From NCBI GenBank assembly GCA_019115995.1, contig DXCL01000021.1, positions 1-48,986 of the forward strand: a stretch of 48,986 nucleotides of DNA. The letters run 5' to 3'. Below the pieces are notes generated by a model. That model did not search any database. It worked only from the letters and a program-made list of their open reading frames with translations, and had not been told where the DNA came from. Made by a program: the position numbers and the translations under genes. Shown here one piece after another: positions 1 to 48,986 of the stretch; the stretch's first letter is position 1; every line of letters starts with the position of its first letter. The DNA is from Candidatus Borkfalkia avistercoris. Lineage in GTDB: Bacteria > Bacillota > Clostridia > Christensenellales > Borkfalkiaceae.

Positions 1-499
1 TATCGTCCATGGCGAACACGACGCCGCCGCCCGTGGAATAGCCGACCGTGTTCGTCGGGCGCACGCCGATGCCGCCCCAACCGCCCGAAGAAGTATATTC
101 CGTCGTGCGGTACTCCGAGTAGACGCGCACGGAAGAGAGCAGAGCCTTCGCGACCGCGGCAGAATTGTCCTCGGAAACGGTCACGTCGAGATACTTTTCG
201 AGGAATTGCCCGTAAGTGATGCCGTCGTCGCCCGTCTGTTTTTTGTATTCCTCGTAAAGATCCTCCGCCGTGACGGCGCCGTCCTCCCCGTCCTCGCCGT
301 TCTTCACGGTAAAGGTGGACGTCGACCCGTCCGAATAAGTGACGGTGAATTCGCTTTCGCCGTTTTCCGTTTCGCCCGTCTGCGCGATGGATACGACATA
401 TGCCGCCGCGTCGCCCTGCGAGGCGCATCCCGCAAGCGCGAGGGAAAGCGCGAGCAAGAGCGCCAGCAGCGCCAATACAATGCGGTATGTCCTTTTCAT
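1..499 (-). CDS. Lipoprotein, probable HtrA-like (S1C) serine protease, N-terminal part only
   Basis: The reading frame starts at 499 (ATG, GGGGA upstream) and runs off the left edge of the window, giving 166 visible residues. Residues 1-25 form a signal peptide: MKR, then a Leu/Ala-rich core, then a lipobox ending LAGC with the lipidated Cys at about residue 25. This predicts an outer-face membrane lipoprotein. A Ser/Thr/Glu-rich stretch with the repeat GEDGEDG follows. From about residue 125 the text SSVRVYSEY and, near the edge, YSTGGGVVFAMDD resemble the first strands of trypsin-like HtrA/DegP peptidases, which normally read SVV...GSGVI. The catalytic His, Asp and Ser would lie outside the window, so the protease call is inference; the lipoprotein call is firm. 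Confidence 0.7.
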   Translation of the reverse strand, partial: MKRTYRIVLALLALLLALSLALAGCASQGDAAAYVVSIAQTGETENGESEFTVTYSDGSTSTFTVKNGEDGEDGAVTAEDLYEEYKKQTGDDGITYGQFLEKYLDVTVSEDNSAAVAKALLSSVRVYSEYRTTEYTSSGGWGGIGVRPTNTVGYSTGGGVVFAMDD

Positions 500-612
500 A
501 AAACAAGTCCCCTTTGATTTGGATACCGCCATTATACCACTCTTTTGTTAAAACTTTTACACAATTATGATATTTAGATGAAAATTCAAAAATTTTTGTT
601 TCCGCTTTCCGA

Positions 613-641
613 TTGCTTTTTGCCGTACGGCGCGTTATAAT
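613..641 (+). promoter_or_regulatory. Promoter of nrdG-like gene
   Basis: A sigma-A-type promoter: TTGCTT at 613-618, a 17-base spacer, and TATAAT at 636-641. An AAGGAGAGG ribosome site follows at 645-653, so the leader is very short (about 15 bases). Confidence 0.75.
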
Positions 642-661
642 ATGAAGGAGAGGTAACGAGG

Positions 662-1348
662 ATGAAACTTGCCGGACTGCAAAAAACCACGCTCCTGGAT
701 TACCCGGGCAAAGTGGCCTGCACCGTTTTTTTGAGCGGATGCAACTTCCGCTGCCCGTTCTGCCAGAATTCGGAAATCCTGGACGGCGGCGTTTCGGATA
801 TTTCCGAAGAGGAATTTTTCGCTTTTTTAAATAAACGGCGGGGACTTTTGGACGGCGTTTGCGTTTCGGGCGGGGAACCGCTCATCCACGCGGACGTCGG
901 GGAATTTATCGGGAAGATCAAAGACCTCGGCTACAGCGTAAAGCTGGACACGAACGGCGCCTTCCCCGAAAGGCTGAAAGAGCTGTGCGGCGAAGGGCTT
1001 GTCGACCGCGTCGCCATGGATATCAAAAATTCGCCCGAGCGCTACGCGAAAACGGCGGGAGCGGATGTCGACGTCGGCAAGATCAAAGAGAGCGCGGCGT
1101 TTCTCATGAGCGGGGCGGTCGGATACGAATTCCGCACGACCGTCGTAAAGCAGCTGCACCGCGCCGAGGACATGCTCAGGATCGGGCAATGGCTCAAAGG
1201 CGCGCAGGCGTACTTTTTGCAGAACTTCCGCGATTCCGACACGGTGCTCGCCGAAGGGCTTACCCCCTTTTCCGACGGGGAACTGGAAGCCTTCAAGCGG
1301 CTTTTGCTCCCCTTTATACCGAATACAAAGATAAGAGGGGAATCGTGA
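662..1348 (+). CDS. nrdG: Anaerobic ribonucleotide reductase activating protein (NrdG2-type radical SAM)
   Basis: A 228-residue radical SAM enzyme. The iron-sulfur cluster motif is CNFRCPFC, with Cys 27, 31 and 34 (CxxxCxxC), followed by a GGEP-like SAM-binding motif (SGGEPL) near residue 70. Proteins of this subfamily cleave S-adenosylmethionine and install the glycyl radical on class III ribonucleotide reductase. The N-terminus MKLAGLQKTTLLDYPGKV is typical of the NrdG2 group. The partner reductase nrdD is not beside it, so the substrate is inferred from family; another glycyl-radical enzyme or a different target is possible. The start is fixed by the AAGGAGAGG site 8 bases upstream. A structured repeat begins 8 bases after the stop codon. 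Confidence 0.85.
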   Translation: MKLAGLQKTTLLDYPGKVACTVFLSGCNFRCPFCQNSEILDGGVSDISEEEFFAFLNKRRGLLDGVCVSGGEPLIHADVGEFIGKIKDLGYSVKLDTNGAFPERLKELCGEGLVDRVAMDIKNSPERYAKTAGADVDVGKIKESAAFLMSGAVGYEFRTTVVKQLHRAEDMLRIGQWLKGAQAYFLQNFRDSDTVLAEGLTPFSDGELEAFKRLLLPFIPNTKIRGES

Positions 1349-1355
1349 ACGTATT

Positions 1356-1566
1356 CACACTTTCCTCGCGCAAAGGCACTGCGGAAAGTCGTGATTTTGA
1401 GAGACAACCGCCGTTCACCGACACAAGGTCGGCTCTGCGGCGTTTTTCTCTCTGCGAAAATTTTTAAGGGCTTACCTATTAAAGCAATTTTCGCATTCAC
1501 TCTTTTTCGGTAAGCCGCTCATCGCGGCAAATCGGGGGCTTTTTCCGAAAATGCGATTTTCGGAAA
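1356..1566 (+). repeat. Five-hairpin repeat, copy R1
   Basis: The unit has five hairpins in order. Hairpin I pairs CAC-ACTTTCC (1356-1365) with GGAAAGT-C-GTG (1383-1393), with one bulged C. Hairpin II pairs GAGAGA (1399-1404) and CGCCG (1409-1413) with CGGCG (1438-1442) and TCTCTC (1447-1452). Hairpin III pairs TGCGAAAATT (1453-1462) with AATTTTCGCA (1486-1495). Hairpin IV contains GCCGC/GCGGC (1514-1518, 1524-1528). Hairpin V pairs TTTCCGAAAAT (1542-1552) with ATTTTCGGAAA (1556-1566). It is inverted relative to R2. Function is unknown; see the findings. Confidence 0.75.
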
Positions 1567-1574
1567 CGCAAGTG

Positions 1575-1588
1575 ATTATTTAAATAAT
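1575..1588. repeat. Central palindrome of the R1/R2 inverted pair
   Basis: A perfect 14-base palindrome, ATTATTTAAATAAT. It sits within one base of the exact midpoint of the R1 (1356-1566) and R2 (1595-1804) inverted pair, so the whole 449-base block is roughly symmetric about it. Confidence 0.7.
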
Positions 1589-1594
1589 TACGCG

Positions 1595-1804
1595 AAAAAG
1601 CAAAAACCACGCTTTTTGCTTTTTCACTCAATTTGGCAACGCTTTGCCTTATGGGAAGAGGGTGAATTTGCGCCCTTGTATATTATGTGTGCCCTTGTAA
1701 AGGGCGCAAAGAGCGGAGAAAACGCCGTCAGCCGTAAGGCGCGCGGGGCGGTGTCGCCCTAAAATTCACGGCGTTTCGCAGTGCCTTTGCGCGAGAAATG
1801 CGTG
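1595..1804 (-). repeat. Five-hairpin repeat, copy R2
   Basis: This is the same architecture as R1, read on the minus strand. Hairpin I has CACG/CGTG ends (complement of 1801-1804 and 1767-1770). Hairpin II is degraded: its inner CCGCC...GGCG pairing remains but the outer arms are mismatched. Hairpin III is a perfect 11-base stem, TTTGCGCCCTT with AAGGGCGCAAA (1667-1677, 1700-1710). Hairpin V is a perfect 12-base stem, AAAAAGCAAAAA with TTTTTGCTTTTT (1595-1606, 1613-1624). The unit begins 15 bases past the stop of the DUF1292 gene, just as R1 begins 8 bases past nrdG. Confidence 0.7.
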
Positions 1805-1818
1805 AACTTTTGCGTGAA

Positions 1819-2223
1819 TTACTTTTTGTGGTCGTGATTCTTGCACCCGCAGCCGCAGCCCTCTTCGTAATCGGTATCGAGCGACGCCGCTTCGTCCGCG
1901 TCGTCGTCTTCCTCCATCACGCGGCAGAACTCGTCGAACACCTCGTCGAGGAGCTTGTCGTCGTCGACGGGGTAGAGCATCTCTTCATCGTCGTCGTCTC
2001 CCTTTTTGATCTCTAAAATGGCGACGTCTTCCCCTTCCTCGTCTTCACTCTCTTCGTCGGCAGGCTGAAAGAATGCAAACCAACGCTCCTTGTATTCGAT
2101 GGTGCCGATATGGTAGCATTTATGGATCTTCCCTTCGTCGTCTTTCAGCTCGACGAGGTTGACTTCCTCTTCGTCTTCGCAGCCGCAGTCGCAGCCCGCT
2201 TCATGCAGTTTTTTCTCGCTCAT
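1819..2223 (-). CDS. DUF1292 family protein with Cys-rich ends
   Basis: A very acidic protein of about 134 residues. The core (NLVELKDDEGKIHKCYHIG ... AILEIKKGDDDDEEMLYPVDDDKLLDEVFDEF) matches the DUF1292 (YrzB-like) family, whose role is unknown. The ends are unusual: CDCGC near the N-terminus and GCGCGC followed by NHDHKK at the C-terminus, both looking like metal-binding clusters. I chose the ATG at 2223 because AAAGGAG (2231-2237) is 7 bases from it and only 1 base from the upstream ATG at 2229; that upstream ATG would, however, overlap the ruvX stop as ATGA. It lies directly downstream of ruvX, a pairing common in Bacillota. Confidence 0.85.
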   Translation of the reverse strand: MSEKKLHEAGCDCGCEDEEEVNLVELKDDEGKIHKCYHIGTIEYKERWFAFFQPADEESEDEEGEDVAILEIKKGDDDDEEMLYPVDDDKLLDEVFDEFCRVMEEDDDADEAASLDTDYEEGCGCGCKNHDHKK

Positions 2224-2225
2224 GA

Positions 2226-2654
2226 TCATACTCCTTTATTGATTTTATTCAGATACCCTTCCAAAATGTAGGAAGCGGCGATGCTGTCTATCGTCTTTTT
2301 CCTGTTTTCGCGGCGCACCCCGCCCGAAATGAGCACGCGTTCCGCCTCCATCGTGGTAAAGCGCTCGTCTTCGAACACGATCTCTATATCCGTCTTTTCC
2401 CTGAGCTTTTCCACGAAGCGGCGCGTTTTTTCCGTCTGAACGGACTCCGTTCCGTCGAAATTCAGCGGAAGTCCGCATACGATGCGCCCCGCGCCCTTTT
2501 CCCGCGCTATTTTTGCGAGCGCCTCCGCGTCTGCATCGGCGTTCTTAGTGCGCCAATACGTTTCTGCGGGGAGCGCAAAGGTGTTGAACGGGTCGCTCGC
2601 CGCGACCCCCACTCTTTTATCGCCTATATCGAAGGCTATGATACGTTTATCCAT
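2226..2654 (-). CDS. ruvX: Putative pre-16S rRNA nuclease / Holliday junction resolvase-like RuvX
   Basis: A 142-residue YqgF/RuvX-family protein with an RNase H-like fold. The first strand MDKRIIAFDIGDKRVGVA holds the catalytic Asp (residue 9). VCGLPLNFDGTES is the second conserved block, and FEDERFTTMEAE carries the conserved acidic/TT motif. Family members mature the 5' end of 16S rRNA and have been proposed to act on branched DNA. The gene heads a two-gene unit with the DUF1292 gene, touching or overlapping it at the stop codon. A TATACT -10 box lies upstream at about 2699-2704, but no good -35 box was seen. The leader contains a GGGCGC/GCGCCC hairpin. Confidence 0.92.
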   Translation of the reverse strand: MDKRIIAFDIGDKRVGVAASDPFNTFALPAETYWRTKNADADAEALAKIAREKGAGRIVCGLPLNFDGTESVQTEKTRRFVEKLREKTDIEIVFEDERFTTMEAERVLISGGVRRENRKKTIDSIAASYILEGYLNKINKGV

Positions 2655-2813
2655 AAATTTTATGCCTCGGGCGCGCGTTTATGCGCCCGTTTGTTTCAGT
2701 ATACCACACTTTTCCGCCGCCGTCCACAAATTTTTAAAAACAACGCGTGAAAATTTGATAATAAAAAGCGGAAGACCGCCCGAAAGCAGCCTCCCGCCCC
2801 TATGCAAAAAATT

Positions 2814-4196
2814 TTATTTTTCCCGTGAGCCGTCTTGTCCGTTTTCCTGCGGGCGCTCCTGCGGCAAAGGCTGCGAGCCTTCCTCCGTCAAAACCGGCGC
2901 GCCGTCGGCGACACCTTCCCGCATCGGCTCTTCGGCAGGAACGCTGCCTGCTGCGGAGCTCTTTTTGCCGAATCGCACGGCGACCAGAAACAGGGCGAGC
3001 CCGATGAGAAACATGACCGCAAGCGCGCCCACGCCGTAATTTTCTCTGCCCGAAATATCGGCGACCAGCGCGACGAGGAAGGTGCCCATAAACGAGGCGC
3101 CCTTGCCGAAAATATCGTAGATGCCGAAATATTCCCCCGCCTTTTCATGCGGGATGATCTTGGCGAAATAGGAGCGCGACATCGCCTGGATCGTGCCCTG
3201 AAAGAGCCCGACGCACACGGCGAGGATCCAAAACTGGTATTCCTCTTGCAAAAAGATGGCGTACACCGTGATGAAGAAATAGGCGACGATGCAGACAATG
3301 ATGAGATACTCCGGCTTGACCTTGCGCGAAAGCATGCCCAAAAGGATCGCCGCGGGGAACGCCACGATCTGCGTGACGAGCAGCGCCAGAAGGAGCATTG
3401 CGGAATTCAGCCCGAGATCGGTGCCGTAAGCGACGGCGAGGTCTATGATCGTATACACCCCGTCGATAAAGAAAAAGAACGCGAGCAAAAAGAGAAGGAT
3501 ATGCTTATTTTTGACCATCTCTTTGAACGTGCCGCCGAGACTCTTGATCCCCGCTTTCACGGGGTGGCTGCCCGGCTCTACGTAGTGCGCCTGCCTGTAA
3601 TTTCTCCAAAGGGGAACGGAACAGCCGACCCACCATACGGCGGTGAGCAGAAAGATGATGACCATTGCGGGCATCAGATCCAATACCCCGAGCATGGAGG
3701 GCTCGTACAAAACGTATACAACGACGCACAGAATAAACGGAATGCAGCTGCCGATGTATCCCCACGCATAGCCGCGGGAAGACACCTCGTCCATGCGCTC
3801 GCGCGTCGTTACGTCGCAGAGCATGGAATCGTAAACGACGAGGCTGAGCGAATACGCGGACTTTGCAAGCACGAACAGGGCGAGGAACCATATCCAATGC
3901 TGTATAAAACCGAGCACCGCGCAGCCGACCGCGCCGACGAGCAGGGCGATCGAAAAGATGCGCCTGCGCATGCCGCGAAGATCGGAGACCGCGCCGAGCA
4001 CGGGCCCCAGAAGCGCGACGACCGCGGTGGCGATGCTCGTCGCATAGCCGAGATAGACCGTTGCGGACGCTTCGCTGTCTCCCGCGATCAGCGAAAAAAA
4101 GATGGGAATGAGTGTAGACACGAGCAGGGTAAACGCCGAATTGCCCACGTCGTAAAGCACCCACTTTTTTTCGAGAGAGGTCATCTTAAACTTCAT
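2814..4196 (-). CDS. MFS transporter, UMF1/Atg22-like
   Basis: A membrane protein of 460 residues with about 12 hydrophobic segments. The first (WVLYDVGNSAFTLLVSTLIP) and the later block FFFFIDGVYTIIDLAVAYG are characteristic of the UMF1 (Atg22-like) branch of the major facilitator superfamily. The substrate is unknown. The cytoplasmic C-terminal tail after the last helix is about 50 residues of Lys/Glu/Pro/Gln. The frame is open further upstream, but the start MKFKMTSLEKKW at 4196 is chosen because GAGGAG lies 8-9 bases before it. It overlaps the end of the upstream phospholipase-like gene by 11 bases, so the two are probably translationally coupled. Confidence 0.88.
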   Translation of the reverse strand: MKFKMTSLEKKWVLYDVGNSAFTLLVSTLIPIFFSLIAGDSEASATVYLGYATSIATAVVALLGPVLGAVSDLRGMRRRIFSIALLVGAVGCAVLGFIQHWIWFLALFVLAKSAYSLSLVVYDSMLCDVTTRERMDEVSSRGYAWGYIGSCIPFILCVVVYVLYEPSMLGVLDLMPAMVIIFLLTAVWWVGCSVPLWRNYRQAHYVEPGSHPVKAGIKSLGGTFKEMVKNKHILLFLLAFFFFIDGVYTIIDLAVAYGTDLGLNSAMLLLALLVTQIVAFPAAILLGMLSRKVKPEYLIIVCIVAYFFITVYAIFLQEEYQFWILAVCVGLFQGTIQAMSRSYFAKIIPHEKAGEYFGIYDIFGKGASFMGTFLVALVADISGRENYGVGALAVMFLIGLALFLVAVRFGKKSSAAGSVPAEEPMREGVADGAPVLTEEGSQPLPQERPQENGQDGSREK

Positions 4197-5031
4197 ATTT
4201 CTTCTCCTCTTCGGGCGGAAGCACGGGTATGCTTCTCCAACCGTGCCTGTGGCTGAATGTGTTTTCAAAGGCGGGCGAAAGCCGGCTGTCCCCGCGCACG
4301 TATCCCGAAAAATTCTCAATGAGAGAAACAGCCTCCGGCACTGCCTTTTCAAACAGCTTTTTCAGGCGCAAGTTGCTGTCCTCGCACGCCGCGATGGGTC
4401 GTTTGGCGATCATCATGCCGTGCATCTCCTTATAATTGCCCGAAAGTTTTAAAACGAGATTCACGAGTCCCCTCTTGGGCTGACGCGGCGCCCGCAAAAG
4501 AGAGTTGTAAAAGAGAATCGACCGCAGCGCCTTGTACGCCTGTTTTTCGCTCACGCCGAAAAAGGGCGCGATGACGCGCGCGTTCTCCTCGCTCGCCGCG
4601 ATATGCGCGGTAAGGGAAGCGGAAAGCGGATCTTTCCCCTCTTCGAGCAATAAACTGCGGTCGAATTCGCTCTCTATTTCGGTATGGGTAACGTGCGAAA
4701 GGCGGATCTTGTTTTCGATGTAGCTGTGGCAGGCGGAATCGAGCGCGAAATGACAGATAAATCCGTACGCGTACGCAGCCTGCGCCGCACCGCCGTTTCT
4801 GACGATCTGCGCGGCGGGCACAAAAAACTTTTCCGCGGGTTCGGCGTGCATGCCGAAGCCGATGCGGTTGACGGCATTGCTGCCGAGGGGCTTGTAATAA
4901 AACAGCAGGTCGGGCCCGTGCAGGCCTATGTCGTACAGGCCGCGAGCCTCGCGGACAATTTCGGCCGTTCCTTCGGGAAGCGCCGCGAATACTTCTTTTC
5001 CGAAGCGGTAATGAGCATATGTAGAAGGCAT
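4186..5031 (-). CDS. Zinc-dependent phospholipase C family protein
   Basis: A 281-residue protein of the zinc-dependent phospholipase C / S1-P1 nuclease-like family (PF00882). Visible metal-ligand motifs are MPSTYAHYRFG with its early His, GLHGPDLLFYY, and YGFICHFALDSACHSYI (HxxxDxxxH). There is no signal peptide, so unlike clostridial alpha-toxins it is probably cytoplasmic, and its substrate may not be a phospholipid. It is the first gene of a pair with the MFS transporter. A TAAAAT -10-like box is upstream, without a clear -35 box. Confidence 0.85.
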   Translation of the reverse strand: MPSTYAHYRFGKEVFAALPEGTAEIVREARGLYDIGLHGPDLLFYYKPLGSNAVNRIGFGMHAEPAEKFFVPAAQIVRNGGAAQAAYAYGFICHFALDSACHSYIENKIRLSHVTHTEIESEFDRSLLLEEGKDPLSASLTAHIAASEENARVIAPFFGVSEKQAYKALRSILFYNSLLRAPRQPKRGLVNLVLKLSGNYKEMHGMMIAKRPIAACEDSNLRLKKLFEKAVPEAVSLIENFSGYVRGDSRLSPAFENTFSHRHGWRSIPVLPPEEEKKYEV

Positions 5032-5122
5032 GATAATTTCTCCGTCGGATATGATTTTAGCAGATTTCTCGCAAAAAAACTAACTTTTGCGCCCGTTTTT
5101 TTGTAATAATTTTGTAATAACC

Positions 5123-5165
5123 AAAAAACGAAGCCCGCCCCGCGCAAAAATTGCGCGGGGCGGGC
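5123..5165 (-). terminator. Terminator downstream of the small membrane protein gene
   Basis: A 15-base perfect stem (5133-5147 with 5151-5165, GC-rich). On the minus strand it is followed closely by a T-run at 5123-5128. There is also a T-run on the plus side at 5167-5172, so it could work both ways. Confidence 0.85.
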
Positions 5166-5187
5166 CTTTTTCCGACAAACGCGCCCT

Positions 5188-5379
5188 TTACTGCGCGCTT
5201 TTTTTGGTTTTTTTCTCTTCGCTGTCCAATCCTTCGAGCTTTTCGTCGATATAGGCGTCGATCTTTTCCTTGATCTCGTCCTGACTCATTTTGACGAGCG
5301 CGCGCGTCTTTTTGCTGTTCGCAACGATGAGCGCGCCGCCCACCATGCCCAAAAGAAGACCGGTTACGAATTTTTCCAT
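5188..5379 (-). CDS. Small single-pass membrane protein (YtxH-like)
   Basis: A protein of 63 residues: MEKFVTGLLLGMVGGALIVA forms one glycine-rich membrane helix, followed by a Lys/Glu-rich amphipathic tail with DEIKEKIDAYIDEKLEGL that could form a coiled coil. This layout resembles YtxH-type proteins, but no specific family is certain. The start at 5379 is chosen over an upstream ATG because GGAGG (5388-5392) is 8 bases before it. It lies 70 bases downstream of the Myb-like gene and is probably co-transcribed with it; a strong terminator follows. Confidence 0.75.
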   Translation of the reverse strand: MEKFVTGLLLGMVGGALIVANSKKTRALVKMSQDEIKEKIDAYIDEKLEGLDSEEKKTKKSAQ

Positions 5380-5449
5380 TGTTTTTCCTCCGATGCGAGC
5401 GTTCCTGCTCTTATCCGAGTATGCGCGCATTTTGTTAAATTATGCGCTC

Positions 5450-6067
5450 TTACGCGCCTTTCTCCGTCTTTCCCGCGCGGCGCAGGATCTCGTTTTCCTC
5501 CGTGAGCCGTTCCACCGCCTTTTTCAGGCGGTCGTTCTCCTCTCTGAGCGCCACGGCGAGGCGGTCGTACAGGTCGTTGATCTCCCGTTCCAGCCGCTTC
5601 TGCAAAAAATCCGTCTTGCGGGCTGGCATTGCCGCCGGCAGGCCCATTTCCTTTGCGGTGCGCTCGATGAGTTCGGGTTGCTTTTTTGCGAGGTTCCTGT
5701 ATTTGTTCTGGTAGCGCAGCATCTGCTTTTCGTTGCCCGCGCACACGTTGGCGATGGCGCGCCGCACGGAATACCCCTTGCTGCGCTCGGAAAGGATCTT
5801 TTTCAGCATTTCGTTCCTCTCCTCGTCGCTGAATGCGCGGATCTTTTCCGCCCGCAGGCGCTTGCCGCGCAGGATCTCCTTTGCGCGCGCGTCTTCGCAC
5901 TTCAAAAACTGATAGTAATAATTGCGCACGCTGCCCGCCGCCCTTCCGCACTTTTTGCCGTACGAGGCAAAGAGCGCGCTGAGCGCCTCGCCCCTCTTTT
6001 TGCCCTCCGCAATAAAATCGATGAGCGCTCTCGCTTCCTGCTCGCTGTAACCGTTGATCTTATCCAT
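5450..6067 (-). CDS. Two-repeat Myb/SANT-like protein with C-terminal coiled coil
   Basis: A basic protein of 205 residues and unknown function. Residues 7-56 (YSEQEARALIDFIAEG...SVRNYYYQFLK) and about 78-127 (FSDEERNEMLKKILSE...MLRYQNKYRNLAKK) can be aligned: both have an aromatic-Ser-acidic start, a KRG/KGY turn, and an RNYY/YQNKY end. This suggests two tandem Myb/SANT-like helical DNA-binding units. From about residue 155 to the end there is a heptad-rich coiled coil (LEREINDLYDRLAVALREEN). A sporulation-type RsfA-like regulator is one possibility, but no family is certain. GGAGGG precedes the start. It is divergent from the orphan gene at 6182, with a perfect inverted repeat between them. 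Confidence 0.75.
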   Translation of the reverse strand: MDKINGYSEQEARALIDFIAEGKKRGEALSALFASYGKKCGRAAGSVRNYYYQFLKCEDARAKEILRGKRLRAEKIRAFSDEERNEMLKKILSERSKGYSVRRAIANVCAGNEKQMLRYQNKYRNLAKKQPELIERTAKEMGLPAAMPARKTDFLQKRLEREINDLYDRLAVALREENDRLKKAVERLTEENEILRRAGKTEKGA

Positions 6068-6081
6068 GAATGTTCCCTCCG

Positions 6082-6144
6082 TTTCGGATTTACTCCCTTT
6101 ATTGACATATATAAATGGTTCTATACATATAATTTAATCCGAAA
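6082..6144. promoter_or_regulatory. Possible operator: inverted repeat in the divergent promoter region
   Basis: TTTCGGATT at 6082-6090 is matched by its exact reverse complement AATCCGAAA at 6136-6144, 45 bases apart. TTGACA (6102-6107) and TATAAT-like sequences lie in the AT-rich stretch between them. The spacing of the best -35/-10 pair is poor (20 bases), so the promoters themselves are uncertain. A natural candidate ligand is the adjacent Myb-like protein. Confidence 0.5.
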
Positions 6145-6181
6145 TAAAAACGCCCGCGCAAGGCGGGCGGAGGGATTTGCC

Positions 6182-7144
6182 ATGCGGGTATATTTTACAT
6201 GCGAGGCGCCCTGCCTCCTCCGTTTGGGCGGGGCGATCGCGGGGAGCTGTTCCCGCCACGAAAAATTTGCGGATATTCCCGAGGACGGAAAAGTGCTCGC
6301 GGAATTTTTCCCCGAAGACGCGGCGCTTGCTCCCCTTTCCTTTTTGCTCGACAAAAACTTTTTCGATTCGCCGCCCGCTTTCTGCGACGTTTACCGCTAC
6401 GACTGCGGCGCAAACGTACACGTAAAGCGGCTCTTTCCGAGGCGGCAGGGAGGACTGAGGCCCGTCGCCCAACTGCGCGAAGGGGATACGCTGGCGACGC
6501 TGTACGAAGACGGGGGCTTGCAGCTGTGTTTGGAAGGAGACGGATTTTACGCCGCGCCCCTCCCGTTCTGCGTGCGGAGCGCCTCTCTGAAAACAGTGCG
6601 CGCGGCAAACGCCTCGCTGATCGCCGCGGAGGGAAAACTTGCGAACGGGGATATTTTTCTCTCCCTCTTCGCGGGAACGGCGCCGCTCTTTTCCGGAGAG
6701 GTCGTCTCCTGCGAGGGTGGCGAGCGTCTGAAAACGGTGCAGGCCTTTCACGACCATGCGGGGCACATAGCCGAAAGCGTGTGGGCGTACCGCGACGGGC
6801 AGCTGCACCTCGAAAACTACGCGGTGCGGGAACGGGAAGGCTTTGCCGCGGCAAAGCTCGACGAGCGGCTTATCCCCTTCGCCTTTTTTGAGGCGGTGCT
6901 CGCGCGCGGCGCCTTCCGGAAATATCTCTCCCCCGCCCTTCTCCCGCGCGCGGAGGAGATCAGAAGCTATCTCGGCGGCTTTACGGGCGTGTGCGTGCCC
7001 CCGTCCGTCTTTTATCTGGCGCACGGAAAGATAAACGCGGCGGGACTCGTTTACCCCGAAAAGGAAAATCTGTTCCGCATAAAATTCTTTGCCGCGCCGC
7101 TGGAAAACGGGAAGATCTCCAACATCGTTCCCGTCGGCGAATGA
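6182..7144 (+). CDS. Hypothetical protein, 320 residues
   Basis: I do not recognise this protein. The start at 6182 follows GGAGGGA with good spacing; the frame is open much further upstream, but that part would run antisense through the Myb-like gene. The sequence looks soluble and beta-rich, with alternating hydrophobic and polar residues, many Phe/Tyr/Leu and several Gly-Asp turns (GDTLATLYEDGGLQL, NGDIFLSLFAGTAP). No membrane segment or signal peptide is evident. The last third has FFEAVLARGAFRKYLSP. It is divergent from the Myb-like gene and is followed by a strong hairpin at 7164-7201. Possibly a fast-evolving lineage-specific protein. Confidence 0.65.
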   Translation: MRVYFTCEAPCLLRLGGAIAGSCSRHEKFADIPEDGKVLAEFFPEDAALAPLSFLLDKNFFDSPPAFCDVYRYDCGANVHVKRLFPRRQGGLRPVAQLREGDTLATLYEDGGLQLCLEGDGFYAAPLPFCVRSASLKTVRAANASLIAAEGKLANGDIFLSLFAGTAPLFSGEVVSCEGGERLKTVQAFHDHAGHIAESVWAYRDGQLHLENYAVREREGFAAAKLDERLIPFAFFEAVLARGAFRKYLSPALLPRAEEIRSYLGGFTGVCVPPSVFYLAHGKINAAGLVYPEKENLFRIKFFAAPLENGKISNIVPVGE

Positions 7145-7163
7145 TCGTTGTATACCGAACGCC

Positions 7164-7201
7164 AAAGCGGGGCAGCCCTTATAAAAAGGCTGCCCCGCTT
7201 T
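7164..7201 (+). terminator. Hairpin downstream of the orphan gene
   Basis: A perfect 14-base stem (7164-7177 with 7188-7201) ending in GCTTT. The T-run is short, so termination strength is uncertain, but the position between two convergent genes fits a shared terminator. Confidence 0.65.
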
Positions 7202-7211
7202 GATACGCAAA

Positions 7212-7237
7212 GAGCGCGCCGCGATAACGGCGCGCTC
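7212..7237 (-). terminator. Terminator of uraA-upp
   Basis: A 10-base perfect GC stem (GAGCGCGCCG at 7212-7221, paired with 7228-7237), 8 bases past the upp stop. It is followed on the minus strand by a short TTT run. Confidence 0.65.
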
Positions 7238-7245
7238 TCGGTTAA

Positions 7246-7884
7246 CTATTTGGTTCCGAACAGGCGGTCTCCCGCGTCTCCGAGCCCGGGAAGGATATAC
7301 CCGTTTTCATTGAGCTCCCTGTCGAGCGTGGAAACGTATACGCGCACGTCGGGGTGCTCGCGGGCGATCCTTTCGATGCCCTCCGGCGCGGCGATGATAG
7401 ACATCATCTTGATGTTCCTGCACCCGCGCTTTTTCAGAGCGGCGAGGGCGTCGCATGCGGAGCCGCCCGTCGCGAGCATGGGGTCGACGAGGATCACCGT
7501 TTTGTTTTCAATGCCCTCGGGAAGCTTGCAGTAGTACTCCTGCGGTTGCAGAGTCTCCTCGTCGCGGTACATGCCGATATGCCCGACGCGCGCGGTGGGG
7601 AGCACCTTGTGCACGCCGTTGACCATGCCCAGCCCCGCGCGCAGGATCGGCACGATGGCGATGCTCTCTTCCGGAATGCGGTACTGCACCGTTTTTTCGA
7701 GCGGCGTTTCCACTTCTACGGGCATGAGCTGCACGTCTTCCATGCTGACGTAAGTCATGATCTGCGTGATCTCCTCCACGAGCTCGCGAAATTCCTTCAT
7801 GCCCGTGTTCTTATCTCGCAGAATGGATATTTTATGCTTGATCAGCGGGTGATCGAAAATAAAGATGTTGCTATGATCTGTCAT
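7246..7884 (-). CDS. upp: Uracil phosphoribosyltransferase
   Basis: A 212-residue enzyme that makes UMP from uracil and PRPP. The PRPP-binding motif is VILVDPMLATGGS. The conserved block IVPILRAGLGMVNGV and the uracil-binding C-terminus NENGYILPGLGDAGDR are intact. The start MTDHSN at 7884 is chosen because the longer frame reads through the end of uraA and GGAGGAAGG lies just upstream. It overlaps the uraA stop by 14 bases, so the permease and enzyme of uracil salvage appear translationally coupled. The gene order uraA-upp is the reverse of that in many bacteria. Confidence 0.95.
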   Translation of the reverse strand: MTDHSNIFIFDHPLIKHKISILRDKNTGMKEFRELVEEITQIMTYVSMEDVQLMPVEVETPLEKTVQYRIPEESIAIVPILRAGLGMVNGVHKVLPTARVGHIGMYRDEETLQPQEYYCKLPEGIENKTVILVDPMLATGGSACDALAALKKRGCRNIKMMSIIAAPEGIERIAREHPDVRVYVSTLDRELNENGYILPGLGDAGDRLFGTK

Positions 7885-9406
7885 TTCCTTCCTCCTTATC
7901 CTCCGCGCCGCCGGATATCGGTTCCGGCTCCGCAGCTTCCTGCGCGGGCGGGGGCGTCTGATCCTGCGCGGCGCCACTTTCCGGAGCGCTCTCCTGCGCA
8001 ACGCCGTTTTCGGGCGCGCTCTCCTGCGCGGCGGGTTCCTTCGTTCCCCGGTCCTTTTTCCATGCGTTCACCAACACGTTGGTGAGAATGCCGAGAATGA
8101 GCGCGCACGCGATGGAAGTAATGGTGATGCCGCCGAAGGTGAACGTGAGCCCGCCGATGCCCGCGACCAAAATCGCGGAGACGGTGAACAGATTTCCGTT
8201 GTCTTCAAGATCGACCTTCTGCACCATCTTCAAACCGCTTACGGCGATAAATCCGTACAGACACATGCATACGCCGCCCATTACGCAACTGGGGATCGTA
8301 TCGAGGAATGAGGTGAACGGACCGACGAACGCGCACACGATCGCAAAGATCGCCGTCAAAAAGGTGGTGGAAACCGACGCGTTGCCCGATATGGCGACGC
8401 AGCCGACAGACTCGCCGTACGTCGTATTCGGGCATCCGCCGAACACGGCGCCGACCATGGAACCCACGCCGTCGCCGAGGAGAGTTCTGGAAAGCCCCGG
8501 ATCGGTAAGAAGATCCGTTTCTATAATAGACGAGATATTTTTGTGATCCGCGATATGCTCCGCAAACACGACGAACGCGACGGGGATATACGCCACGGCG
8601 ATCGTACCGATATACGCGCCGATGCTGCTGCCCTCCGCGGGCGTAAGGCTTCCGTCAAATACCTCTAAGAAGGTAAAACGGGGATACCATTCCATAGATC
8701 TGAAAATGGAAAAATCGATGATTTTGAGGGCGTCAACCCCGGCGGCGTTGCCGATCACGGTGAAGATCGCCGCGAGGGCGTAACCCGCGAGGATCCCGAT
8801 GATGAACGGGATCATGCGCGCCATCTTTTTGCCGTAGACCGAGCAGGCAACGGTCACGCCGAACGCGACAAGCCCGCAAACCAGCGCCAGGTAAGGAGAG
8901 CACGCCATCGCGCCCGCGGCGTTGAGCACGTCGCCCTTCATGAGATCGGAGATCGCGTTCGTGGAAAGGGAAAGACCGATGATCGCGACGGTCGGCCCGA
9001 TCACGGCGGCGGGCATCAGCTTATCGATCCATTTGACGCCGACAAACTTGACGACAACGGCAATGAGCACATATACGAGCCCGGCAAACACCGCGCCGAT
9101 GATGAGGCCGAGATAGCCGAGCGCCGCGGAAACGCCGCCCGCAAAGGCCGCCGTCATAGAGCCGATAAAGGCAAAGGAACTGCCCAAAAACACAGGGCTC
9201 TTGAATTTTGTAAACAAGAGATACACGAGCGTGCCCGCCCCCGCCCCGAAGAGCGCAGCAGAGATAGACATATCGCTGCCGGTCGTGTTGTTGATCACCA
9301 TAGGTACGGCGATCGTCGCGGCGAGGATCGCAAGCAATTGCTGCAAGGCGAACAGGATCAGCTGCCCCGCTTTGGGCCTGTCCTTGACTCCGTAGATGAG
9401 CTTCAT
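7871..9406 (-). CDS. uraA: Uracil/xanthine permease (NCS2 family)
   Basis: A 511-residue membrane permease with about 14 hydrophobic segments. NCS2 family features include GAGAGTLVYLLFTKFKSPVFLGSSFAF near the N-terminus and FGGCPNTTYGESVGCVAI, which matches the substrate-binding NTxYGE motif. The start MKLIYGVKDRP at 9406 is preferred over an in-frame ATG at 9469, because the family usually starts here and the promoter at 9476-9504 lies just upstream of 9469. The last 55 residues form a hydrophilic tail with the repeat AQESAPE/AQESAPES, rich in Glu, Ala and Pro, which is unusual for this family. Confidence 0.92.
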   Translation of the reverse strand: MKLIYGVKDRPKAGQLILFALQQLLAILAATIAVPMVINNTTGSDMSISAALFGAGAGTLVYLLFTKFKSPVFLGSSFAFIGSMTAAFAGGVSAALGYLGLIIGAVFAGLVYVLIAVVVKFVGVKWIDKLMPAAVIGPTVAIIGLSLSTNAISDLMKGDVLNAAGAMACSPYLALVCGLVAFGVTVACSVYGKKMARMIPFIIGILAGYALAAIFTVIGNAAGVDALKIIDFSIFRSMEWYPRFTFLEVFDGSLTPAEGSSIGAYIGTIAVAYIPVAFVVFAEHIADHKNISSIIETDLLTDPGLSRTLLGDGVGSMVGAVFGGCPNTTYGESVGCVAISGNASVSTTFLTAIFAIVCAFVGPFTSFLDTIPSCVMGGVCMCLYGFIAVSGLKMVQKVDLEDNGNLFTVSAILVAGIGGLTFTFGGITITSIACALILGILTNVLVNAWKKDRGTKEPAAQESAPENGVAQESAPESGAAQDQTPPPAQEAAEPEPISGGAEDKEEGNDRS

Positions 9407-9475
9407 TGGTAAGAACCCCCGGATTGTAAAATTTTTTTGTGCTTTGCCTTGACCGGGCAAAACACACATCGATTT

Positions 9476-9504
9476 ATTATAACATTCCGCGCGGGAAAAT
9501 GCAA
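9476..9504 (-). promoter_or_regulatory. Promoter of uraA-upp
   Basis: On the minus strand: TTGCAT (9499-9504), a 17-base spacer and TATAAT (9476-9481). The leader of about 60 bases contains a hairpin with TTTGCC paired to GGCAAA (about 9440-9465). No T-run follows the hairpin, so it is not an intrinsic terminator; it might act at translation. Confidence 0.75.
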
Positions 9505-9622
9505 GGAGATGTGAACGTTTCGTGAAACAATTTCTTTATGTTTACTTTATTTCCCTCCGCGATATGTCTTTCCCGAAAAGGGACGCCTCTCCCGCGCCGA
9601 CGCCTGCCCGAATGTAAAAATC

Positions 9623-9650
9623 CAGCCGCGGGCGTTTCCTCCCGCGGCTG
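9623..9650 (-). terminator. Second terminator between the lipoprotein gene and uraA
   Basis: A perfect 10-base stem, CAGCCGCGGG with CCCGCGGCTG, followed on the minus strand by GGATTTTTA. It lies just downstream of the first terminator at 9665-9694. Confidence 0.65.
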
Positions 9651-9664
9651 AACAAATAAGCCGA

Positions 9665-9694
9665 CAAAAAAAGCGGCATTTCTGCCGCTTTTTT
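9665..9694 (-). terminator. Terminator of the cyclophilin-like lipoprotein gene
   Basis: The stem AAGCGGCA/TGCCGCTT is flanked by A-runs and T-runs on both sides, so it can work in either direction. It lies 7 bases past the lipoprotein gene. Confidence 0.85.
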
Positions 9695-9700
9695 ACAAAA

Positions 9701-10606
9701 TCAATATTTAACGACGCGCATCTCTTCGATCACGATCTTCGCGCGCGGAATGTTGAAGGTCACGTCCTCATACGTATCCTCTATCCAGTAACGATCCTCG
9801 ATCGTTACCTGCTTTTCCGTGGTAAAGATCTCCGTGCCGCTCTCGTCCCCTTCGTTCAGCGTTTCCAGCGTGTATTCCTCTATATCGTCGAGAAGCTGCT
9901 GGAAGGTCTCTGCGTCGTCGCTGTCCTTCAAAAGGCCGAACGTGCAGTATGCCGTTTCCGTTCCCGAACTGCCCGTATACAGGTAGAACATGCTGCGCAC
10001 CGAATTGTAGCAATACGGGCGGGTGTCCATCGAGCTGTCCTGATTCAGCTGCACATATACCTTCTGCGATTTATCCGCACTGTTCGCATGCGGTGTGTAG
10101 TAATACGTGCCGATCGACCCCAACTGATTCGTAAGCCCGTTGTTCTCTACCCTCGCTCCGTTATCTTCAAACTCTCCGTAAAGGGTATTGTACGCCGTTT
10201 CCTTGTTTTCGTCCGCCCATACGGACACGTTTTCAAGGGCAACCGTTCCGTCTTCGTTCAAAGTCGCCGCGTCATAGTCTTTTTCCGCCAGATCCTCAAC
10301 GACGTCTTCGCCATCGTAATAATAGCCGCCTCCGACCATGCGGTTGCTCTGATAGTCGTGTATCACCGTCCCGTCAAAGTAATCCATATCGATCAGTTCG
10401 AGATAGTGCGCCACCGTCTGCGGATACATGTTGCGGTACAGCTCGTATTCGAGCTCGTACGTGTTTTCGTTGAACGTAATGCGGACGGAGATCACGGGGC
10501 GCTTTGTTTCGCAGCCGACGAACGCGAACGACACTCCGAAAACGAGCAGCACGGCGAGCAACACGGCGGCGAGCTTTGCGATCTTGCCTCCCAAAGTTTT
10601 TACCAT
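9701..10606 (-). CDS. Cyclophilin-like lipoprotein with degenerate active site
   Basis: A 301-residue protein with a lipoprotein signal: MVKTLGGKIAKL, then a Leu/Val core and FAFVGC (lipidated Cys at about residue 32). The following part, ITFNENTYELEYELYRNMYPQTVAHYLELI, then YFDGTVIHDYQSN and MVGGGYYYDG, fits the cyclophilin-type prolyl isomerase fold (typically ...YDGTIFHRV...QGGD). The catalytic Arg of FHRV is replaced (IHDY), as is the Gln of QGGD, so isomerase activity is doubtful. A loop of about 100 Tyr/Asn/Ser-rich residues is inserted in the middle. AGGAGG precedes the start. It has its own promoter at 10661-10689 and is probably monocistronic. Confidence 0.78.
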   Translation of the reverse strand: MVKTLGGKIAKLAAVLLAVLLVFGVSFAFVGCETKRPVISVRITFNENTYELEYELYRNMYPQTVAHYLELIDMDYFDGTVIHDYQSNRMVGGGYYYDGEDVVEDLAEKDYDAATLNEDGTVALENVSVWADENKETAYNTLYGEFEDNGARVENNGLTNQLGSIGTYYYTPHANSADKSQKVYVQLNQDSSMDTRPYCYNSVRSMFYLYTGSSGTETAYCTFGLLKDSDDAETFQQLLDDIEEYTLETLNEGDESGTEIFTTEKQVTIEDRYWIEDTYEDVTFNIPRAKIVIEEMRVVKY

Positions 10607-10660
10607 AAATCCTCCTGCAATATAAAGGGTATACTCGGAATATTTTATTGATACTTTATT

Positions 10661-10689
10661 ATTTTAACCGTTATTTTTAAAATCGTCAA
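10661..10689 (-). promoter_or_regulatory. Promoter of the cyclophilin-like lipoprotein gene
   Basis: On the minus strand: TTGACG (10684-10689), a 17-base spacer and TAAAAT (10661-10666). The leader to the start codon is about 50 bases. Confidence 0.65.
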
Positions 10690-10892
10690 GCACTTTTTAT
10701 CCTTGTAAAAAATTTCCCGTACAATTCCCTCTTTTTATCACATTCCGCGCCGTTTTCCGCACCGTTCGGACGGAAAACCCCTCATGCGTGAGCCGGCGGC
10801 GCCCCGGGAGACGAGCTTTCCCGGACGGCGTACGCGCCGCACGCGAAAAAAATCCCGTATCCGTAAAAAACGGCAAAGACGCCGCGAATTTA
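10690..10892. other. Non-coding stretch with several palindromes
   Basis: Between the lipoprotein promoter and the rplQ terminator no gene is apparent. The GC-rich part (about 10740-10860) holds small inverted repeats, including GTTTTCCG/CGGAAAAC and CTCATG-cg-TGAG-type stems. They do not follow the five-hairpin order of R1-R5, so I leave them unassigned. Confidence 0.4.
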
Positions 10893-10925
10893 AAAATACG
10901 GGCGCGCATCGGAACGATGCGCGCC
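10893..10925 (-). terminator. Terminator at the end of the ribosomal supercluster
   Basis: A 10-base perfect stem (GGCGCGCATC 10901-10910 with 10916-10925). On the minus strand it is followed by CCGTATTTTTAAA. It lies 27 bases past the rplQ stop. Confidence 0.8.
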
Positions 10926-10951
10926 TCGTTGCCCGCCGTTGCGGGGCCTTG

Positions 10952-11467
10952 TTATACGAGTTCGATGATCGCGGTTTCAGACGCATCGCCGCGGCGTTCG
11001 CCGAGGGTGATGATGCGGGTATATCCGCCCGCGCAATTCTTTTCGTCGTTGCGCTGCGCATATTTCGGCGCGATCTCGTTGAACAGCTTTTCAATGAGAG
11101 GGTGAGCGACGTCTTTCGTCCTCTCCTTATAAGCGGATTTGCTCTCGTTGAACGCTTTGATCTCTTGCAGGTCGTACAGCTTCGCCATGATCCTGCGGCG
11201 GGCGGCAAGCTTCTTCGGGCCGTCTTTTACGACGGTAACGGTAACTTCCTTTTCCTTCTTGCCCGCCTTTTCGGTGACGACCTTCGTGCTTTCGATGGTA
11301 TCGTCATAGGTGTTGACGGCTGCGGTGATGATCTTTTCGACGTAAGAACGCAGCTCCTTCGCGCGCGCTTTGGTCGTTTCTATTTTTCCGTACCAGAGAA
11401 GGCTGGACGCCTGGTTTCTCAGGATCGCGAGCCTTTGTTCGCTGGTTCTGCCCAATTTTCCCGGCAT
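10952..11467 (-). CDS. rplQ: 50S ribosomal protein L17 with internal insertion
   Basis: L17 binds 23S rRNA near the exit side of the large subunit. The start MPGKLGRTSEQRLAILRNQASSLL and the end YTRIITLGERRGDASETAIIEL are canonical. At 171 residues it is much longer than the usual 115-130. The extra length is a Lys/Glu/Val-rich insertion in the middle (TYDDTIESTKVVTEKAGKKE...) plus a stretch around ERTKDVAHPLIEKLFNEIAP. Inserted forms of L17 occur in some lineages. It is the last gene of the cluster, 4 bases after rpoA. Confidence 0.95.
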   Translation of the reverse strand: MPGKLGRTSEQRLAILRNQASSLLWYGKIETTKARAKELRSYVEKIITAAVNTYDDTIESTKVVTEKAGKKEKEVTVTVVKDGPKKLAARRRIMAKLYDLQEIKAFNESKSAYKERTKDVAHPLIEKLFNEIAPKYAQRNDEKNCAGGYTRIITLGERRGDASETAIIELV

Positions 11468-11471
11468 AATG

Positions 11472-12428
11472 TTAGTCCTCCTTTTTTTGTAATGAAAGTC
11501 CGTACGATTCGAGCTTCAAAATGACCTCGTCGAGAGACTTTCTGCCGAGGTTGCGAACTTTCAGCATTTCTTCCTCGGTCTTTTTGGTCAGATCTTCGAC
11601 CGTGTGGATATTTGCGCGTTTGAGGCAGTTGTAGGAGCGGACGGAAAGATCCATGTCTTCGATCGCCATGGCGAGGACCTGCTGCTGCTTGTCGTCTTCG
11701 TTCTTCACGAGAATGTCCATGCCCTTGATGAAATCAGACAGGTTGACGAACAGGCTGATATGATCCTGCATGATCTTCGCCGCGAGCGACACGATCTCTT
11801 TTGCGGAGAACGCGCCGTTCGTCCAGACCTCCATGATGAGCTTGTCGTAGTCGATGCTCTGCCCTACGCGCGTGCTCTCCACGTTATAATTGACTTTTTT
11901 GACGGGGGTATAGATGGAATCGATGGGGATGTAGCCGATCGGGTGATTTTTGTTGGAGCCGGCGCCTTTGTAACCCCTGCCCCTGCCGATGGTAACTTCC
12001 ATATCGAGCTTAGCGCCCTCGTCTACCGTGCAGATATACTGGTCTTTGTTGATGACCTCAACTTCCGCGTCCTGCTCGATGTCTGCGCCCGTGATGACGA
12101 CGGGGCCTTCCTTGCAGATGTGCATCGTCTTGGTATAATCTTTATCGACCGAAGTCGTCTGTATGGCGAGCGTTTTCAGGTTAAGAATGATCTCGGGTAC
12201 GTCTTCCTTTACGCCGGGAATGGCGGAGAACTCATGCTTAACGAGACCGTCGGGATAAAATCTGATACCCTGCACGGCGGCTCCGGGGAGCGCGGAGAGG
12301 AGTATCCTTCTCAGACAGTTGCCTATTGTAAGACCGAAACCTTTTTCGAGCGGTTCGACGACGATCTTCGCATAGCTTTTAGACTCGTTCTCCTCCACCT
12401 CGATTTTAGGCATATCCATTTCGATCAT
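11472..12428 (-). CDS. rpoA: RNA polymerase alpha subunit
   Basis: A 318-residue alpha subunit. The N-terminal assembly domain (IVVEPLEKGFGLTIGNCLRRILLSALPGAAV) is followed from about residue 240 by the C-terminal domain with MDLSVRSYNCLKRANIHTVEDL and LRNLGRKSLDEV-like helix-hairpin sequence (VRNLGRKSLDEVILKL), which contacts UP-element DNA and activators. GGAGG is 9 bases before the start. Gene order rpsD-rpoA-rplQ is the standard alpha operon. Confidence 0.98.
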   Translation of the reverse strand: MIEMDMPKIEVEENESKSYAKIVVEPLEKGFGLTIGNCLRRILLSALPGAAVQGIRFYPDGLVKHEFSAIPGVKEDVPEIILNLKTLAIQTTSVDKDYTKTMHICKEGPVVITGADIEQDAEVEVINKDQYICTVDEGAKLDMEVTIGRGRGYKGAGSNKNHPIGYIPIDSIYTPVKKVNYNVESTRVGQSIDYDKLIMEVWTNGAFSAKEIVSLAAKIMQDHISLFVNLSDFIKGMDILVKNEDDKQQQVLAMAIEDMDLSVRSYNCLKRANIHTVEDLTKKTEEEMLKVRNLGRKSLDEVILKLESYGLSLQKKED

Positions 12429-12462
12429 GCGGCTTTACCTCCTTTTTCTAAGGCGTACCCAA

Positions 12463-13086
12463 TTACTTGGAGTACAACTCGACGATCATATGCTCCGCAA
12501 TCTGACTGTCGATATCTTCCCTTGCGGGGAGAGCTAAGATCTTTCCTTCCAGTTTTTCGGGGTCGAATTCCAGCCATTTGGGCATGTTGCCGACCTTCAT
12601 CGTTTTGATCTGTTCGAAATATTTGTCTTTCTTTCTGTTCTCTTTGACAGCGATCACGTCGCCCGCCTTCACGATGAAAGAGGGTACGTTGACCGTTCTG
12701 CCGTTCACGGAGAAATGCGCGTGGTTCACGAGCTGCCTTGCCTGCGCGCGGGAAGCGCCGATGCCCATGCGGTAAATGACGTTATCGAGACGGCGTTCCA
12801 GCAGGGAAAGCATGTTTTCGCCCGTGATGCCCTTCATGCGGTCGGCCATTTCATAATACTTTCTGAACTGGCCTTCCTGTACGCCGTAGATCCTCTTGGT
12901 CTTCTGCTTTTCGCGAAGCTGCAAGCCGTACTCGGAGACCTTTTTCCTGCCGGCGCCGTGCGCCCCGGGGGCAACGGGGCGCCTGTCGAAAGCGCACTTG
13001 CCCGTATAACATCTGTCGCCCTTCAAAAAGAGCTTTGCGCCCTCTCTGCGGCAGAGACGGCATTTGGAATCTCTGTATGTTGCCAT
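12463..13086 (-). CDS. rpsD: 30S ribosomal protein S4, zinc-binding form
   Basis: A 207-residue primary 16S rRNA-binding protein. The N-terminus has Cys at 9, 12, 26 and 31 (CRLC...CYTGKC), the zinc-binding C+ form. The S4 RNA-binding domain follows ([26 protein letters not shown]). In many Bacillota rpsD stands alone; here it is between rpsK and rpoA. GGAGAGAAAG precedes the start. Confidence 0.98.
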
Positions 13087-13103
13087 TTCTTTCTCTCCTT
13101 AAA

Positions 13104-13505
13104 TTATACTCTGCGGCGTTTCGGGGGCCTGCAACCGTTGTGAGGGATCGGGGAAACGTCGGTGATCATCGTGATCTCAAGATCTGCCGCAGCCAGTGCG
13201 CGGATCGCGGATTCCCTGCCCGCACCGGGGCCCTTTACATACACCTCTACGGAACGGAGCCCGTGCTCCTTCGCAGCCTTCGCAGCGGTATCCGCCGCCA
13301 TCTGCGCCGCGAACGGGGTGCCCTTTCTCGATCCCTTGAAGCCGAGGCTGCCAGCGCTCGACCAGGAGATCGCGTTGCCGTTCATATCCGTGATCGTGAC
13401 CAATGTGTTATTGAACGAGGATTGGATATGCGCCTGACCTTTGTCAACTTTTTTAAGCTCTTTGCGACGCCTTACCTGCGTCGTCTTTTTAGCAGCAGCT
13501 GCCAT
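13104..13505 (-). CDS. rpsK: 30S ribosomal protein S11
   Basis: A 133-residue protein of the 30S platform. The family blocks [36 protein letters not shown] and [13 protein letters not shown] are all present, ending with the usual [13 protein letters not shown]. It lies 19 bases after rpsM and 17 bases before rpsD. Confidence 0.98.
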
Positions 13506-13524
13506 TGATTTGATCCTCCTTCAA

Positions 13525-13893
13525 TTATTTCTTCTTCTTCGCAACCGTACGGCGAGGGCCCTTCCTCGTCCTCGCGTTGCGCTTGGAGCTCTGCCCGCGC
13601 ACGGGAAGCCCCTTTCTGTGACGGATACCGCGGTAGCAGCCGATCTCCATCAGACGCTTGATGTTCAGGTTGACTTCGCCGCGGAGTTCGCCCTCCACTC
13701 TCAGATTGTGATCGATATATTCTCTCAGCTTGGAAACGTCGTTCTCGTCGAGATCCTTCACTCTCGTATCGGGATCGATGCCCGTTGCCGCAAGGATCTG
13801 CTTAGACGTTGTAAGACCTATGCCGTAGATATAGGTCAGACCGATCTCGACCCTCTTCTCTCTGGGTAAATCTACACCGGCAATACGTGCCAT
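13525..13893 (-). CDS. rpsM: 30S ribosomal protein S13
   Basis: A 122-residue head protein that contacts the 50S subunit and P-site tRNA. It begins [19 protein letters not shown] and contains [17 protein letters not shown], then the basic C-terminal tail. It follows rpmJ after a gap of about 135 bases that has no other gene. Confidence 0.98.
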
Positions 13894-14028
13894 TTGTCCT
13901 TTTGACCTCCGTTTGGATTTTTGAATGGTGTTTTGATTTGTGTTCTATATGCCATTCACGCGCCCCCGCCCCGCAAGAAAATTCGGAATGTTTGCGCCGG
14001 TAAAACGCGTGAGATCGTTTTCGAAAAA

Positions 14029-14145
14029 TCAGCCCTGTCTCTGCTTATGGCTCTTGTTTTTGGAACAGATGACCATGACTTTGCCGTTACGCTTGATGAC
14101 TTTGCATTTATCGCACATAGGCTTTACAGACGGTCTTACTTTCAT
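14029..14145 (-). CDS. rpmJ: 50S ribosomal protein L36, zinc-binding form
   Basis: A short gene of 38 residues beginning [19 protein letters not shown]. Cys 11, 14 and 27 with His 32 make the zinc ribbon (CxxC...CxxxxH), so this is the C+ form. It is the smallest ribosomal protein and sits between infA and rpsM as usual. GGAGG is upstream of the ATG at 14145. Confidence 0.96.
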
Positions 14146-14273
14146 TTTTGATTCCTCCGAAAAATAAATGTATGCGGTCTCCCCTATTCGGCAGACCCGT
14201 TCGGGAGCCGCGCTCCCCCGCGCCCGCGGCGCGGTTATGCCATGGCCGCTCTTGCGGTCAAGCGGCTGAGAAG

Positions 14274-14495
14274 TTACGACTTGCCGCGCCAGGTGATCCT
14301 GCCCTTGGTAAGATCGTACGGGCTCATTTCCAGCTTGACCGTATCGCCGGGGATAATGCGGATATAATTCATTCTCAATTTCCCGGAGATATACGCCGTG
14401 ATCACATGCCCGTTCGAAAGCTGTACCTTGAACGTCGCGTTCGGCAAAGCTTCCACGATTTTCCCTTCGGTTTCGATTACGTCGTCTTTGGACAC
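14274..14495 (-). CDS. infA: Translation initiation factor IF-1
   Basis: A 73-residue S1-like (OB-fold) protein that binds the 30S A site during initiation. [20 protein letters not shown] and [11 protein letters not shown] are diagnostic. It follows the KOW-domain gene after 17 bases. The 128 bases between infA and rpmJ carry GC-rich inverted repeats but no gene. Confidence 0.98.
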
Positions 14496-14512
14496 GATAA
14501 CTTCCTCCGCTC

Positions 14513-14794
14513 TTATTTTTTTAAGACTTCCTGCGCCGTCTTTTTCAGCGCCGCCCTGATCTCGCTGTCCTCGTCTTTGCCCTCCGCCGCCTTTGCCGCG
14601 ATGCCGCGGTAAAATACGGGCAGAAGCCTGACGTGCTTCGCGTTCTTTTCTTTGGGAGACGAGCAGCTCCTGTACTTTCCGTCGGCGAGGAGGATCCGAT
14701 CTCCTCTCACCGCAAGAATCATGTACAGCCTGCCGGCGTCCCGCCCGGAAATGCTCTCCGCGATCCCGCCGGGTTCGGGCGTTTGTACCTTCAT
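14513..14794 (-). CDS. KOW-domain RNA-binding protein (L14e-like)
   Basis: A small basic protein of 93 residues. The first half ([32 protein letters not shown]) matches the KOW/L14e-like domain of Bacillota proteins that are commonly encoded between map and infA. Such proteins are thought to bind RNA, perhaps the ribosome, but their role is not established. The second half is Lys/Glu/Ala-rich helix. GGGAGG lies 6 bases before the ATG, and it is 13 bases after map. Confidence 0.85.
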
Positions 14795-14807
14795 TTGCGC
14801 CTCCCGC

Positions 14808-15551
14808 TCAGATGGTGAGTATTTCTACACCGTCTTCACGAATGACCACCGTGTTTTCGTAGTGCGCGGCGGGCTTTCTGTCGCGCGTTTTGACCGTCCA
14901 GCCGTCGTCCATGAAGTCCACTTCATAGCCGCCCATATTGATCATGGGTTCTATGCAGATGACCATGCCCGCTTTCAGGCGGATACCCGTTCCGGGTTTT
15001 CCGAAATTGGGAACGGAAGGATCTTCGTGCATCTCCCGCCCGATGCCGTGCCCGACGAGCGCCCGCACCACGGAAAAGCCGTTCTCCTCCGCATGCCTTT
15101 GCACCCGCGCGCCGATATCGTACAGGGGCGTTCCCGCCCGCAGATTTTCGATGCCCTTGAAGAAACATTCCTCCGTAACGCGGACGAGCTTTTTCTTTTC
15201 TTCGCTCACGTTGCCGACGAGGAACGTCCTCGCGCCGTCGCCGTGAAACCCGTTTTTATACGCGCATAGGTCTATGCTGACGATGTCGCCCTCGCGTATG
15301 ACCCGATCGCCCGGAATGCCGTGCACGACCACCTCGTTGACGGAAGCACAGATGCTTGCGGGATACCCGCAGTAACCGAGGCAGGAAGGTTCCGCCCCGC
15401 GCGAACGGATATATTTTTCCGCAAATTCGTCCAGTTCTTTGGTCGTTACGCCCGGCTTGATCTTGGAGCCGACGTAAGCGAGCGTATCGCGCACGATGGC
15501 GCAAGGCTCGCGCATCAGATCAATTTCGCGCTCCGTTTTGATGGTTATCAT
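14808..15551 (-). CDS. map: Methionine aminopeptidase, type I
   Basis: A 247-residue enzyme that removes N-terminal methionine from new proteins. The metal-ligand regions are visible: NEVVVHGIPG, DIVSIDLCAYKNGFHGDGARTF (two Asp), GHGIGREMHEDP (His) and the two Glu in ICIEPMIN and HYENTVVI. It lacks the N-terminal zinc-finger extension of some type Ib enzymes. It is 10 bases after adk, as in most secY-adk-map groups. Confidence 0.98.
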   Translation of the reverse strand: MITIKTEREIDLMREPCAIVRDTLAYVGSKIKPGVTTKELDEFAEKYIRSRGAEPSCLGYCGYPASICASVNEVVVHGIPGDRVIREGDIVSIDLCAYKNGFHGDGARTFLVGNVSEEKKKLVRVTEECFFKGIENLRAGTPLYDIGARVQRHAEENGFSVVRALVGHGIGREMHEDPSVPNFGKPGTGIRLKAGMVICIEPMINMGGYEVDFMDDGWTVKTRDRKPAAHYENTVVIREDGVEILTI

Positions 15552-15561
15552 ATCGCCGCTC

Positions 15562-16182
15562 TTATTTGAGCGCGGCCGCGATGCGGGAGAAAACCTCGTC
15601 GATCGTGCCCACGCCGTCGATATTGATGAGTACGTTTTTGTTTTTGTAATATTCGATCAGGGGAGCCGTCTGTTCGTTGTAGACCTTCAAGCGGTTGCCG
15701 ACCGTCTCCTCGTTGTCGTCCTTTCTCTGATACAGCTCTCCGCCGCACTTTTCGCACGTCGTTTTGCCGTTCAGGAAGTTTACGTGATAGCTCTCTCCGC
15801 AGCTCTTGCATACGCGCCTGCCGCAGAGCCTATCCATCAGCAGGGAAAGATCGATGTCGATGTTGATGACCGCGTCGACCTTGGAGAATTTATCCAGCTC
15901 TTCCGCCTGGAAAAGGTTGCGGGGGAAGCCGTCGAGGAGGTAACCGTTTTTGCAGTCGTCCTCTTTGAGCCGTCCTTCCACGATCTTGCAGGTAACCTCG
16001 TCGGGCACGAGCTTGCCGTTGTCGGTATACGATTTGGCAAGGAGCCCGATCTCTGTTCCGCGCTTGATGTTGTCGCGGAAAATATCTCCCGTGGAGATGT
16101 GCGGAAGCCCGTATTTTTCAGAAATACGGGAGGCCTGCGTGCCTTTGCCCGCGCCGGGCGCGCCGAGAAGGATAATATTCAT
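15562..16182 (-). CDS. adk: Adenylate kinase with zinc-binding lid
   Basis: A 206-residue enzyme (AMP + ATP to 2 ADP). Its P-loop is GAPGAGKGTQ near the start, with DGFPRN in the NMP-binding region. The lid holds four cysteines, VCKSCGESY and TCEKCGGEL, the zinc-binding lid of Gram-positive enzymes. It is at the lower end of family length. Between it and secY are 68 bases with an 8-base GC hairpin (GCCCCGCG/CGCGGGGC) that lacks a T-run. Confidence 0.98.
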   Translation of the reverse strand: MNIILLGAPGAGKGTQASRISEKYGLPHISTGDIFRDNIKRGTEIGLLAKSYTDNGKLVPDEVTCKIVEGRLKEDDCKNGYLLDGFPRNLFQAEELDKFSKVDAVINIDIDLSLLMDRLCGRRVCKSCGESYHVNFLNGKTTCEKCGGELYQRKDDNEETVGNRLKVYNEQTAPLIEYYKNKNVLINIDGVGTIDEVFSRIAAALK

Positions 16183-16250
16183 GATTTCTCTCCCTTGATT
16201 TTAATGATTTTTCCGTTTGCCCCGCGTTTGGGCGCGGGGCAATGCGCTCT

Positions 16251-17573
16251 TTATTTAAGGAAGCCCTTATAATTCTTCATCATCAGCTTCGATTGCAGCT
16301 GCTTATCGAATTCGAGCGCGACCGAAACGACGATGAGGATACCTGTCGTGGAAAATACGTTCACGAAGCCCTCTCCGACGAAACTGAATACCAGCGAAGG
16401 AATGAACGCGACGAGCGACAGGAAGATTGCACCGAACAGCGTGATGCGGTTGGAGATCTTTTTCAGATAATCCGCCGTAGGCTTGCCGGGGCGAATGCCC
16501 GGAATGAAACCGCCGTTCTGCTGAATGCTCTTGGAAATGTCTTCGGGGTTGAACTGGATCTGCGCGTAGAAGAATGAGAACGCGAAGATCAGGAGGCAGA
16601 GCACGAGAATGTACGCCCATGCCCAGGGGCCCGTACCGCCGCTGATGTTTGTGCTGTACCAATCATATCCGCTCCAATTCGGAGTGAACAGCCCCATGAT
16701 AAGGTCGGGAAGGCTGATGATCGCAAACGCGAAGATCAGAGGCATGACCCCGCTGCCCGATATTTTGATGGGGATAACGGTGGACTGACCGCCGTACATC
16801 TTTCTGCCCTTGACCTGCTTTGCATACTGCACCGGAATGCGGCGCTCCGCGAGGTCGACCGTAACGATGAGCGCGAAGATGATGACGGCGAGCACGCAGA
16901 ATATGATGATGGAAACGAGCGTGGAAGCGCTGAATCCGTTTGCGATCGTATCCTGGATCGGCGCGATGATGAGCTGCTGCCCCGCCGTGGAGATGATACC
17001 CACGAAGATGATCATGGAAATACCGTTGCCGACGCCGTATTCGGTGATGCGTTCGCCAAGCCACATGGTGAGCATTGCGCCCGCCGTGTAGACGATCGCC
17101 ATGAATGCGTACGCGAGCCAGGTCTGATCCCAAAAGGGCGCAGTGTTGATCGCGCTGCTCTGATTTGCAAAGTTGATGATGACGCCGATGGACTGCACGA
17201 TGGCGAGCACCAGCGTGAGAATGCGGGTATAAGCCGCGATCTTCTTTTTGCCTTCTTCGCCCTGTTTCGACAGCCGTTCGAGTGCGGGTATACCGACCGC
17301 GAGCAGCTGCATGATGATGGACGCGTTGATGTACGGTCCTATGCCGAGCGCAAACAGCGTGCCCTGCGAGAGCGCGCCGCCCGTTACGGCGCTCATCAGC
17401 GTAAGAAAGTTATTCGCGCTGTCTCCCGAAAACAAGCTGGAAAATTCGCTCGAATCCAGCCCCGGAACGGGGATATAGCACCCCACCCTGTAAACGAGGA
17501 GCAAAAGCAGCGTGATGAAGATCTTTTTTCTGATCTCTTTTACTTTAAAAGCGTTCTTTAAAGTTTCGAACAT
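16251..17573 (-). CDS. secY: Protein translocase subunit SecY
   Basis: The 440-residue pore of the Sec translocase, with 10 membrane helices. It begins MFETLKNAFKVKEIRKKIFIT. Conserved text includes VGCYIPVPGLDSSEF before the plug, GIGPYINASIIMQLLAVGIPALERL, and PVQYAKQVKGRKMYGGQSTVIPIK in the ribosome-contacting cytoplasmic loop. It is 85 bases after rplO, one of the longer gaps in this cluster. Confidence 0.98.
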   Translation of the reverse strand: MFETLKNAFKVKEIRKKIFITLLLLLVYRVGCYIPVPGLDSSEFSSLFSGDSANNFLTLMSAVTGGALSQGTLFALGIGPYINASIIMQLLAVGIPALERLSKQGEEGKKKIAAYTRILTLVLAIVQSIGVIINFANQSSAINTAPFWDQTWLAYAFMAIVYTAGAMLTMWLGERITEYGVGNGISMIIFVGIISTAGQQLIIAPIQDTIANGFSASTLVSIIIFCVLAVIIFALIVTVDLAERRIPVQYAKQVKGRKMYGGQSTVIPIKISGSGVMPLIFAFAIISLPDLIMGLFTPNWSGYDWYSTNISGGTGPWAWAYILVLCLLIFAFSFFYAQIQFNPEDISKSIQQNGGFIPGIRPGKPTADYLKKISNRITLFGAIFLSLVAFIPSLVFSFVGEGFVNVFSTTGILIVVSVALEFDKQLQSKLMMKNYKGFLK

Positions 17574-17658
17574 CTTGTCCTCCCTTAAATTACGGTGTCC
17601 TGCTCAGGAAAGCGGAGGGCGAAAAGACGCCGCGCCCTGCGATGCTCCGAACGAGCGC

Positions 17659-18105
17659 TCACAGCGTTTCCGCCTTGCCGCCGGCCTTCTCGATCGCTTC
17701 TTTTGCGGAAGCGGAGAACTTGGCCGCCTTGACCGTAAGCGCAGCTTTCAGCTCGCCCGAGCCGAGCACTTTCAGTCCGCAGTTGTCTTTCACCTGCTTG
17801 GCAAGCTTGTTCGTCATGACGTATTCGTAATCGACTACGGTACCGTCTTCTGCGCTTGCCAGCTGAGAGAGGTTCACGATGACGTATTCCTTTTTGAATT
17901 TGTTGTTGAAACCGCGTTTGGGGAGTCTCCTGTGGATAGGAGTCTGACCGCCTTCGAAGCCCGGCCTTACGCCGCCGCCCGAACGCGCCCACTGGCCTTT
18001 ATGGCCCTTGCCGCTCGTTTTGCCGAGCCCGGAGCCGATGCCCCGTCCGAGCCTTTTGGCGGGAGTGTTCGCCCCGATCGCGGGTTGAATGGTATCGATT
18101 CTCAT
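17659..18105 (-). CDS. rplO: 50S ribosomal protein L15
   Basis: A 148-residue protein with the classic Gly/Arg/Lys-rich N-terminus ([21 protein letters not shown], Gly-rich extension reaching into 23S rRNA) and [17 protein letters not shown]. The C-terminal half is the globular domain ending KAGGKAETL. It begins 12 bases after rpmD. Confidence 0.98.
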
Positions 18106-18117
18106 ATGCGAAGCTCC

Positions 18118-18297
18118 TTATACGTTTTCGACCTTGATCAGGTGCGAAACTTTTTTGATCTGTCCGCGAATGGCGGGCGTGTCTTCATGGATCCTGAAAG
18201 AACGGATCTTTTTGAGGCCGAGCGCCGCGACGGTATCCTTCTGCGTCTGCGTGCTGCCGATAGTGCTCTTGACGAGCGTTACTTTGATCTGTGCCAT
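18118..18297 (-). CDS. rpmD: 50S ribosomal protein L30
   Basis: A 59-residue protein beginning MAQIKVTLVKSTIGSTQTQK and continuing TVAALGLKKI, which match the L30 family (usually 58-62 residues). It lies between rpsE (13 bases) and rplO (12 bases), its standard position. Confidence 0.97.
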   Translation of the reverse strand: MAQIKVTLVKSTIGSTQTQKDTVAALGLKKIRSFRIHEDTPAIRGQIKKVSHLIKVENV

Positions 18298-18310
18298 TTT
18301 TACGCCCTCC

Positions 18311-18832
18311 TCAGCCCACGATCTCTTCGACGGCTTTGCCGCGGAGCGCCGCGACCTGTTCCGCCGTTTTCAGCTCGGCAAGGCCCGCGATGACCGCTTT
18401 GACGCAGTTTACGGGGTTGCTCGTGCCGTGAGACTTCGTTCTGATGTTTTTGATGCCCGCAGCTTCCATGACCGCACGCACGGGGCCGCCCGCGATAACG
18501 CCGGTACCTTCTTCGGCGGGGAGCATCAGAACGCTGCCCTTGCCGAACTTGCCCAGCACTTCGTGCGGAATGGTCGTATCCATCATGGGAACGGTGATGA
18601 GGTTCCTCTTGGCCTGCGCCTGCGCCTTTTCGATCGCTTCGGGAACTTCCTGTGCCTTGCCCGAGCCTACGCCGACCCTGCCCTTTCCGTCGCCCACGAC
18701 GACCAGAGCCGCAAAGCGCATGTTTTTGCCGCCCTTGACGACCTTGGTGACGCGGTTGACCTGAATGAGCTTTTTGATGAAACCGTCGTTCTCTTCCTGC
18801 CTTCTCTGAGGCCTTCTATCTTCTCTTGCCAT
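18311..18832 (-). CDS. rpsE: 30S ribosomal protein S5
   Basis: A 173-residue protein important for decoding accuracy. The double-stranded-RNA-like S5 domain ([20 protein letters not shown]) is followed by the C-terminal domain with [23 protein letters not shown] and [10 protein letters not shown]. It lies 14 bases after rplR. Confidence 0.98.
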
Positions 18833-18846
18833 TTAACTTTCTCCTG

Positions 18847-19215
18847 TCAGAATTTAAGTCCGGCTTCTCTCGCGCCGTCGGCAACGCTCTTTACACGGCC
18901 CGTGTAAATGTATCCGCCCCTGTCGAAAACGACCGTTTCGATGCCTGCGGCGAGCGCCTTTTTCGCGGCCTCTTCGCCGACGACCTTGGCAGCTTCCGTC
19001 TTGGTGAGATCTTTGATCTTTTCCTTGACCGCCTTTTCCATCGTGGACGCGGAAACGAGCGTTACGCCCTTCACGTCGTCGATAACCTGAACGTAAATGT
19101 GATTGAGACTCCTGTAAACGCTGAATCTGGGCGTTTGAGCCGTTCCGGAGATCTTTTTTCTTACGCGCGCGTGCCTTTGCACTCTGTCTGCGTTTTTATC
19201 TTTTTTCGAAATCAT
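18847..19215 (-). CDS. rplR: 50S ribosomal protein L18
   Basis: A 122-residue 5S rRNA-binding protein. [20 protein letters not shown] and [24 protein letters not shown] are family signatures. It lies 13 bases after rplF. Confidence 0.98.
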
Positions 19216-19228
19216 GTTTTACGCTCCT

Positions 19229-19768
19229 TTATTTACCGGCTGTCTTGCCTTCCTTGCGCTCGATCACTTCGTCTTTATAGCGGATACCGTAGCCGTGGTA
19301 AGGCTCGGGCTCGCGGATCGAACGGATATTCGCGGCGACCTGACCGACCTTCACCTTATCGATGCCGGAAACGGAAATTTCCGTCTGCGTGGGGCAATCC
19401 AGCTTGATGCCCTCGATCTCCGCAAATTCGATGGGGTGAGAATAGCCGACGTTGAGAACAATTTTGTTGCCCTGCTTGGCTACCTTGTAACCGACTCCGT
19501 TGATCACGAGGGATTTGGTGTAGCCGTTGGTGACGCCGACGACCATATTGTGGAGCAAAGCCCTGTAAAGGCCGTGCTTTGCCCGAAGCTCTTTCGTGTC
19601 GTTCGCTCTCGTAAGGGTGGCATTGCCGCCCTCTACGGCGACGGCGATCTGCGGATCGATGTCCTGCGTGAGCGTGCCCTTGGGCCCTTTGACCGTCATG
19701 ACGCCTTCTTTCACGTCTACGGTAACGCCCGCGGGGATCGCTACGGGAGCTCTTCCTACTCTCGACAT
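19229..19768 (-). CDS. rplF: 50S ribosomal protein L6
   Basis: A 179-residue protein near the factor-binding site of the 50S subunit, with two similar alpha-beta domains. The start MSRVGRAPVAIPAGVTV at 19768 is used because GGAGG lies 10 bases before it and the longer frame runs into rpsH. The C-terminal EPEPYHGYGIRYKDEVI is diagnostic. Confidence 0.98.
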   Translation of the reverse strand: MSRVGRAPVAIPAGVTVDVKEGVMTVKGPKGTLTQDIDPQIAVAVEGGNATLTRANDTKELRAKHGLYRALLHNMVVGVTNGYTKSLVINGVGYKVAKQGNKIVLNVGYSHPIEFAEIEGIKLDCPTQTEISVSGIDKVKVGQVAANIRSIREPEPYHGYGIRYKDEVIERKEGKTAGK

Positions 19769-19781
19769 AATTCTTGCCTCC

Positions 19782-20171
19782 TTACCAGACAAAGCAGAGC
19801 ATTTCGCCGCCAACGTTCGCGGCCTTTGCCTGTCTGTCCGTCATTATTCCTTTGGAAGTGGAAACGATCGCCGTGCCGAGGCCGCCCAAAACCTTGGGCA
19901 TGTTGCCGGCGCCCGCGTATTTGCGCAGGCCGGGCTTGGATACCCTTTTCAGCCCCGAGATGACCGATTTGCCTTCCGCATATTTGAGCGTGATCACGAT
20001 CTTGCCGGAAAGCCCGTCTTCTACGAACTCGACGTTTTTGACGTAACCTTCTTCCAAAAGAATGTTCGCGATCGCCTTTTTCATATTGGAAGCGGGCACT
20101 TCGACCGTCTCATGCTTCGCGGTAAGCGCGTTCCTGATTCTTGTAAGCATATCTGCGATGGGATCTGTCAT
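19782..20171 (-). CDS. rpsH: 30S ribosomal protein S8
   Basis: A 129-residue protein. It starts [15 protein letters not shown] and contains [24 protein letters not shown] and [22 protein letters not shown], all typical. In enterobacteria S8 represses the spc operon by binding its mRNA; no such site was identified here. It is 11 bases after rpsN. Confidence 0.98.
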
Positions 20172-20182
20172 GATGTGCCTCC

Positions 20183-20368
20183 TTACCAGCTCGCCTTTTT
20201 CACGCCGGGGATCTGCCCCTTATACGCGAGGTTGCGGAAACAGATACGGCAGATGCCGTATTTGCGCAGGACCGCGTGCGGCCTGCCGCAGATGCTGCAA
20301 CGCGTATACGCTCTCGTGCTGTATTTAGGCGTTCTCTGCTGCTTGTTGATCATTGATTTTTTAGCCAT
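20183..20368 (-). CDS. rpsN: 30S ribosomal protein S14, type Z
   Basis: A 61-residue zinc-binding S14. Two CxxC pairs are visible, CSIC (24-27) and CRIC (40-43), and the C-terminus [11 protein letters not shown] is that of the short zinc form rather than the 100-residue zinc-free form. It lies 14 bases after rplE. Confidence 0.97.
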
Positions 20369-20382
20369 GTCTCGAAATCTCC

Positions 20383-20940
20383 TTATTTCTTGAAGGGCAT
20401 TCCCATAGCCCCGAGAAGCTCTCTCGCCTCTTCGTCCGTCTTCGCCGTCGTGACGAAGCAGATGTCGAAGCCCCTGATCTTTTCCACCTGATCGTAGGAA
20501 ATTTCGGGGAAGATGAGCTGTTCTTTTACGCCGAGCGCGTAATTGCCTCTTCCGTCAAAAGAATTCGCGGATACGCCGCGGAAATCTCTCACTCTGGGGA
20601 GCGCGATGGACACGAATTTATCGTAAAAATCGTACATTCTGTCTTTGCGGAGGGTGACCTTCAAACCGACGGACATGCCCTCTCTGACCTTGAAGTTCGC
20701 GACCGATTTTTTCGCCTTGGTGATGACGGGCTTCTGACCCGCGATCGCTTTGAGCTCGTCGTGCGCGATCTGTACGCTCTTCGCGTTGTCTTTGATGTCG
20801 CCGAGACCGGCATTGATGACGATCTTGACGAGCTTGGGGACTTCGTTCACGTTTTTATAGTTGAATTTTTTGATGAGGTAAGGGACGACTTCTTTATCGT
20901 AAGCCTCCTTTACCCTGCTCTTATACACTTTTTCAGCCAT
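20383..20940 (-). CDS. rplE: 50S ribosomal protein L5
   Basis: A 185-residue 5S rRNA-binding protein. [39 protein letters not shown] and [19 protein letters not shown] are conserved blocks. It lies 11 bases after rplX. Confidence 0.98.
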
Positions 20941-20951
20941 TTCCGTTCACC

Positions 20952-21383
20952 TCAGTCCTTCTTCTCTTCCGCGGCGGCTTCCGTTTTCGCGGTTCTCTTT
21001 CTCGTCCTCTTCTTGGGAGCCTCTTCCGCCTTCTTGTCGGCGGCCTTAGCCTGCTTCTTGTAAGCCTTATCGAGAACGTTGCCGCACTTGCAGACGCGCA
21101 CTTTCTTCATTTTGCCGTCCTGCTCTACGAAGGCGTGCTTCACCCTCGTCGCCTTGCCGCATTTGTCGCAGATGACCATGACGTTGGAAACGTCGATGGC
21201 GCCTTCGCGCTCGACGATGCCGGAAACGTCGGTGGCCTTTCTCGCTTTCATATGTTTCTTTTGGAGGTTCACGCCCTGCACGGTGACGCGGCCGGCCTTG
21301 GGGGAAGTGGAGACCACCCTGCCCGTTTTGCCCTTGTCTTTGCCCGCGATCACGAGGACGTTGTCATTCAATTTTACGTTCAT
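20952..21383 (-). CDS. rplX: 50S ribosomal protein L24 with extended basic tail
   Basis: An assembly-initiating L24 with an N-terminal KOW domain (DNVLVIAGKDKGKTGRVV) and the usual GGIVERE-like segment SGIVEREGAIDVSNVM. CDKCGKATRV...CKCGN forms a possible zinc ribbon. At 143 residues it is longer than the usual 100-115: the last 35 residues are a Lys/Ala/Glu/Arg-rich tail (AADKKAEEAPKKRTRKRTAK). Confidence 0.96.
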   Translation of the reverse strand: MNVKLNDNVLVIAGKDKGKTGRVVSTSPKAGRVTVQGVNLQKKHMKARKATDVSGIVEREGAIDVSNVMVICDKCGKATRVKHAFVEQDGKMKKVRVCKCGNVLDKAYKKQAKAADKKAEEAPKKRTRKRTAKTEAAAEEKKD

Positions 21384-21395
21384 ACGCCTTCCTCC

Positions 21396-21764
21396 TTACA
21401 GCACTTCGGGGGCGAGAGAGATGATTCTCATGTAATCTTTATCCCTCAGTTCCCTCGCGATGGGCCCGAAGATACGGGTTCCCCTCGGCTGCTTCTGATT
21501 ATCTATGATGACGGCGGCGTTGTCGTCGAAACGGATATACGTTCCGTCCGCCCTTCTGATGCCCTTGCTGGTTCTGACGATGACCGCCTTTACGACCTCG
21601 CCCTTTTTGACGGCGCCGTCGGGAGCAGCGGTCTTTACGCTCGCGATGATCACGTCGCCGATGTTGCCGCTTTTCCTGAACGAACCGCCCAGAACCCTGA
21701 TGCACATGAGCTCTTTCGCGCCGGAGTTGTCCGCCGCTTTAAGCCTTGTCTGTGGTTGTATCAT
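21396..21764 (-). CDS. rplN: 50S ribosomal protein L14
   Basis: A 122-residue highly conserved protein that forms intersubunit contacts. [21 protein letters not shown] and [18 protein letters not shown] are diagnostic. It lies 12 bases before rplX and 24 bases after rpsQ. Confidence 0.98.
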
Positions 21765-21788
21765 ATGGCTCTTTTCTCCTTGATTTTA

Positions 21789-22043
21789 TTACTTCGCCTT
21801 TTCGATGATCTCGGCAACTCTCCAATTCTTGTCTTTGCTGAGCTTTCTCGTCTCTACGATGCGCACCCTGTCGCCCAAGCCGCACTCGTTCGTCTCGTCG
21901 TGCGCCTTCACCTTTTTGGTCTTGGTGATGGTCTTTTTATAGAGGGGGTGCGTGCTCTTGTCTACGATGGCGACGACGACCGTCTTATCCATTTTATCGG
22001 AAACGACGAGCCCGACTCTTTCTTTTCTCAAATTTCTTTCCAT
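21789..22043 (-). CDS. rpsQ: 30S ribosomal protein S17
   Basis: An 84-residue OB-fold protein ([17 protein letters not shown]). The start is set at the ATG at 22043 ([11 protein letters not shown]): AAGGAAGG is about 8 bases before it, while an in-frame GTG at 22052 directly abuts that site. Confidence 0.97.
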
Positions 22044-22057
22044 GTCTGACACCTTCC

Positions 22058-22258
22058 TTAACCCTTCGCTTTGAGCTCTCTCTCACGGATAACCGTGTTC
22101 ACCCTCGCGATGTCTTTTTTGCAAGACGCAATCGTCATAGGATTTTCAAGCTGACCGGATGCATGACGGAAACGGAGATTGAAAAGTTCTGTTTTCAGCT
22201 CGCTCAATTTATTTTTGAGTTCTTCGTCGGTCATGCCGTGAAGTTCTTTCCCTTTCAT
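22058..22258 (-). CDS. rpmC: 50S ribosomal protein L29
   Basis: A 66-residue two-helix protein at the tunnel exit ([21 protein letters not shown]). Its ATG shares one base with the rplP stop (TAATG), implying coupled translation. Confidence 0.97.
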
Positions 22259-22731
22259 TAACCTTCACCGCCTTCTGTGATTTTTTCGCCGCCCTCGGGG
22301 ATCTCTCCCGTGACGGGGTTAGCCTGCCCTTTGACCATGAATTTGGTCTTGATGGGCAGCTTGTGGCCCGCAAGACGCATAGCCTCGCGCGCGATGTCTT
22401 CGGGAACGCCCGCCATTTCGAACATCACCCTGCCCGGCTTTACGACCGCGACCCAGTATTCGACCGCGCCTTTACCGGAACCCATACGGGATTCGGCGGG
22501 GTGCCTCGTGATAGGCTTGTGCGGGAAAATGTCGATCCAGACCTGCCCGCCGCGCTTGATAAATCTCGTCATCGCGATACGGGCCGCCTCGATCTGGCGG
22601 GAGGTGATCCTCGCGCCCTCGACGGCGACCAGGCCGTATTCGCCGTAAGCGACCTTGTTGCCCTTATGCGCCTGGCCCTTGATCTTGCCGCGATGCTGTC
22701 TTCTTCTCTTTACTCTCTTCGGAATTAACAT
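22258..22731 (-). CDS. rplP: 50S ribosomal protein L16
   Basis: A protein of 157 residues. [35 protein letters not shown] and [18 protein letters not shown] are family hallmarks. The C-terminus has about 12 extra Gly/Glu-rich residues ([16 protein letters not shown]). It overlaps rpsC and rpmC by one base each (TAATG at both junctions). Confidence 0.98.
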
Positions 22732-23390
22732 TACTGTTCTCCTCCTTCATGCGCCTTGGCTTTGAGGATCTCGCCTTTGTAGATCCAGACCTTGACGCCG
22801 ATCATGCCGAACGTGGTGTGCGCTTCGGCAAATCCGTAATCGATGTCCGCGCGGAGCGTTTGCAGAGGAATGGAGCCCTCGTGATACTGCTCGCAGCGCG
22901 CGATCTCAGCGCCGTCGAGACGGCCGGAAACCATCATCTTTACGCCCTTGACGCCCGAACGCATCGCGCGGCCGATCGCCTGCTTCATCGCGCGGCGGAA
23001 AGACATACGCTTTTCGAGCTGCTGCGCGACGCCTTCCGCTACGAGCTGGGCGTCCGCGTCGGGCTTTCTTACCTCCGTCACGTTGATGACGACGTTTTTG
23101 CCCTTCGTGAGCTTGGAGAGGTCTTTTTTGATGACTTCGATCTCCGCGCCCGCCTTGCCGATCAGAACGCCGGGCTTGCCCGTGTAAACGGTAACGACGA
23201 TCCTGTTCGCAGCCCTTTCGATGGCGATCCTGCTGATGGAAGCGCTGTAATATTTATCTTTGATGAATTTGCGGATATCGTAATCCTCTTTCAGATATTT
23301 GCCGAAATCCTTTTTATCGGCATACCACTGGGTGTCCCAGCCCTTGATTACGCCGACTCTCAAACCGTGCGGATTAACTTTCTGTCCCAT
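22731..23390 (-). CDS. rpsC: 30S ribosomal protein S3
   Basis: A 219-residue protein at the mRNA entry site. [19 protein letters not shown], the KH domain ([18 protein letters not shown]) and the C-terminal [17 protein letters not shown]-like segment are present. It lies 14 bases after rplV. Confidence 0.98.
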
Positions 23391-23404
23391 TTTACGTTCT
23401 CTCC

Positions 23405-23794
23405 TTAATTGCTCTTCACATCGAGAATGACCGTGATGTGGCTGGTTCTTTTGAGAATGGAATGGCCTCTGCCCTTGGAAACGGGCTGCATTCTTTTGAG
23501 CGTGGGGCCCTGATCCGCAAACGCCTCGGCAACGATCAGGTCGCCCCTGTCCATGCCGAAATTGTGCTCCGCGTTCGCCGCCGCGGAAAGGAGAACCTTT
23601 CTGACCGGCTCGGCGGAAATAATGTTCGCGTATTCGAGGATCGCCGCGGCTTCGTTCACGCTCTTGCCCCTGATGAGGGTGAGCGCCCTTCTCACTTTAT
23701 AAGGAGACATTCTGATATGTCTTGCGGTCGCGTAAGGGCGTTTGTCCCTGCTTTCCGCGATCTTTTTCGTCTTTTCACGAGTATTCGTAGCCAT
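23405..23794 (-). CDS. rplV: 50S ribosomal protein L22
   Basis: A 129-residue protein whose beta-hairpin lines the exit tunnel ([21 protein letters not shown]). The helical part [19 protein letters not shown] is standard. An N-terminal Lys/Arg-rich extension of about 15 residues precedes the conserved domain. Confidence 0.98.
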
Positions 23795-23808
23795 TTATGC
23801 GACCTCCT

Positions 23809-24090
23809 TTACTTCTTAGCCCCGGTCGTTTTGCCGCCCGAGTGCCCCTTGAAGGTTCTCGTCGGAGCGAACTCGCCGAGCTTGCAGCCGACCATATCTT
23901 CGGTGATGTACACGGGAACGTGCTTTTTGCCGTCGTGCACGGCGATCGTGTGACCGACCATCTGAGGGAAGATCGTCGACGCTCTCGACCATGTTTTCAA
24001 AACTTTTTTATCGTTGGCCGCGTTGAGCTCCTCCACTCTTTTGAGGAGACGTTCTTCAACGTAAGGCCCTTTCTTTACGCTTCTGCTCAT
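23809..24090 (-). CDS. rpsS: 30S ribosomal protein S19
   Basis: A 93-residue head protein. [20 protein letters not shown] and [20 protein letters not shown] match the family closely. It lies 15 bases after rplB. Confidence 0.98.
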
Positions 24091-24105
24091 TAAAGTGATC
24101 CTCCC

Positions 24106-24933
24106 TTAATTGATCCTTTTGAGAATGAACTTGTCGGTGACGTTCTTCTTCTTTCTCGTCTTATAACCCAGAGCAGGCTTGCCCCAAGGGGTCATAGGGC
24201 CGGCATGGCCGACAGGGCTCTTGCCTTCGCCGCCGCCGTGAGGGTGATCGTTCGGGTTCATGACGGAACCGCGCACCGTAGGCTTTACGCCCAAGTGACG
24301 GGTCTTGCCCGCTTTACCGATAGAAACGATCTCGTGCTCGACGTTGCCGACCTGCCCGATCGTGGCGCGGCACTTGACGGATACGAGCCTCATTTCGCCG
24401 CTGGGCATTTTCAGGGTCGCATAAGCGCCCTCTTTTGCCATCAGCTGCGCGGAAATGCCCGCAGCCCTCGCGACCTGACCGCCCTTGCCGGGCTGCAACT
24501 CGATATTGTGTACCATCGTACCGACGGGAATGTTCTCGAAGGGGAGGCAGTTGCCCGCCTTGATGTCGGCCTCGGGGCCGCTCATCACCTTGTCGCCGAC
24601 ATTCAGCCCGACAGGCGCGAGGATATACCTCTTTTCGCCGTCGGCATACTGCAAGAGCGCGATGTTCGCGCTGCGGTTGGGATCGTACTGAATGCTCTTG
24701 ACCGTTGCGGCAATGCCGTCTTTGTTGCGCTTGAAGTCGATGATGCGGTATTTTCTTCTGTTGCCGCCGCCGATGTGGCGAACGGTGATCTTGCCCTGAT
24801 TGTTCCTGCCGCCGCTCTTTCTCATATCCTCCACGAGGCTTCTCTCGGGCTTCGTTTCGGTGATCTCCTCGTAGGTGTGCACCGTCATGAAACGGCGCGC
24901 GGCAGAGGTAGGTTTATATCTCTTGATAGCCAT
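24106..24933 (-). CDS. rplB: 50S ribosomal protein L2
   Basis: A 275-residue protein near the peptidyl-transferase centre. It holds [19 protein letters not shown] and [20 protein letters not shown] with the conserved His involved in peptide-bond formation. GGAGG-like AGGAAC precedes the ATG; it lies 29 bases after rplW. Confidence 0.98.
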
Positions 24934-24962
24934 TTTACTTTGTTCCTCCGATGAATCTCAGG

Positions 24963-25253
24963 TTAAGACAGCGAATTGAAATATTCGATGGGTTTGCTGT
25001 CTTTTTTCAGCTGAACGACGGCTTTTTTGTAGGAGGAAGTGAGACCTTCGTTCCTGCCCATTCTTTTCAGCTTGCCGCGCACGTTGCACGTGTTTACGCT
25101 GTCAACTTTGACCCCGAAGAGCTGCTCGACGGCAAGTTTGATCTCCGTCTTGTTCGCGCTCTTCGCCACTTTGAAGGTGTATTTTTTGTCGGCGATGCCG
25201 TCGTAACCTTTCTCGGTGAGAATGGGCTTGATGATAATGTCTTCCGCTCTCAT
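24963..25253 (-). CDS. rplW: 50S ribosomal protein L23
   Basis: A 96-residue tunnel-exit protein, the docking site for trigger factor and [26 protein letters not shown] and [20 protein letters not shown] are typical. Its ATG overlaps the rplD stop by one base (TAATG). Confidence 0.97.
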
Positions 25254-25879
25254 TATGCTCCGTAGACCTCCTGTATTTTCTCCACGGCGCCGCGGGTCAG
25301 AACGACTTTCGCGTTCGCGACCACTTCGTAGGTGTTGATCTCGGCTACGGGCATCGTGCTCAGTTTCTGGATATTCCTCGCCGCGAGGATAACGTTGACG
25401 TCGTCGTTGTCCATCACTACGAGCGTGCGCTTGTCAAGTTTGAGCGCATCGAGGAATTTGACCATCTCTTTCGTTTTGGGCGCGCTCACTTCGAGTTTGT
25501 CCACAACGATCAGCTCGCCGTCCGCCACTTTTTTGGAGAGGGCGGAGAACAGCGCGTTCCTTTTCGCTTCCGCGTTCATCTTTTTGGAGAAGTCGCGGCT
25601 CTTGGGCGCGAACACGACGCCGCCCTTCGTCCACTGCGGTGCGCGGATGGAACCCTGACGCGCGCGGCCGGTGCCCTTCTGGCGCCACGGCTTCGCGCCG
25701 CCGCCGCGTACCTCGGTGCGGGTGAGGGTGCTCTTCGTGCCCTGCCTGTCGTTGGCAAGACGCGTTACGACTGCCTGATGAATCAAAGGCTCGTTGTATT
25801 CCGCATTGAAGATCTTGTCGGAAAGCTGCATTTCGCCTGCAACCGAGCCGTCCATTTTATATACTTTTACGCTAGGCAT
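25253..25879 (-). CDS. rplD: 50S ribosomal protein L4
   Basis: A 208-residue protein with an extended loop into the exit tunnel ([20 protein letters not shown]). In enterobacteria L4 also represses its own S10 operon through the mRNA leader. A structured leader is present here before rpsJ, but no sequence match to the E. coli site was recognised. Confidence 0.98.
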
Positions 25880-25893
25880 ATCTTCTTCTCTCC

Positions 25894-26529
25894 TTATTTC
25901 GCTTTGACGCTGTCGCTTACCGTGACGACGCTCCCCTTCGCTCCGGGGATAGCGCCTTTGATGAGCAGCGCGTTTCTCGCCGCGTCTACCCTGACGATTT
26001 CAAGGTTCTGCACGGTGACGCGCTCGTTGCCGTACTGCCCGGGCATGTGCTTCTGCTTGAATACCCTGCTCGGCGTGGAGTTCGCGCCCATGGAGCCGAC
26101 TTCCCTGTGTACGGGGCCGACGCCGTGCGTCTCTTTCAGGCGGCGCTGATTCCATCTTTTGATGACGCCCGAATACCCGTGGCCCTTGGAGGTGCCTACA
26201 ACGTCTACCTTTTCGCCCTCTTTGAAGACTTCCACCGTTACTTCCTTGCCGACCTCGTAAGAGGAAAGATCGGAAAGGCGGAATTCTTTGAGCACCTTCT
26301 GCGGTTTTACGCCCGCCTTTTTGAACTGACCGAGCTCGGGCTTGTTGAGCCTCTTTTCGCTCGTCTCGTCAAAACCGAGTTTGAGAGCGGCGTAGCCGTC
26401 TTTTTCCACTGTTTTGATCTGCACTACCGGGCAGGGCCCCGCCTCCACTACCGTTACGGGGATCACCTTTCCTTCGGGAGTAAAGATCTGCGTCATGCCG
26501 ACTTTGCGTCCGATGATTGCTTTATTCAT
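25894..26529 (-). CDS. rplC: 50S ribosomal protein L3
   Basis: A 211-residue early assembly protein. [39 protein letters not shown] and [21 protein letters not shown] are conserved; the Gln of MPGQYG is the residue methylated in some bacteria. It lies 71 bases after rpsJ. Confidence 0.98.
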
Positions 26530-26600
26530 TGATAAAGTTCACTCCTTTTTTTATTTTTCGAATACCTTGAATCCACAAAGTATTTCTTTGCTGAATCAGA

Positions 26601-26900
26601 TTACAGTTTGATTTTGATGTCTACGCCCGCGGGAAGGTGAACGCTCTCCAAAAGCTTGGCGTTCGCGCTGTAAATATCGATGATCCTCTTGTGCGTGCGG
26701 ATCTCGAACTGCTCGCGGCTGTCTTTATCTTTGTGAGGCGAGCGGAGAATGGTTACGATCTCCTTTTCTGTGGGCAGCGGAATGGGCCCGCTGATTTTCG
26801 CGCCGGATTTTTCCATTGCCTCCACGATGCGCTGCGCCGCCAGGTCTACCAGCTCGTGGTCGTAAGCGGCGAGTTTGATCCTGATCTTCTGTCCTGCCAT
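26601..26900 (-). CDS. rpsJ: 30S ribosomal protein S10
   Basis: The first gene of the S10 group, 99 residues. [52 protein letters not shown]-type text is visible in pieces, ending [11 protein letters not shown]. Besides the ribosome it serves in NusB-linked antitermination. GGAGG precedes the start and a leader of about 250 bases lies upstream. Confidence 0.98.
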
Positions 26901-27148
26901 TGTTGTTGAATTCCTCCGTTTTTTATACTAACTTTCTGTCAACGTAGCCGTGTGTGTCGGAGTGTCGCAGAAAAATAAACGCCATTCGATATATGCTATT
27001 GAATGGCTGTACTCCGGTTAGTCGCAGGGGTCGAGCCCCCACATTTGTCGGTATAAATTATCTTCGCAAAGGGCGCGATTGTGCTGTTGTTTATCCTCGC
27101 AACCCAAAGCGATTGAAGTAACTTTATACCTCAACCCTATTACACAGC
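26901..27148 (-). promoter_or_regulatory. S10 operon leader with nested hairpins
   Basis: The roughly 248-base untranslated leader from the predicted start (about 27148) to rpsJ. It has an outer stem CGGAGT/ACTCCG (26958-26963 with 27011-27016) enclosing an inner stem GCCATTC/GAATGGC (26981-26987 with 27001-27007). Next to it is a GGGG-type hairpin at about 27027-27040. No T-run follows, so it is not a simple terminator. A role in S10 autoregulation (for example by L4) is inference. Confidence 0.55.
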
Positions 27149-27154
27149 CTAAAT

Positions 27155-27183
27155 ATAATACCATACCCGTCAAGATAAGTCAA
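27155..27183 (-). promoter_or_regulatory. Promoter of the S10 operon
   Basis: On the minus strand: TTGACT (27178-27183), a 17-base spacer and TATTAT (27155-27160). The flanking sequence upstream is AT-rich (TTTTTAA) like an UP element. Confidence 0.75.
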
Positions 27184-27305
27184 TTAAAAACTTGCAATAT
27201 TTTTTGTTTTTTCGGATTTTTTTGAGTTTTATTGCAAAATACCGTTCCGAAACGCGCCGTTTCCCCGAAGGGGCAAGCCACAAGGCTTTTTTTCGTTCCG
27301 AAAAT

Positions 27306-27338
27306 CAAAAAGCACCCGAATATTTCGGGTGCTTTTTT
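27306..27338 (-). terminator. Terminator of rplJ-rplL
   Basis: The stem AAAGCACCCGAA / TTCGGGTGCTTT is flanked by A-runs and T-runs, 24 bases past the rplL stop. It separates the rplJL unit from the S10 promoter. Confidence 0.9.
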
Positions 27339-27361
27339 GTCCGATCCGATGAATGCGGCAA

Positions 27362-27736
27362 TTAGTCGATGGTGACTTCCGCGCCGGCTTCCTTCATGCG
27401 GGCAGCGATCTTTTCGGCTTCTTCCTTGTTGACGCCTTCCTTGATCATGCCGAGGCCTTCGACGAGAGCCTTTGCTTCCGCAAGGCCGAGGGACGTGAAT
27501 TCGCGGACAGCCTTGATGACCTCGATCTTCTTAGCGCCGATGTCTTTGAGTTTGACGTTGAACTCCGTCTTCTCTTCGACAGCTTCGGCAGCAGCGCCCG
27601 CAGCGGGAGCAGCAGCGACAGCGACGGGAGCGGCAGCGCTTACGCCGAACTCCTCTTCCAAAGCCTTTACGAGCTCGTTGAGCTCAACAACCGTCATACC
27701 TTTGATCTCTTCGATGAACTTAGCGATATCAGCCAT
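27362..27736 (-). CDS. rplL: 50S ribosomal protein L7/L12
   Basis: The 124-residue stalk protein that recruits translation factors. It has the N-terminal dimerisation helix ([23 protein letters not shown]), an Ala/Pro/Val-rich hinge ([20 protein letters not shown]), and the C-terminal factor-binding domain ([25 protein letters not shown]). It lies 104 bases after rplJ and is followed by a strong terminator instead of rpoB. Confidence 0.98.
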
Positions 27737-27840
27737 TTTTAAATTCCTCCAAATAATTTCGATTTGATAAATTTTCCCGCTCGATTTTACGCCGCGGCGG
27801 ACAGGCGGCGGCTAAGCCGCGTTCGGATACGGAGAACGCG

Positions 27841-28365
27841 TTACTGCGCCTTTTTCTCCGCGATCGCATTGAGCGCCACGACTACGCCGCGAAGCATCGC
27901 GGAGAGAACGCCCGCGAAATTCGCGATGGGCGCCTGCATGGAGCCGAGCATCTTTGCAATGAGTTCTTCCCTCGAAGGCATATCCGCGAGCGCCTTGATG
28001 CCTTTGGCATCGATATAGGCGTTGTCTACATATGCGCTCTTGGGAACGATCTTTTCGGGCATCGCCTTGACCGCTTCCGCAAAAATTTTCGCGGCAGCCG
28101 TCTCGTCGGGGCTGAACGCCGTCGCCGTCGGGCCGTTGAGGTCTGCGTCGAACGCGGTAACGCCCAATTCGTTGAACGCCTTGCGGAGCAGGGTATTTTT
28201 GTAAACCTTGTACTCCACGCCCGCTGCCCTGAACTTATTGCGAAGATCGGAAACTTCCGCAACGGTGAGCCCCTTGTAGTCTACGAACACAACGGACTTG
28301 CTGTTCTGGATCTTTTCCTTGATCTCTTCCACAACTTGTTTTTTCGCTTCCAGATTAGCTGACAT
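27841..28365 (-). CDS. rplJ: 50S ribosomal protein L10
   Basis: A 174-residue stalk base protein. The rRNA-binding domain (VVEEIKEKIQNSKSVVFVDYKGLTV) and the C-terminal L12-binding helix (QAPIANFAGVLSAMLRGVVVALNAI) are present. GGAGGTAACC lies directly before the ATG. Unlike the usual short distance to its leader, here about 630 bases containing three structured repeats separate the L10 attenuator from this gene. Confidence 0.97.
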   Translation of the reverse strand: MSANLEAKKQVVEEIKEKIQNSKSVVFVDYKGLTVAEVSDLRNKFRAAGVEYKVYKNTLLRKAFNELGVTAFDADLNGPTATAFSPDETAAAKIFAEAVKAMPEKIVPKSAYVDNAYIDAKGIKALADMPSREELIAKMLGSMQAPIANFAGVLSAMLRGVVVALNAIAEKKAQ

Positions 28366-28390
28366 TGGTTACCTCCTATAAAAATTTTCT

Positions 28391-28592
28391 CACGCGTTTC
28401 TCGCAAAAGAGATGCTGCGAAACGCCGTGATCTCAGGAGACACCGCCGCACGCCTTACGGCTGACGGCGTTTTCTCCCTCTGCGCGCGCCTTTTAAAGGC
28501 TCCCGCACCAATATGCGCGCGCATTCACCCTCTTCCCGTAAGCCTTACGGCAATTTGGGTGCGCCGGCGCAAAAGCGCGGTTTTGCTTGCGC
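28391..28592 (+). repeat. Five-hairpin repeat, copy R3 (first of tandem)
   Basis: Hairpin I: CACG (28391-28394) and CGTTT pair with AAACG, bulged C, CGTG (28420-28429). Hairpin II: GGAGA/TCTCC (28436-28440, 28473-28477) around CGCCG/CGGCG. Hairpin III: TGCGCGCG/CGCGCGCA (28481-28488, 28516-28523). Hairpin IV: CACCC/GGGTG (28526-28530, 28557-28561). Hairpin V: GCAAAA/TTTTGC (28569-28574, 28581-28586). Relative to the rplJ transcript it is antisense, but the stems would fold on either strand. Confidence 0.75.
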
Positions 28593-28610
28593 AGTAAATA
28601 TGCATTTTCT

Positions 28611-28814
28611 CACGAAAAATGTTTTAAGCTGATAAAACATTTTTCCGTGATTTTCAGGAAAACCCGACGGACGCTTGCGCTCCGCGTCGGCGTTTTCCTC
28701 TTTGCGCGATTTTTTAGGGCACGCCATAAGGAATCGCGCAAATTCACCTTTCCCCGAAAACCAAAGCATTGGCAAACAGGGTGCGCTCGCAAAAAATACG
28801 ATTTTCGCTCGCGC
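28611..28814 (+). repeat. Five-hairpin repeat, copy R4 (second of tandem)
   Basis: Same order of stems as R3 but with mostly different stem sequences. Hairpin I is CACG plus AAAAATGTTTT paired with AAAACATTTTT, one bulged C and CGTG (28611-28649). Hairpin II is AGGAAAA/TTTTCCT with CCGACG/CGTCGG (about 28656-28700). Hairpin III is TTGCGCGATT/AATCGCGCAA (about 28701-28741). Hairpin IV is CACC...GGGTG with CCA/TGG inside. Hairpin V is an A-run/T-run stem flanked by GCGC. R4 is the most diverged copy, so it is the best witness for compensatory change. Confidence 0.75.
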
Positions 28815-28834
28815 AGGATCAATACAATTTTTCT

Positions 28835-28985
28835 CACGCGTTTCTCGCAAAAGAGATGCTGCGGAACGCCGTGATCTCAGGAGACACCGCCGCACGCCTT
28901 ACGGCTGACGGCGTTTTCTCCCTCTGCGCGCCTTATAAAGGCCGCGCCCTTCCTTTCCCCTGCGCCCACCCGAACGGGTGCGCGA
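28835..28985 (+). repeat. Five-hairpin repeat, copy R5 (third of tandem, shortened)
   Basis: Hairpins I and II are nearly identical to R3: over about 98 bases I count one difference (GCGAAACG versus GCGGAACG). The later part is shortened: GCGCG...CGCGC stands for hairpin III, and a compact GCGC-CACCCG/CGGGTG-CGC hairpin (about 28962-28983) stands for hairpin IV. It ends next to the L10 attenuator. The R3/R5 similarity points to recent duplication or conversion across R4. Confidence 0.7.
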
Positions 28986-28992
28986 TGCAAAC

Positions 28993-29026
28993 AAAAAAGT
29001 CCTTATACCGCGCAGGTATAAGGACT
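28993..29026 (-). terminator. L10 attenuator terminator
   Basis: A perfect 12-base stem (28998-29009 with 29015-29026, arms AGTCCTTATACC and complement). On the minus strand it is followed by a T-run at 28993-28998. It lies between the L10 leader fold and rplJ, the usual place for an attenuator. Confidence 0.85.
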
Positions 29027-29039
29027 CGCATGCGTAAAA

Positions 29040-29139
29040 ACAAACGGTCTTGCCTTATTACCTCGGCGGGCGTTTCCATTAAACCTTGCGGTGCCAGCTT
29101 TCTGCGGTAGGGATATTGATGCTTTCGCAATTTCAATGC
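29040..29139 (-). promoter_or_regulatory. L10 ribosomal protein leader
   Basis: The transcript leader before rplJ contains GCAGAAAGCTGGCACCGCAA and, further on, CCCGCCGAGGTAATAAGGC. These resemble the L10 leader family of Bacillota, which binds L10 (with L12) to control rplJL by attenuation. The intrinsic terminator at 28993-29026 follows it directly. Assignment is by recognisable motif and position; a covariance-model match was not run. Confidence 0.8.
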
Positions 29140-29145
29140 TTGTAC

Positions 29146-29174
29146 ATTATACCGTCGCAACGGCAATAAGTCAA
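29146..29174 (-). promoter_or_regulatory. Promoter of rplJ-rplL
   Basis: On the minus strand: TTGACT (29169-29174), a 17-base spacer and TATAAT (29146-29151), between rplA and the L10 leader. This allows rplJL expression independent of rplKA. Confidence 0.85.
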
Positions 29175-29240
29175 CCGTTTTTCCGCGCTTTCGCGGCAAA
29201 ATCCGAAAAAATCTTTTCTCTGCCGCACGCCGTGCATTTT

Positions 29241-29930
29241 TTACAGTTTCGCGTAATTGATCTTGATCCCGGGGCCCATCGTGCTGGATACGGCAACGCT
29301 GCGGATATACTGACCTTTTGCCGCAGACGGCTTCGCCTTGACGATCGCGTCCATCAGCGCGTTGAAGTTCTCCGCAAGCTTTTCCTTGCCGAAGCTCTTT
29401 TTCCCGATCGGGCAGTGAATGATCGCCGTCTTATCGAGACGGTACTCGACCTTACCTGCTTTGACTTCGGAGATCGCCTTCGCGACGTCGGGGGTGACGG
29501 TACCCGATTTCGGGTTCGGCATGAGCCCCTTGGGGCCGAGCACCTTACCGATACGGCCGACCACGCCCATCATATCGGGGGTGGTGATGACGACGTCGAA
29601 GTCGAACCAGTTTTCCGTCTGAATTTTTTGCACCATCTCTTCGGCGCCCACATAGTCGGCGCCCGCCGCCTGCGCGATGTCAGCCTTTTCGCCCTTCGCG
29701 ATGACGAGCACCTTTTTGCTTTTGCCCGTGCCGTTGGGAAGGACGAGCACGCCGCGCACCTGCTGATCCGCCTGGCGGGGATCTACGCCGAGGCGCACGT
29801 GCAATTCGATCGTCTCGTCGAATTTGGCTTTTGCAGTGTCGACCGCGAGCCCCATGGCTTCGTCGACATCGTATGCTTTGGAACGATCGTATGCCTTCAA
29901 ACTGTCGGCATATTTTTTCCCGTATTTCAT
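29241..29930 (-). CDS. rplA: 50S ribosomal protein L1
   Basis: A 229-residue protein of the mobile E-site stalk. The conserved [20 protein letters not shown] and [21 protein letters not shown] are intact. L1 often represses its own operon. It lies 59 bases after rplK; the rplJ promoter begins 67 bases past its stop. Confidence 0.98.
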
Positions 29931-29989
29931 TCTATATTACCTCCTTGTGGTACATGCGAGAATCTGTCTCTCCCACATTCTCCTTGCGA

Positions 29990-30415
29990 TTATTCTTCGA
30001 CGGTGACGCCCATGCTGCGCGCGGTGCCGCGGATCATGCTCTTTGCCGCTTCCAGCGAAGCCGCGTTGAGGTCGGGCATTTTCAGCTTGGCGATCTCCTC
30101 TACCTGCGCGTCGGTCAGCTTTGCGACCTTATCGCGGTTGGGCCTTGCGCTGCCGCTTTCGATCTTGCACGCCTTTTTGATGAGGACGGGTGCGGGCGGC
30201 GTTTTCAGAATAAACGTAAAAGATCTGTCCTGATAAATGGTGATGACCACGGGAATGATAAGTCCCGCCTGGTCGGCAGTTTTTGCATTGAATTCCTTGG
30301 TAAAGCCGGGAATGTTGATGCCGTGCGGGCCGAGCGTCGAACCGACGGGGGGGCCGGGCGTGGCTTTGCCGGCGGGCAGCTGCAATTTGACTACCGCGGT
30401 GATTTTCTTAGCCAT
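29990..30415 (-). CDS. rplK: 50S ribosomal protein L11
   Basis: A 141-residue protein of the GTPase-associated centre. It begins [20 protein letters not shown] and holds [22 protein letters not shown]. The start at 30415 is chosen over an in-frame ATG at 30445 because GGAG lies 7 bases before it and the family starts here. It lies 91 bases after nusG. Confidence 0.97.
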
Positions 30416-30506
30416 AAGTTCTCCTCCAAATTGTGGTTTTAGCAAAGCGCCGAAAATATTTGCGCTTCTCCCACTTTATTAGAAATAGGGTCGCCCCTGT
30501 TCCTGC

Positions 30507-31073
30507 TTATTGATCCTGTTCTTCCTTGGGCTGCTCCGCAAGGTTGAGCTTTCTGATCTGCACGTACTCCACCTCTACGTCGGTATTCCTGCCGAACATG
30601 ACGACGTTGACCTTCGCCTTCTGCGCGGAGTCGTTCAGCTCTTTGATCTTGCCCACAAAACCCGCCAGCGGGCCGGCGTCTATGCTCACGTCGTCGCCCA
30701 CGGCAAAATCCGCATCTACGACGACGGATTCGAGCTGCATCTTTCTCACCTCGTCGTCTTTGAGCGGCAGAGGCCTGCCCTGCGGCCCTACAAAGCCCGT
30801 GACCCCCCTCGTGTTCGTGACCAAATACCAAACCTGATTGGAATAGATCATCTTGATGAACACATAGCAGGGAAGCAGCTTTCTTTCCACGACCTTCTTT
30901 TTGCCGTTCTTCTCCTCGATGGTCTGCTCCATCGGGATTTTGAGATCGAAGATGCTGTCTTTGAGATTATTGTTTTCGATCAGCTTTTCCAGGCTGTCTT
31001 TGACCATCGCTTCATAACCGGAATAGGTGTGAAGCACGTACCACTTTGCCTGGCTTTCGGGCGAATTCTCCAT
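30507..31073 (-). CDS. nusG: Transcription termination/antitermination factor NusG
   Basis: A 188-residue factor with the N-terminal NGN domain (KWYVLHTYSGYEAMVKDSL; LLPCYVFIKMIYSNQVWYLV) that binds RNA polymerase, and a C-terminal KOW domain (DDVSIDAGPLAGFVGKIKEL) that contacts S10 or Rho. It is the housekeeping form in the secE-nusG-rplK order. It lies 17 bases after secE. Confidence 0.98.
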   Translation of the reverse strand: MENSPESQAKWYVLHTYSGYEAMVKDSLEKLIENNNLKDSIFDLKIPMEQTIEEKNGKKKVVERKLLPCYVFIKMIYSNQVWYLVTNTRGVTGFVGPQGRPLPLKDDEVRKMQLESVVVDADFAVGDDVSIDAGPLAGFVGKIKELNDSAQKAKVNVVMFGRNTDVEVEYVQIRKLNLAEQPKEEQDQ

Positions 31074-31090
31074 ATACTCCCCTTATCCTC

Positions 31091-31318
31091 TTAGGCACCG
31101 ATGCCGGTGACGAGATCCAAAAGTGAACTGAGCCCGAAGTTGATGGCGGTAAATACGATCAAAAAGATGACGACGACGGAAATAACGACGCCCGTAGCCT
31201 TTACCACCTTTCCGAAAGAAGGCCACGTGACCTTTTTGAGCTCGGAAAAGACCTCTTTGATCTTTCTGCCCATTCTTACAAAAATGTTGGGCTTTTTGGC
31301 AGCTGTTTTCGCTTTCAT
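31091..31318 (-). CDS. secE: Protein translocase subunit SecE
   Basis: A 75-residue single-span form: the amphipathic GRKIKEVFSELKKVTWPSFGKVV followed by one membrane helix (VVISVVVIFLIVFTAINFG). It clamps SecY, whose gene lies about 14 kb downstream in the same cluster. Confidence 0.97.
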   Translation of the reverse strand: MKAKTAAKKPNIFVRMGRKIKEVFSELKKVTWPSFGKVVKATGVVISVVVIFLIVFTAINFGLSSLLDLVTGIGA

Positions 31319-31364
31319 TTTTACTCCTTAGGCGAGCGGAATACCGTACAAGCTTCCGCGCGGA

Positions 31365-31526
31365 TTACTTGGATTCTTTGTGGACGGTATGCTTTTTGCA
31401 GAAAGGACAATACTTTTTCAGCTGCAATCTTTCGGGATCGTTCTTTTTATTCTTCATATTGTCGTAATTTCTGTGTTTGCATTCGGTGCATTCGAATGTG
31501 ATCTTCGTTCTGTTTATGGCAGCCAT
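31365..31526 (-). CDS. rpmG: 50S ribosomal protein L33, zinc-binding form
   Basis: A 53-residue protein, [20 protein letters not shown] ... [15 protein letters not shown]. The CTEC and CPFC pairs mark the zinc-binding C+ form. The start at 31526 is by family fit; the nearest GGAG is 11 bases upstream, which is long. The open frame extends further but that part crosses a hairpin with a T-run. It is the first gene of the rpmG-secE-nusG unit. Confidence 0.95.
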
Positions 31527-31545
31527 TTTTCTAAAAACTCCATGC

Positions 31546-31572
31546 AAAAAAATCACACCTTCGGGCGGTGTG
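31546..31572 (-). terminator. Hairpin with T-run immediately upstream of rpmG
   Basis: The stem CACACC/GGTGTG (31567-31572 with 31554-31559 on the minus strand) is followed by A and a run of seven T at 31546-31552. It has the form of a small intrinsic terminator placed between the promoter and the rpmG ribosome site. With the start predicted near 31573 it would begin at the very 5' end of the mRNA. Confidence 0.6.
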
Positions 31573-31579
31573 TTCTTAG

Positions 31580-31608
31580 AGTCTATCATAAAGTTTCCGG
31601 CTTGTCAA
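31580..31608 (-). promoter_or_regulatory. Promoter of rpmG-secE-nusG
   Basis: On the minus strand: TTGACA (31603-31608), a 17-base spacer and TAGACT (31580-31585). Confidence 0.65.
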
Positions 31609-31721
31609 TTATTTTTGACCGAAGTTTGAATAATTTATTATCCGATGCGTCAATCTTTCCGAAAAAAGGGAGCCGATACCCCGCCTTTTATTGTTTTTTC
31701 GATAAAGCGCCCGCAAAACTC

Positions 31722-31751
31722 TTGCATAAATCGGGGCGTTCGTTGTATAAT
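31722..31751 (+). promoter_or_regulatory. Promoter of the flavodiiron protein gene
   Basis: TTGCAT (31722-31727), an 18-base spacer and TATAAT (31746-31751). The short leader carries a perfect GCGCGC/GCGCGC hairpin with a CTTACG loop at about 31769-31787. Confidence 0.7.
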
Positions 31752-31820
31752 ATCAGCGAAAATCCCCGCGCGCCTTACGGCGCGCTCTATTTAATAATAT
31801 TGAAAGGAGTCAAAAAGCAA

Positions 31821-32993
31821 ATGAATGCCGTTCGCATCACCGAAGGCGTTTACTGGGTAGGCGCCATCGATTGGAATCTCAGAAATTTCCACGGCTACGA
31901 GACGGAAAAGGGCTCGACCTACAACGCATATCTCGTGATCGACGAGAAGATCACCCTCATCGACGCGGTCAAAGAGCCGTTCAAAGAGGAGATGCTTTCC
32001 CGCATCGCCTCCGTGATCGATCCCGCAAAAATCGACGTGATCGTATCCAACCACGCGGAACCCGACCACAGCGGGGCGCTGCCTTATATAAAAAGCATCG
32101 CCAAAAACGCCAAGATCTACGCCGCGTTCGGCGCGGGGATCAAAGACCTTTCCGCCTATTACGGCGATCTCGGCTATGTCGGCGTGAAGGCGGGCGAAAG
32201 CCTGTGCATCGGCAAGCGGACGCTGACCTTTGTGCCCACCCCCATGGTGCACTGGCCCGACAATATGGTCAGCTACATGACGCCCGAGAACATACTCTTT
32301 TCCAACGACGCGTTCGGCCAGCACTACGCGTCGGACGAGCGTTTGGACACGGAATGCGACCTGCCCGAGGCATACATTCAGGCGCGCAAGTACTACGCGA
32401 ACATCGTGCAGCCTTACGGCATGCAGACGGGCAAGGCGCTCGACGCCCTCGCGGGGCTGAAAATCGACATGATCTGCCCCAGCCACGGCATCGTTTGGAC
32501 GAAACATATACCCGAGATCCTCGCCCTTTACAAATCGTGGGTGGCAAACGAATACGACGATACGGCGATCATCGTGTACGACACGATGTGGCACTCCACC
32601 GAGACGATGGCGCACGCGATCGAAAACGCATTCCTTGCCGCGGGATACAAGCCCCGCCTCTACAATCTGCACTATTGCCACAATTCCGACGTCATCGCGG
32701 ACGCGATGACGGCAAAATACATCGCCGTCGGCTCGCCTACGCTCAACAACAACATGATGCCCTCCGTCGCTTCCTTCCTCACCTATTTCAAGGGACTGAA
32801 CGGAAACAAGAAAAAATATATCGCCTTCGGCTCGTACGGCTGGGGCGGGCAGTCTCCCGATCAGGTATCCGAAGCGTTGAAGAGCCCCAAGTGCGAGGCG
32901 CTTCTACCCGCGATCAAGATCGCGTACAAGCCGTCGGACGAGCAACTCAAAAAAATCGAGCAGGACGTTTTAGAAGCGCTGAAAAATCAATAG
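31821..32993 (+). CDS. fprA: Flavodiiron protein (FprA-type, oxygen or NO reductase)
   Basis: A 390-residue A-type flavoprotein that reduces O2 to water or NO to N2O, protecting anaerobes. The N-terminal metallo-beta-lactamase-like domain carries the diiron ligands: NHAEPDHSG (His 78, Glu 80, Asp 82, His 83), MVHWPDNMVSY and CPSHGIVW. From about residue 250 a flavodoxin domain with FMN-phosphate loop YDTMWHSTETMA follows, and SYGWGGQ is the usual flavin contact. No rubredoxin or extra C-terminal module is fused, so an external electron donor is needed. AAGGAG lies 11 bases before the ATG; an upstream in-frame start exists but lacks such a site. Confidence 0.93.
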   Translation: MNAVRITEGVYWVGAIDWNLRNFHGYETEKGSTYNAYLVIDEKITLIDAVKEPFKEEMLSRIASVIDPAKIDVIVSNHAEPDHSGALPYIKSIAKNAKIYAAFGAGIKDLSAYYGDLGYVGVKAGESLCIGKRTLTFVPTPMVHWPDNMVSYMTPENILFSNDAFGQHYASDERLDTECDLPEAYIQARKYYANIVQPYGMQTGKALDALAGLKIDMICPSHGIVWTKHIPEILALYKSWVANEYDDTAIIVYDTMWHSTETMAHAIENAFLAAGYKPRLYNLHYCHNSDVIADAMTAKYIAVGSPTLNNNMMPSVASFLTYFKGLNGNKKKYIAFGSYGWGGQSPDQVSEALKSPKCEALLPAIKIAYKPSDEQLKKIEQDVLEALKNQ

Positions 32994-33041
32994 CCGCTTC
33001 CCCTTTTTTGACTTAACAGAATCATTTGCCTTTAAAAACCG

Positions 33042-33072
33042 AACGCCGGGCGCTCACCGCGCCCGGCGTTTT
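33042..33072. terminator. Bidirectional terminator between fprA and hpt
   Basis: A 10-base perfect stem, CGCCGGGCGC (33044-33053) with GCGCCCGGCG (33059-33068), A-run on one side and TTTTC on the other, between two convergent genes. Confidence 0.8.
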
Positions 33073-33087
33073 CTTTGCCCGAAGCAT

Positions 33088-33627
33088 TTATTTTTCGTAC
33101 ACTTCCCGCTTCAAAATGCCTATGTAGGGCAGTTCGCGGTATTTTTCGGCATAGTCGAGCCCGTATCCGACGACGAACGCGTCTTCGATCGCATAGCCGA
33201 CGTAATCCGCTTCGACCTTTGCCGTGCGCCGCGCTTTTTTGTCGAGAAAGGCGCATATCTTCACGGAGGCGGCGCCCCTCTTGCCGAACAGCTCTTTGAG
33301 CGCATAAAGCGAATTGCCCGAATCGATGATGTCCTCCACGAGCAAAACGTGCCTGCCCGCAACGGGCGCGGAAATATCCTTGATGATGTTCACATGCCCG
33401 GAAGACTGCGCGCCGAAGCCGTACGACGACACCGCCATAAAGTCGATCTCGGCGGGAACTTCCGCCGCCCGCAGAAGATCGGCGAAAAAGACGCACGCGC
33501 CCTTCAATACGCACACCATCACCAGCTCCTTGCCCGCATATTCTTCGCGTATCGCCCTTCCGAGCTCCTTTACGCGCGCTGCGATCTGCTCCTGTGTAAA
33601 TAAAATGCTCTCTACGTCTTTATGCAT
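33088..33627 (-). CDS. hpt: Hypoxanthine phosphoribosyltransferase
   Basis: A 179-residue purine-salvage enzyme making IMP (and usually GMP) from the base and PRPP. The PRPP motif is HVLLVEDIIDSGNSLYAL; VCVLKGACVFFADLLR and VGYGLDYAEKYRELPYIG are conserved. The start MHKDVES at 33627 is chosen because GAGGAGAGG lies just before it and the longer frame runs inside tilS. It overlaps tilS by 16 bases, the common tilS-hpt arrangement in Bacillota. Confidence 0.95.
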   Translation of the reverse strand: MHKDVESILFTQEQIAARVKELGRAIREEYAGKELVMVCVLKGACVFFADLLRAAEVPAEIDFMAVSSYGFGAQSSGHVNIIKDISAPVAGRHVLLVEDIIDSGNSLYALKELFGKRGAASVKICAFLDKKARRTAKVEADYVGYAIEDAFVVGYGLDYAEKYRELPYIGILKREVYEK

Positions 33628-34952
33628 CGTTCCTCTCCTCTTTCGCATAGTGTTACGGAAAAAACCGCGCCGCTCCGTCCGGTGACGCGCACCTTGTCCG
33701 ATATTTCCAGCCCGCACACGGCAAAGATCTCCTTCCCCGCCGCAACGAGCGGATAAAAGTCTCTGTCCCGCGCGGGGATCTTTTCATCGATAAAAAACTC
33801 TTTCAGTTTTTTGCTCCCGCCGCCGAATTTTTTGAACACGTCGCCCTCGGCGCGGGGGCGTATGACGGCGTTTTGCGGAAGGCCGCCGCCGTCAAAATAC
33901 AAGCGTTTCGAGGTGCGCCCGAAGGGGGCGGGCGCCGTCTCTTTTGCGATGCGGAGGATATATCTGCCGCAGTCAAACACGCCCTCTCCGAACGGATAAC
34001 AATAAGCGGGCGGCGGCTCGGGCTTATATACGGCTACCCTGCCGTAATCGTTGACCGCCTTCACGCCCTTCGGCAGATCCGCCTCGGCGCCGCTTTCCTG
34101 CCGAAACAAGCGGCAGACCGCCCCGATATGCGCTAACGTATAGTCCTTTTCTATACCGAAACGCCGAAAAGCGCGCACGCAGCAGCGGCGCAGCACGGGC
34201 GGCGGAGCGCCCGGCTCGATGACATACTCCCGCCCCTCCCGCACGTATTTTTCGGTAAGGGAATATAAAAAATCGTCGTCCTCGCGCGCCATGCGCGAGA
34301 AGGCGTACAGGTTCTTTTCGCAATCCGCAAAGCGCTCCTTCGCGGGCACGAGCACCTCGCGGCGCAGATAATTGCGCGTATACGCGATATCGGCATTGCT
34401 ACGATCTTCCCGCCATGCCTCGCCCCGCCCGGCGAGAAAGGCGCATATTTCCTCTTTCGTGCACGAAAGCAGGGGGCGAACGATGCCGCGATCCCCCTCC
34501 ACGGGCACGAACGCGCGTATGCCGCCCGCGCCGGTGAGCGACGCGCCGCGGAAAAGGTTGAACAGAACGCTCTCCGCGTTGTCTCCCGCATGGTGCGCCG
34601 TGGCGACGAAGTCGGCCTTCCCCTCTTTTATGAGATTTGCAAACACCTCTTTGCGGAAAGCGCGCGCCTCCTCTTCCACCCCCCTGCCGTTCGCGCGCGC
34701 GAGCGCGGGGATATTTGCGGCATATGCAAAGAGGGGCACGCCCGCCCTTTCGCACAGGTTTTTCACGAAGGCGGTATCCTCCTCGCTCTCCTCGCCGCGT
34801 ATGCCGTGCTCCACGTTCACGGCGGAAAGAGAGATATGCAGTTTTTCCGCATTGTCCGCAAAGAGGAAAAAGAGCGCCACGGAATCCGCCCCGCCCGAGA
34901 GGGCGACGCAGACGCGCTTCCCCGCGTACGGCGAAAGGTCGACGTTCAGCAT
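33612..34952 (-). CDS. tilS: tRNA(Ile)-lysidine synthetase
   Basis: A 446-residue enzyme that attaches lysine to C34 of the tRNA(Ile) reading AUA. The PP-loop ATP motif is ALSGGADSVAL, with VNVEHGIRGEESEEDTAF following. The central domain has THHAGDNAESVLFNLFRGASL-like text, and the C-terminal substrate-binding domain has RPRAEGDVFKKFGGGSKKLKEFFIDEKIP. The start is taken as the ATG at 34952; no Shine-Dalgarno sequence is visible, and the promoter's -10 box ends only 6 bases before it, so the mRNA may be leaderless. An in-frame ATG at 34979 would put the start inside the promoter. Confidence 0.92.
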   Translation of the reverse strand: MLNVDLSPYAGKRVCVALSGGADSVALFFLFADNAEKLHISLSAVNVEHGIRGEESEEDTAFVKNLCERAGVPLFAYAANIPALARANGRGVEEEARAFRKEVFANLIKEGKADFVATAHHAGDNAESVLFNLFRGASLTGAGGIRAFVPVEGDRGIVRPLLSCTKEEICAFLAGRGEAWREDRSNADIAYTRNYLRREVLVPAKERFADCEKNLYAFSRMAREDDDFLYSLTEKYVREGREYVIEPGAPPPVLRRCCVRAFRRFGIEKDYTLAHIGAVCRLFRQESGAEADLPKGVKAVNDYGRVAVYKPEPPPAYCYPFGEGVFDCGRYILRIAKETAPAPFGRTSKRLYFDGGGLPQNAVIRPRAEGDVFKKFGGGSKKLKEFFIDEKIPARDRDFYPLVAAGKEIFAVCGLEISDKVRVTGRSGAVFSVTLCERGEERCIKT

Positions 34953-34958
34953 ATTAAA

Positions 34959-34987
34959 AGTATACCCCGAATCGCGCAAAAAAGCAA
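34959..34987 (-). promoter_or_regulatory. Promoter of tilS-hpt
   Basis: On the minus strand: TTGCTT (34982-34987), a 17-base spacer and TATACT (34959-34964). The tilS ATG follows the -10 box after 6 bases. The -35 box directly follows the T-run of the upstream terminator. Confidence 0.65.
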
Positions 34988-35029
34988 ATAAAAACCCGCC
35001 CGCGGAGAAGTTTTGCCGCGGGCGGGTTT
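34986..35029 (-). terminator. Terminator of the RgpF-HAD glycan gene
   Basis: A 14-base perfect stem, AAACCCGCCCGCGG (34992-35005) with its complement at 35016-35029. On the minus strand TTTTTATTTG follows; the stem's A/T flanks make it work in both directions. It is 4 bases past the gene's stop. Confidence 0.85.
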
Positions 35030-35033
35030 TTAT

Positions 35034-38000
35034 TTATTCCGCCTTCCTCTTTTCATATGATTCTGCCGCATGCCTTCCGCGGAAAAATCTGACCAATGTA
35101 TAACGAAGCCCCTTGTTTTTCAGGCATCGCAAAGCGCCTCGCACTTTTCTCGGAAACCATGTAATAAACCTTCCGCAGCGGAAAGAAAAGGAACGGTACA
35201 CATTCGATACATGTTTTTTCAGTTCCGCATTCTCCGCGCGCAGCCTATCCCTTTCCGCACAGACCTCCGTCTGCGGCGCTTCTCCCGCCGCGAGCGGCAA
35301 AACGGAAACGATCTTTCCTTTCCCGGCAGAGCGTTCCCCGTTCACAAAATATCCTTCGTTTGCAAAACGGAACAGGACTTTCTGCTTTTTTTTCGAAAAT
35401 AACTTCTGTTTTTCAAGCAAGTCCGCTCGGCTAAGGAGCGTGAACGCTACGCCTTCACCCAGTTCCTCCGCTTCGATGCCCAAAGGCCCGCCGCTATCAT
35501 TTTTGCCATGAACCCCGCATCGCAGCAATACAAAATCCGCGCGGTTTTTTTCTGCCCGCAGACAGGCTCTTTGCAGCTCGCCCGCTCCGATAACGTCACC
35601 TTTCCTTAAAAAACAAATATATTCGCCTTCGGAATTTCTCAGCGCGCGCTCCTGATCGTTCCTTGCGTATTCCCTCTCCGATAATATTTTTACGCGACCC
35701 GTTTCTTTTTTGATCTTACGAATCTTTTTCAATCCCGCCCCGCACTTTGAGCTTCCGACAAAAATAACTTCAAAATCGGCAAAAGCCTGCCCGAATAAAT
35801 TGTTGCGCAAAGCCTCGATTAAATTCGTGTCGTCGTCGAAAGGTACAACGACGGAAGCGGCATATCTCCGTATTTTTGCCGTGCGCACCCAAGTGTGTGT
35901 TTTAGAATCGTACCGCAAAAACTTTACGGCATTCGTAAACGAATCCTCCACAAACAGCTTGTCTAAAACGGGCGCCTGCACGGTGTCGCAGGCAAAAAAT
36001 ACTTCGAAAATTTTTTCCGTAAGTTCTGTATCGCACCTGCATTCCGACCCGTTCAGCAAAGCCGCGAGATCGCCGACAAACCGTTCGGCTCCCTTTTGCA
36101 ATATCTTTTCGCTTTCCGTTAAATAATCGACTTTCCCGAAGACAGGTTCAACCCCGTTTTCGGTTTTTTGAAATTTGATCAACTGCCCGCATTCGATTTT
36201 CAGCATTGATTCCAGCATCAGACTGTACCTGAGGAAAACCGTACGTGCCCAGTCGCCCTGATATTTGTAAAGCGAATCGCAGGAGCAATGCAGCGCGAGA
36301 GGCTTGGGCTCTTTTGAACAAACTAAATATTTTCCGCCGATTTTACGATTCAATAATCTGCTCAAAAAATATTGCATCGTGCCGGCGTATCCTAAATCGA
36401 CGACCGTATACTCCTTGCTTTCGTCTTCAAAAACGCGATCGGTATACGCCAGATATGCTTCCCGTTCTTTCGCCGCCGCGGAAAATATTTCTTTTGCATA
36501 TTTCGAAAAGACCGTTTCGACGCGCGCCCTGTCTTTCGGAAGCTCTATTGCGTCCGTTTCACTGATTTTATAACCGAATCGTGCATAAAACAATCTGTCG
36601 ATGCGCCCGGAATACCCTCCCGTGCTGTTCAGAAGCATTGACAACGCGTCAGCATCGTCAAAAAGCGAAGCCATGCCGACCGCTCTGCGGGAACCATAAA
36701 AATATTCGTTCTCCGCCTCTGCAACGCCCGCATTTTTACAGAAAAGCCGATAATACTTTTGCAATAATTTGCCTTCTCTTGCAAGGAACAACAGCTTTTC
36801 ATTCTTTTTTGCACCCTGTATCAAATAACAGCAAAAAGCCGCCATGACGGGGCCAAAAACGGCATATCCCGTTTCAAACGGCTGCACACGAACAATCCCC
36901 CTATCCTGAACGCAAAACGGAGAATTAAAAAGCGATACGTTTATTAAAAGCCCTAAGTAAAAAGACTCTTCTATTGATAACGATTTATGTATAGTTCCTT
37001 TCAATTTATCATAAAATTGACTCATTTTACATAAAGCCCGCCCGGAAGGAATGAAAAAAGCTGACATTTTTCTATCCCCGACCAATTGGTAATCCGACCG
37101 CATATTATCACCCAAATGAATAAATTTCTCTTTACGCATTATCGGGTATTTTTTTGCGACAATATCCCATATTGTACCGCCGTCTTTTCGCGCGCCGATG
37201 TCGCAGGATACATATACGTCAGACCATAAGCTCTTCTCATAGCCGCAGTTTTCCAATAAATCCGATATGATCTCTGCGGGAAGATACATGTCGGAGACCA
37301 GGATAAGCTTTTTGCCCGCCTGATACAGGCGTTTTGCAAGCCACAGCATGTCTCTGCGGGCAACGCAAAGCTGTTTTTCGCAGGCGATCTCCTCCGCCAT
37401 CAGCTGAGCCGCCCGCTTTTTGTCTATGCCGAGCAAAACGGGAAATTCCGCATAGATCTCCTCTATCGTCGTCTTTGCTCCGTATTTAGCATTCGCCGCA
37501 CCTTCCGCTTTTTTTCTTATTGCCAGATAGTCTTTAATTCCCGTACGCTTTTCCAGCCATAGGAAGATATCGTCCGGGCGCAGTATTTTTCTGGTAATCA
37601 ACGTATCGAATACGTCAAAACTGATCGTATCAAAATTGGTTAAATATTCGAATAAATTATCTTTATCCGTATCGTAAATCTGCCGATAGGTGAGATCGCT
37701 TTCGTTGATGCGGACAAGCCCGTTATCCTCGTCTAATATAAGATTGTCGAATCCGGCACCCCTCGATGCAAACGCTATTACCCGTTCCAATGCATGCGCG
37801 AGCGTACCGTCCGTCTGCCCCGCTTCTTCGGGAAAATCCTCATATTCAAAATTCAGCAAAAAAAGCTTTTTTACGGCGTCTGTTCTCGCCCAAAAGAAAC
37901 TGCCGGCAGGATAGCTGAAAAAACTTTCTTCGTCATATTTCAGAGAAAGTTTTTCCAACAGCCGCATGCCCGTATCTTTATTGGCTAACCAACTGTTTAC

Positions 38001-38486
38001 TATAGGGATATTAAACTCAAATGTATCCGGATAAATAAGCCCCGCATTTTTCCTTTCAAACATATAAAAAATTCTGCGGATCGCAGACGGCGAACCCAAA
38101 AGCATATTTAAACTCTTTTGCCGCCATGCGACGCGTTCCGTTCCGGAATATAACGATTTTTTAGAATGTATATGCAAAAAATACTTATGAGAAAGAATTT
38201 CTTTTCTAAAAAGCACATACAGCGGAGCAATATCCCGCCCCCTGTTTTGCGTTGCTTTCACGCAAACATTTTTAACGTTTTTCAGTTTCTTAAAATAAGA
38301 CCCCAGCTTGTTCGCGTTTACGCCCTCGCGACAAGAAATATATAGATCGAATTGGAAAGGGATATTGGAAAGATACAAAAAAAACTCTTTTTTCAGGTCT
38401 TCGTAATATAAATGCAGCTGTACAGCCACACTGCCGCTCGGCATTCCGCTATCCGGAATAGAATTCAATGAATATGCGTCGTACAT
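35034..38486 (-). CDS. Giant glycan protein: RgpF-like + HAD hydrolase (COG5610-like) + degenerate GT2
   Basis: A 1150-residue cytoplasmic-looking protein. About 15-270: rhamnan synthesis F (RgpF)-like domain (NRGRDIAPLY, YFLHIHSKKS, GSFFWARTDAV). About 285-480: HAD-type domain with motif I DVFDT (Asp 291, 294), motif II LVSDMYLP (397-404) and HLGDNMRSD (457-465). About 540-850: the module that usually follows such HAD domains, LLFLAREGKLL and EYFYGSRRA, with VVDLGYAGTMQYF. About 875-1050: a family-2 glycosyltransferase-like stretch (YAASVVVPFDDDTN) that seems to lack a clear DxD. The tail (about 1095-1140) holds RFITWFPRKVRG. It is probably part of cell-wall or capsule polysaccharide assembly; substrate unknown. 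The coding sequence is visibly AT-richer than its neighbours. Confidence 0.82.
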   Translation of the reverse strand: MYDAYSLNSIPDSGMPSGSVAVQLHLYYEDLKKEFFLYLSNIPFQFDLYISCREGVNANKLGSYFKKLKNVKNVCVKATQNRGRDIAPLYVLFRKEILSHKYFLHIHSKKSLYSGTERVAWRQKSLNMLLGSPSAIRRIFYMFERKNAGLIYPDTFEFNIPIVNSWLANKDTGMRLLEKLSLKYDEESFFSYPAGSFFWARTDAVKKLFLLNFEYEDFPEEAGQTDGTLAHALERVIAFASRGAGFDNLILDEDNGLVRINESDLTYRQIYDTDKDNLFEYLTNFDTISFDVFDTLITRKILRPDDIFLWLEKRTGIKDYLAIRKKAEGAANAKYGAKTTIEEIYAEFPVLLGIDKKRAAQLMAEEIACEKQLCVARRDMLWLAKRLYQAGKKLILVSDMYLPAEIISDLLENCGYEKSLWSDVYVSCDIGARKDGGTIWDIVAKKYPIMRKEKFIHLGDNMRSDYQLVGDRKMSAFFIPSGRALCKMSQFYDKLKGTIHKSLSIEESFYLGLLINVSLFNSPFCVQDRGIVRVQPFETGYAVFGPVMAAFCCYLIQGAKKNEKLLFLAREGKLLQKYYRLFCKNAGVAEAENEYFYGSRRAVGMASLFDDADALSMLLNSTGGYSGRIDRLFYARFGYKISETDAIELPKDRARVETVFSKYAKEIFSAAAKEREAYLAYTDRVFEDESKEYTVVDLGYAGTMQYFLSRLLNRKIGGKYLVCSKEPKPLALHCSCDSLYKYQGDWARTVFLRYSLMLESMLKIECGQLIKFQKTENGVEPVFGKVDYLTESEKILQKGAERFVGDLAALLNGSECRCDTELTEKIFEVFFACDTVQAPVLDKLFVEDSFTNAVKFLRYDSKTHTWVRTAKIRRYAASVVVPFDDDTNLIEALRNNLFGQAFADFEVIFVGSSKCGAGLKKIRKIKKETGRVKILSEREYARNDQERALRNSEGEYICFLRKGDVIGAGELQRACLRAEKNRADFVLLRCGVHGKNDSGGPLGIEAEELGEGVAFTLLSRADLLEKQKLFSKKKQKVLFRFANEGYFVNGERSAGKGKIVSVLPLAAGEAPQTEVCAERDRLRAENAELKKHVSNVYRSFSFRCGRFITWFPRKVRGALRCLKNKGLRYTLVRFFRGRHAAESYEKRKAE

Positions 38487-38539
38487 ATTTTTCCCAATGT
38501 AAAATATTTGATATAAGATTTATAATCTTAGTTTTACCC

Positions 38540-38568
38540 ATTATAACACATCTATTAACAATTTACAA
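38540..38568 (-). promoter_or_regulatory. Promoter of the RgpF-HAD gene
   Basis: On the minus strand: TTGTAA (38563-38568), a 17-base spacer and TATAAT (38540-38545). The leader is about 45 AT-rich bases and has no strong Shine-Dalgarno sequence (GGGAAAAAT before the ATG). Confidence 0.7.
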
Positions 38569-38594
38569 TCTTATATGTGGCATGTTTTTTGCTT

Positions 38595-38600
38595 TATAAT
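38595..38600 (+). promoter_or_regulatory. -10 box for the divergent GT2-HAD gene
   Basis: TATAAT at 38595-38600 with no good -35 box at the proper distance, so an activator may be needed. It lies 27 bases from the -35 box of the opposite promoter; the two genes thus share one short control region. Confidence 0.5.
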
Positions 38601-38678
38601 GAAATTGGTTCAATAAACGTGCTCAAACTATGGCAAAATTGCATAAAATACTGCAACGATTGCCGTACTGCGTAAAAA

Positions 38679-38722
38679 GCCGCGGCGCGAAAATCGCCTC
38701 GCGGCATATTTTTATTGTTTTT
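38679..38722 (+). terminator. Terminator-like hairpin in the leader of the GT2-HAD gene
   Basis: The stem GCCGCG/CGCGGC (38679-38684 with 38700-38705), with an inner GCG/CGC pair, is followed by a T-rich run through 38722. It lies between the -10 box and the start at 38783, so it may act as an attenuator. Confidence 0.55.
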
Positions 38723-38782
38723 TACCCGCCGCCGAATGGCACAGGCGCATTTTCGGCAATACTAAACAAAGGAAAAGAGAAT

Positions 38783-41700
38783 ATGGCTATTTGCGAACAA
38801 AACAATTTGAAAGCCCTGCAAGAGAAAGACGCCCCTTTGGTTTCCGTTGTGATCCCCGTCTATAATAACGAACTTTATCTTTCTGATGCGCTCGATTCGC
38901 TTGTACGGCAAACATATAAAAAGTTAGAAATAATTTTGGTAGACGACGCTTCCCCCGGAAACGTAGAACCGATTTTTGAAAAATATAAAAGCAAATGCCC
39001 GGAATATATTTGGAAGCTGATCAAAAAAGAAAAAAACGGAAGAATATTCCATGCACGGGCAACAGGATTTGCAGCAGCTTCGGGCGATTTTATTACTTCT
39101 ATCGACGGCGATGACACCGTATCTTGCGATTTTTACTATCAACTCGTAAAAAAAGCGCTTGGCAGCAATGCCGACGTGGTGATGACGGATTTTGTTTTTA
39201 ATTTTAAATACGATATGCCGCCCCGCATGACGTATTATCCCCTCGACCCGCTGTATCTGACTGATTTCTGCTGGGAAAACGAGGAAATCCTGAAAAATTT
39301 TTTCGAATATCACGGCACTCTGTTTTCTCTGCATGCCGTTTGGAATAAGATCTACCGCCGCACCCTTTGGGAACAAGCTCAGAAATATGTGGAAGAAGTC
39401 AAAACCCCTCTGATACTTTGCGAAGATATTTTAATGAACATTTTTTTACTCGCTTTTGCTAAAAAAATGGTCAATACGCACGGGGTACGATTTTATCATA
39501 CTATCCGAAGTGAATCTGAATCATGCAATATAACTGTGTCCGAACAGAAAATTTTAAACGCATTTCAAAATGTTAAAGATGCGTTTGATGTTTCTCTGGC
39601 TTTTTTAACACAAATAGAGAAAGCCGGTAATTTTTTTGAAGAACAAAATCGACAATATTATGAATCATTAGTCGCCGCCTATTTTTCTTATATCCAAAAC
39701 GACTCATCTATCTCTTCAAACAAAAAACACTCCCTTTATGAAAAAATATCCCGTATACTGCAAAATGAAGATAGGCCAACATTAAAATTTAATCTGTTTG
39801 AATCGGTCATGGCGCCTTTTGACGATACGCAGGAACGGCTGTTGGAAGCCATTGCCGATAAAAACGTTACATGCGTGAGTTTTGATATTTTTGACACGCT
39901 CATAGAACGACCGTTTTTTAACGCTGACGATACTTTCTCTTTCCTTTCCCGCGAGGTCAACGGGCAAGACGCGCGGCCCTTTTATTTCGATTTTGCCTCC
40001 GAAAGAAAAAACGCAGAGAGAAAGGCGCGCAAACTTTCGCTGCTTGAAAACGGCAATACGGAAATTGCGCTGAAAGATATCTATCGCATTTTAGTACAGG
40101 ATACCGCGCTCACCGAAGAAGAAGCGGCCCGCATTATGCAACGGGAAATCGAGCTGGAAGCAAAGTTCTGCCGTAAACGTTCCGCAGGGTATACGCTTTA
40201 CGACTATGCGCTTCGCCGCGGCAAAAAAATCATATGCGTATCGGATATGTATTTGCCGTCTGATATTTTAAAAAATATTCTGAAAAAAAACGGCTATACG
40301 CAAATCGAAGATGTGTTTGTTTCCTGCGAGGAGCATGCAGGAAAAGGCGACGGTTTATTTTCCGCTGTTTTGGCACGTCTGCATCTTTGCCCGAAAAACA
40401 TTCTGCATATCGGCGATAACTATGGCGCAGATATTTTAAAGCCCTCCGAATTGAAAATGGCAGGCAAGCAGTCTGAGCGCTATATCCCTTCCGCACGCGA
40501 TCTGCTTGCAAACAAAGCGGCCTTTAAGCACCATACGGGCGATTTGTTTGAAAAATTATTGGGCGACCCGAACGACCCCTATTCGCCTTTGGGCTTTTTA
40601 GGTACGCGTTGTTTAGCGGGGGTCGCCGCAAATTATATTTTCCGAAATCCGTTTATAAACTTTGAAAAGCATTCCGCTTTGAACGGCGATCCTTTGGCTT
40701 TCGGCTACTTGATACTCGGCACATACTTCTTTTCCATTGCCAAATGGGTGCTCGATAAAGCATGCGAAGGCGGATACGATACGATCCATTTTTTTGCGCG
40801 TGACGGCTATTATATAAAACAGGCATATGACATATTAGCTTCGCACAGCAACAAAAAATGCCCGTCTTCCCATTACTTTTATACTTCAAGACGGGCTACG
40901 ATCCCGTGGATGATTGAAAAGACAGGCGATATTTACAATTTAAGCGACACCGTAAACTATCAAAGCTTTACCCCCTTTGAATTGATATCGCAGCTAGAAC
41001 CTTTAATAGACGGCAGTGCATTTGCACAAGCCCGCGAATTGCTTAAACAGGCGCGCATCTCCCCCGATGTTCGATTTACAGAGATTGCCGAATGGAAAAA
41101 TTTTTGTAAACTTTTTGACGAACGCTTTTTTTCTCAGGAAAAAACGGCCGCTTACCGTGCCGCACTTCAAAAAGCCGTCTGTCGTATTTTCGGCGAGCAC
41201 GACTGTATCTTTGATACCGGGTACAGCTTGCGTTTTCAAATGCTGCTTAAAGCGCTGACCGGTATTTCCGCAGATACGTTGTATTTATATTATAACGACG
41301 AAAAGACGATTTACCGTGCCGAAAAGAGCGAAGTACGCTTCTCGGCCATGTCCCCTGCGAGCGCAAATGTTTACCGCCTGCAACTTACCGAGCACCTGCT
41401 TTGCACAGAAAAAGAGCCCACCGTTCTCGGATACGAACTTAAAAACGATTCCCTTGTCTGTAAATTTGCCGAACCCACAATGGATTTTGCACAAACGAAG
41501 CTGCTTACCATCGCCCAGCAAAACGGCGTGCAATTTGTTGCCGACTTTGCGGAAGTTTTCGGTTCCGATTGGGAATGGCTCCCTTACCGCTACACAGACC
41601 GGCCTTTCAATGCATTTTTGAAATACGCTTCGCCTATCGATTACAGCTTTTGCCGAAGCACAAAATATATCGATACATTAGATACCGACACGGATACCGT

Positions 41701-41959
41701 AGAAAACAAATGGAAAAACCTGCAAAAGATAGAACGTCGTATCTCTTCGCCGGAAAACTCCGCAATGCAAAAACTCCGAGCCGAACTTACTGCATTAAAA
41801 AACTCCCGATCCTATCGATTGGGCAGAAGTCTCACATGGTTTCCGCGCAAGGTACGGGGGTTTTTCCGCCACTGGAAAGAATCCGGGCTGAAAGCAACGC
41901 TTCGCTTGTTCATGCAAAAAATAAAAAGACGCCTGCACACGAAGAAAGCGCCCCGCTGA
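38783..41959 (+). CDS. Giant glycan protein: GT2 glycosyltransferase + HAD hydrolase (COG5610-like)
   Basis: A 1058-residue protein. About 18-330: family-2 glycosyltransferase with SVVIPVYNNE (21-30), VDDAS (53-57) and the metal-binding SIDGDD (106-111). About 362-560: HAD-type domain with FDIFDT (Asp 368, 371), CVSDMYLP (485-492) and HIGDNYGAD (542-550). About 610-960: the associated module with FFARDGYY (670-677), HYFYTSRRA (697-705) and FDTGYSLRFQ. The tail repeats SRSYRLGRSLTWFPRKVRG. The start at 38783 is supported by AAGGAAAAG about 8 bases upstream; an ATG at 38630 lacks a site and would translate the leader hairpin. It is divergent from the RgpF-HAD gene, shares its last three modules, and is likewise AT-rich. 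Confidence 0.85.
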   Translation: MAICEQNNLKALQEKDAPLVSVVIPVYNNELYLSDALDSLVRQTYKKLEIILVDDASPGNVEPIFEKYKSKCPEYIWKLIKKEKNGRIFHARATGFAAASGDFITSIDGDDTVSCDFYYQLVKKALGSNADVVMTDFVFNFKYDMPPRMTYYPLDPLYLTDFCWENEEILKNFFEYHGTLFSLHAVWNKIYRRTLWEQAQKYVEEVKTPLILCEDILMNIFLLAFAKKMVNTHGVRFYHTIRSESESCNITVSEQKILNAFQNVKDAFDVSLAFLTQIEKAGNFFEEQNRQYYESLVAAYFSYIQNDSSISSNKKHSLYEKISRILQNEDRPTLKFNLFESVMAPFDDTQERLLEAIADKNVTCVSFDIFDTLIERPFFNADDTFSFLSREVNGQDARPFYFDFASERKNAERKARKLSLLENGNTEIALKDIYRILVQDTALTEEEAARIMQREIELEAKFCRKRSAGYTLYDYALRRGKKIICVSDMYLPSDILKNILKKNGYTQIEDVFVSCEEHAGKGDGLFSAVLARLHLCPKNILHIGDNYGADILKPSELKMAGKQSERYIPSARDLLANKAAFKHHTGDLFEKLLGDPNDPYSPLGFLGTRCLAGVAANYIFRNPFINFEKHSALNGDPLAFGYLILGTYFFSIAKWVLDKACEGGYDTIHFFARDGYYIKQAYDILASHSNKKCPSSHYFYTSRRATIPWMIEKTGDIYNLSDTVNYQSFTPFELISQLEPLIDGSAFAQARELLKQARISPDVRFTEIAEWKNFCKLFDERFFSQEKTAAYRAALQKAVCRIFGEHDCIFDTGYSLRFQMLLKALTGISADTLYLYYNDEKTIYRAEKSEVRFSAMSPASANVYRLQLTEHLLCTEKEPTVLGYELKNDSLVCKFAEPTMDFAQTKLLTIAQQNGVQFVADFAEVFGSDWEWLPYRYTDRPFNAFLKYASPIDYSFCRSTKYIDTLDTDTDTVENKWKNLQKIERRISSPENSAMQKLRAELTALKNSRSYRLGRSLTWFPRKVRGFFRHWKESGLKATLRLFMQKIKRRLHTKKAPR

Positions 41960-41976
41960 GGGACGCTTTCTTTTTT
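41944..41976 (+). terminator. Terminator overlapping the stop codon of the GT2-HAD gene
   Basis: The stem GAAAGCG (41944-41950) with CGCTTTC (41964-41970), extended by CCC/GGG, is followed by TTTTTT. The stop codon TGA (41957-41959) is in the hairpin loop, so the last codons of the gene are also the terminator. Confidence 0.8.
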
Positions 41977-41990
41977 ACACGATTCAAAAG

Positions 41991-43244
41991 TCAATACAGC
42001 CTTTCCGGAAGCGGGAAGGCGCTCTTTTTTGTCCGCCGCGGCATAAACGCGCGGGGAGACGGCTTCTGGACGTATACCGACCGCCCGAAATTGAATATAT
42101 ACGCCGCCGTACATGATACGAACAGATACGGCGCCGCGGAAAAGCCGAAGATCTCTCCGCCCAAAAGGATCGGCGCGATCAGCGTGTTCGTTGCCGCGCC
42201 GAACAAAGACGCGTAACCCAGGCAAACGGCAAGCTCGACAGGTATGCCGAACGGAACTGCCAGCGCTGCCCCGAGCACTGCGCCCGCCGCGAACATTGTG
42301 GTTACCTCGCCGCCGATAAACCCGGCGCCGAGCGTAGCCGCGGTAAATAAAATTTTTACCGCCCAGTCGAATACGTATACCTTTTCGCCGGAAAACACCG
42401 TTTCGATCAGCGAGGTGCCCAAACCGGCATATCTGCCGCCCGTAAGGTATAACAGGCATGCCAGCATGACGCCGGCAGCGAGCGCCCGCACAAACGGATT
42501 TTTAACGGACGCCGTAAAAAACCGGCGCATCAGTTTTGACATAGCCGAAAAAAAGAGCCCCGCCAAACCGAAGATCGCCCCCAAAGCGAAGATCTTAAAA
42601 AGCAAGAGCCAGTTGAAGGACGGAAGCTCGGGCAAAACAAAGGTATGCGCCGAAAGCCCGGCACAGCCTGCGGCAAAATACGCGGCGAAAACGGAAAAAA
42701 GGGAAGGGATCATCGCTTTGAGATCCAGCTTTCCGACGACGGTCACCTCCAACGCGAAAAAGAACGCGGCAAAAGGCGTCATGAACAGGGCGGAAAATCC
42801 CGCCGCCATTCCCGCGACCGTAAGGAGCCTGCCCGCGCCGCTGAGAGGAACGTTCCGCCCTATATTGCCGCCGACGGCGGCGCCGATCTGGATCGCCGCG
42901 CCCTCTCTGCCCACGCTCGCCGCGAACAGATGCGCGCTCCACGTTCCGGCAAACTGAAACGCCGCCGCGCGCAGCGGTACGGGCGCGGCTTCGCCCCGTG
43001 CCGCGCGGAATACGCCCGCCATATCGCAGCCGCGCTTATCCCAAAGGCGGAAAACGGCGGCCGTGAGCAAGCCCGCAAGCGGCAAAAGCCATACGTTCAG
43101 GCGGAAATTTTTTTCCGCGAGCGACGTGACCGCGTTCAGTCCCGCGCCGAACACGCCGCATACGGCGCCCGCCGCAAGCCCGACGGCGACGCCGAGCGCC
43201 GCAAGCGCGAGATAGTACAGCAAAACGCGGAAAACTTCTCTCAT
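41991..43244 (-). CDS. CLC family chloride channel/antiporter, possibly fluoride-type
   Basis: A 417-residue membrane protein of the CLC family, about 11 hydrophobic segments. SVGREGAAIQIGA corresponds to the GREGP selectivity/gating motif, and GAGFIGGEVTTMFAAGAVLG to the second pore motif. The GxGGEVTP-like wording is closer to the fluoride/proton CLC-F branch than to GGIFxP chloride proteins, so fluoride export is a fair inference. No fluoride riboswitch was recognised upstream. The start at 43244 is chosen because GGAGG is 8 bases before it. It follows the YbaK gene at 51 bases and is likely in one operon with it. Confidence 0.85.
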   Translation of the reverse strand: MREVFRVLLYYLALAALGVAVGLAAGAVCGVFGAGLNAVTSLAEKNFRLNVWLLPLAGLLTAAVFRLWDKRGCDMAGVFRAARGEAAPVPLRAAAFQFAGTWSAHLFAASVGREGAAIQIGAAVGGNIGRNVPLSGAGRLLTVAGMAAGFSALFMTPFAAFFFALEVTVVGKLDLKAMIPSLFSVFAAYFAAGCAGLSAHTFVLPELPSFNWLLLFKIFALGAIFGLAGLFFSAMSKLMRRFFTASVKNPFVRALAAGVMLACLLYLTGGRYAGLGTSLIETVFSGEKVYVFDWAVKILFTAATLGAGFIGGEVTTMFAAGAVLGAALAVPFGIPVELAVCLGYASLFGAATNTLIAPILLGGEIFGFSAAPYLFVSCTAAYIFNFGRSVYVQKPSPRAFMPRRTKKSAFPLPERLY

Positions 43245-43295
43245 GCGCGAGACCTCCTTTCTGTATTTTGGCATAACCGTATTTTATTATGAATT

Positions 43296-43763
43296 TTATT
43301 CCGTTTTGAGCTCCGCAAACGCTGCCCCGCAAAAAGAAGCGAGCGCCCCGGGAGAAAGCTTCATCTGCTGCCCCGGTTTTCCCGCGCTGACGTATATCTG
43401 CGCGAAGCTCTGCGCGCTCGCGTCGAGAAAGGTGCGGAACCGCTTTTTCATGCCGACGGGGCTGCACCCGCCATGCACGTAGCCCGTGAGCGGTTCGAGC
43501 TCCTTTTGCCTGATCATGGAAACGGATTTCGCGCCCGCCGCCTTCGCCGCCTTTTTCAGATCGAGCGAAGCGCATACGGGCACGCAGAATACAAAATGCT
43601 CGCCCTTATCCGAAACCGTAACGAGGGTCTTGAACACGGCGTTCGCATCTTCCTGCAATTGGTTCGCGACCTGCTCGCCGTCCGTGATCTCGGGCGGATA
43701 GGTAAAACTTTCGTACGATATTTTTTTCGCGTCCAGCAGGCGCATGGCGTTCGTTTTTATCAT
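43296..43763 (-). CDS. ybaK: Cys-tRNA(Pro) deacylase, YbaK/EbsC family
   Basis: A 155-residue editing enzyme that clears cysteine from mischarged tRNA(Pro). It holds KTNAMRLLDAKKISYESFTY at the start and the conserved CVPVCASLDLKKAAKAAGAKSV (with the Lys of the active site) and LEPLTGYVHGGCSPVGMKK. The start at 43763 is by family length; the longer frame begins with GTG and no ribosome site. It is the first gene of a two-gene unit with the CLC gene. Confidence 0.9.
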   Translation of the reverse strand: MIKTNAMRLLDAKKISYESFTYPPEITDGEQVANQLQEDANAVFKTLVTVSDKGEHFVFCVPVCASLDLKKAAKAAGAKSVSMIRQKELEPLTGYVHGGCSPVGMKKRFRTFLDASAQSFAQIYVSAGKPGQQMKLSPGALASFCGAAFAELKTE

Positions 43764-43874
43764 AAAAAACCGTTCCTTTTGTGCTTTCACGAGGCATTAT
43801 AGCACTTGCATAAAATTATTTCAACCGAGTGCGCGGCAAAAATACAATATCCGAAAGATTTTTCTCAAAACGAA

Positions 43875-43903
43875 TTGACTTTACGTATACAACCTGCTAT
43901 GAT
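43875..43903 (+). promoter_or_regulatory. Promoter of the MATE gene
   Basis: TTGACT (43875-43880), a 17-base spacer and TATGAT (43898-43903). Confidence 0.65.
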
Positions 43904-43954
43904 TATTGCCGCCGCAAGGAAGCGGCAAATTTTTTTCGTTGCGAAGGCTCAAAA

Positions 43955-45331
43955 ATGAAAGCGCTCGACCTCGGCAGCAAAAATGTTTTTTCTACGGTTT
44001 TAAAGCTTACCCTCCCCGCCATGCTCGCTCAGTTCATCAACGTGCTGTATTCGGTGGTAGACAGAATGTACGTGGGAAATATACAGGACATCGGCGGCAC
44101 CGTGCTCGCGGGTGTGGGCGTTTGCGCGCCCATATCCACGCTCATCACGTCGTTCGCGTACCTGATCGGGCTCGGCGGCGCGCCGCTCTTTGCCATGTCT
44201 TTGGGGGAAGGGAGGGAAGACAATTCCAAAAGGATACTCTCCAACGCGTTCGTTTCCCTCATCGCCCTCTCCGTTCTCGTATCCGTACTCATGCTCTCGC
44301 TGCGGCGCCCCATGCTGATGACCTTCGGCGCGAGCGAAGATACATACGTTTACGCGGAGCGCTACCTTATCGTTTGCGCGGCGGGGGCGATCTTTCCGAT
44401 CCTCGCCACGGGGCTCAATCAGTTTATCGTGGCGCAGGGATACTCGGGCATCGGCATGGCGACCACGGCGATCGGCGCCGCGGCGAACATCGCGCTCGAT
44501 CCCCTCTTTATTTTTGTTTTCGGCTTAGACGCGATGGGAGCCGCGATCGCGACCGTCATATCGCAGTTTCTGTCTTTTGCGTTCGTTATCGTCTTTTTGC
44601 GCATGAAAAAGACAAAAGTCCGCCTCTCATTTTCCAAGCCCGACTTCAAGGTCATCTTCAAAACGGTCAAGCTGGGGCTTTCCCCCTTTATCATCATCGC
44701 CACAGACAGCGTGATCATCATCGTTTCCAACGCGGTGCTGCAAAGCTACGGCGGCGCGGACGGGGATATGTGGATCACCGTATCCACCGTGGTGCAGGCA
44801 TTTTTCACCCTCATTTCCATGCCTATGATGGGCATTTCCACGGGGTCTCAGCCCGTCATCAGCTATAACTACGGGGCAAAGAACATTTCTCTCATCAAAA
44901 AGGCGGAAAAGATCATCGTCGGCATGTGCCTCGCCTTTACGGGCATCATGTTCGCGCTCTCTTTTGCCATCGCCGCCCCCTTCGTTTCGCTCTTTACCTC
45001 CGACGCGGTCATTGCGGAAAAGAGCGTTTGGGGCATACGCGTATTCATGATCGGCGTTATCCCTCTCGCTTTCCAATACGCGTTCGTAGACGGGCTGACC
45101 GCGCTCGGGCAGCCGCAGTATTCCGTGGCGCTTTCCCTTTCGAGAAAGCTCATCGTGTATCTCGGCAGCACCCTGCTCCTGCCCGTATTTTTCGGCGTTC
45201 AGTCCGTCTTTTACGCCGAACCGATCTGCGACATCGTTGCCGCGATCGTCAGTTCAATCGTTTTTGCCGTCGCTTTCCCGCGAATCCTGCGCAAACGGCT
45301 CTCCGCACCGGACAAAGCGCTGCTCGGTTGA
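43955..45331 (+). CDS. MATE family efflux transporter
   Basis: A 458-residue exporter with 12 membrane helices in two similar halves. LKLTLPAMLAQFINVLYSVVDRMYVGN and, in the second half, GISTGSQPVISYNYGAKN are typical of MATE proteins, as is GLNQFIVAQGYSGIGM. Such proteins export cationic drugs or metabolites using Na+ or H+; the substrate cannot be told. The start at 43955 is chosen over 43829 because AAGG lies 8 bases before it and the longer frame crosses the promoter. Followed by a strong bidirectional terminator. Confidence 0.93.
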   Translation: MKALDLGSKNVFSTVLKLTLPAMLAQFINVLYSVVDRMYVGNIQDIGGTVLAGVGVCAPISTLITSFAYLIGLGGAPLFAMSLGEGREDNSKRILSNAFVSLIALSVLVSVLMLSLRRPMLMTFGASEDTYVYAERYLIVCAAGAIFPILATGLNQFIVAQGYSGIGMATTAIGAAANIALDPLFIFVFGLDAMGAAIATVISQFLSFAFVIVFLRMKKTKVRLSFSKPDFKVIFKTVKLGLSPFIIIATDSVIIIVSNAVLQSYGGADGDMWITVSTVVQAFFTLISMPMMGISTGSQPVISYNYGAKNISLIKKAEKIIVGMCLAFTGIMFALSFAIAAPFVSLFTSDAVIAEKSVWGIRVFMIGVIPLAFQYAFVDGLTALGQPQYSVALSLSRKLIVYLGSTLLLPVFFGVQSVFYAEPICDIVAAIVSSIVFAVAFPRILRKRLSAPDKALLG

Positions 45332-45342
45332 CGCGCATCAAA

Positions 45343-45386
45343 AAAACGGAAGGGCGGTACCCGAACGGGTGCCGCCCTTCCGTTTT
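45343..45386. terminator. Bidirectional terminator between the MATE and GH3 genes
   Basis: A long near-perfect stem of about 20 pairs (AAAACGGAAGGGCGG... with its complement), loop GAA-like, flanked by A-runs and T-runs, between convergent genes. Confidence 0.9.
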
Positions 45387-45420
45387 CAATTTTTTCAGCT
45401 TTTTGCGCCCTTTATTCCCT

Positions 45421-47565
45421 TTACTTTTCCAAAATAAGCTCGCAGGTCTGCACGTTTTCGCTGCTGAACCCGAGCATCACGTCGAACCTGCCCGCTTCGG
45501 ACTCATACTTTCCGGAAGCCGTATAGAAGCGGAGCATCTCTTCGGTGAGCTCGAAGCAGACCTCCGTTTCCCCGCCCGCGGGAAGCGACGCCCGCCTGAA
45601 CGCTTTGAGCTCTCTGACGGGGCGCACGACGGAGGCGAATCTGTCGCGGATATACAGCTGTACAAGCGTTTCGCCCGCGCGGGAACCCGTATTTTTCAGC
45701 TTTGCGCTGACCTTCGTTTTTCCTCCCTGCCCGATGACGGGCGAAGAAAGGCGCGGCGCGGACAATTCCCATTCGGTATAGCCAAGCCCGTACCCGAAAG
45801 GATACAGCGGCGCGTTGAGCGTATCGCGGTAGGAGCTGATAAAGCTCACGTTCTCTATGGAATCCGGCACGCGCGGACGGCCTGTATTGAAGCAGTTATA
45901 ATAGATCGGGCACTGCCCCGTTGCGCGGGGGAAGCTCATCGCAAGCCTTCCCACGGGCTCTTCCCTGCCGAAAAGGAGGTCTGCTACCGCGTTGCCGCCC
46001 TCGGTACCGGGCTGCCATGCGTACAGGATCGCGTCGCAATACGGCTCGATCTCGGTGAGCACCTGCGGCCTTCCTCCGAACACGACGGCGACGACCTTGC
46101 AGCCCGCTTCGCTGACCGCACGGACGAGGCTCGCCTGCGGCGCGGGAATGCGCAGGTCGGCGCGGCTCGTAGCCTCTCCCGAGCACTCGGACGGCTCTCC
46201 GACGCATACCACCGCGACCGCGCAGCCCTTTACCGCGGCAACGGCCGCGGGAATGCCGCTCTCATCTTTATCCAAAAGTTTGCCGCCGCAGCCTGCCGCA
46301 CAGACGACCTCCCTGCCGAGCGCCGCGCGCACGCCATCGTATACGCTGACCGCCTCTTCGGGGCGGCCCCAGCACGCCCAGCCGCCGAGGATATTCTTTT
46401 CCGCCGCATACGGCCCCGCGAGCGCGATGTTCTGCTCCGCGGAAAGGGGCAGAACGCCGTTATTTTTCAAAAGTACGCATGTTCTTGCGGCGGCTCGCCG
46501 CGCGAGCGCCCTGTGTTCGGGGCAGAGGCAGACCTCTTCCGCCCTTTTCGCGTCCGTCTCTCCGTACTTGTTTTCAAACAGCCCCGCCTTTTGTTTGAGC
46601 TCCAAAACGCGGCGCAGAGATTCGTCTATCCGCCCCTCTTTGACCCTTCCCTCTCCGACGAGCTCGGGCAGATAATGTATGTACGAGGAAGACATCATCT
46701 CCATGTCTACCTGATTGTTGATCGCGGTCTCCGCACATTCCTTCAACGTTTCGAGATAGCCGTGCCTGATCATCTCCTTTACGGCGGCATAGTCGCTGAT
46801 GAGCACGCCGTCGAAGCCCCATTCTTTTCTGAGCGTATCCACGAGGAGGTCTTTATGCCCGTTTACGGGCACGCCGTTGAGAAGATTGAACGAGCTCATC
46901 ACCATGTCGGCGCCCTCTTCCACGCAAGCGCGGTACGCCGGCAGATAATACTCCTTCAAGTTCCGCTCGCTCACGTCCGTCGTGTTGTACTCCTTTCCCG
47001 CTTCCGCGGCGCCGTATGCCGCAAAATGCTTGACGCAGCACAGTATGCCCCCTTTGTGATATCCGCGCACGAACGCCTTGCCCATTTCGCCGTTGAGATA
47101 CGCGTCTTCGCCCGTAGATTCCATCACGCGGCCCCAACGAGGATCGCGCACAAGATCTACCATCGGAGAGAAGGTGACCTGCACGCCGTTGTATTTCGCT
47201 TCGACCGCGGAAACTTCCGCGCACGCCTCCGCCAAAGACGGATCGAAAGAACAGCCCAGCGCGAGCGGCACGGGAAACACCGTGCGGAAACCGTGCACTA
47301 CGTCTTGCATAAAAATGAGCGGGATCTTCCCTTCCGATTTAGACAGATATTCGTCCTGCACGGCGATCGCGTCGGCGGCGCCGTTAAAATTGAGAACGGA
47401 ACCGACCTCTCGCGTATCCGCTTCGCAAAGATCCATGCCCTCGTCTTTGCCCGTGATCTCCGCCTTCGTTTCCGCGCGAACGATGACCGCGTTCACCTGC
47501 GAAAGCTGGCGCGCCTTATCTTCCAAGGACATTTCTTCGATGCATTTTTTAATAGCTTTATCCAT
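45421..47565 (-). CDS. Glycoside hydrolase family 3, beta-glucosidase-like
   Basis: A 714-residue enzyme with no signal peptide, so probably intracellular. The first domain (MSLEDKARQLSQV; VTFSPMVDLVRDPRWGRVMES; VKHFAAYGAAEAG) is the GH3 TIM barrel, with the nucleophile Asp in DGVLISDYAAV. The second domain has GEPSECSGEATSRADLRIP with the likely acid/base Glu. A fibronectin-III-like domain ends the protein (PFGYGLGYTEWELS; GETLVQLYIRD). The layout matches BglX-type exo-glycosidases. Substrate is a beta-linked oligosaccharide, perhaps gentiobiose- or xylose-type, but this is not readable. It is monocistronic, with its own promoter at 47620-47648. Confidence 0.93.
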   Translation of the reverse strand: MDKAIKKCIEEMSLEDKARQLSQVNAVIVRAETKAEITGKDEGMDLCEADTREVGSVLNFNGAADAIAVQDEYLSKSEGKIPLIFMQDVVHGFRTVFPVPLALGCSFDPSLAEACAEVSAVEAKYNGVQVTFSPMVDLVRDPRWGRVMESTGEDAYLNGEMGKAFVRGYHKGGILCCVKHFAAYGAAEAGKEYNTTDVSERNLKEYYLPAYRACVEEGADMVMSSFNLLNGVPVNGHKDLLVDTLRKEWGFDGVLISDYAAVKEMIRHGYLETLKECAETAINNQVDMEMMSSSYIHYLPELVGEGRVKEGRIDESLRRVLELKQKAGLFENKYGETDAKRAEEVCLCPEHRALARRAAARTCVLLKNNGVLPLSAEQNIALAGPYAAEKNILGGWACWGRPEEAVSVYDGVRAALGREVVCAAGCGGKLLDKDESGIPAAVAAVKGCAVAVVCVGEPSECSGEATSRADLRIPAPQASLVRAVSEAGCKVVAVVFGGRPQVLTEIEPYCDAILYAWQPGTEGGNAVADLLFGREEPVGRLAMSFPRATGQCPIYYNCFNTGRPRVPDSIENVSFISSYRDTLNAPLYPFGYGLGYTEWELSAPRLSSPVIGQGGKTKVSAKLKNTGSRAGETLVQLYIRDRFASVVRPVRELKAFRRASLPAGGETEVCFELTEEMLRFYTASGKYESEAGRFDVMLGFSSENVQTCELILEK

Positions 47566-47619
47566 AACGTTGCTCCCTTATGCCCGCGTGTCGCTTGTCC
47601 CGGCGGGCTTATCGGTTTT

Positions 47620-47648
47620 ATTATAACATACGCGAACGCAAAAAACAA
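47620..47648 (-). promoter_or_regulatory. Promoter of the GH3 gene
   Basis: On the minus strand: TTGTTT (47643-47648), a 17-base spacer and TATAAT (47620-47625). The leader carries a GCCCGCCGGGAC...GCGGGC hairpin before the GGGAG ribosome site. Confidence 0.7.
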
Positions 47649-47818
47649 CTCGCCTTGCCCGTTGAAAGCGCATAAAATCATTTGTAATGTAAGTAATGTT
47701 GCAAAAGGGGCAAAAACCGCGCTCGCTCCGCCGATCGCAAAAAGAAATCGTAGCGCATTCACAATTATTGATAACTTTGATAATACTTCCGGCAATTTAA
47801 ACACTTTTCAGGCTTTTG
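47649..47818. other. Intergenic stretch without a recognised feature
   Basis: Between the GH3 promoter and the promoter of the 77-residue gene no gene was seen. A short GC-rich part (about 47715-47760) contains GCGCATTCAC, reminiscent of the junction after hairpin III in the repeat family, but no complete unit. Confidence 0.4.
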
Positions 47819-47847
47819 TTGATTTTGTTCCGCGATTGTGCTATACT
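47819..47847 (+). promoter_or_regulatory. Promoter of the 77-residue protein gene
   Basis: TTGATT (47819-47824), a 17-base spacer and TATACT (47842-47847). Confidence 0.75.
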
Positions 47848-47933
47848 TTAAGTGCAAAGGCAAAAAGGCATATTCCATTTTTACATGATTTATAATTTGC
47901 GGCTGCACAAATTTTATCAGGAGGTCTACGGTC

Positions 47934-48167
47934 ATGAAAAAAACGGTCAAAGGCGTTGTTTACGACACCGAGGCGATGACTGTCGTCAAGAAGGTTTCGC
48001 ACGGCGAATTCGGCGATCCCGCGGGCTACGAAGAAACCCTGTACGTTGCGGAAAACGGCAATTATTTTCTGTACACGAACGGCGGCGAAGCTTCCCCCTA
48101 TACCGCTGAAAAGCTGACGTCTCTTTCCAAGGCGAAAGCTGCGGCTTGGGAAAAGGAAAACGCATAA
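47934..48167 (+). CDS. Small conserved-looking protein, 77 residues
   Basis: MKKTVKGVVYDTEAMTVVKK, then GDPAGYEETLYVAENGNYFLYTNGGEASPYTAEKLTSLS: a small, mixed-charge soluble protein, probably a compact beta-sheet with a C-terminal Lys/Glu helix. Proteins of this wording occur widely in gut Bacillota genomes but I know of no function. A perfect AGGAGG ribosome site lies about 10 bases before the ATG, a clean promoter precedes it and a terminator follows, so it is a well-expressed stand-alone gene. Confidence 0.85.
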   Translation: MKKTVKGVVYDTEAMTVVKKVSHGEFGDPAGYEETLYVAENGNYFLYTNGGEASPYTAEKLTSLSKAKAAAWEKENA

Positions 48168-48172
48168 CGAAG

Positions 48173-48196
48173 GCGCGTATTCACGCGCCCTTTTTA
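48173..48196 (+). terminator. Terminator of the 77-residue protein gene
   Basis: The stem GGCGCG/CGCGCC (48173-48178 with 48185-48190) followed by CTTTTT. Confidence 0.8.
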
Positions 48197-48213
48197 CTGC
48201 AAAAAAATTCAAG

Positions 48214-48256
48214 AAGGCGGCGCTTTCAGACGAAAGCGCCGCCTTCTTCTCTTTTT
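48214..48256 (-). terminator. Terminator of the right-end gene
   Basis: The stem GAAGGCG(G)CGCTTTC with GAAAGCGCGCCTTC (48214-48246, one bulged G). On the minus strand a T-run follows at 48202-48208. On the plus side TTCTCTTTTT also follows. Confidence 0.75.
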
Positions 48257-48891
48257 ACTTTCCGAGAAAATAGATCTTTCTTTTAGAGCGGGCGATCTTC
48301 CTCCAAAGTTCGCTGAGGCGGACGTCGGTGAACTCCGCGCCGCGGCCGCGCTCCTCCGCGAGCGTTACGGGGCGGGCAAAATCCGCCCAGCCCTCCGTAT
48401 AATGCGAACAAAGGCGTTCGGGATTGTCGTACAAAAAAACGGTGTTGTCGAACAAAAACGGTTTTACCAGTCGCAAAAAGGGCGTCCATGCCGCCTCCTC
48501 CTCGAATTGGTCGACCAACGCGAGAAAACGCTTTTTCTCTCTCTTTTTGATGTACGTCATGAAAGAAAAAACGATCTCGTCTCCCAACACGGAATAAGAG
48601 CCGTCCACCGAATAAAAATGAAACCCGTTTTTATCGAAAAAGCGCAAAAAAGCCGCGTCCATGCCGTCGAACAGCGCGCTTTTCAGCCAGTAAGCGGCGC
48701 ATTTGAGCTCGTCGTCGGCATTTTCCGCATGGTAGGTAACGAGCACCTGCAAATCCTTTCCTCCGCCACGCTTTTCGATCGCCTTTTTATCTTCCTTCGG
48801 CTTGCATTCGGGCGCGTAAACGTACGGGCGCAGCGGCAGTTCTCCGAAGGTGCGGCGCACCAACTCTTAATAGCTTGAACTTCTTTGTCAT
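48255..48891 (-). pseudogene. Hypothetical protein gene, apparently frameshifted near its start
   Basis: The long frame (48255-48863, about 200 residues) has no ATG at its beginning: only TTG/GTG codons (48863, 48860), no ribosome site, and an in-frame stop two codons upstream. In another frame an ATG at 48891 opens MTKKFKLLRV; removing one G from the GG at about 48861-48862 would join it to VRRTFGELPLRPYVYAPE. I do not recognise the protein. It is basic and aromatic-rich, with FLRFFDKNGFHFYSVDGSYSVLGDEIVFSFM and no membrane segment. Either a real broken gene, an assembly error or a non-ATG start are possible. Confidence 0.55.
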
Positions 48892-48960
48892 AAAAAGAAT
48901 GTTCGGGCTATTTTGTTTTATTGAGGAATTTGAGAAGTTCCGAAAGTAAAAAGAAAAGGA

Positions 48961-48980
48961 GCACGCGGATTTCCGCGTGC
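48961..48980 (-). terminator. Terminator of a gene beyond the right edge
   Basis: The stem GCACGCGGA (48961-48969) with TCCGCGTGC (48972-48980). On the minus strand TCCTTTTCTTTTTA follows. It would end a minus-strand gene lying outside the window. Confidence 0.7.
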
Positions 48981-48986
48981 CCCTCG

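Follow-up and report, generated by a model that had tools for sequence, protein, structure and literature searches.

BOX elements of Streptococcus pneumoniae are modular intergenic repeats with stem-loops, the non-autonomous ends of IS200/IS605-type elements form hairpins with extrahelical bases, and the attC sites of integrons are folded sites with extrahelical bases that lie behind a stop codon and carry the core RYYYAAC / GTTRRRY. REP, BIME and REPIN sequences are described as high-copy extragenic palindromes with inverted neighbours and ordered clusters, situated mostly behind coding regions (PMC3733652; PMC3116915). The repeats of Candidatus Borkfalkia avistercoris analysed here have high copy number, inverted neighbours in extragenic space and ordered clusters in common with REP and REPIN sequences. 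However, a REP or REPIN unit measures 20-40 bp, whereas the units described here extend over about 200 nt, as delimited by a profile, and contain five hairpins. The REP/REPIN tags GTAG and CGTC, looked for at the foot of hairpin I only, were represented by no GTAG and a single CGTC among the 94 of 176 copies (167 of them distinct, some DNA having been fetched twice) with a recognisable foot, and while REP and REPIN sequences have a RAYT (Y1) partner, the Y1 family does not track copy number here. Membership of the REP family thus fails on tag, size and transposase. BOX elements, which we liken to these units by description, are likewise modular stem-loop repeats but belong to another host, and the units here differ from them in having five fixed hairpins and a V-to-V pairing at a palindrome. 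Extrahelical bases are shared with IS200/IS605-type ends, but the genome under study has no full Y1 transposase and its units show no replication-strand bias; compared with attC, the units have five hairpins, housekeeping neighbours in constant order and the foot GTTCAC. Literature searches listed no paper that describes this repeat, and we favour a new modular REPIN/BOX-like repeat as the best reading of the family, in keeping with two of the alternatives, a REP/BOX-like repeat or a non-autonomous mobile element, that the original prediction had offered.

The window, by which we mean the whole analysed stretch of 48,986 nucleotides, contains two groups of units. R3 (28391-28592, plus strand) is a full unit recognised in sequence, folds, profile and covariance model, with hairpins I at 28391-28429, II at 28436-28477, III at 28481-28523, IV at 28536-28550 and V at about 28561-28592. 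The same lines of evidence, with a single fold, define the full unit R4 (28611-28814, plus strand; I 28611-28649, II 28656-28699, III 28701-28742, IV 28761-28772, V about 28783-28814). R5 (28835-28942, plus strand) matches profile positions 3-122 only and is a truncated unit made of I (28835-28873), II (about 28880-28921) and a degenerate start of III, without IV and V. These three units are situated between an L10 leader with its attenuator (28984-29125, minus strand; Rfam RF00557, 57.2 bits), which lies upstream of them on the minus strand, and rplJ, encoding ribosomal protein L10 (27841-28365, minus strand; NCBIfam NF000955.1), whose ribosome-binding site adjoins the I end of R3; rplL and rplA are found in the surroundings. 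Expression of rplJ from its leader requires transcription through R3-R5, so that these units are not terminators in that direction. By reading, the stem I types of the rplJ array follow the order A-B-A in this genome and in relative G001, B-A-B in G055 and A-A-A in G050.

At the left end of the window, R1 (1356-1566, plus strand; sequence, fold, profile and comparison with G055) and R2 (1595-1804, minus strand; sequence, fold, profile and covariance model) are full units that face each other and occupy the whole space between convergent open reading frames ending at 1348 and 1819. The hairpins of R1 lie at 1356-1393 (I), 1399-1452 (II), 1453-1495 (III), 1514-1528 (IV) and about 1542-1566 (V), and those located in R2 at 1767-1804 (I), about 1665-1711 (III) and about 1594-1626 (V). 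The centre between them (1567-1594, assigned to no strand) holds the palindrome ATTATTTAAATAAT and was delimited from the sequence and from the centres of other facing pairs. The gene preceding R1 encodes an NrdG2-type activating protein, of which a further copy with 85% identity lies on another contig (C17) of the same genome. Positions 1-1581 of the window are 99.3% identical to contig C5 of G055, though the L10 of the two genomes differs by 10%. Similarly, the end of contig C22 of this genome (L170, 9271-10388) is 99.4% identical to G055, its contig C34 has that region at 88%, and the C22 end near G055 also falls inside a repeat cluster. Judged from these identities, the R1/R2 junction may be an assembly chimera of two strains, with a contig end at the repeat. 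A transfer of the gene preceding R1 with a border in the repeat is not claimed, as a two-strain chimeric assembly explains the data equally. Since the left end of the window possibly comes from another strain, R1 and R2 are unfit to serve as sole evidence, and the repeats themselves look able to join contigs from different strains.

The five-hairpin order that had been assigned to all five units therefore stands for R1, R2, R3 and R4 and fails for R5, and both the quoted stems of R1, R3 and R4 and the bulged C of stem I, which lies on the 3' side of the stem in sequence and folds, were confirmed. Against 200 dinucleotide shuffles, R3 folded with a z score of -2.9 on the plus strand (equalled by one shuffle) and -4.5 on the minus strand, and R1, R4 and R2 scored -5.9, -5.3 and -3.4 on the strand tried. 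Rfam returned the L10_leader as sole match above the gathering score in the whole window, and a permissive search of the five loci at E up to 5 gave nothing besides it above gathering.

Stems III and IV co-vary. In an alignment of 133 copies, which was fitted to the model, covers III and IV only and consists of related copies that are not independent events, 94.5% of cells were paired compared with 64.2% in shuffles, and the covariation score was 0.598 compared with 0.145 in shuffles and 0.03-0.11 in slid alignments, both values lying above all 500 shuffles. Two-sided changes occurred in 14 of the 15 pairs (equalled by 2 of 500 shuffles), the number of further pair types was equalled by 3 of 500, and sliding the partner by 1-3 columns lowered paired cells to 27-49%. 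In line with this, an unfitted MAFFT alignment of 27 copies had two-sided changes at 6 of 7 predicted pairs of III, and in a 24-copy alignment, where I, III and IV were considered, 17 of 21 pairs had them.

Wobble pairs are scarce. Among standard pairs of the two stems we counted 23 G.T in 1692 (12/1187 in III, 11/505 in IV) alongside 30 A.C mismatches (15 in each stem), a ratio of 23:30 with no G.T excess, whereas a matched control, the 12-pair L10 terminator stem from 20 genomes of the genus, gave 22 G.T, 0 A.C and 2 other mismatches in 235 cells, so that G.T made up 9.4% of its standard pairs, with 11 of the 22 at one pair. Anchored counts for stem I gave 3 G.T and 2 A.C in the 48 of 79 units that could be placed in the own-genus set, and 4 G.T and 12 A.C in 27 of 31 units of the sister genus (G115). 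RNAfold predicted G.U shares on the two strands of 5.1% and 5.5% for the units and 5.3% and 6.7% for those of G115, with 13.2%/11.6% for whole L10 leaders, 7.5%/13.5% for 10 tRNAs and 13.3% for shuffled units; as the tRNAs run the wrong way in the strand comparison, only the low level of the units on both strands counts. A first mismatch count (35 A.C, 6 G.T) was discounted, most of its A.C being an A that faces the bulged C in misregister, together with one subtype of V, and the controls of the strict mismatch method were too small (4 G.T and 2 A.C in L10 leaders, 1 G.T in tRNAs). The scarcity of G.T and the lack of an excess over A.C imply that the two sides of a pair change together and symmetrically with respect to strand, which is a signature at the level of DNA. 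Of the RNA or single-stranded DNA fold proposed in the original prediction, RNA from one strand is accordingly disfavoured, leaving single-stranded or cruciform DNA, or both strands.

A blastn search with R3 located the unit at 21 places in this genome, and the covariance model of III-IV, built on 27 copies and 98 positions, gave 58 matches in it at E up to 0.01. Among 41 genomes, 24 had matches to this model: 23 belong to the genus (25 searched, this one included) and one to the 16 from other families, the latter marginal with an E of 0.007. The genome and relatives search that had been proposed thus uncovered a widespread family, with 0 to at least 101 matches per genome of the genus; the lowest non-zero count was 2, and the III-IV model found none in the genus members G002 and G005. 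A family-wide search under stricter filters, with 34 candidates scored, detected matches in at least 27 of 121 genomes and at least 5 of 18 genera, and an exact-pattern scan returned 14 stretches, all in records of uncultured Clostridia or Candidatus Borkfalkia stercoripullorum. Phage and plasmid collections queried with window positions 28391-28814 at E 1e-5 gave no match, and one exact pattern matched none of the viral contigs; a phage or plasmid source is therefore unsupported. Some units (L022 at about 585-735, L209, L210) carry two further hairpins in an inserted module of about 125 nt between II and III; inserts of 115-131 nt there split single units into two matches.

Clusters in Borkfalkia follow the order (>)n(<)m, in which V ends point inward at an AT-rich palindrome, and in the sister genus units are single or in tandem. 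Neighbours within 300 nt were facing in 18 cases, tandem in 18 and back to back in none in this genome and G055, 13, 25 and 2 in G012, and tandem in all 7 cases in G115, tandem counts including single units that were counted as two matches owing to the II-III insert. Accordingly, I-to-I neighbours numbered 0 of 36 in this genome and G055 and 2 of 40 in G012. All 18 facing gaps in this genome and G055 measured 3-7 nt in profile terms and lay at a palindrome like that between R1 and R2. At L015 (about 630-850), a small open reading frame that we take to resemble a helix-turn-helix regulator lies between mutually facing units. Remnants of the unit start (TTCACG and about six further bases, repeated) are stacked at outer cluster edges at L171 (about 7700-7730), L165 (about 17860-17875) and L241, and their sequence looks as if units had replaced one another at the cluster edge.

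Placement relative to genes, which were called by hexamer statistics, is sharp. Overlap between a unit match and a called gene never exceeded 30 nt (140 matches). For 52 clusters flanked by genes to the left and right, outward I ends gave 42 values at stop codons, 38 of them within 25 nt with a median of 1 nt, and 34 values at start codons, 22 of them at 6-19 nt, in the region of the ribosome-binding site; in the subset whose match begins in I (40 stop and 31 start values) the medians are alike to the eye. All 21 values for outward V ends in the own-genus set put them 37-1400 nt away from the nearest gene. In G115, 35 of 37 units had genes on both sides, with I at a stop codon in 24, all in sense behind the gene, and at a start codon in 11; 20 of 22 measured distances to the stop fell between -16 and +8, and 4 distances to the start were within 13 nt. 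When the 200 nt beyond V were scanned in a simple way for terminator-like hairpins, 7 of 31 units gave a hit in G115 and 34 of 79 in the own-genus set.

Occupancy of these places differs between species. The rplJ site was recovered as 30 loci from 36 matched genomes (40 searched). Of these loci, 5 have three units, 1 has a single full unit and 5 have a single partial one (that of G008 ends at a contig end); the other 19 gave no unit at E up to 0.001, but some are truncated close to the gene or, by eye, retain remnants. Assessed by length and by reading rather than by profile, the spacers at three further places behave similarly: the dnaA/mnmG anchor distance is 453 nt here, 495 nt in G008 and 463 nt in G012, and 65-248 nt in the other seven of nine; that of dprA/topA is 462 nt here and long in 2 of 6 others; and that of the murF-like gene and ddl is 446 nt here and long in 4 of the 5 others in which both anchors lay, the two G055 pieces having one anchor each. 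At three sites the flanking genes are neighbours whether or not units lie between them, and cassette shuffling was rejected for this unchanged gene order. By eye, flanks had no clean target-site duplication, and the empty sites and spacers are too diverged to show insertion. All genomes are draft metagenome assemblies, this one 88.6% complete, and in it Y1_Tnp was represented by one fragment below the cut-off and no full transposase. The Y1_Tnp search gave none in drafts G001, G003, G009, G016 and G024, with 34-85 unit-model matches, while drafts G002 and G005, where units are absent, have 5 and 3; a RAYT/Y1 mobiliser was rejected, its presence not tracking copy number. With replichores guessed from local GC skew, 19 of 43 units in this genome, 34 of 54 in G012 (p 0.08) and 20 of 36 in G115 shared an orientation with respect to replication, and lagging-strand transposition was set aside for lack of bias in all three.

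Certain irregularities are conserved while the stem between them varies, namely the C bulge of stem I and, in V, the TT/C step above the GCGC foot and the GCGTGG-like apex. The bulged C is present in 27 of 31 G115 units, as found by a search that requires it, and a strict pattern detects the TT/C step in 76 of 176 copies, some of the others being V types without the step. By reading, the better conservation of loops than of stems, already seen in the window, extends into another genus. Perfect arms of at least 12 bp occur in 7 of 176 copies, and in three such V hairpins (G055 C5, G012 C5 and G012 C3), whose sister copies by reading show the usual arm, the sequence looks as though one arm had served as template for the other. 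Template switching can, according to a published account, produce two-sided changes in a single event (PMC8794818), and both the scarce G.T and the V arms rewritten into the complement of the other arm fit this process. Although the shuffle tests confirm that the stems co-vary, it was hence too strong to conclude selection for the fold from changes on both sides. Selection is better argued from the bulged C, the TT/C step and the loops, because correction of one arm by the other would erase them, yet they persist.

Taken together, we give about an even chance to the view that the repeats are a family of modular intergenic DNA repeats, non-autonomous and mobile or recombining, whose hairpins act as DNA. 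The hairpins would be extruded or single-stranded, some enzyme, probably not a REP-type Y1 transposase, would recognise the loops together with the C bulge in stem I and the TT/C step in V, template switching between hairpin arms would renew complementarity and so yield two-sided change without G.T intermediates, and units would settle at the ends of coding regions and next to existing units. A bolder version, in which this is a new kind of mobile DNA that is recognised by its five-hairpin fold, places its I end itself at the stop codon or ribosome-binding site and uses an enzyme unrelated to the known REP transposases, is a tentative proposal that we consider doubtful. Several results weigh against mobile DNA: the searches gave neither a mobilising enzyme nor a clean target-site duplication, the replication-strand bias that IS200/IS605-type single-strand transposition would predict is lacking, and placement within a few nucleotides of stop codons is unusual for a transposon. 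The sense orientation of 24 of 35 G115 units behind genes is instead what one would expect of a cis-acting RNA element of mRNA ends, in which hairpin I, immediately after the stop codon, protects or punctuates the 3' end, or the unit contributes to the shape of 5' leaders, for example in rplJ. Such an element would also account for the I ends at stop codons (38 of 42 within 25 nt; 20 of 22 at -16 to +8 in G115), the similar loops in another genus and the terminator-like hairpins beyond V (7/31 and 34/79); however, the sense strand has no wobble excess, whereas the L10 terminator has one, and I ends in Borkfalkia lie at start codons too, with 34 values versus 42 at stops, so that we consider this explanation unlikely.

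We judge it rather unlikely, too, that the repeats are useless palindromes that spread long ago or by ordinary recombination and whose arms are kept complementary by template switching. The two-sided changes without intermediates and the rewritten arms are what this published mechanism (PMC8794818) would leave behind, but the bulged C (27/31 in G115), the TT/C step (76/176) and the loop words persist though correction would erase or not protect them, and placement at gene edges is sharp. That placement, with I ends at gene edges and outward V ends never closer than 37 nt to a gene (21 values), would suit an insulator or bidirectional end signal held by selection while deletion removes other spacer DNA, an improbable explanation given congeners without units at the same sites and 2 of 25 genomes of the genus without any match. 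Hairpins with extrahelical bases immediately behind stop codons further recall folded, integron-like recombination sites, but at three sites the flanking genes stay together regardless of units, which argues against cassette shuffling there, and the foot GTTCAC misfits the attC core; we see very little chance for this case.

A functional RNA is usually considered proven by covariation, but here, in dozens of copies per genome and in several genera, covariation comes without wobble pairs or strand preference, which allows selection and correction by template switching to be told apart on real data. The sharp placement of the units at gene edges calls for a way of targeting or retaining them beyond those known.
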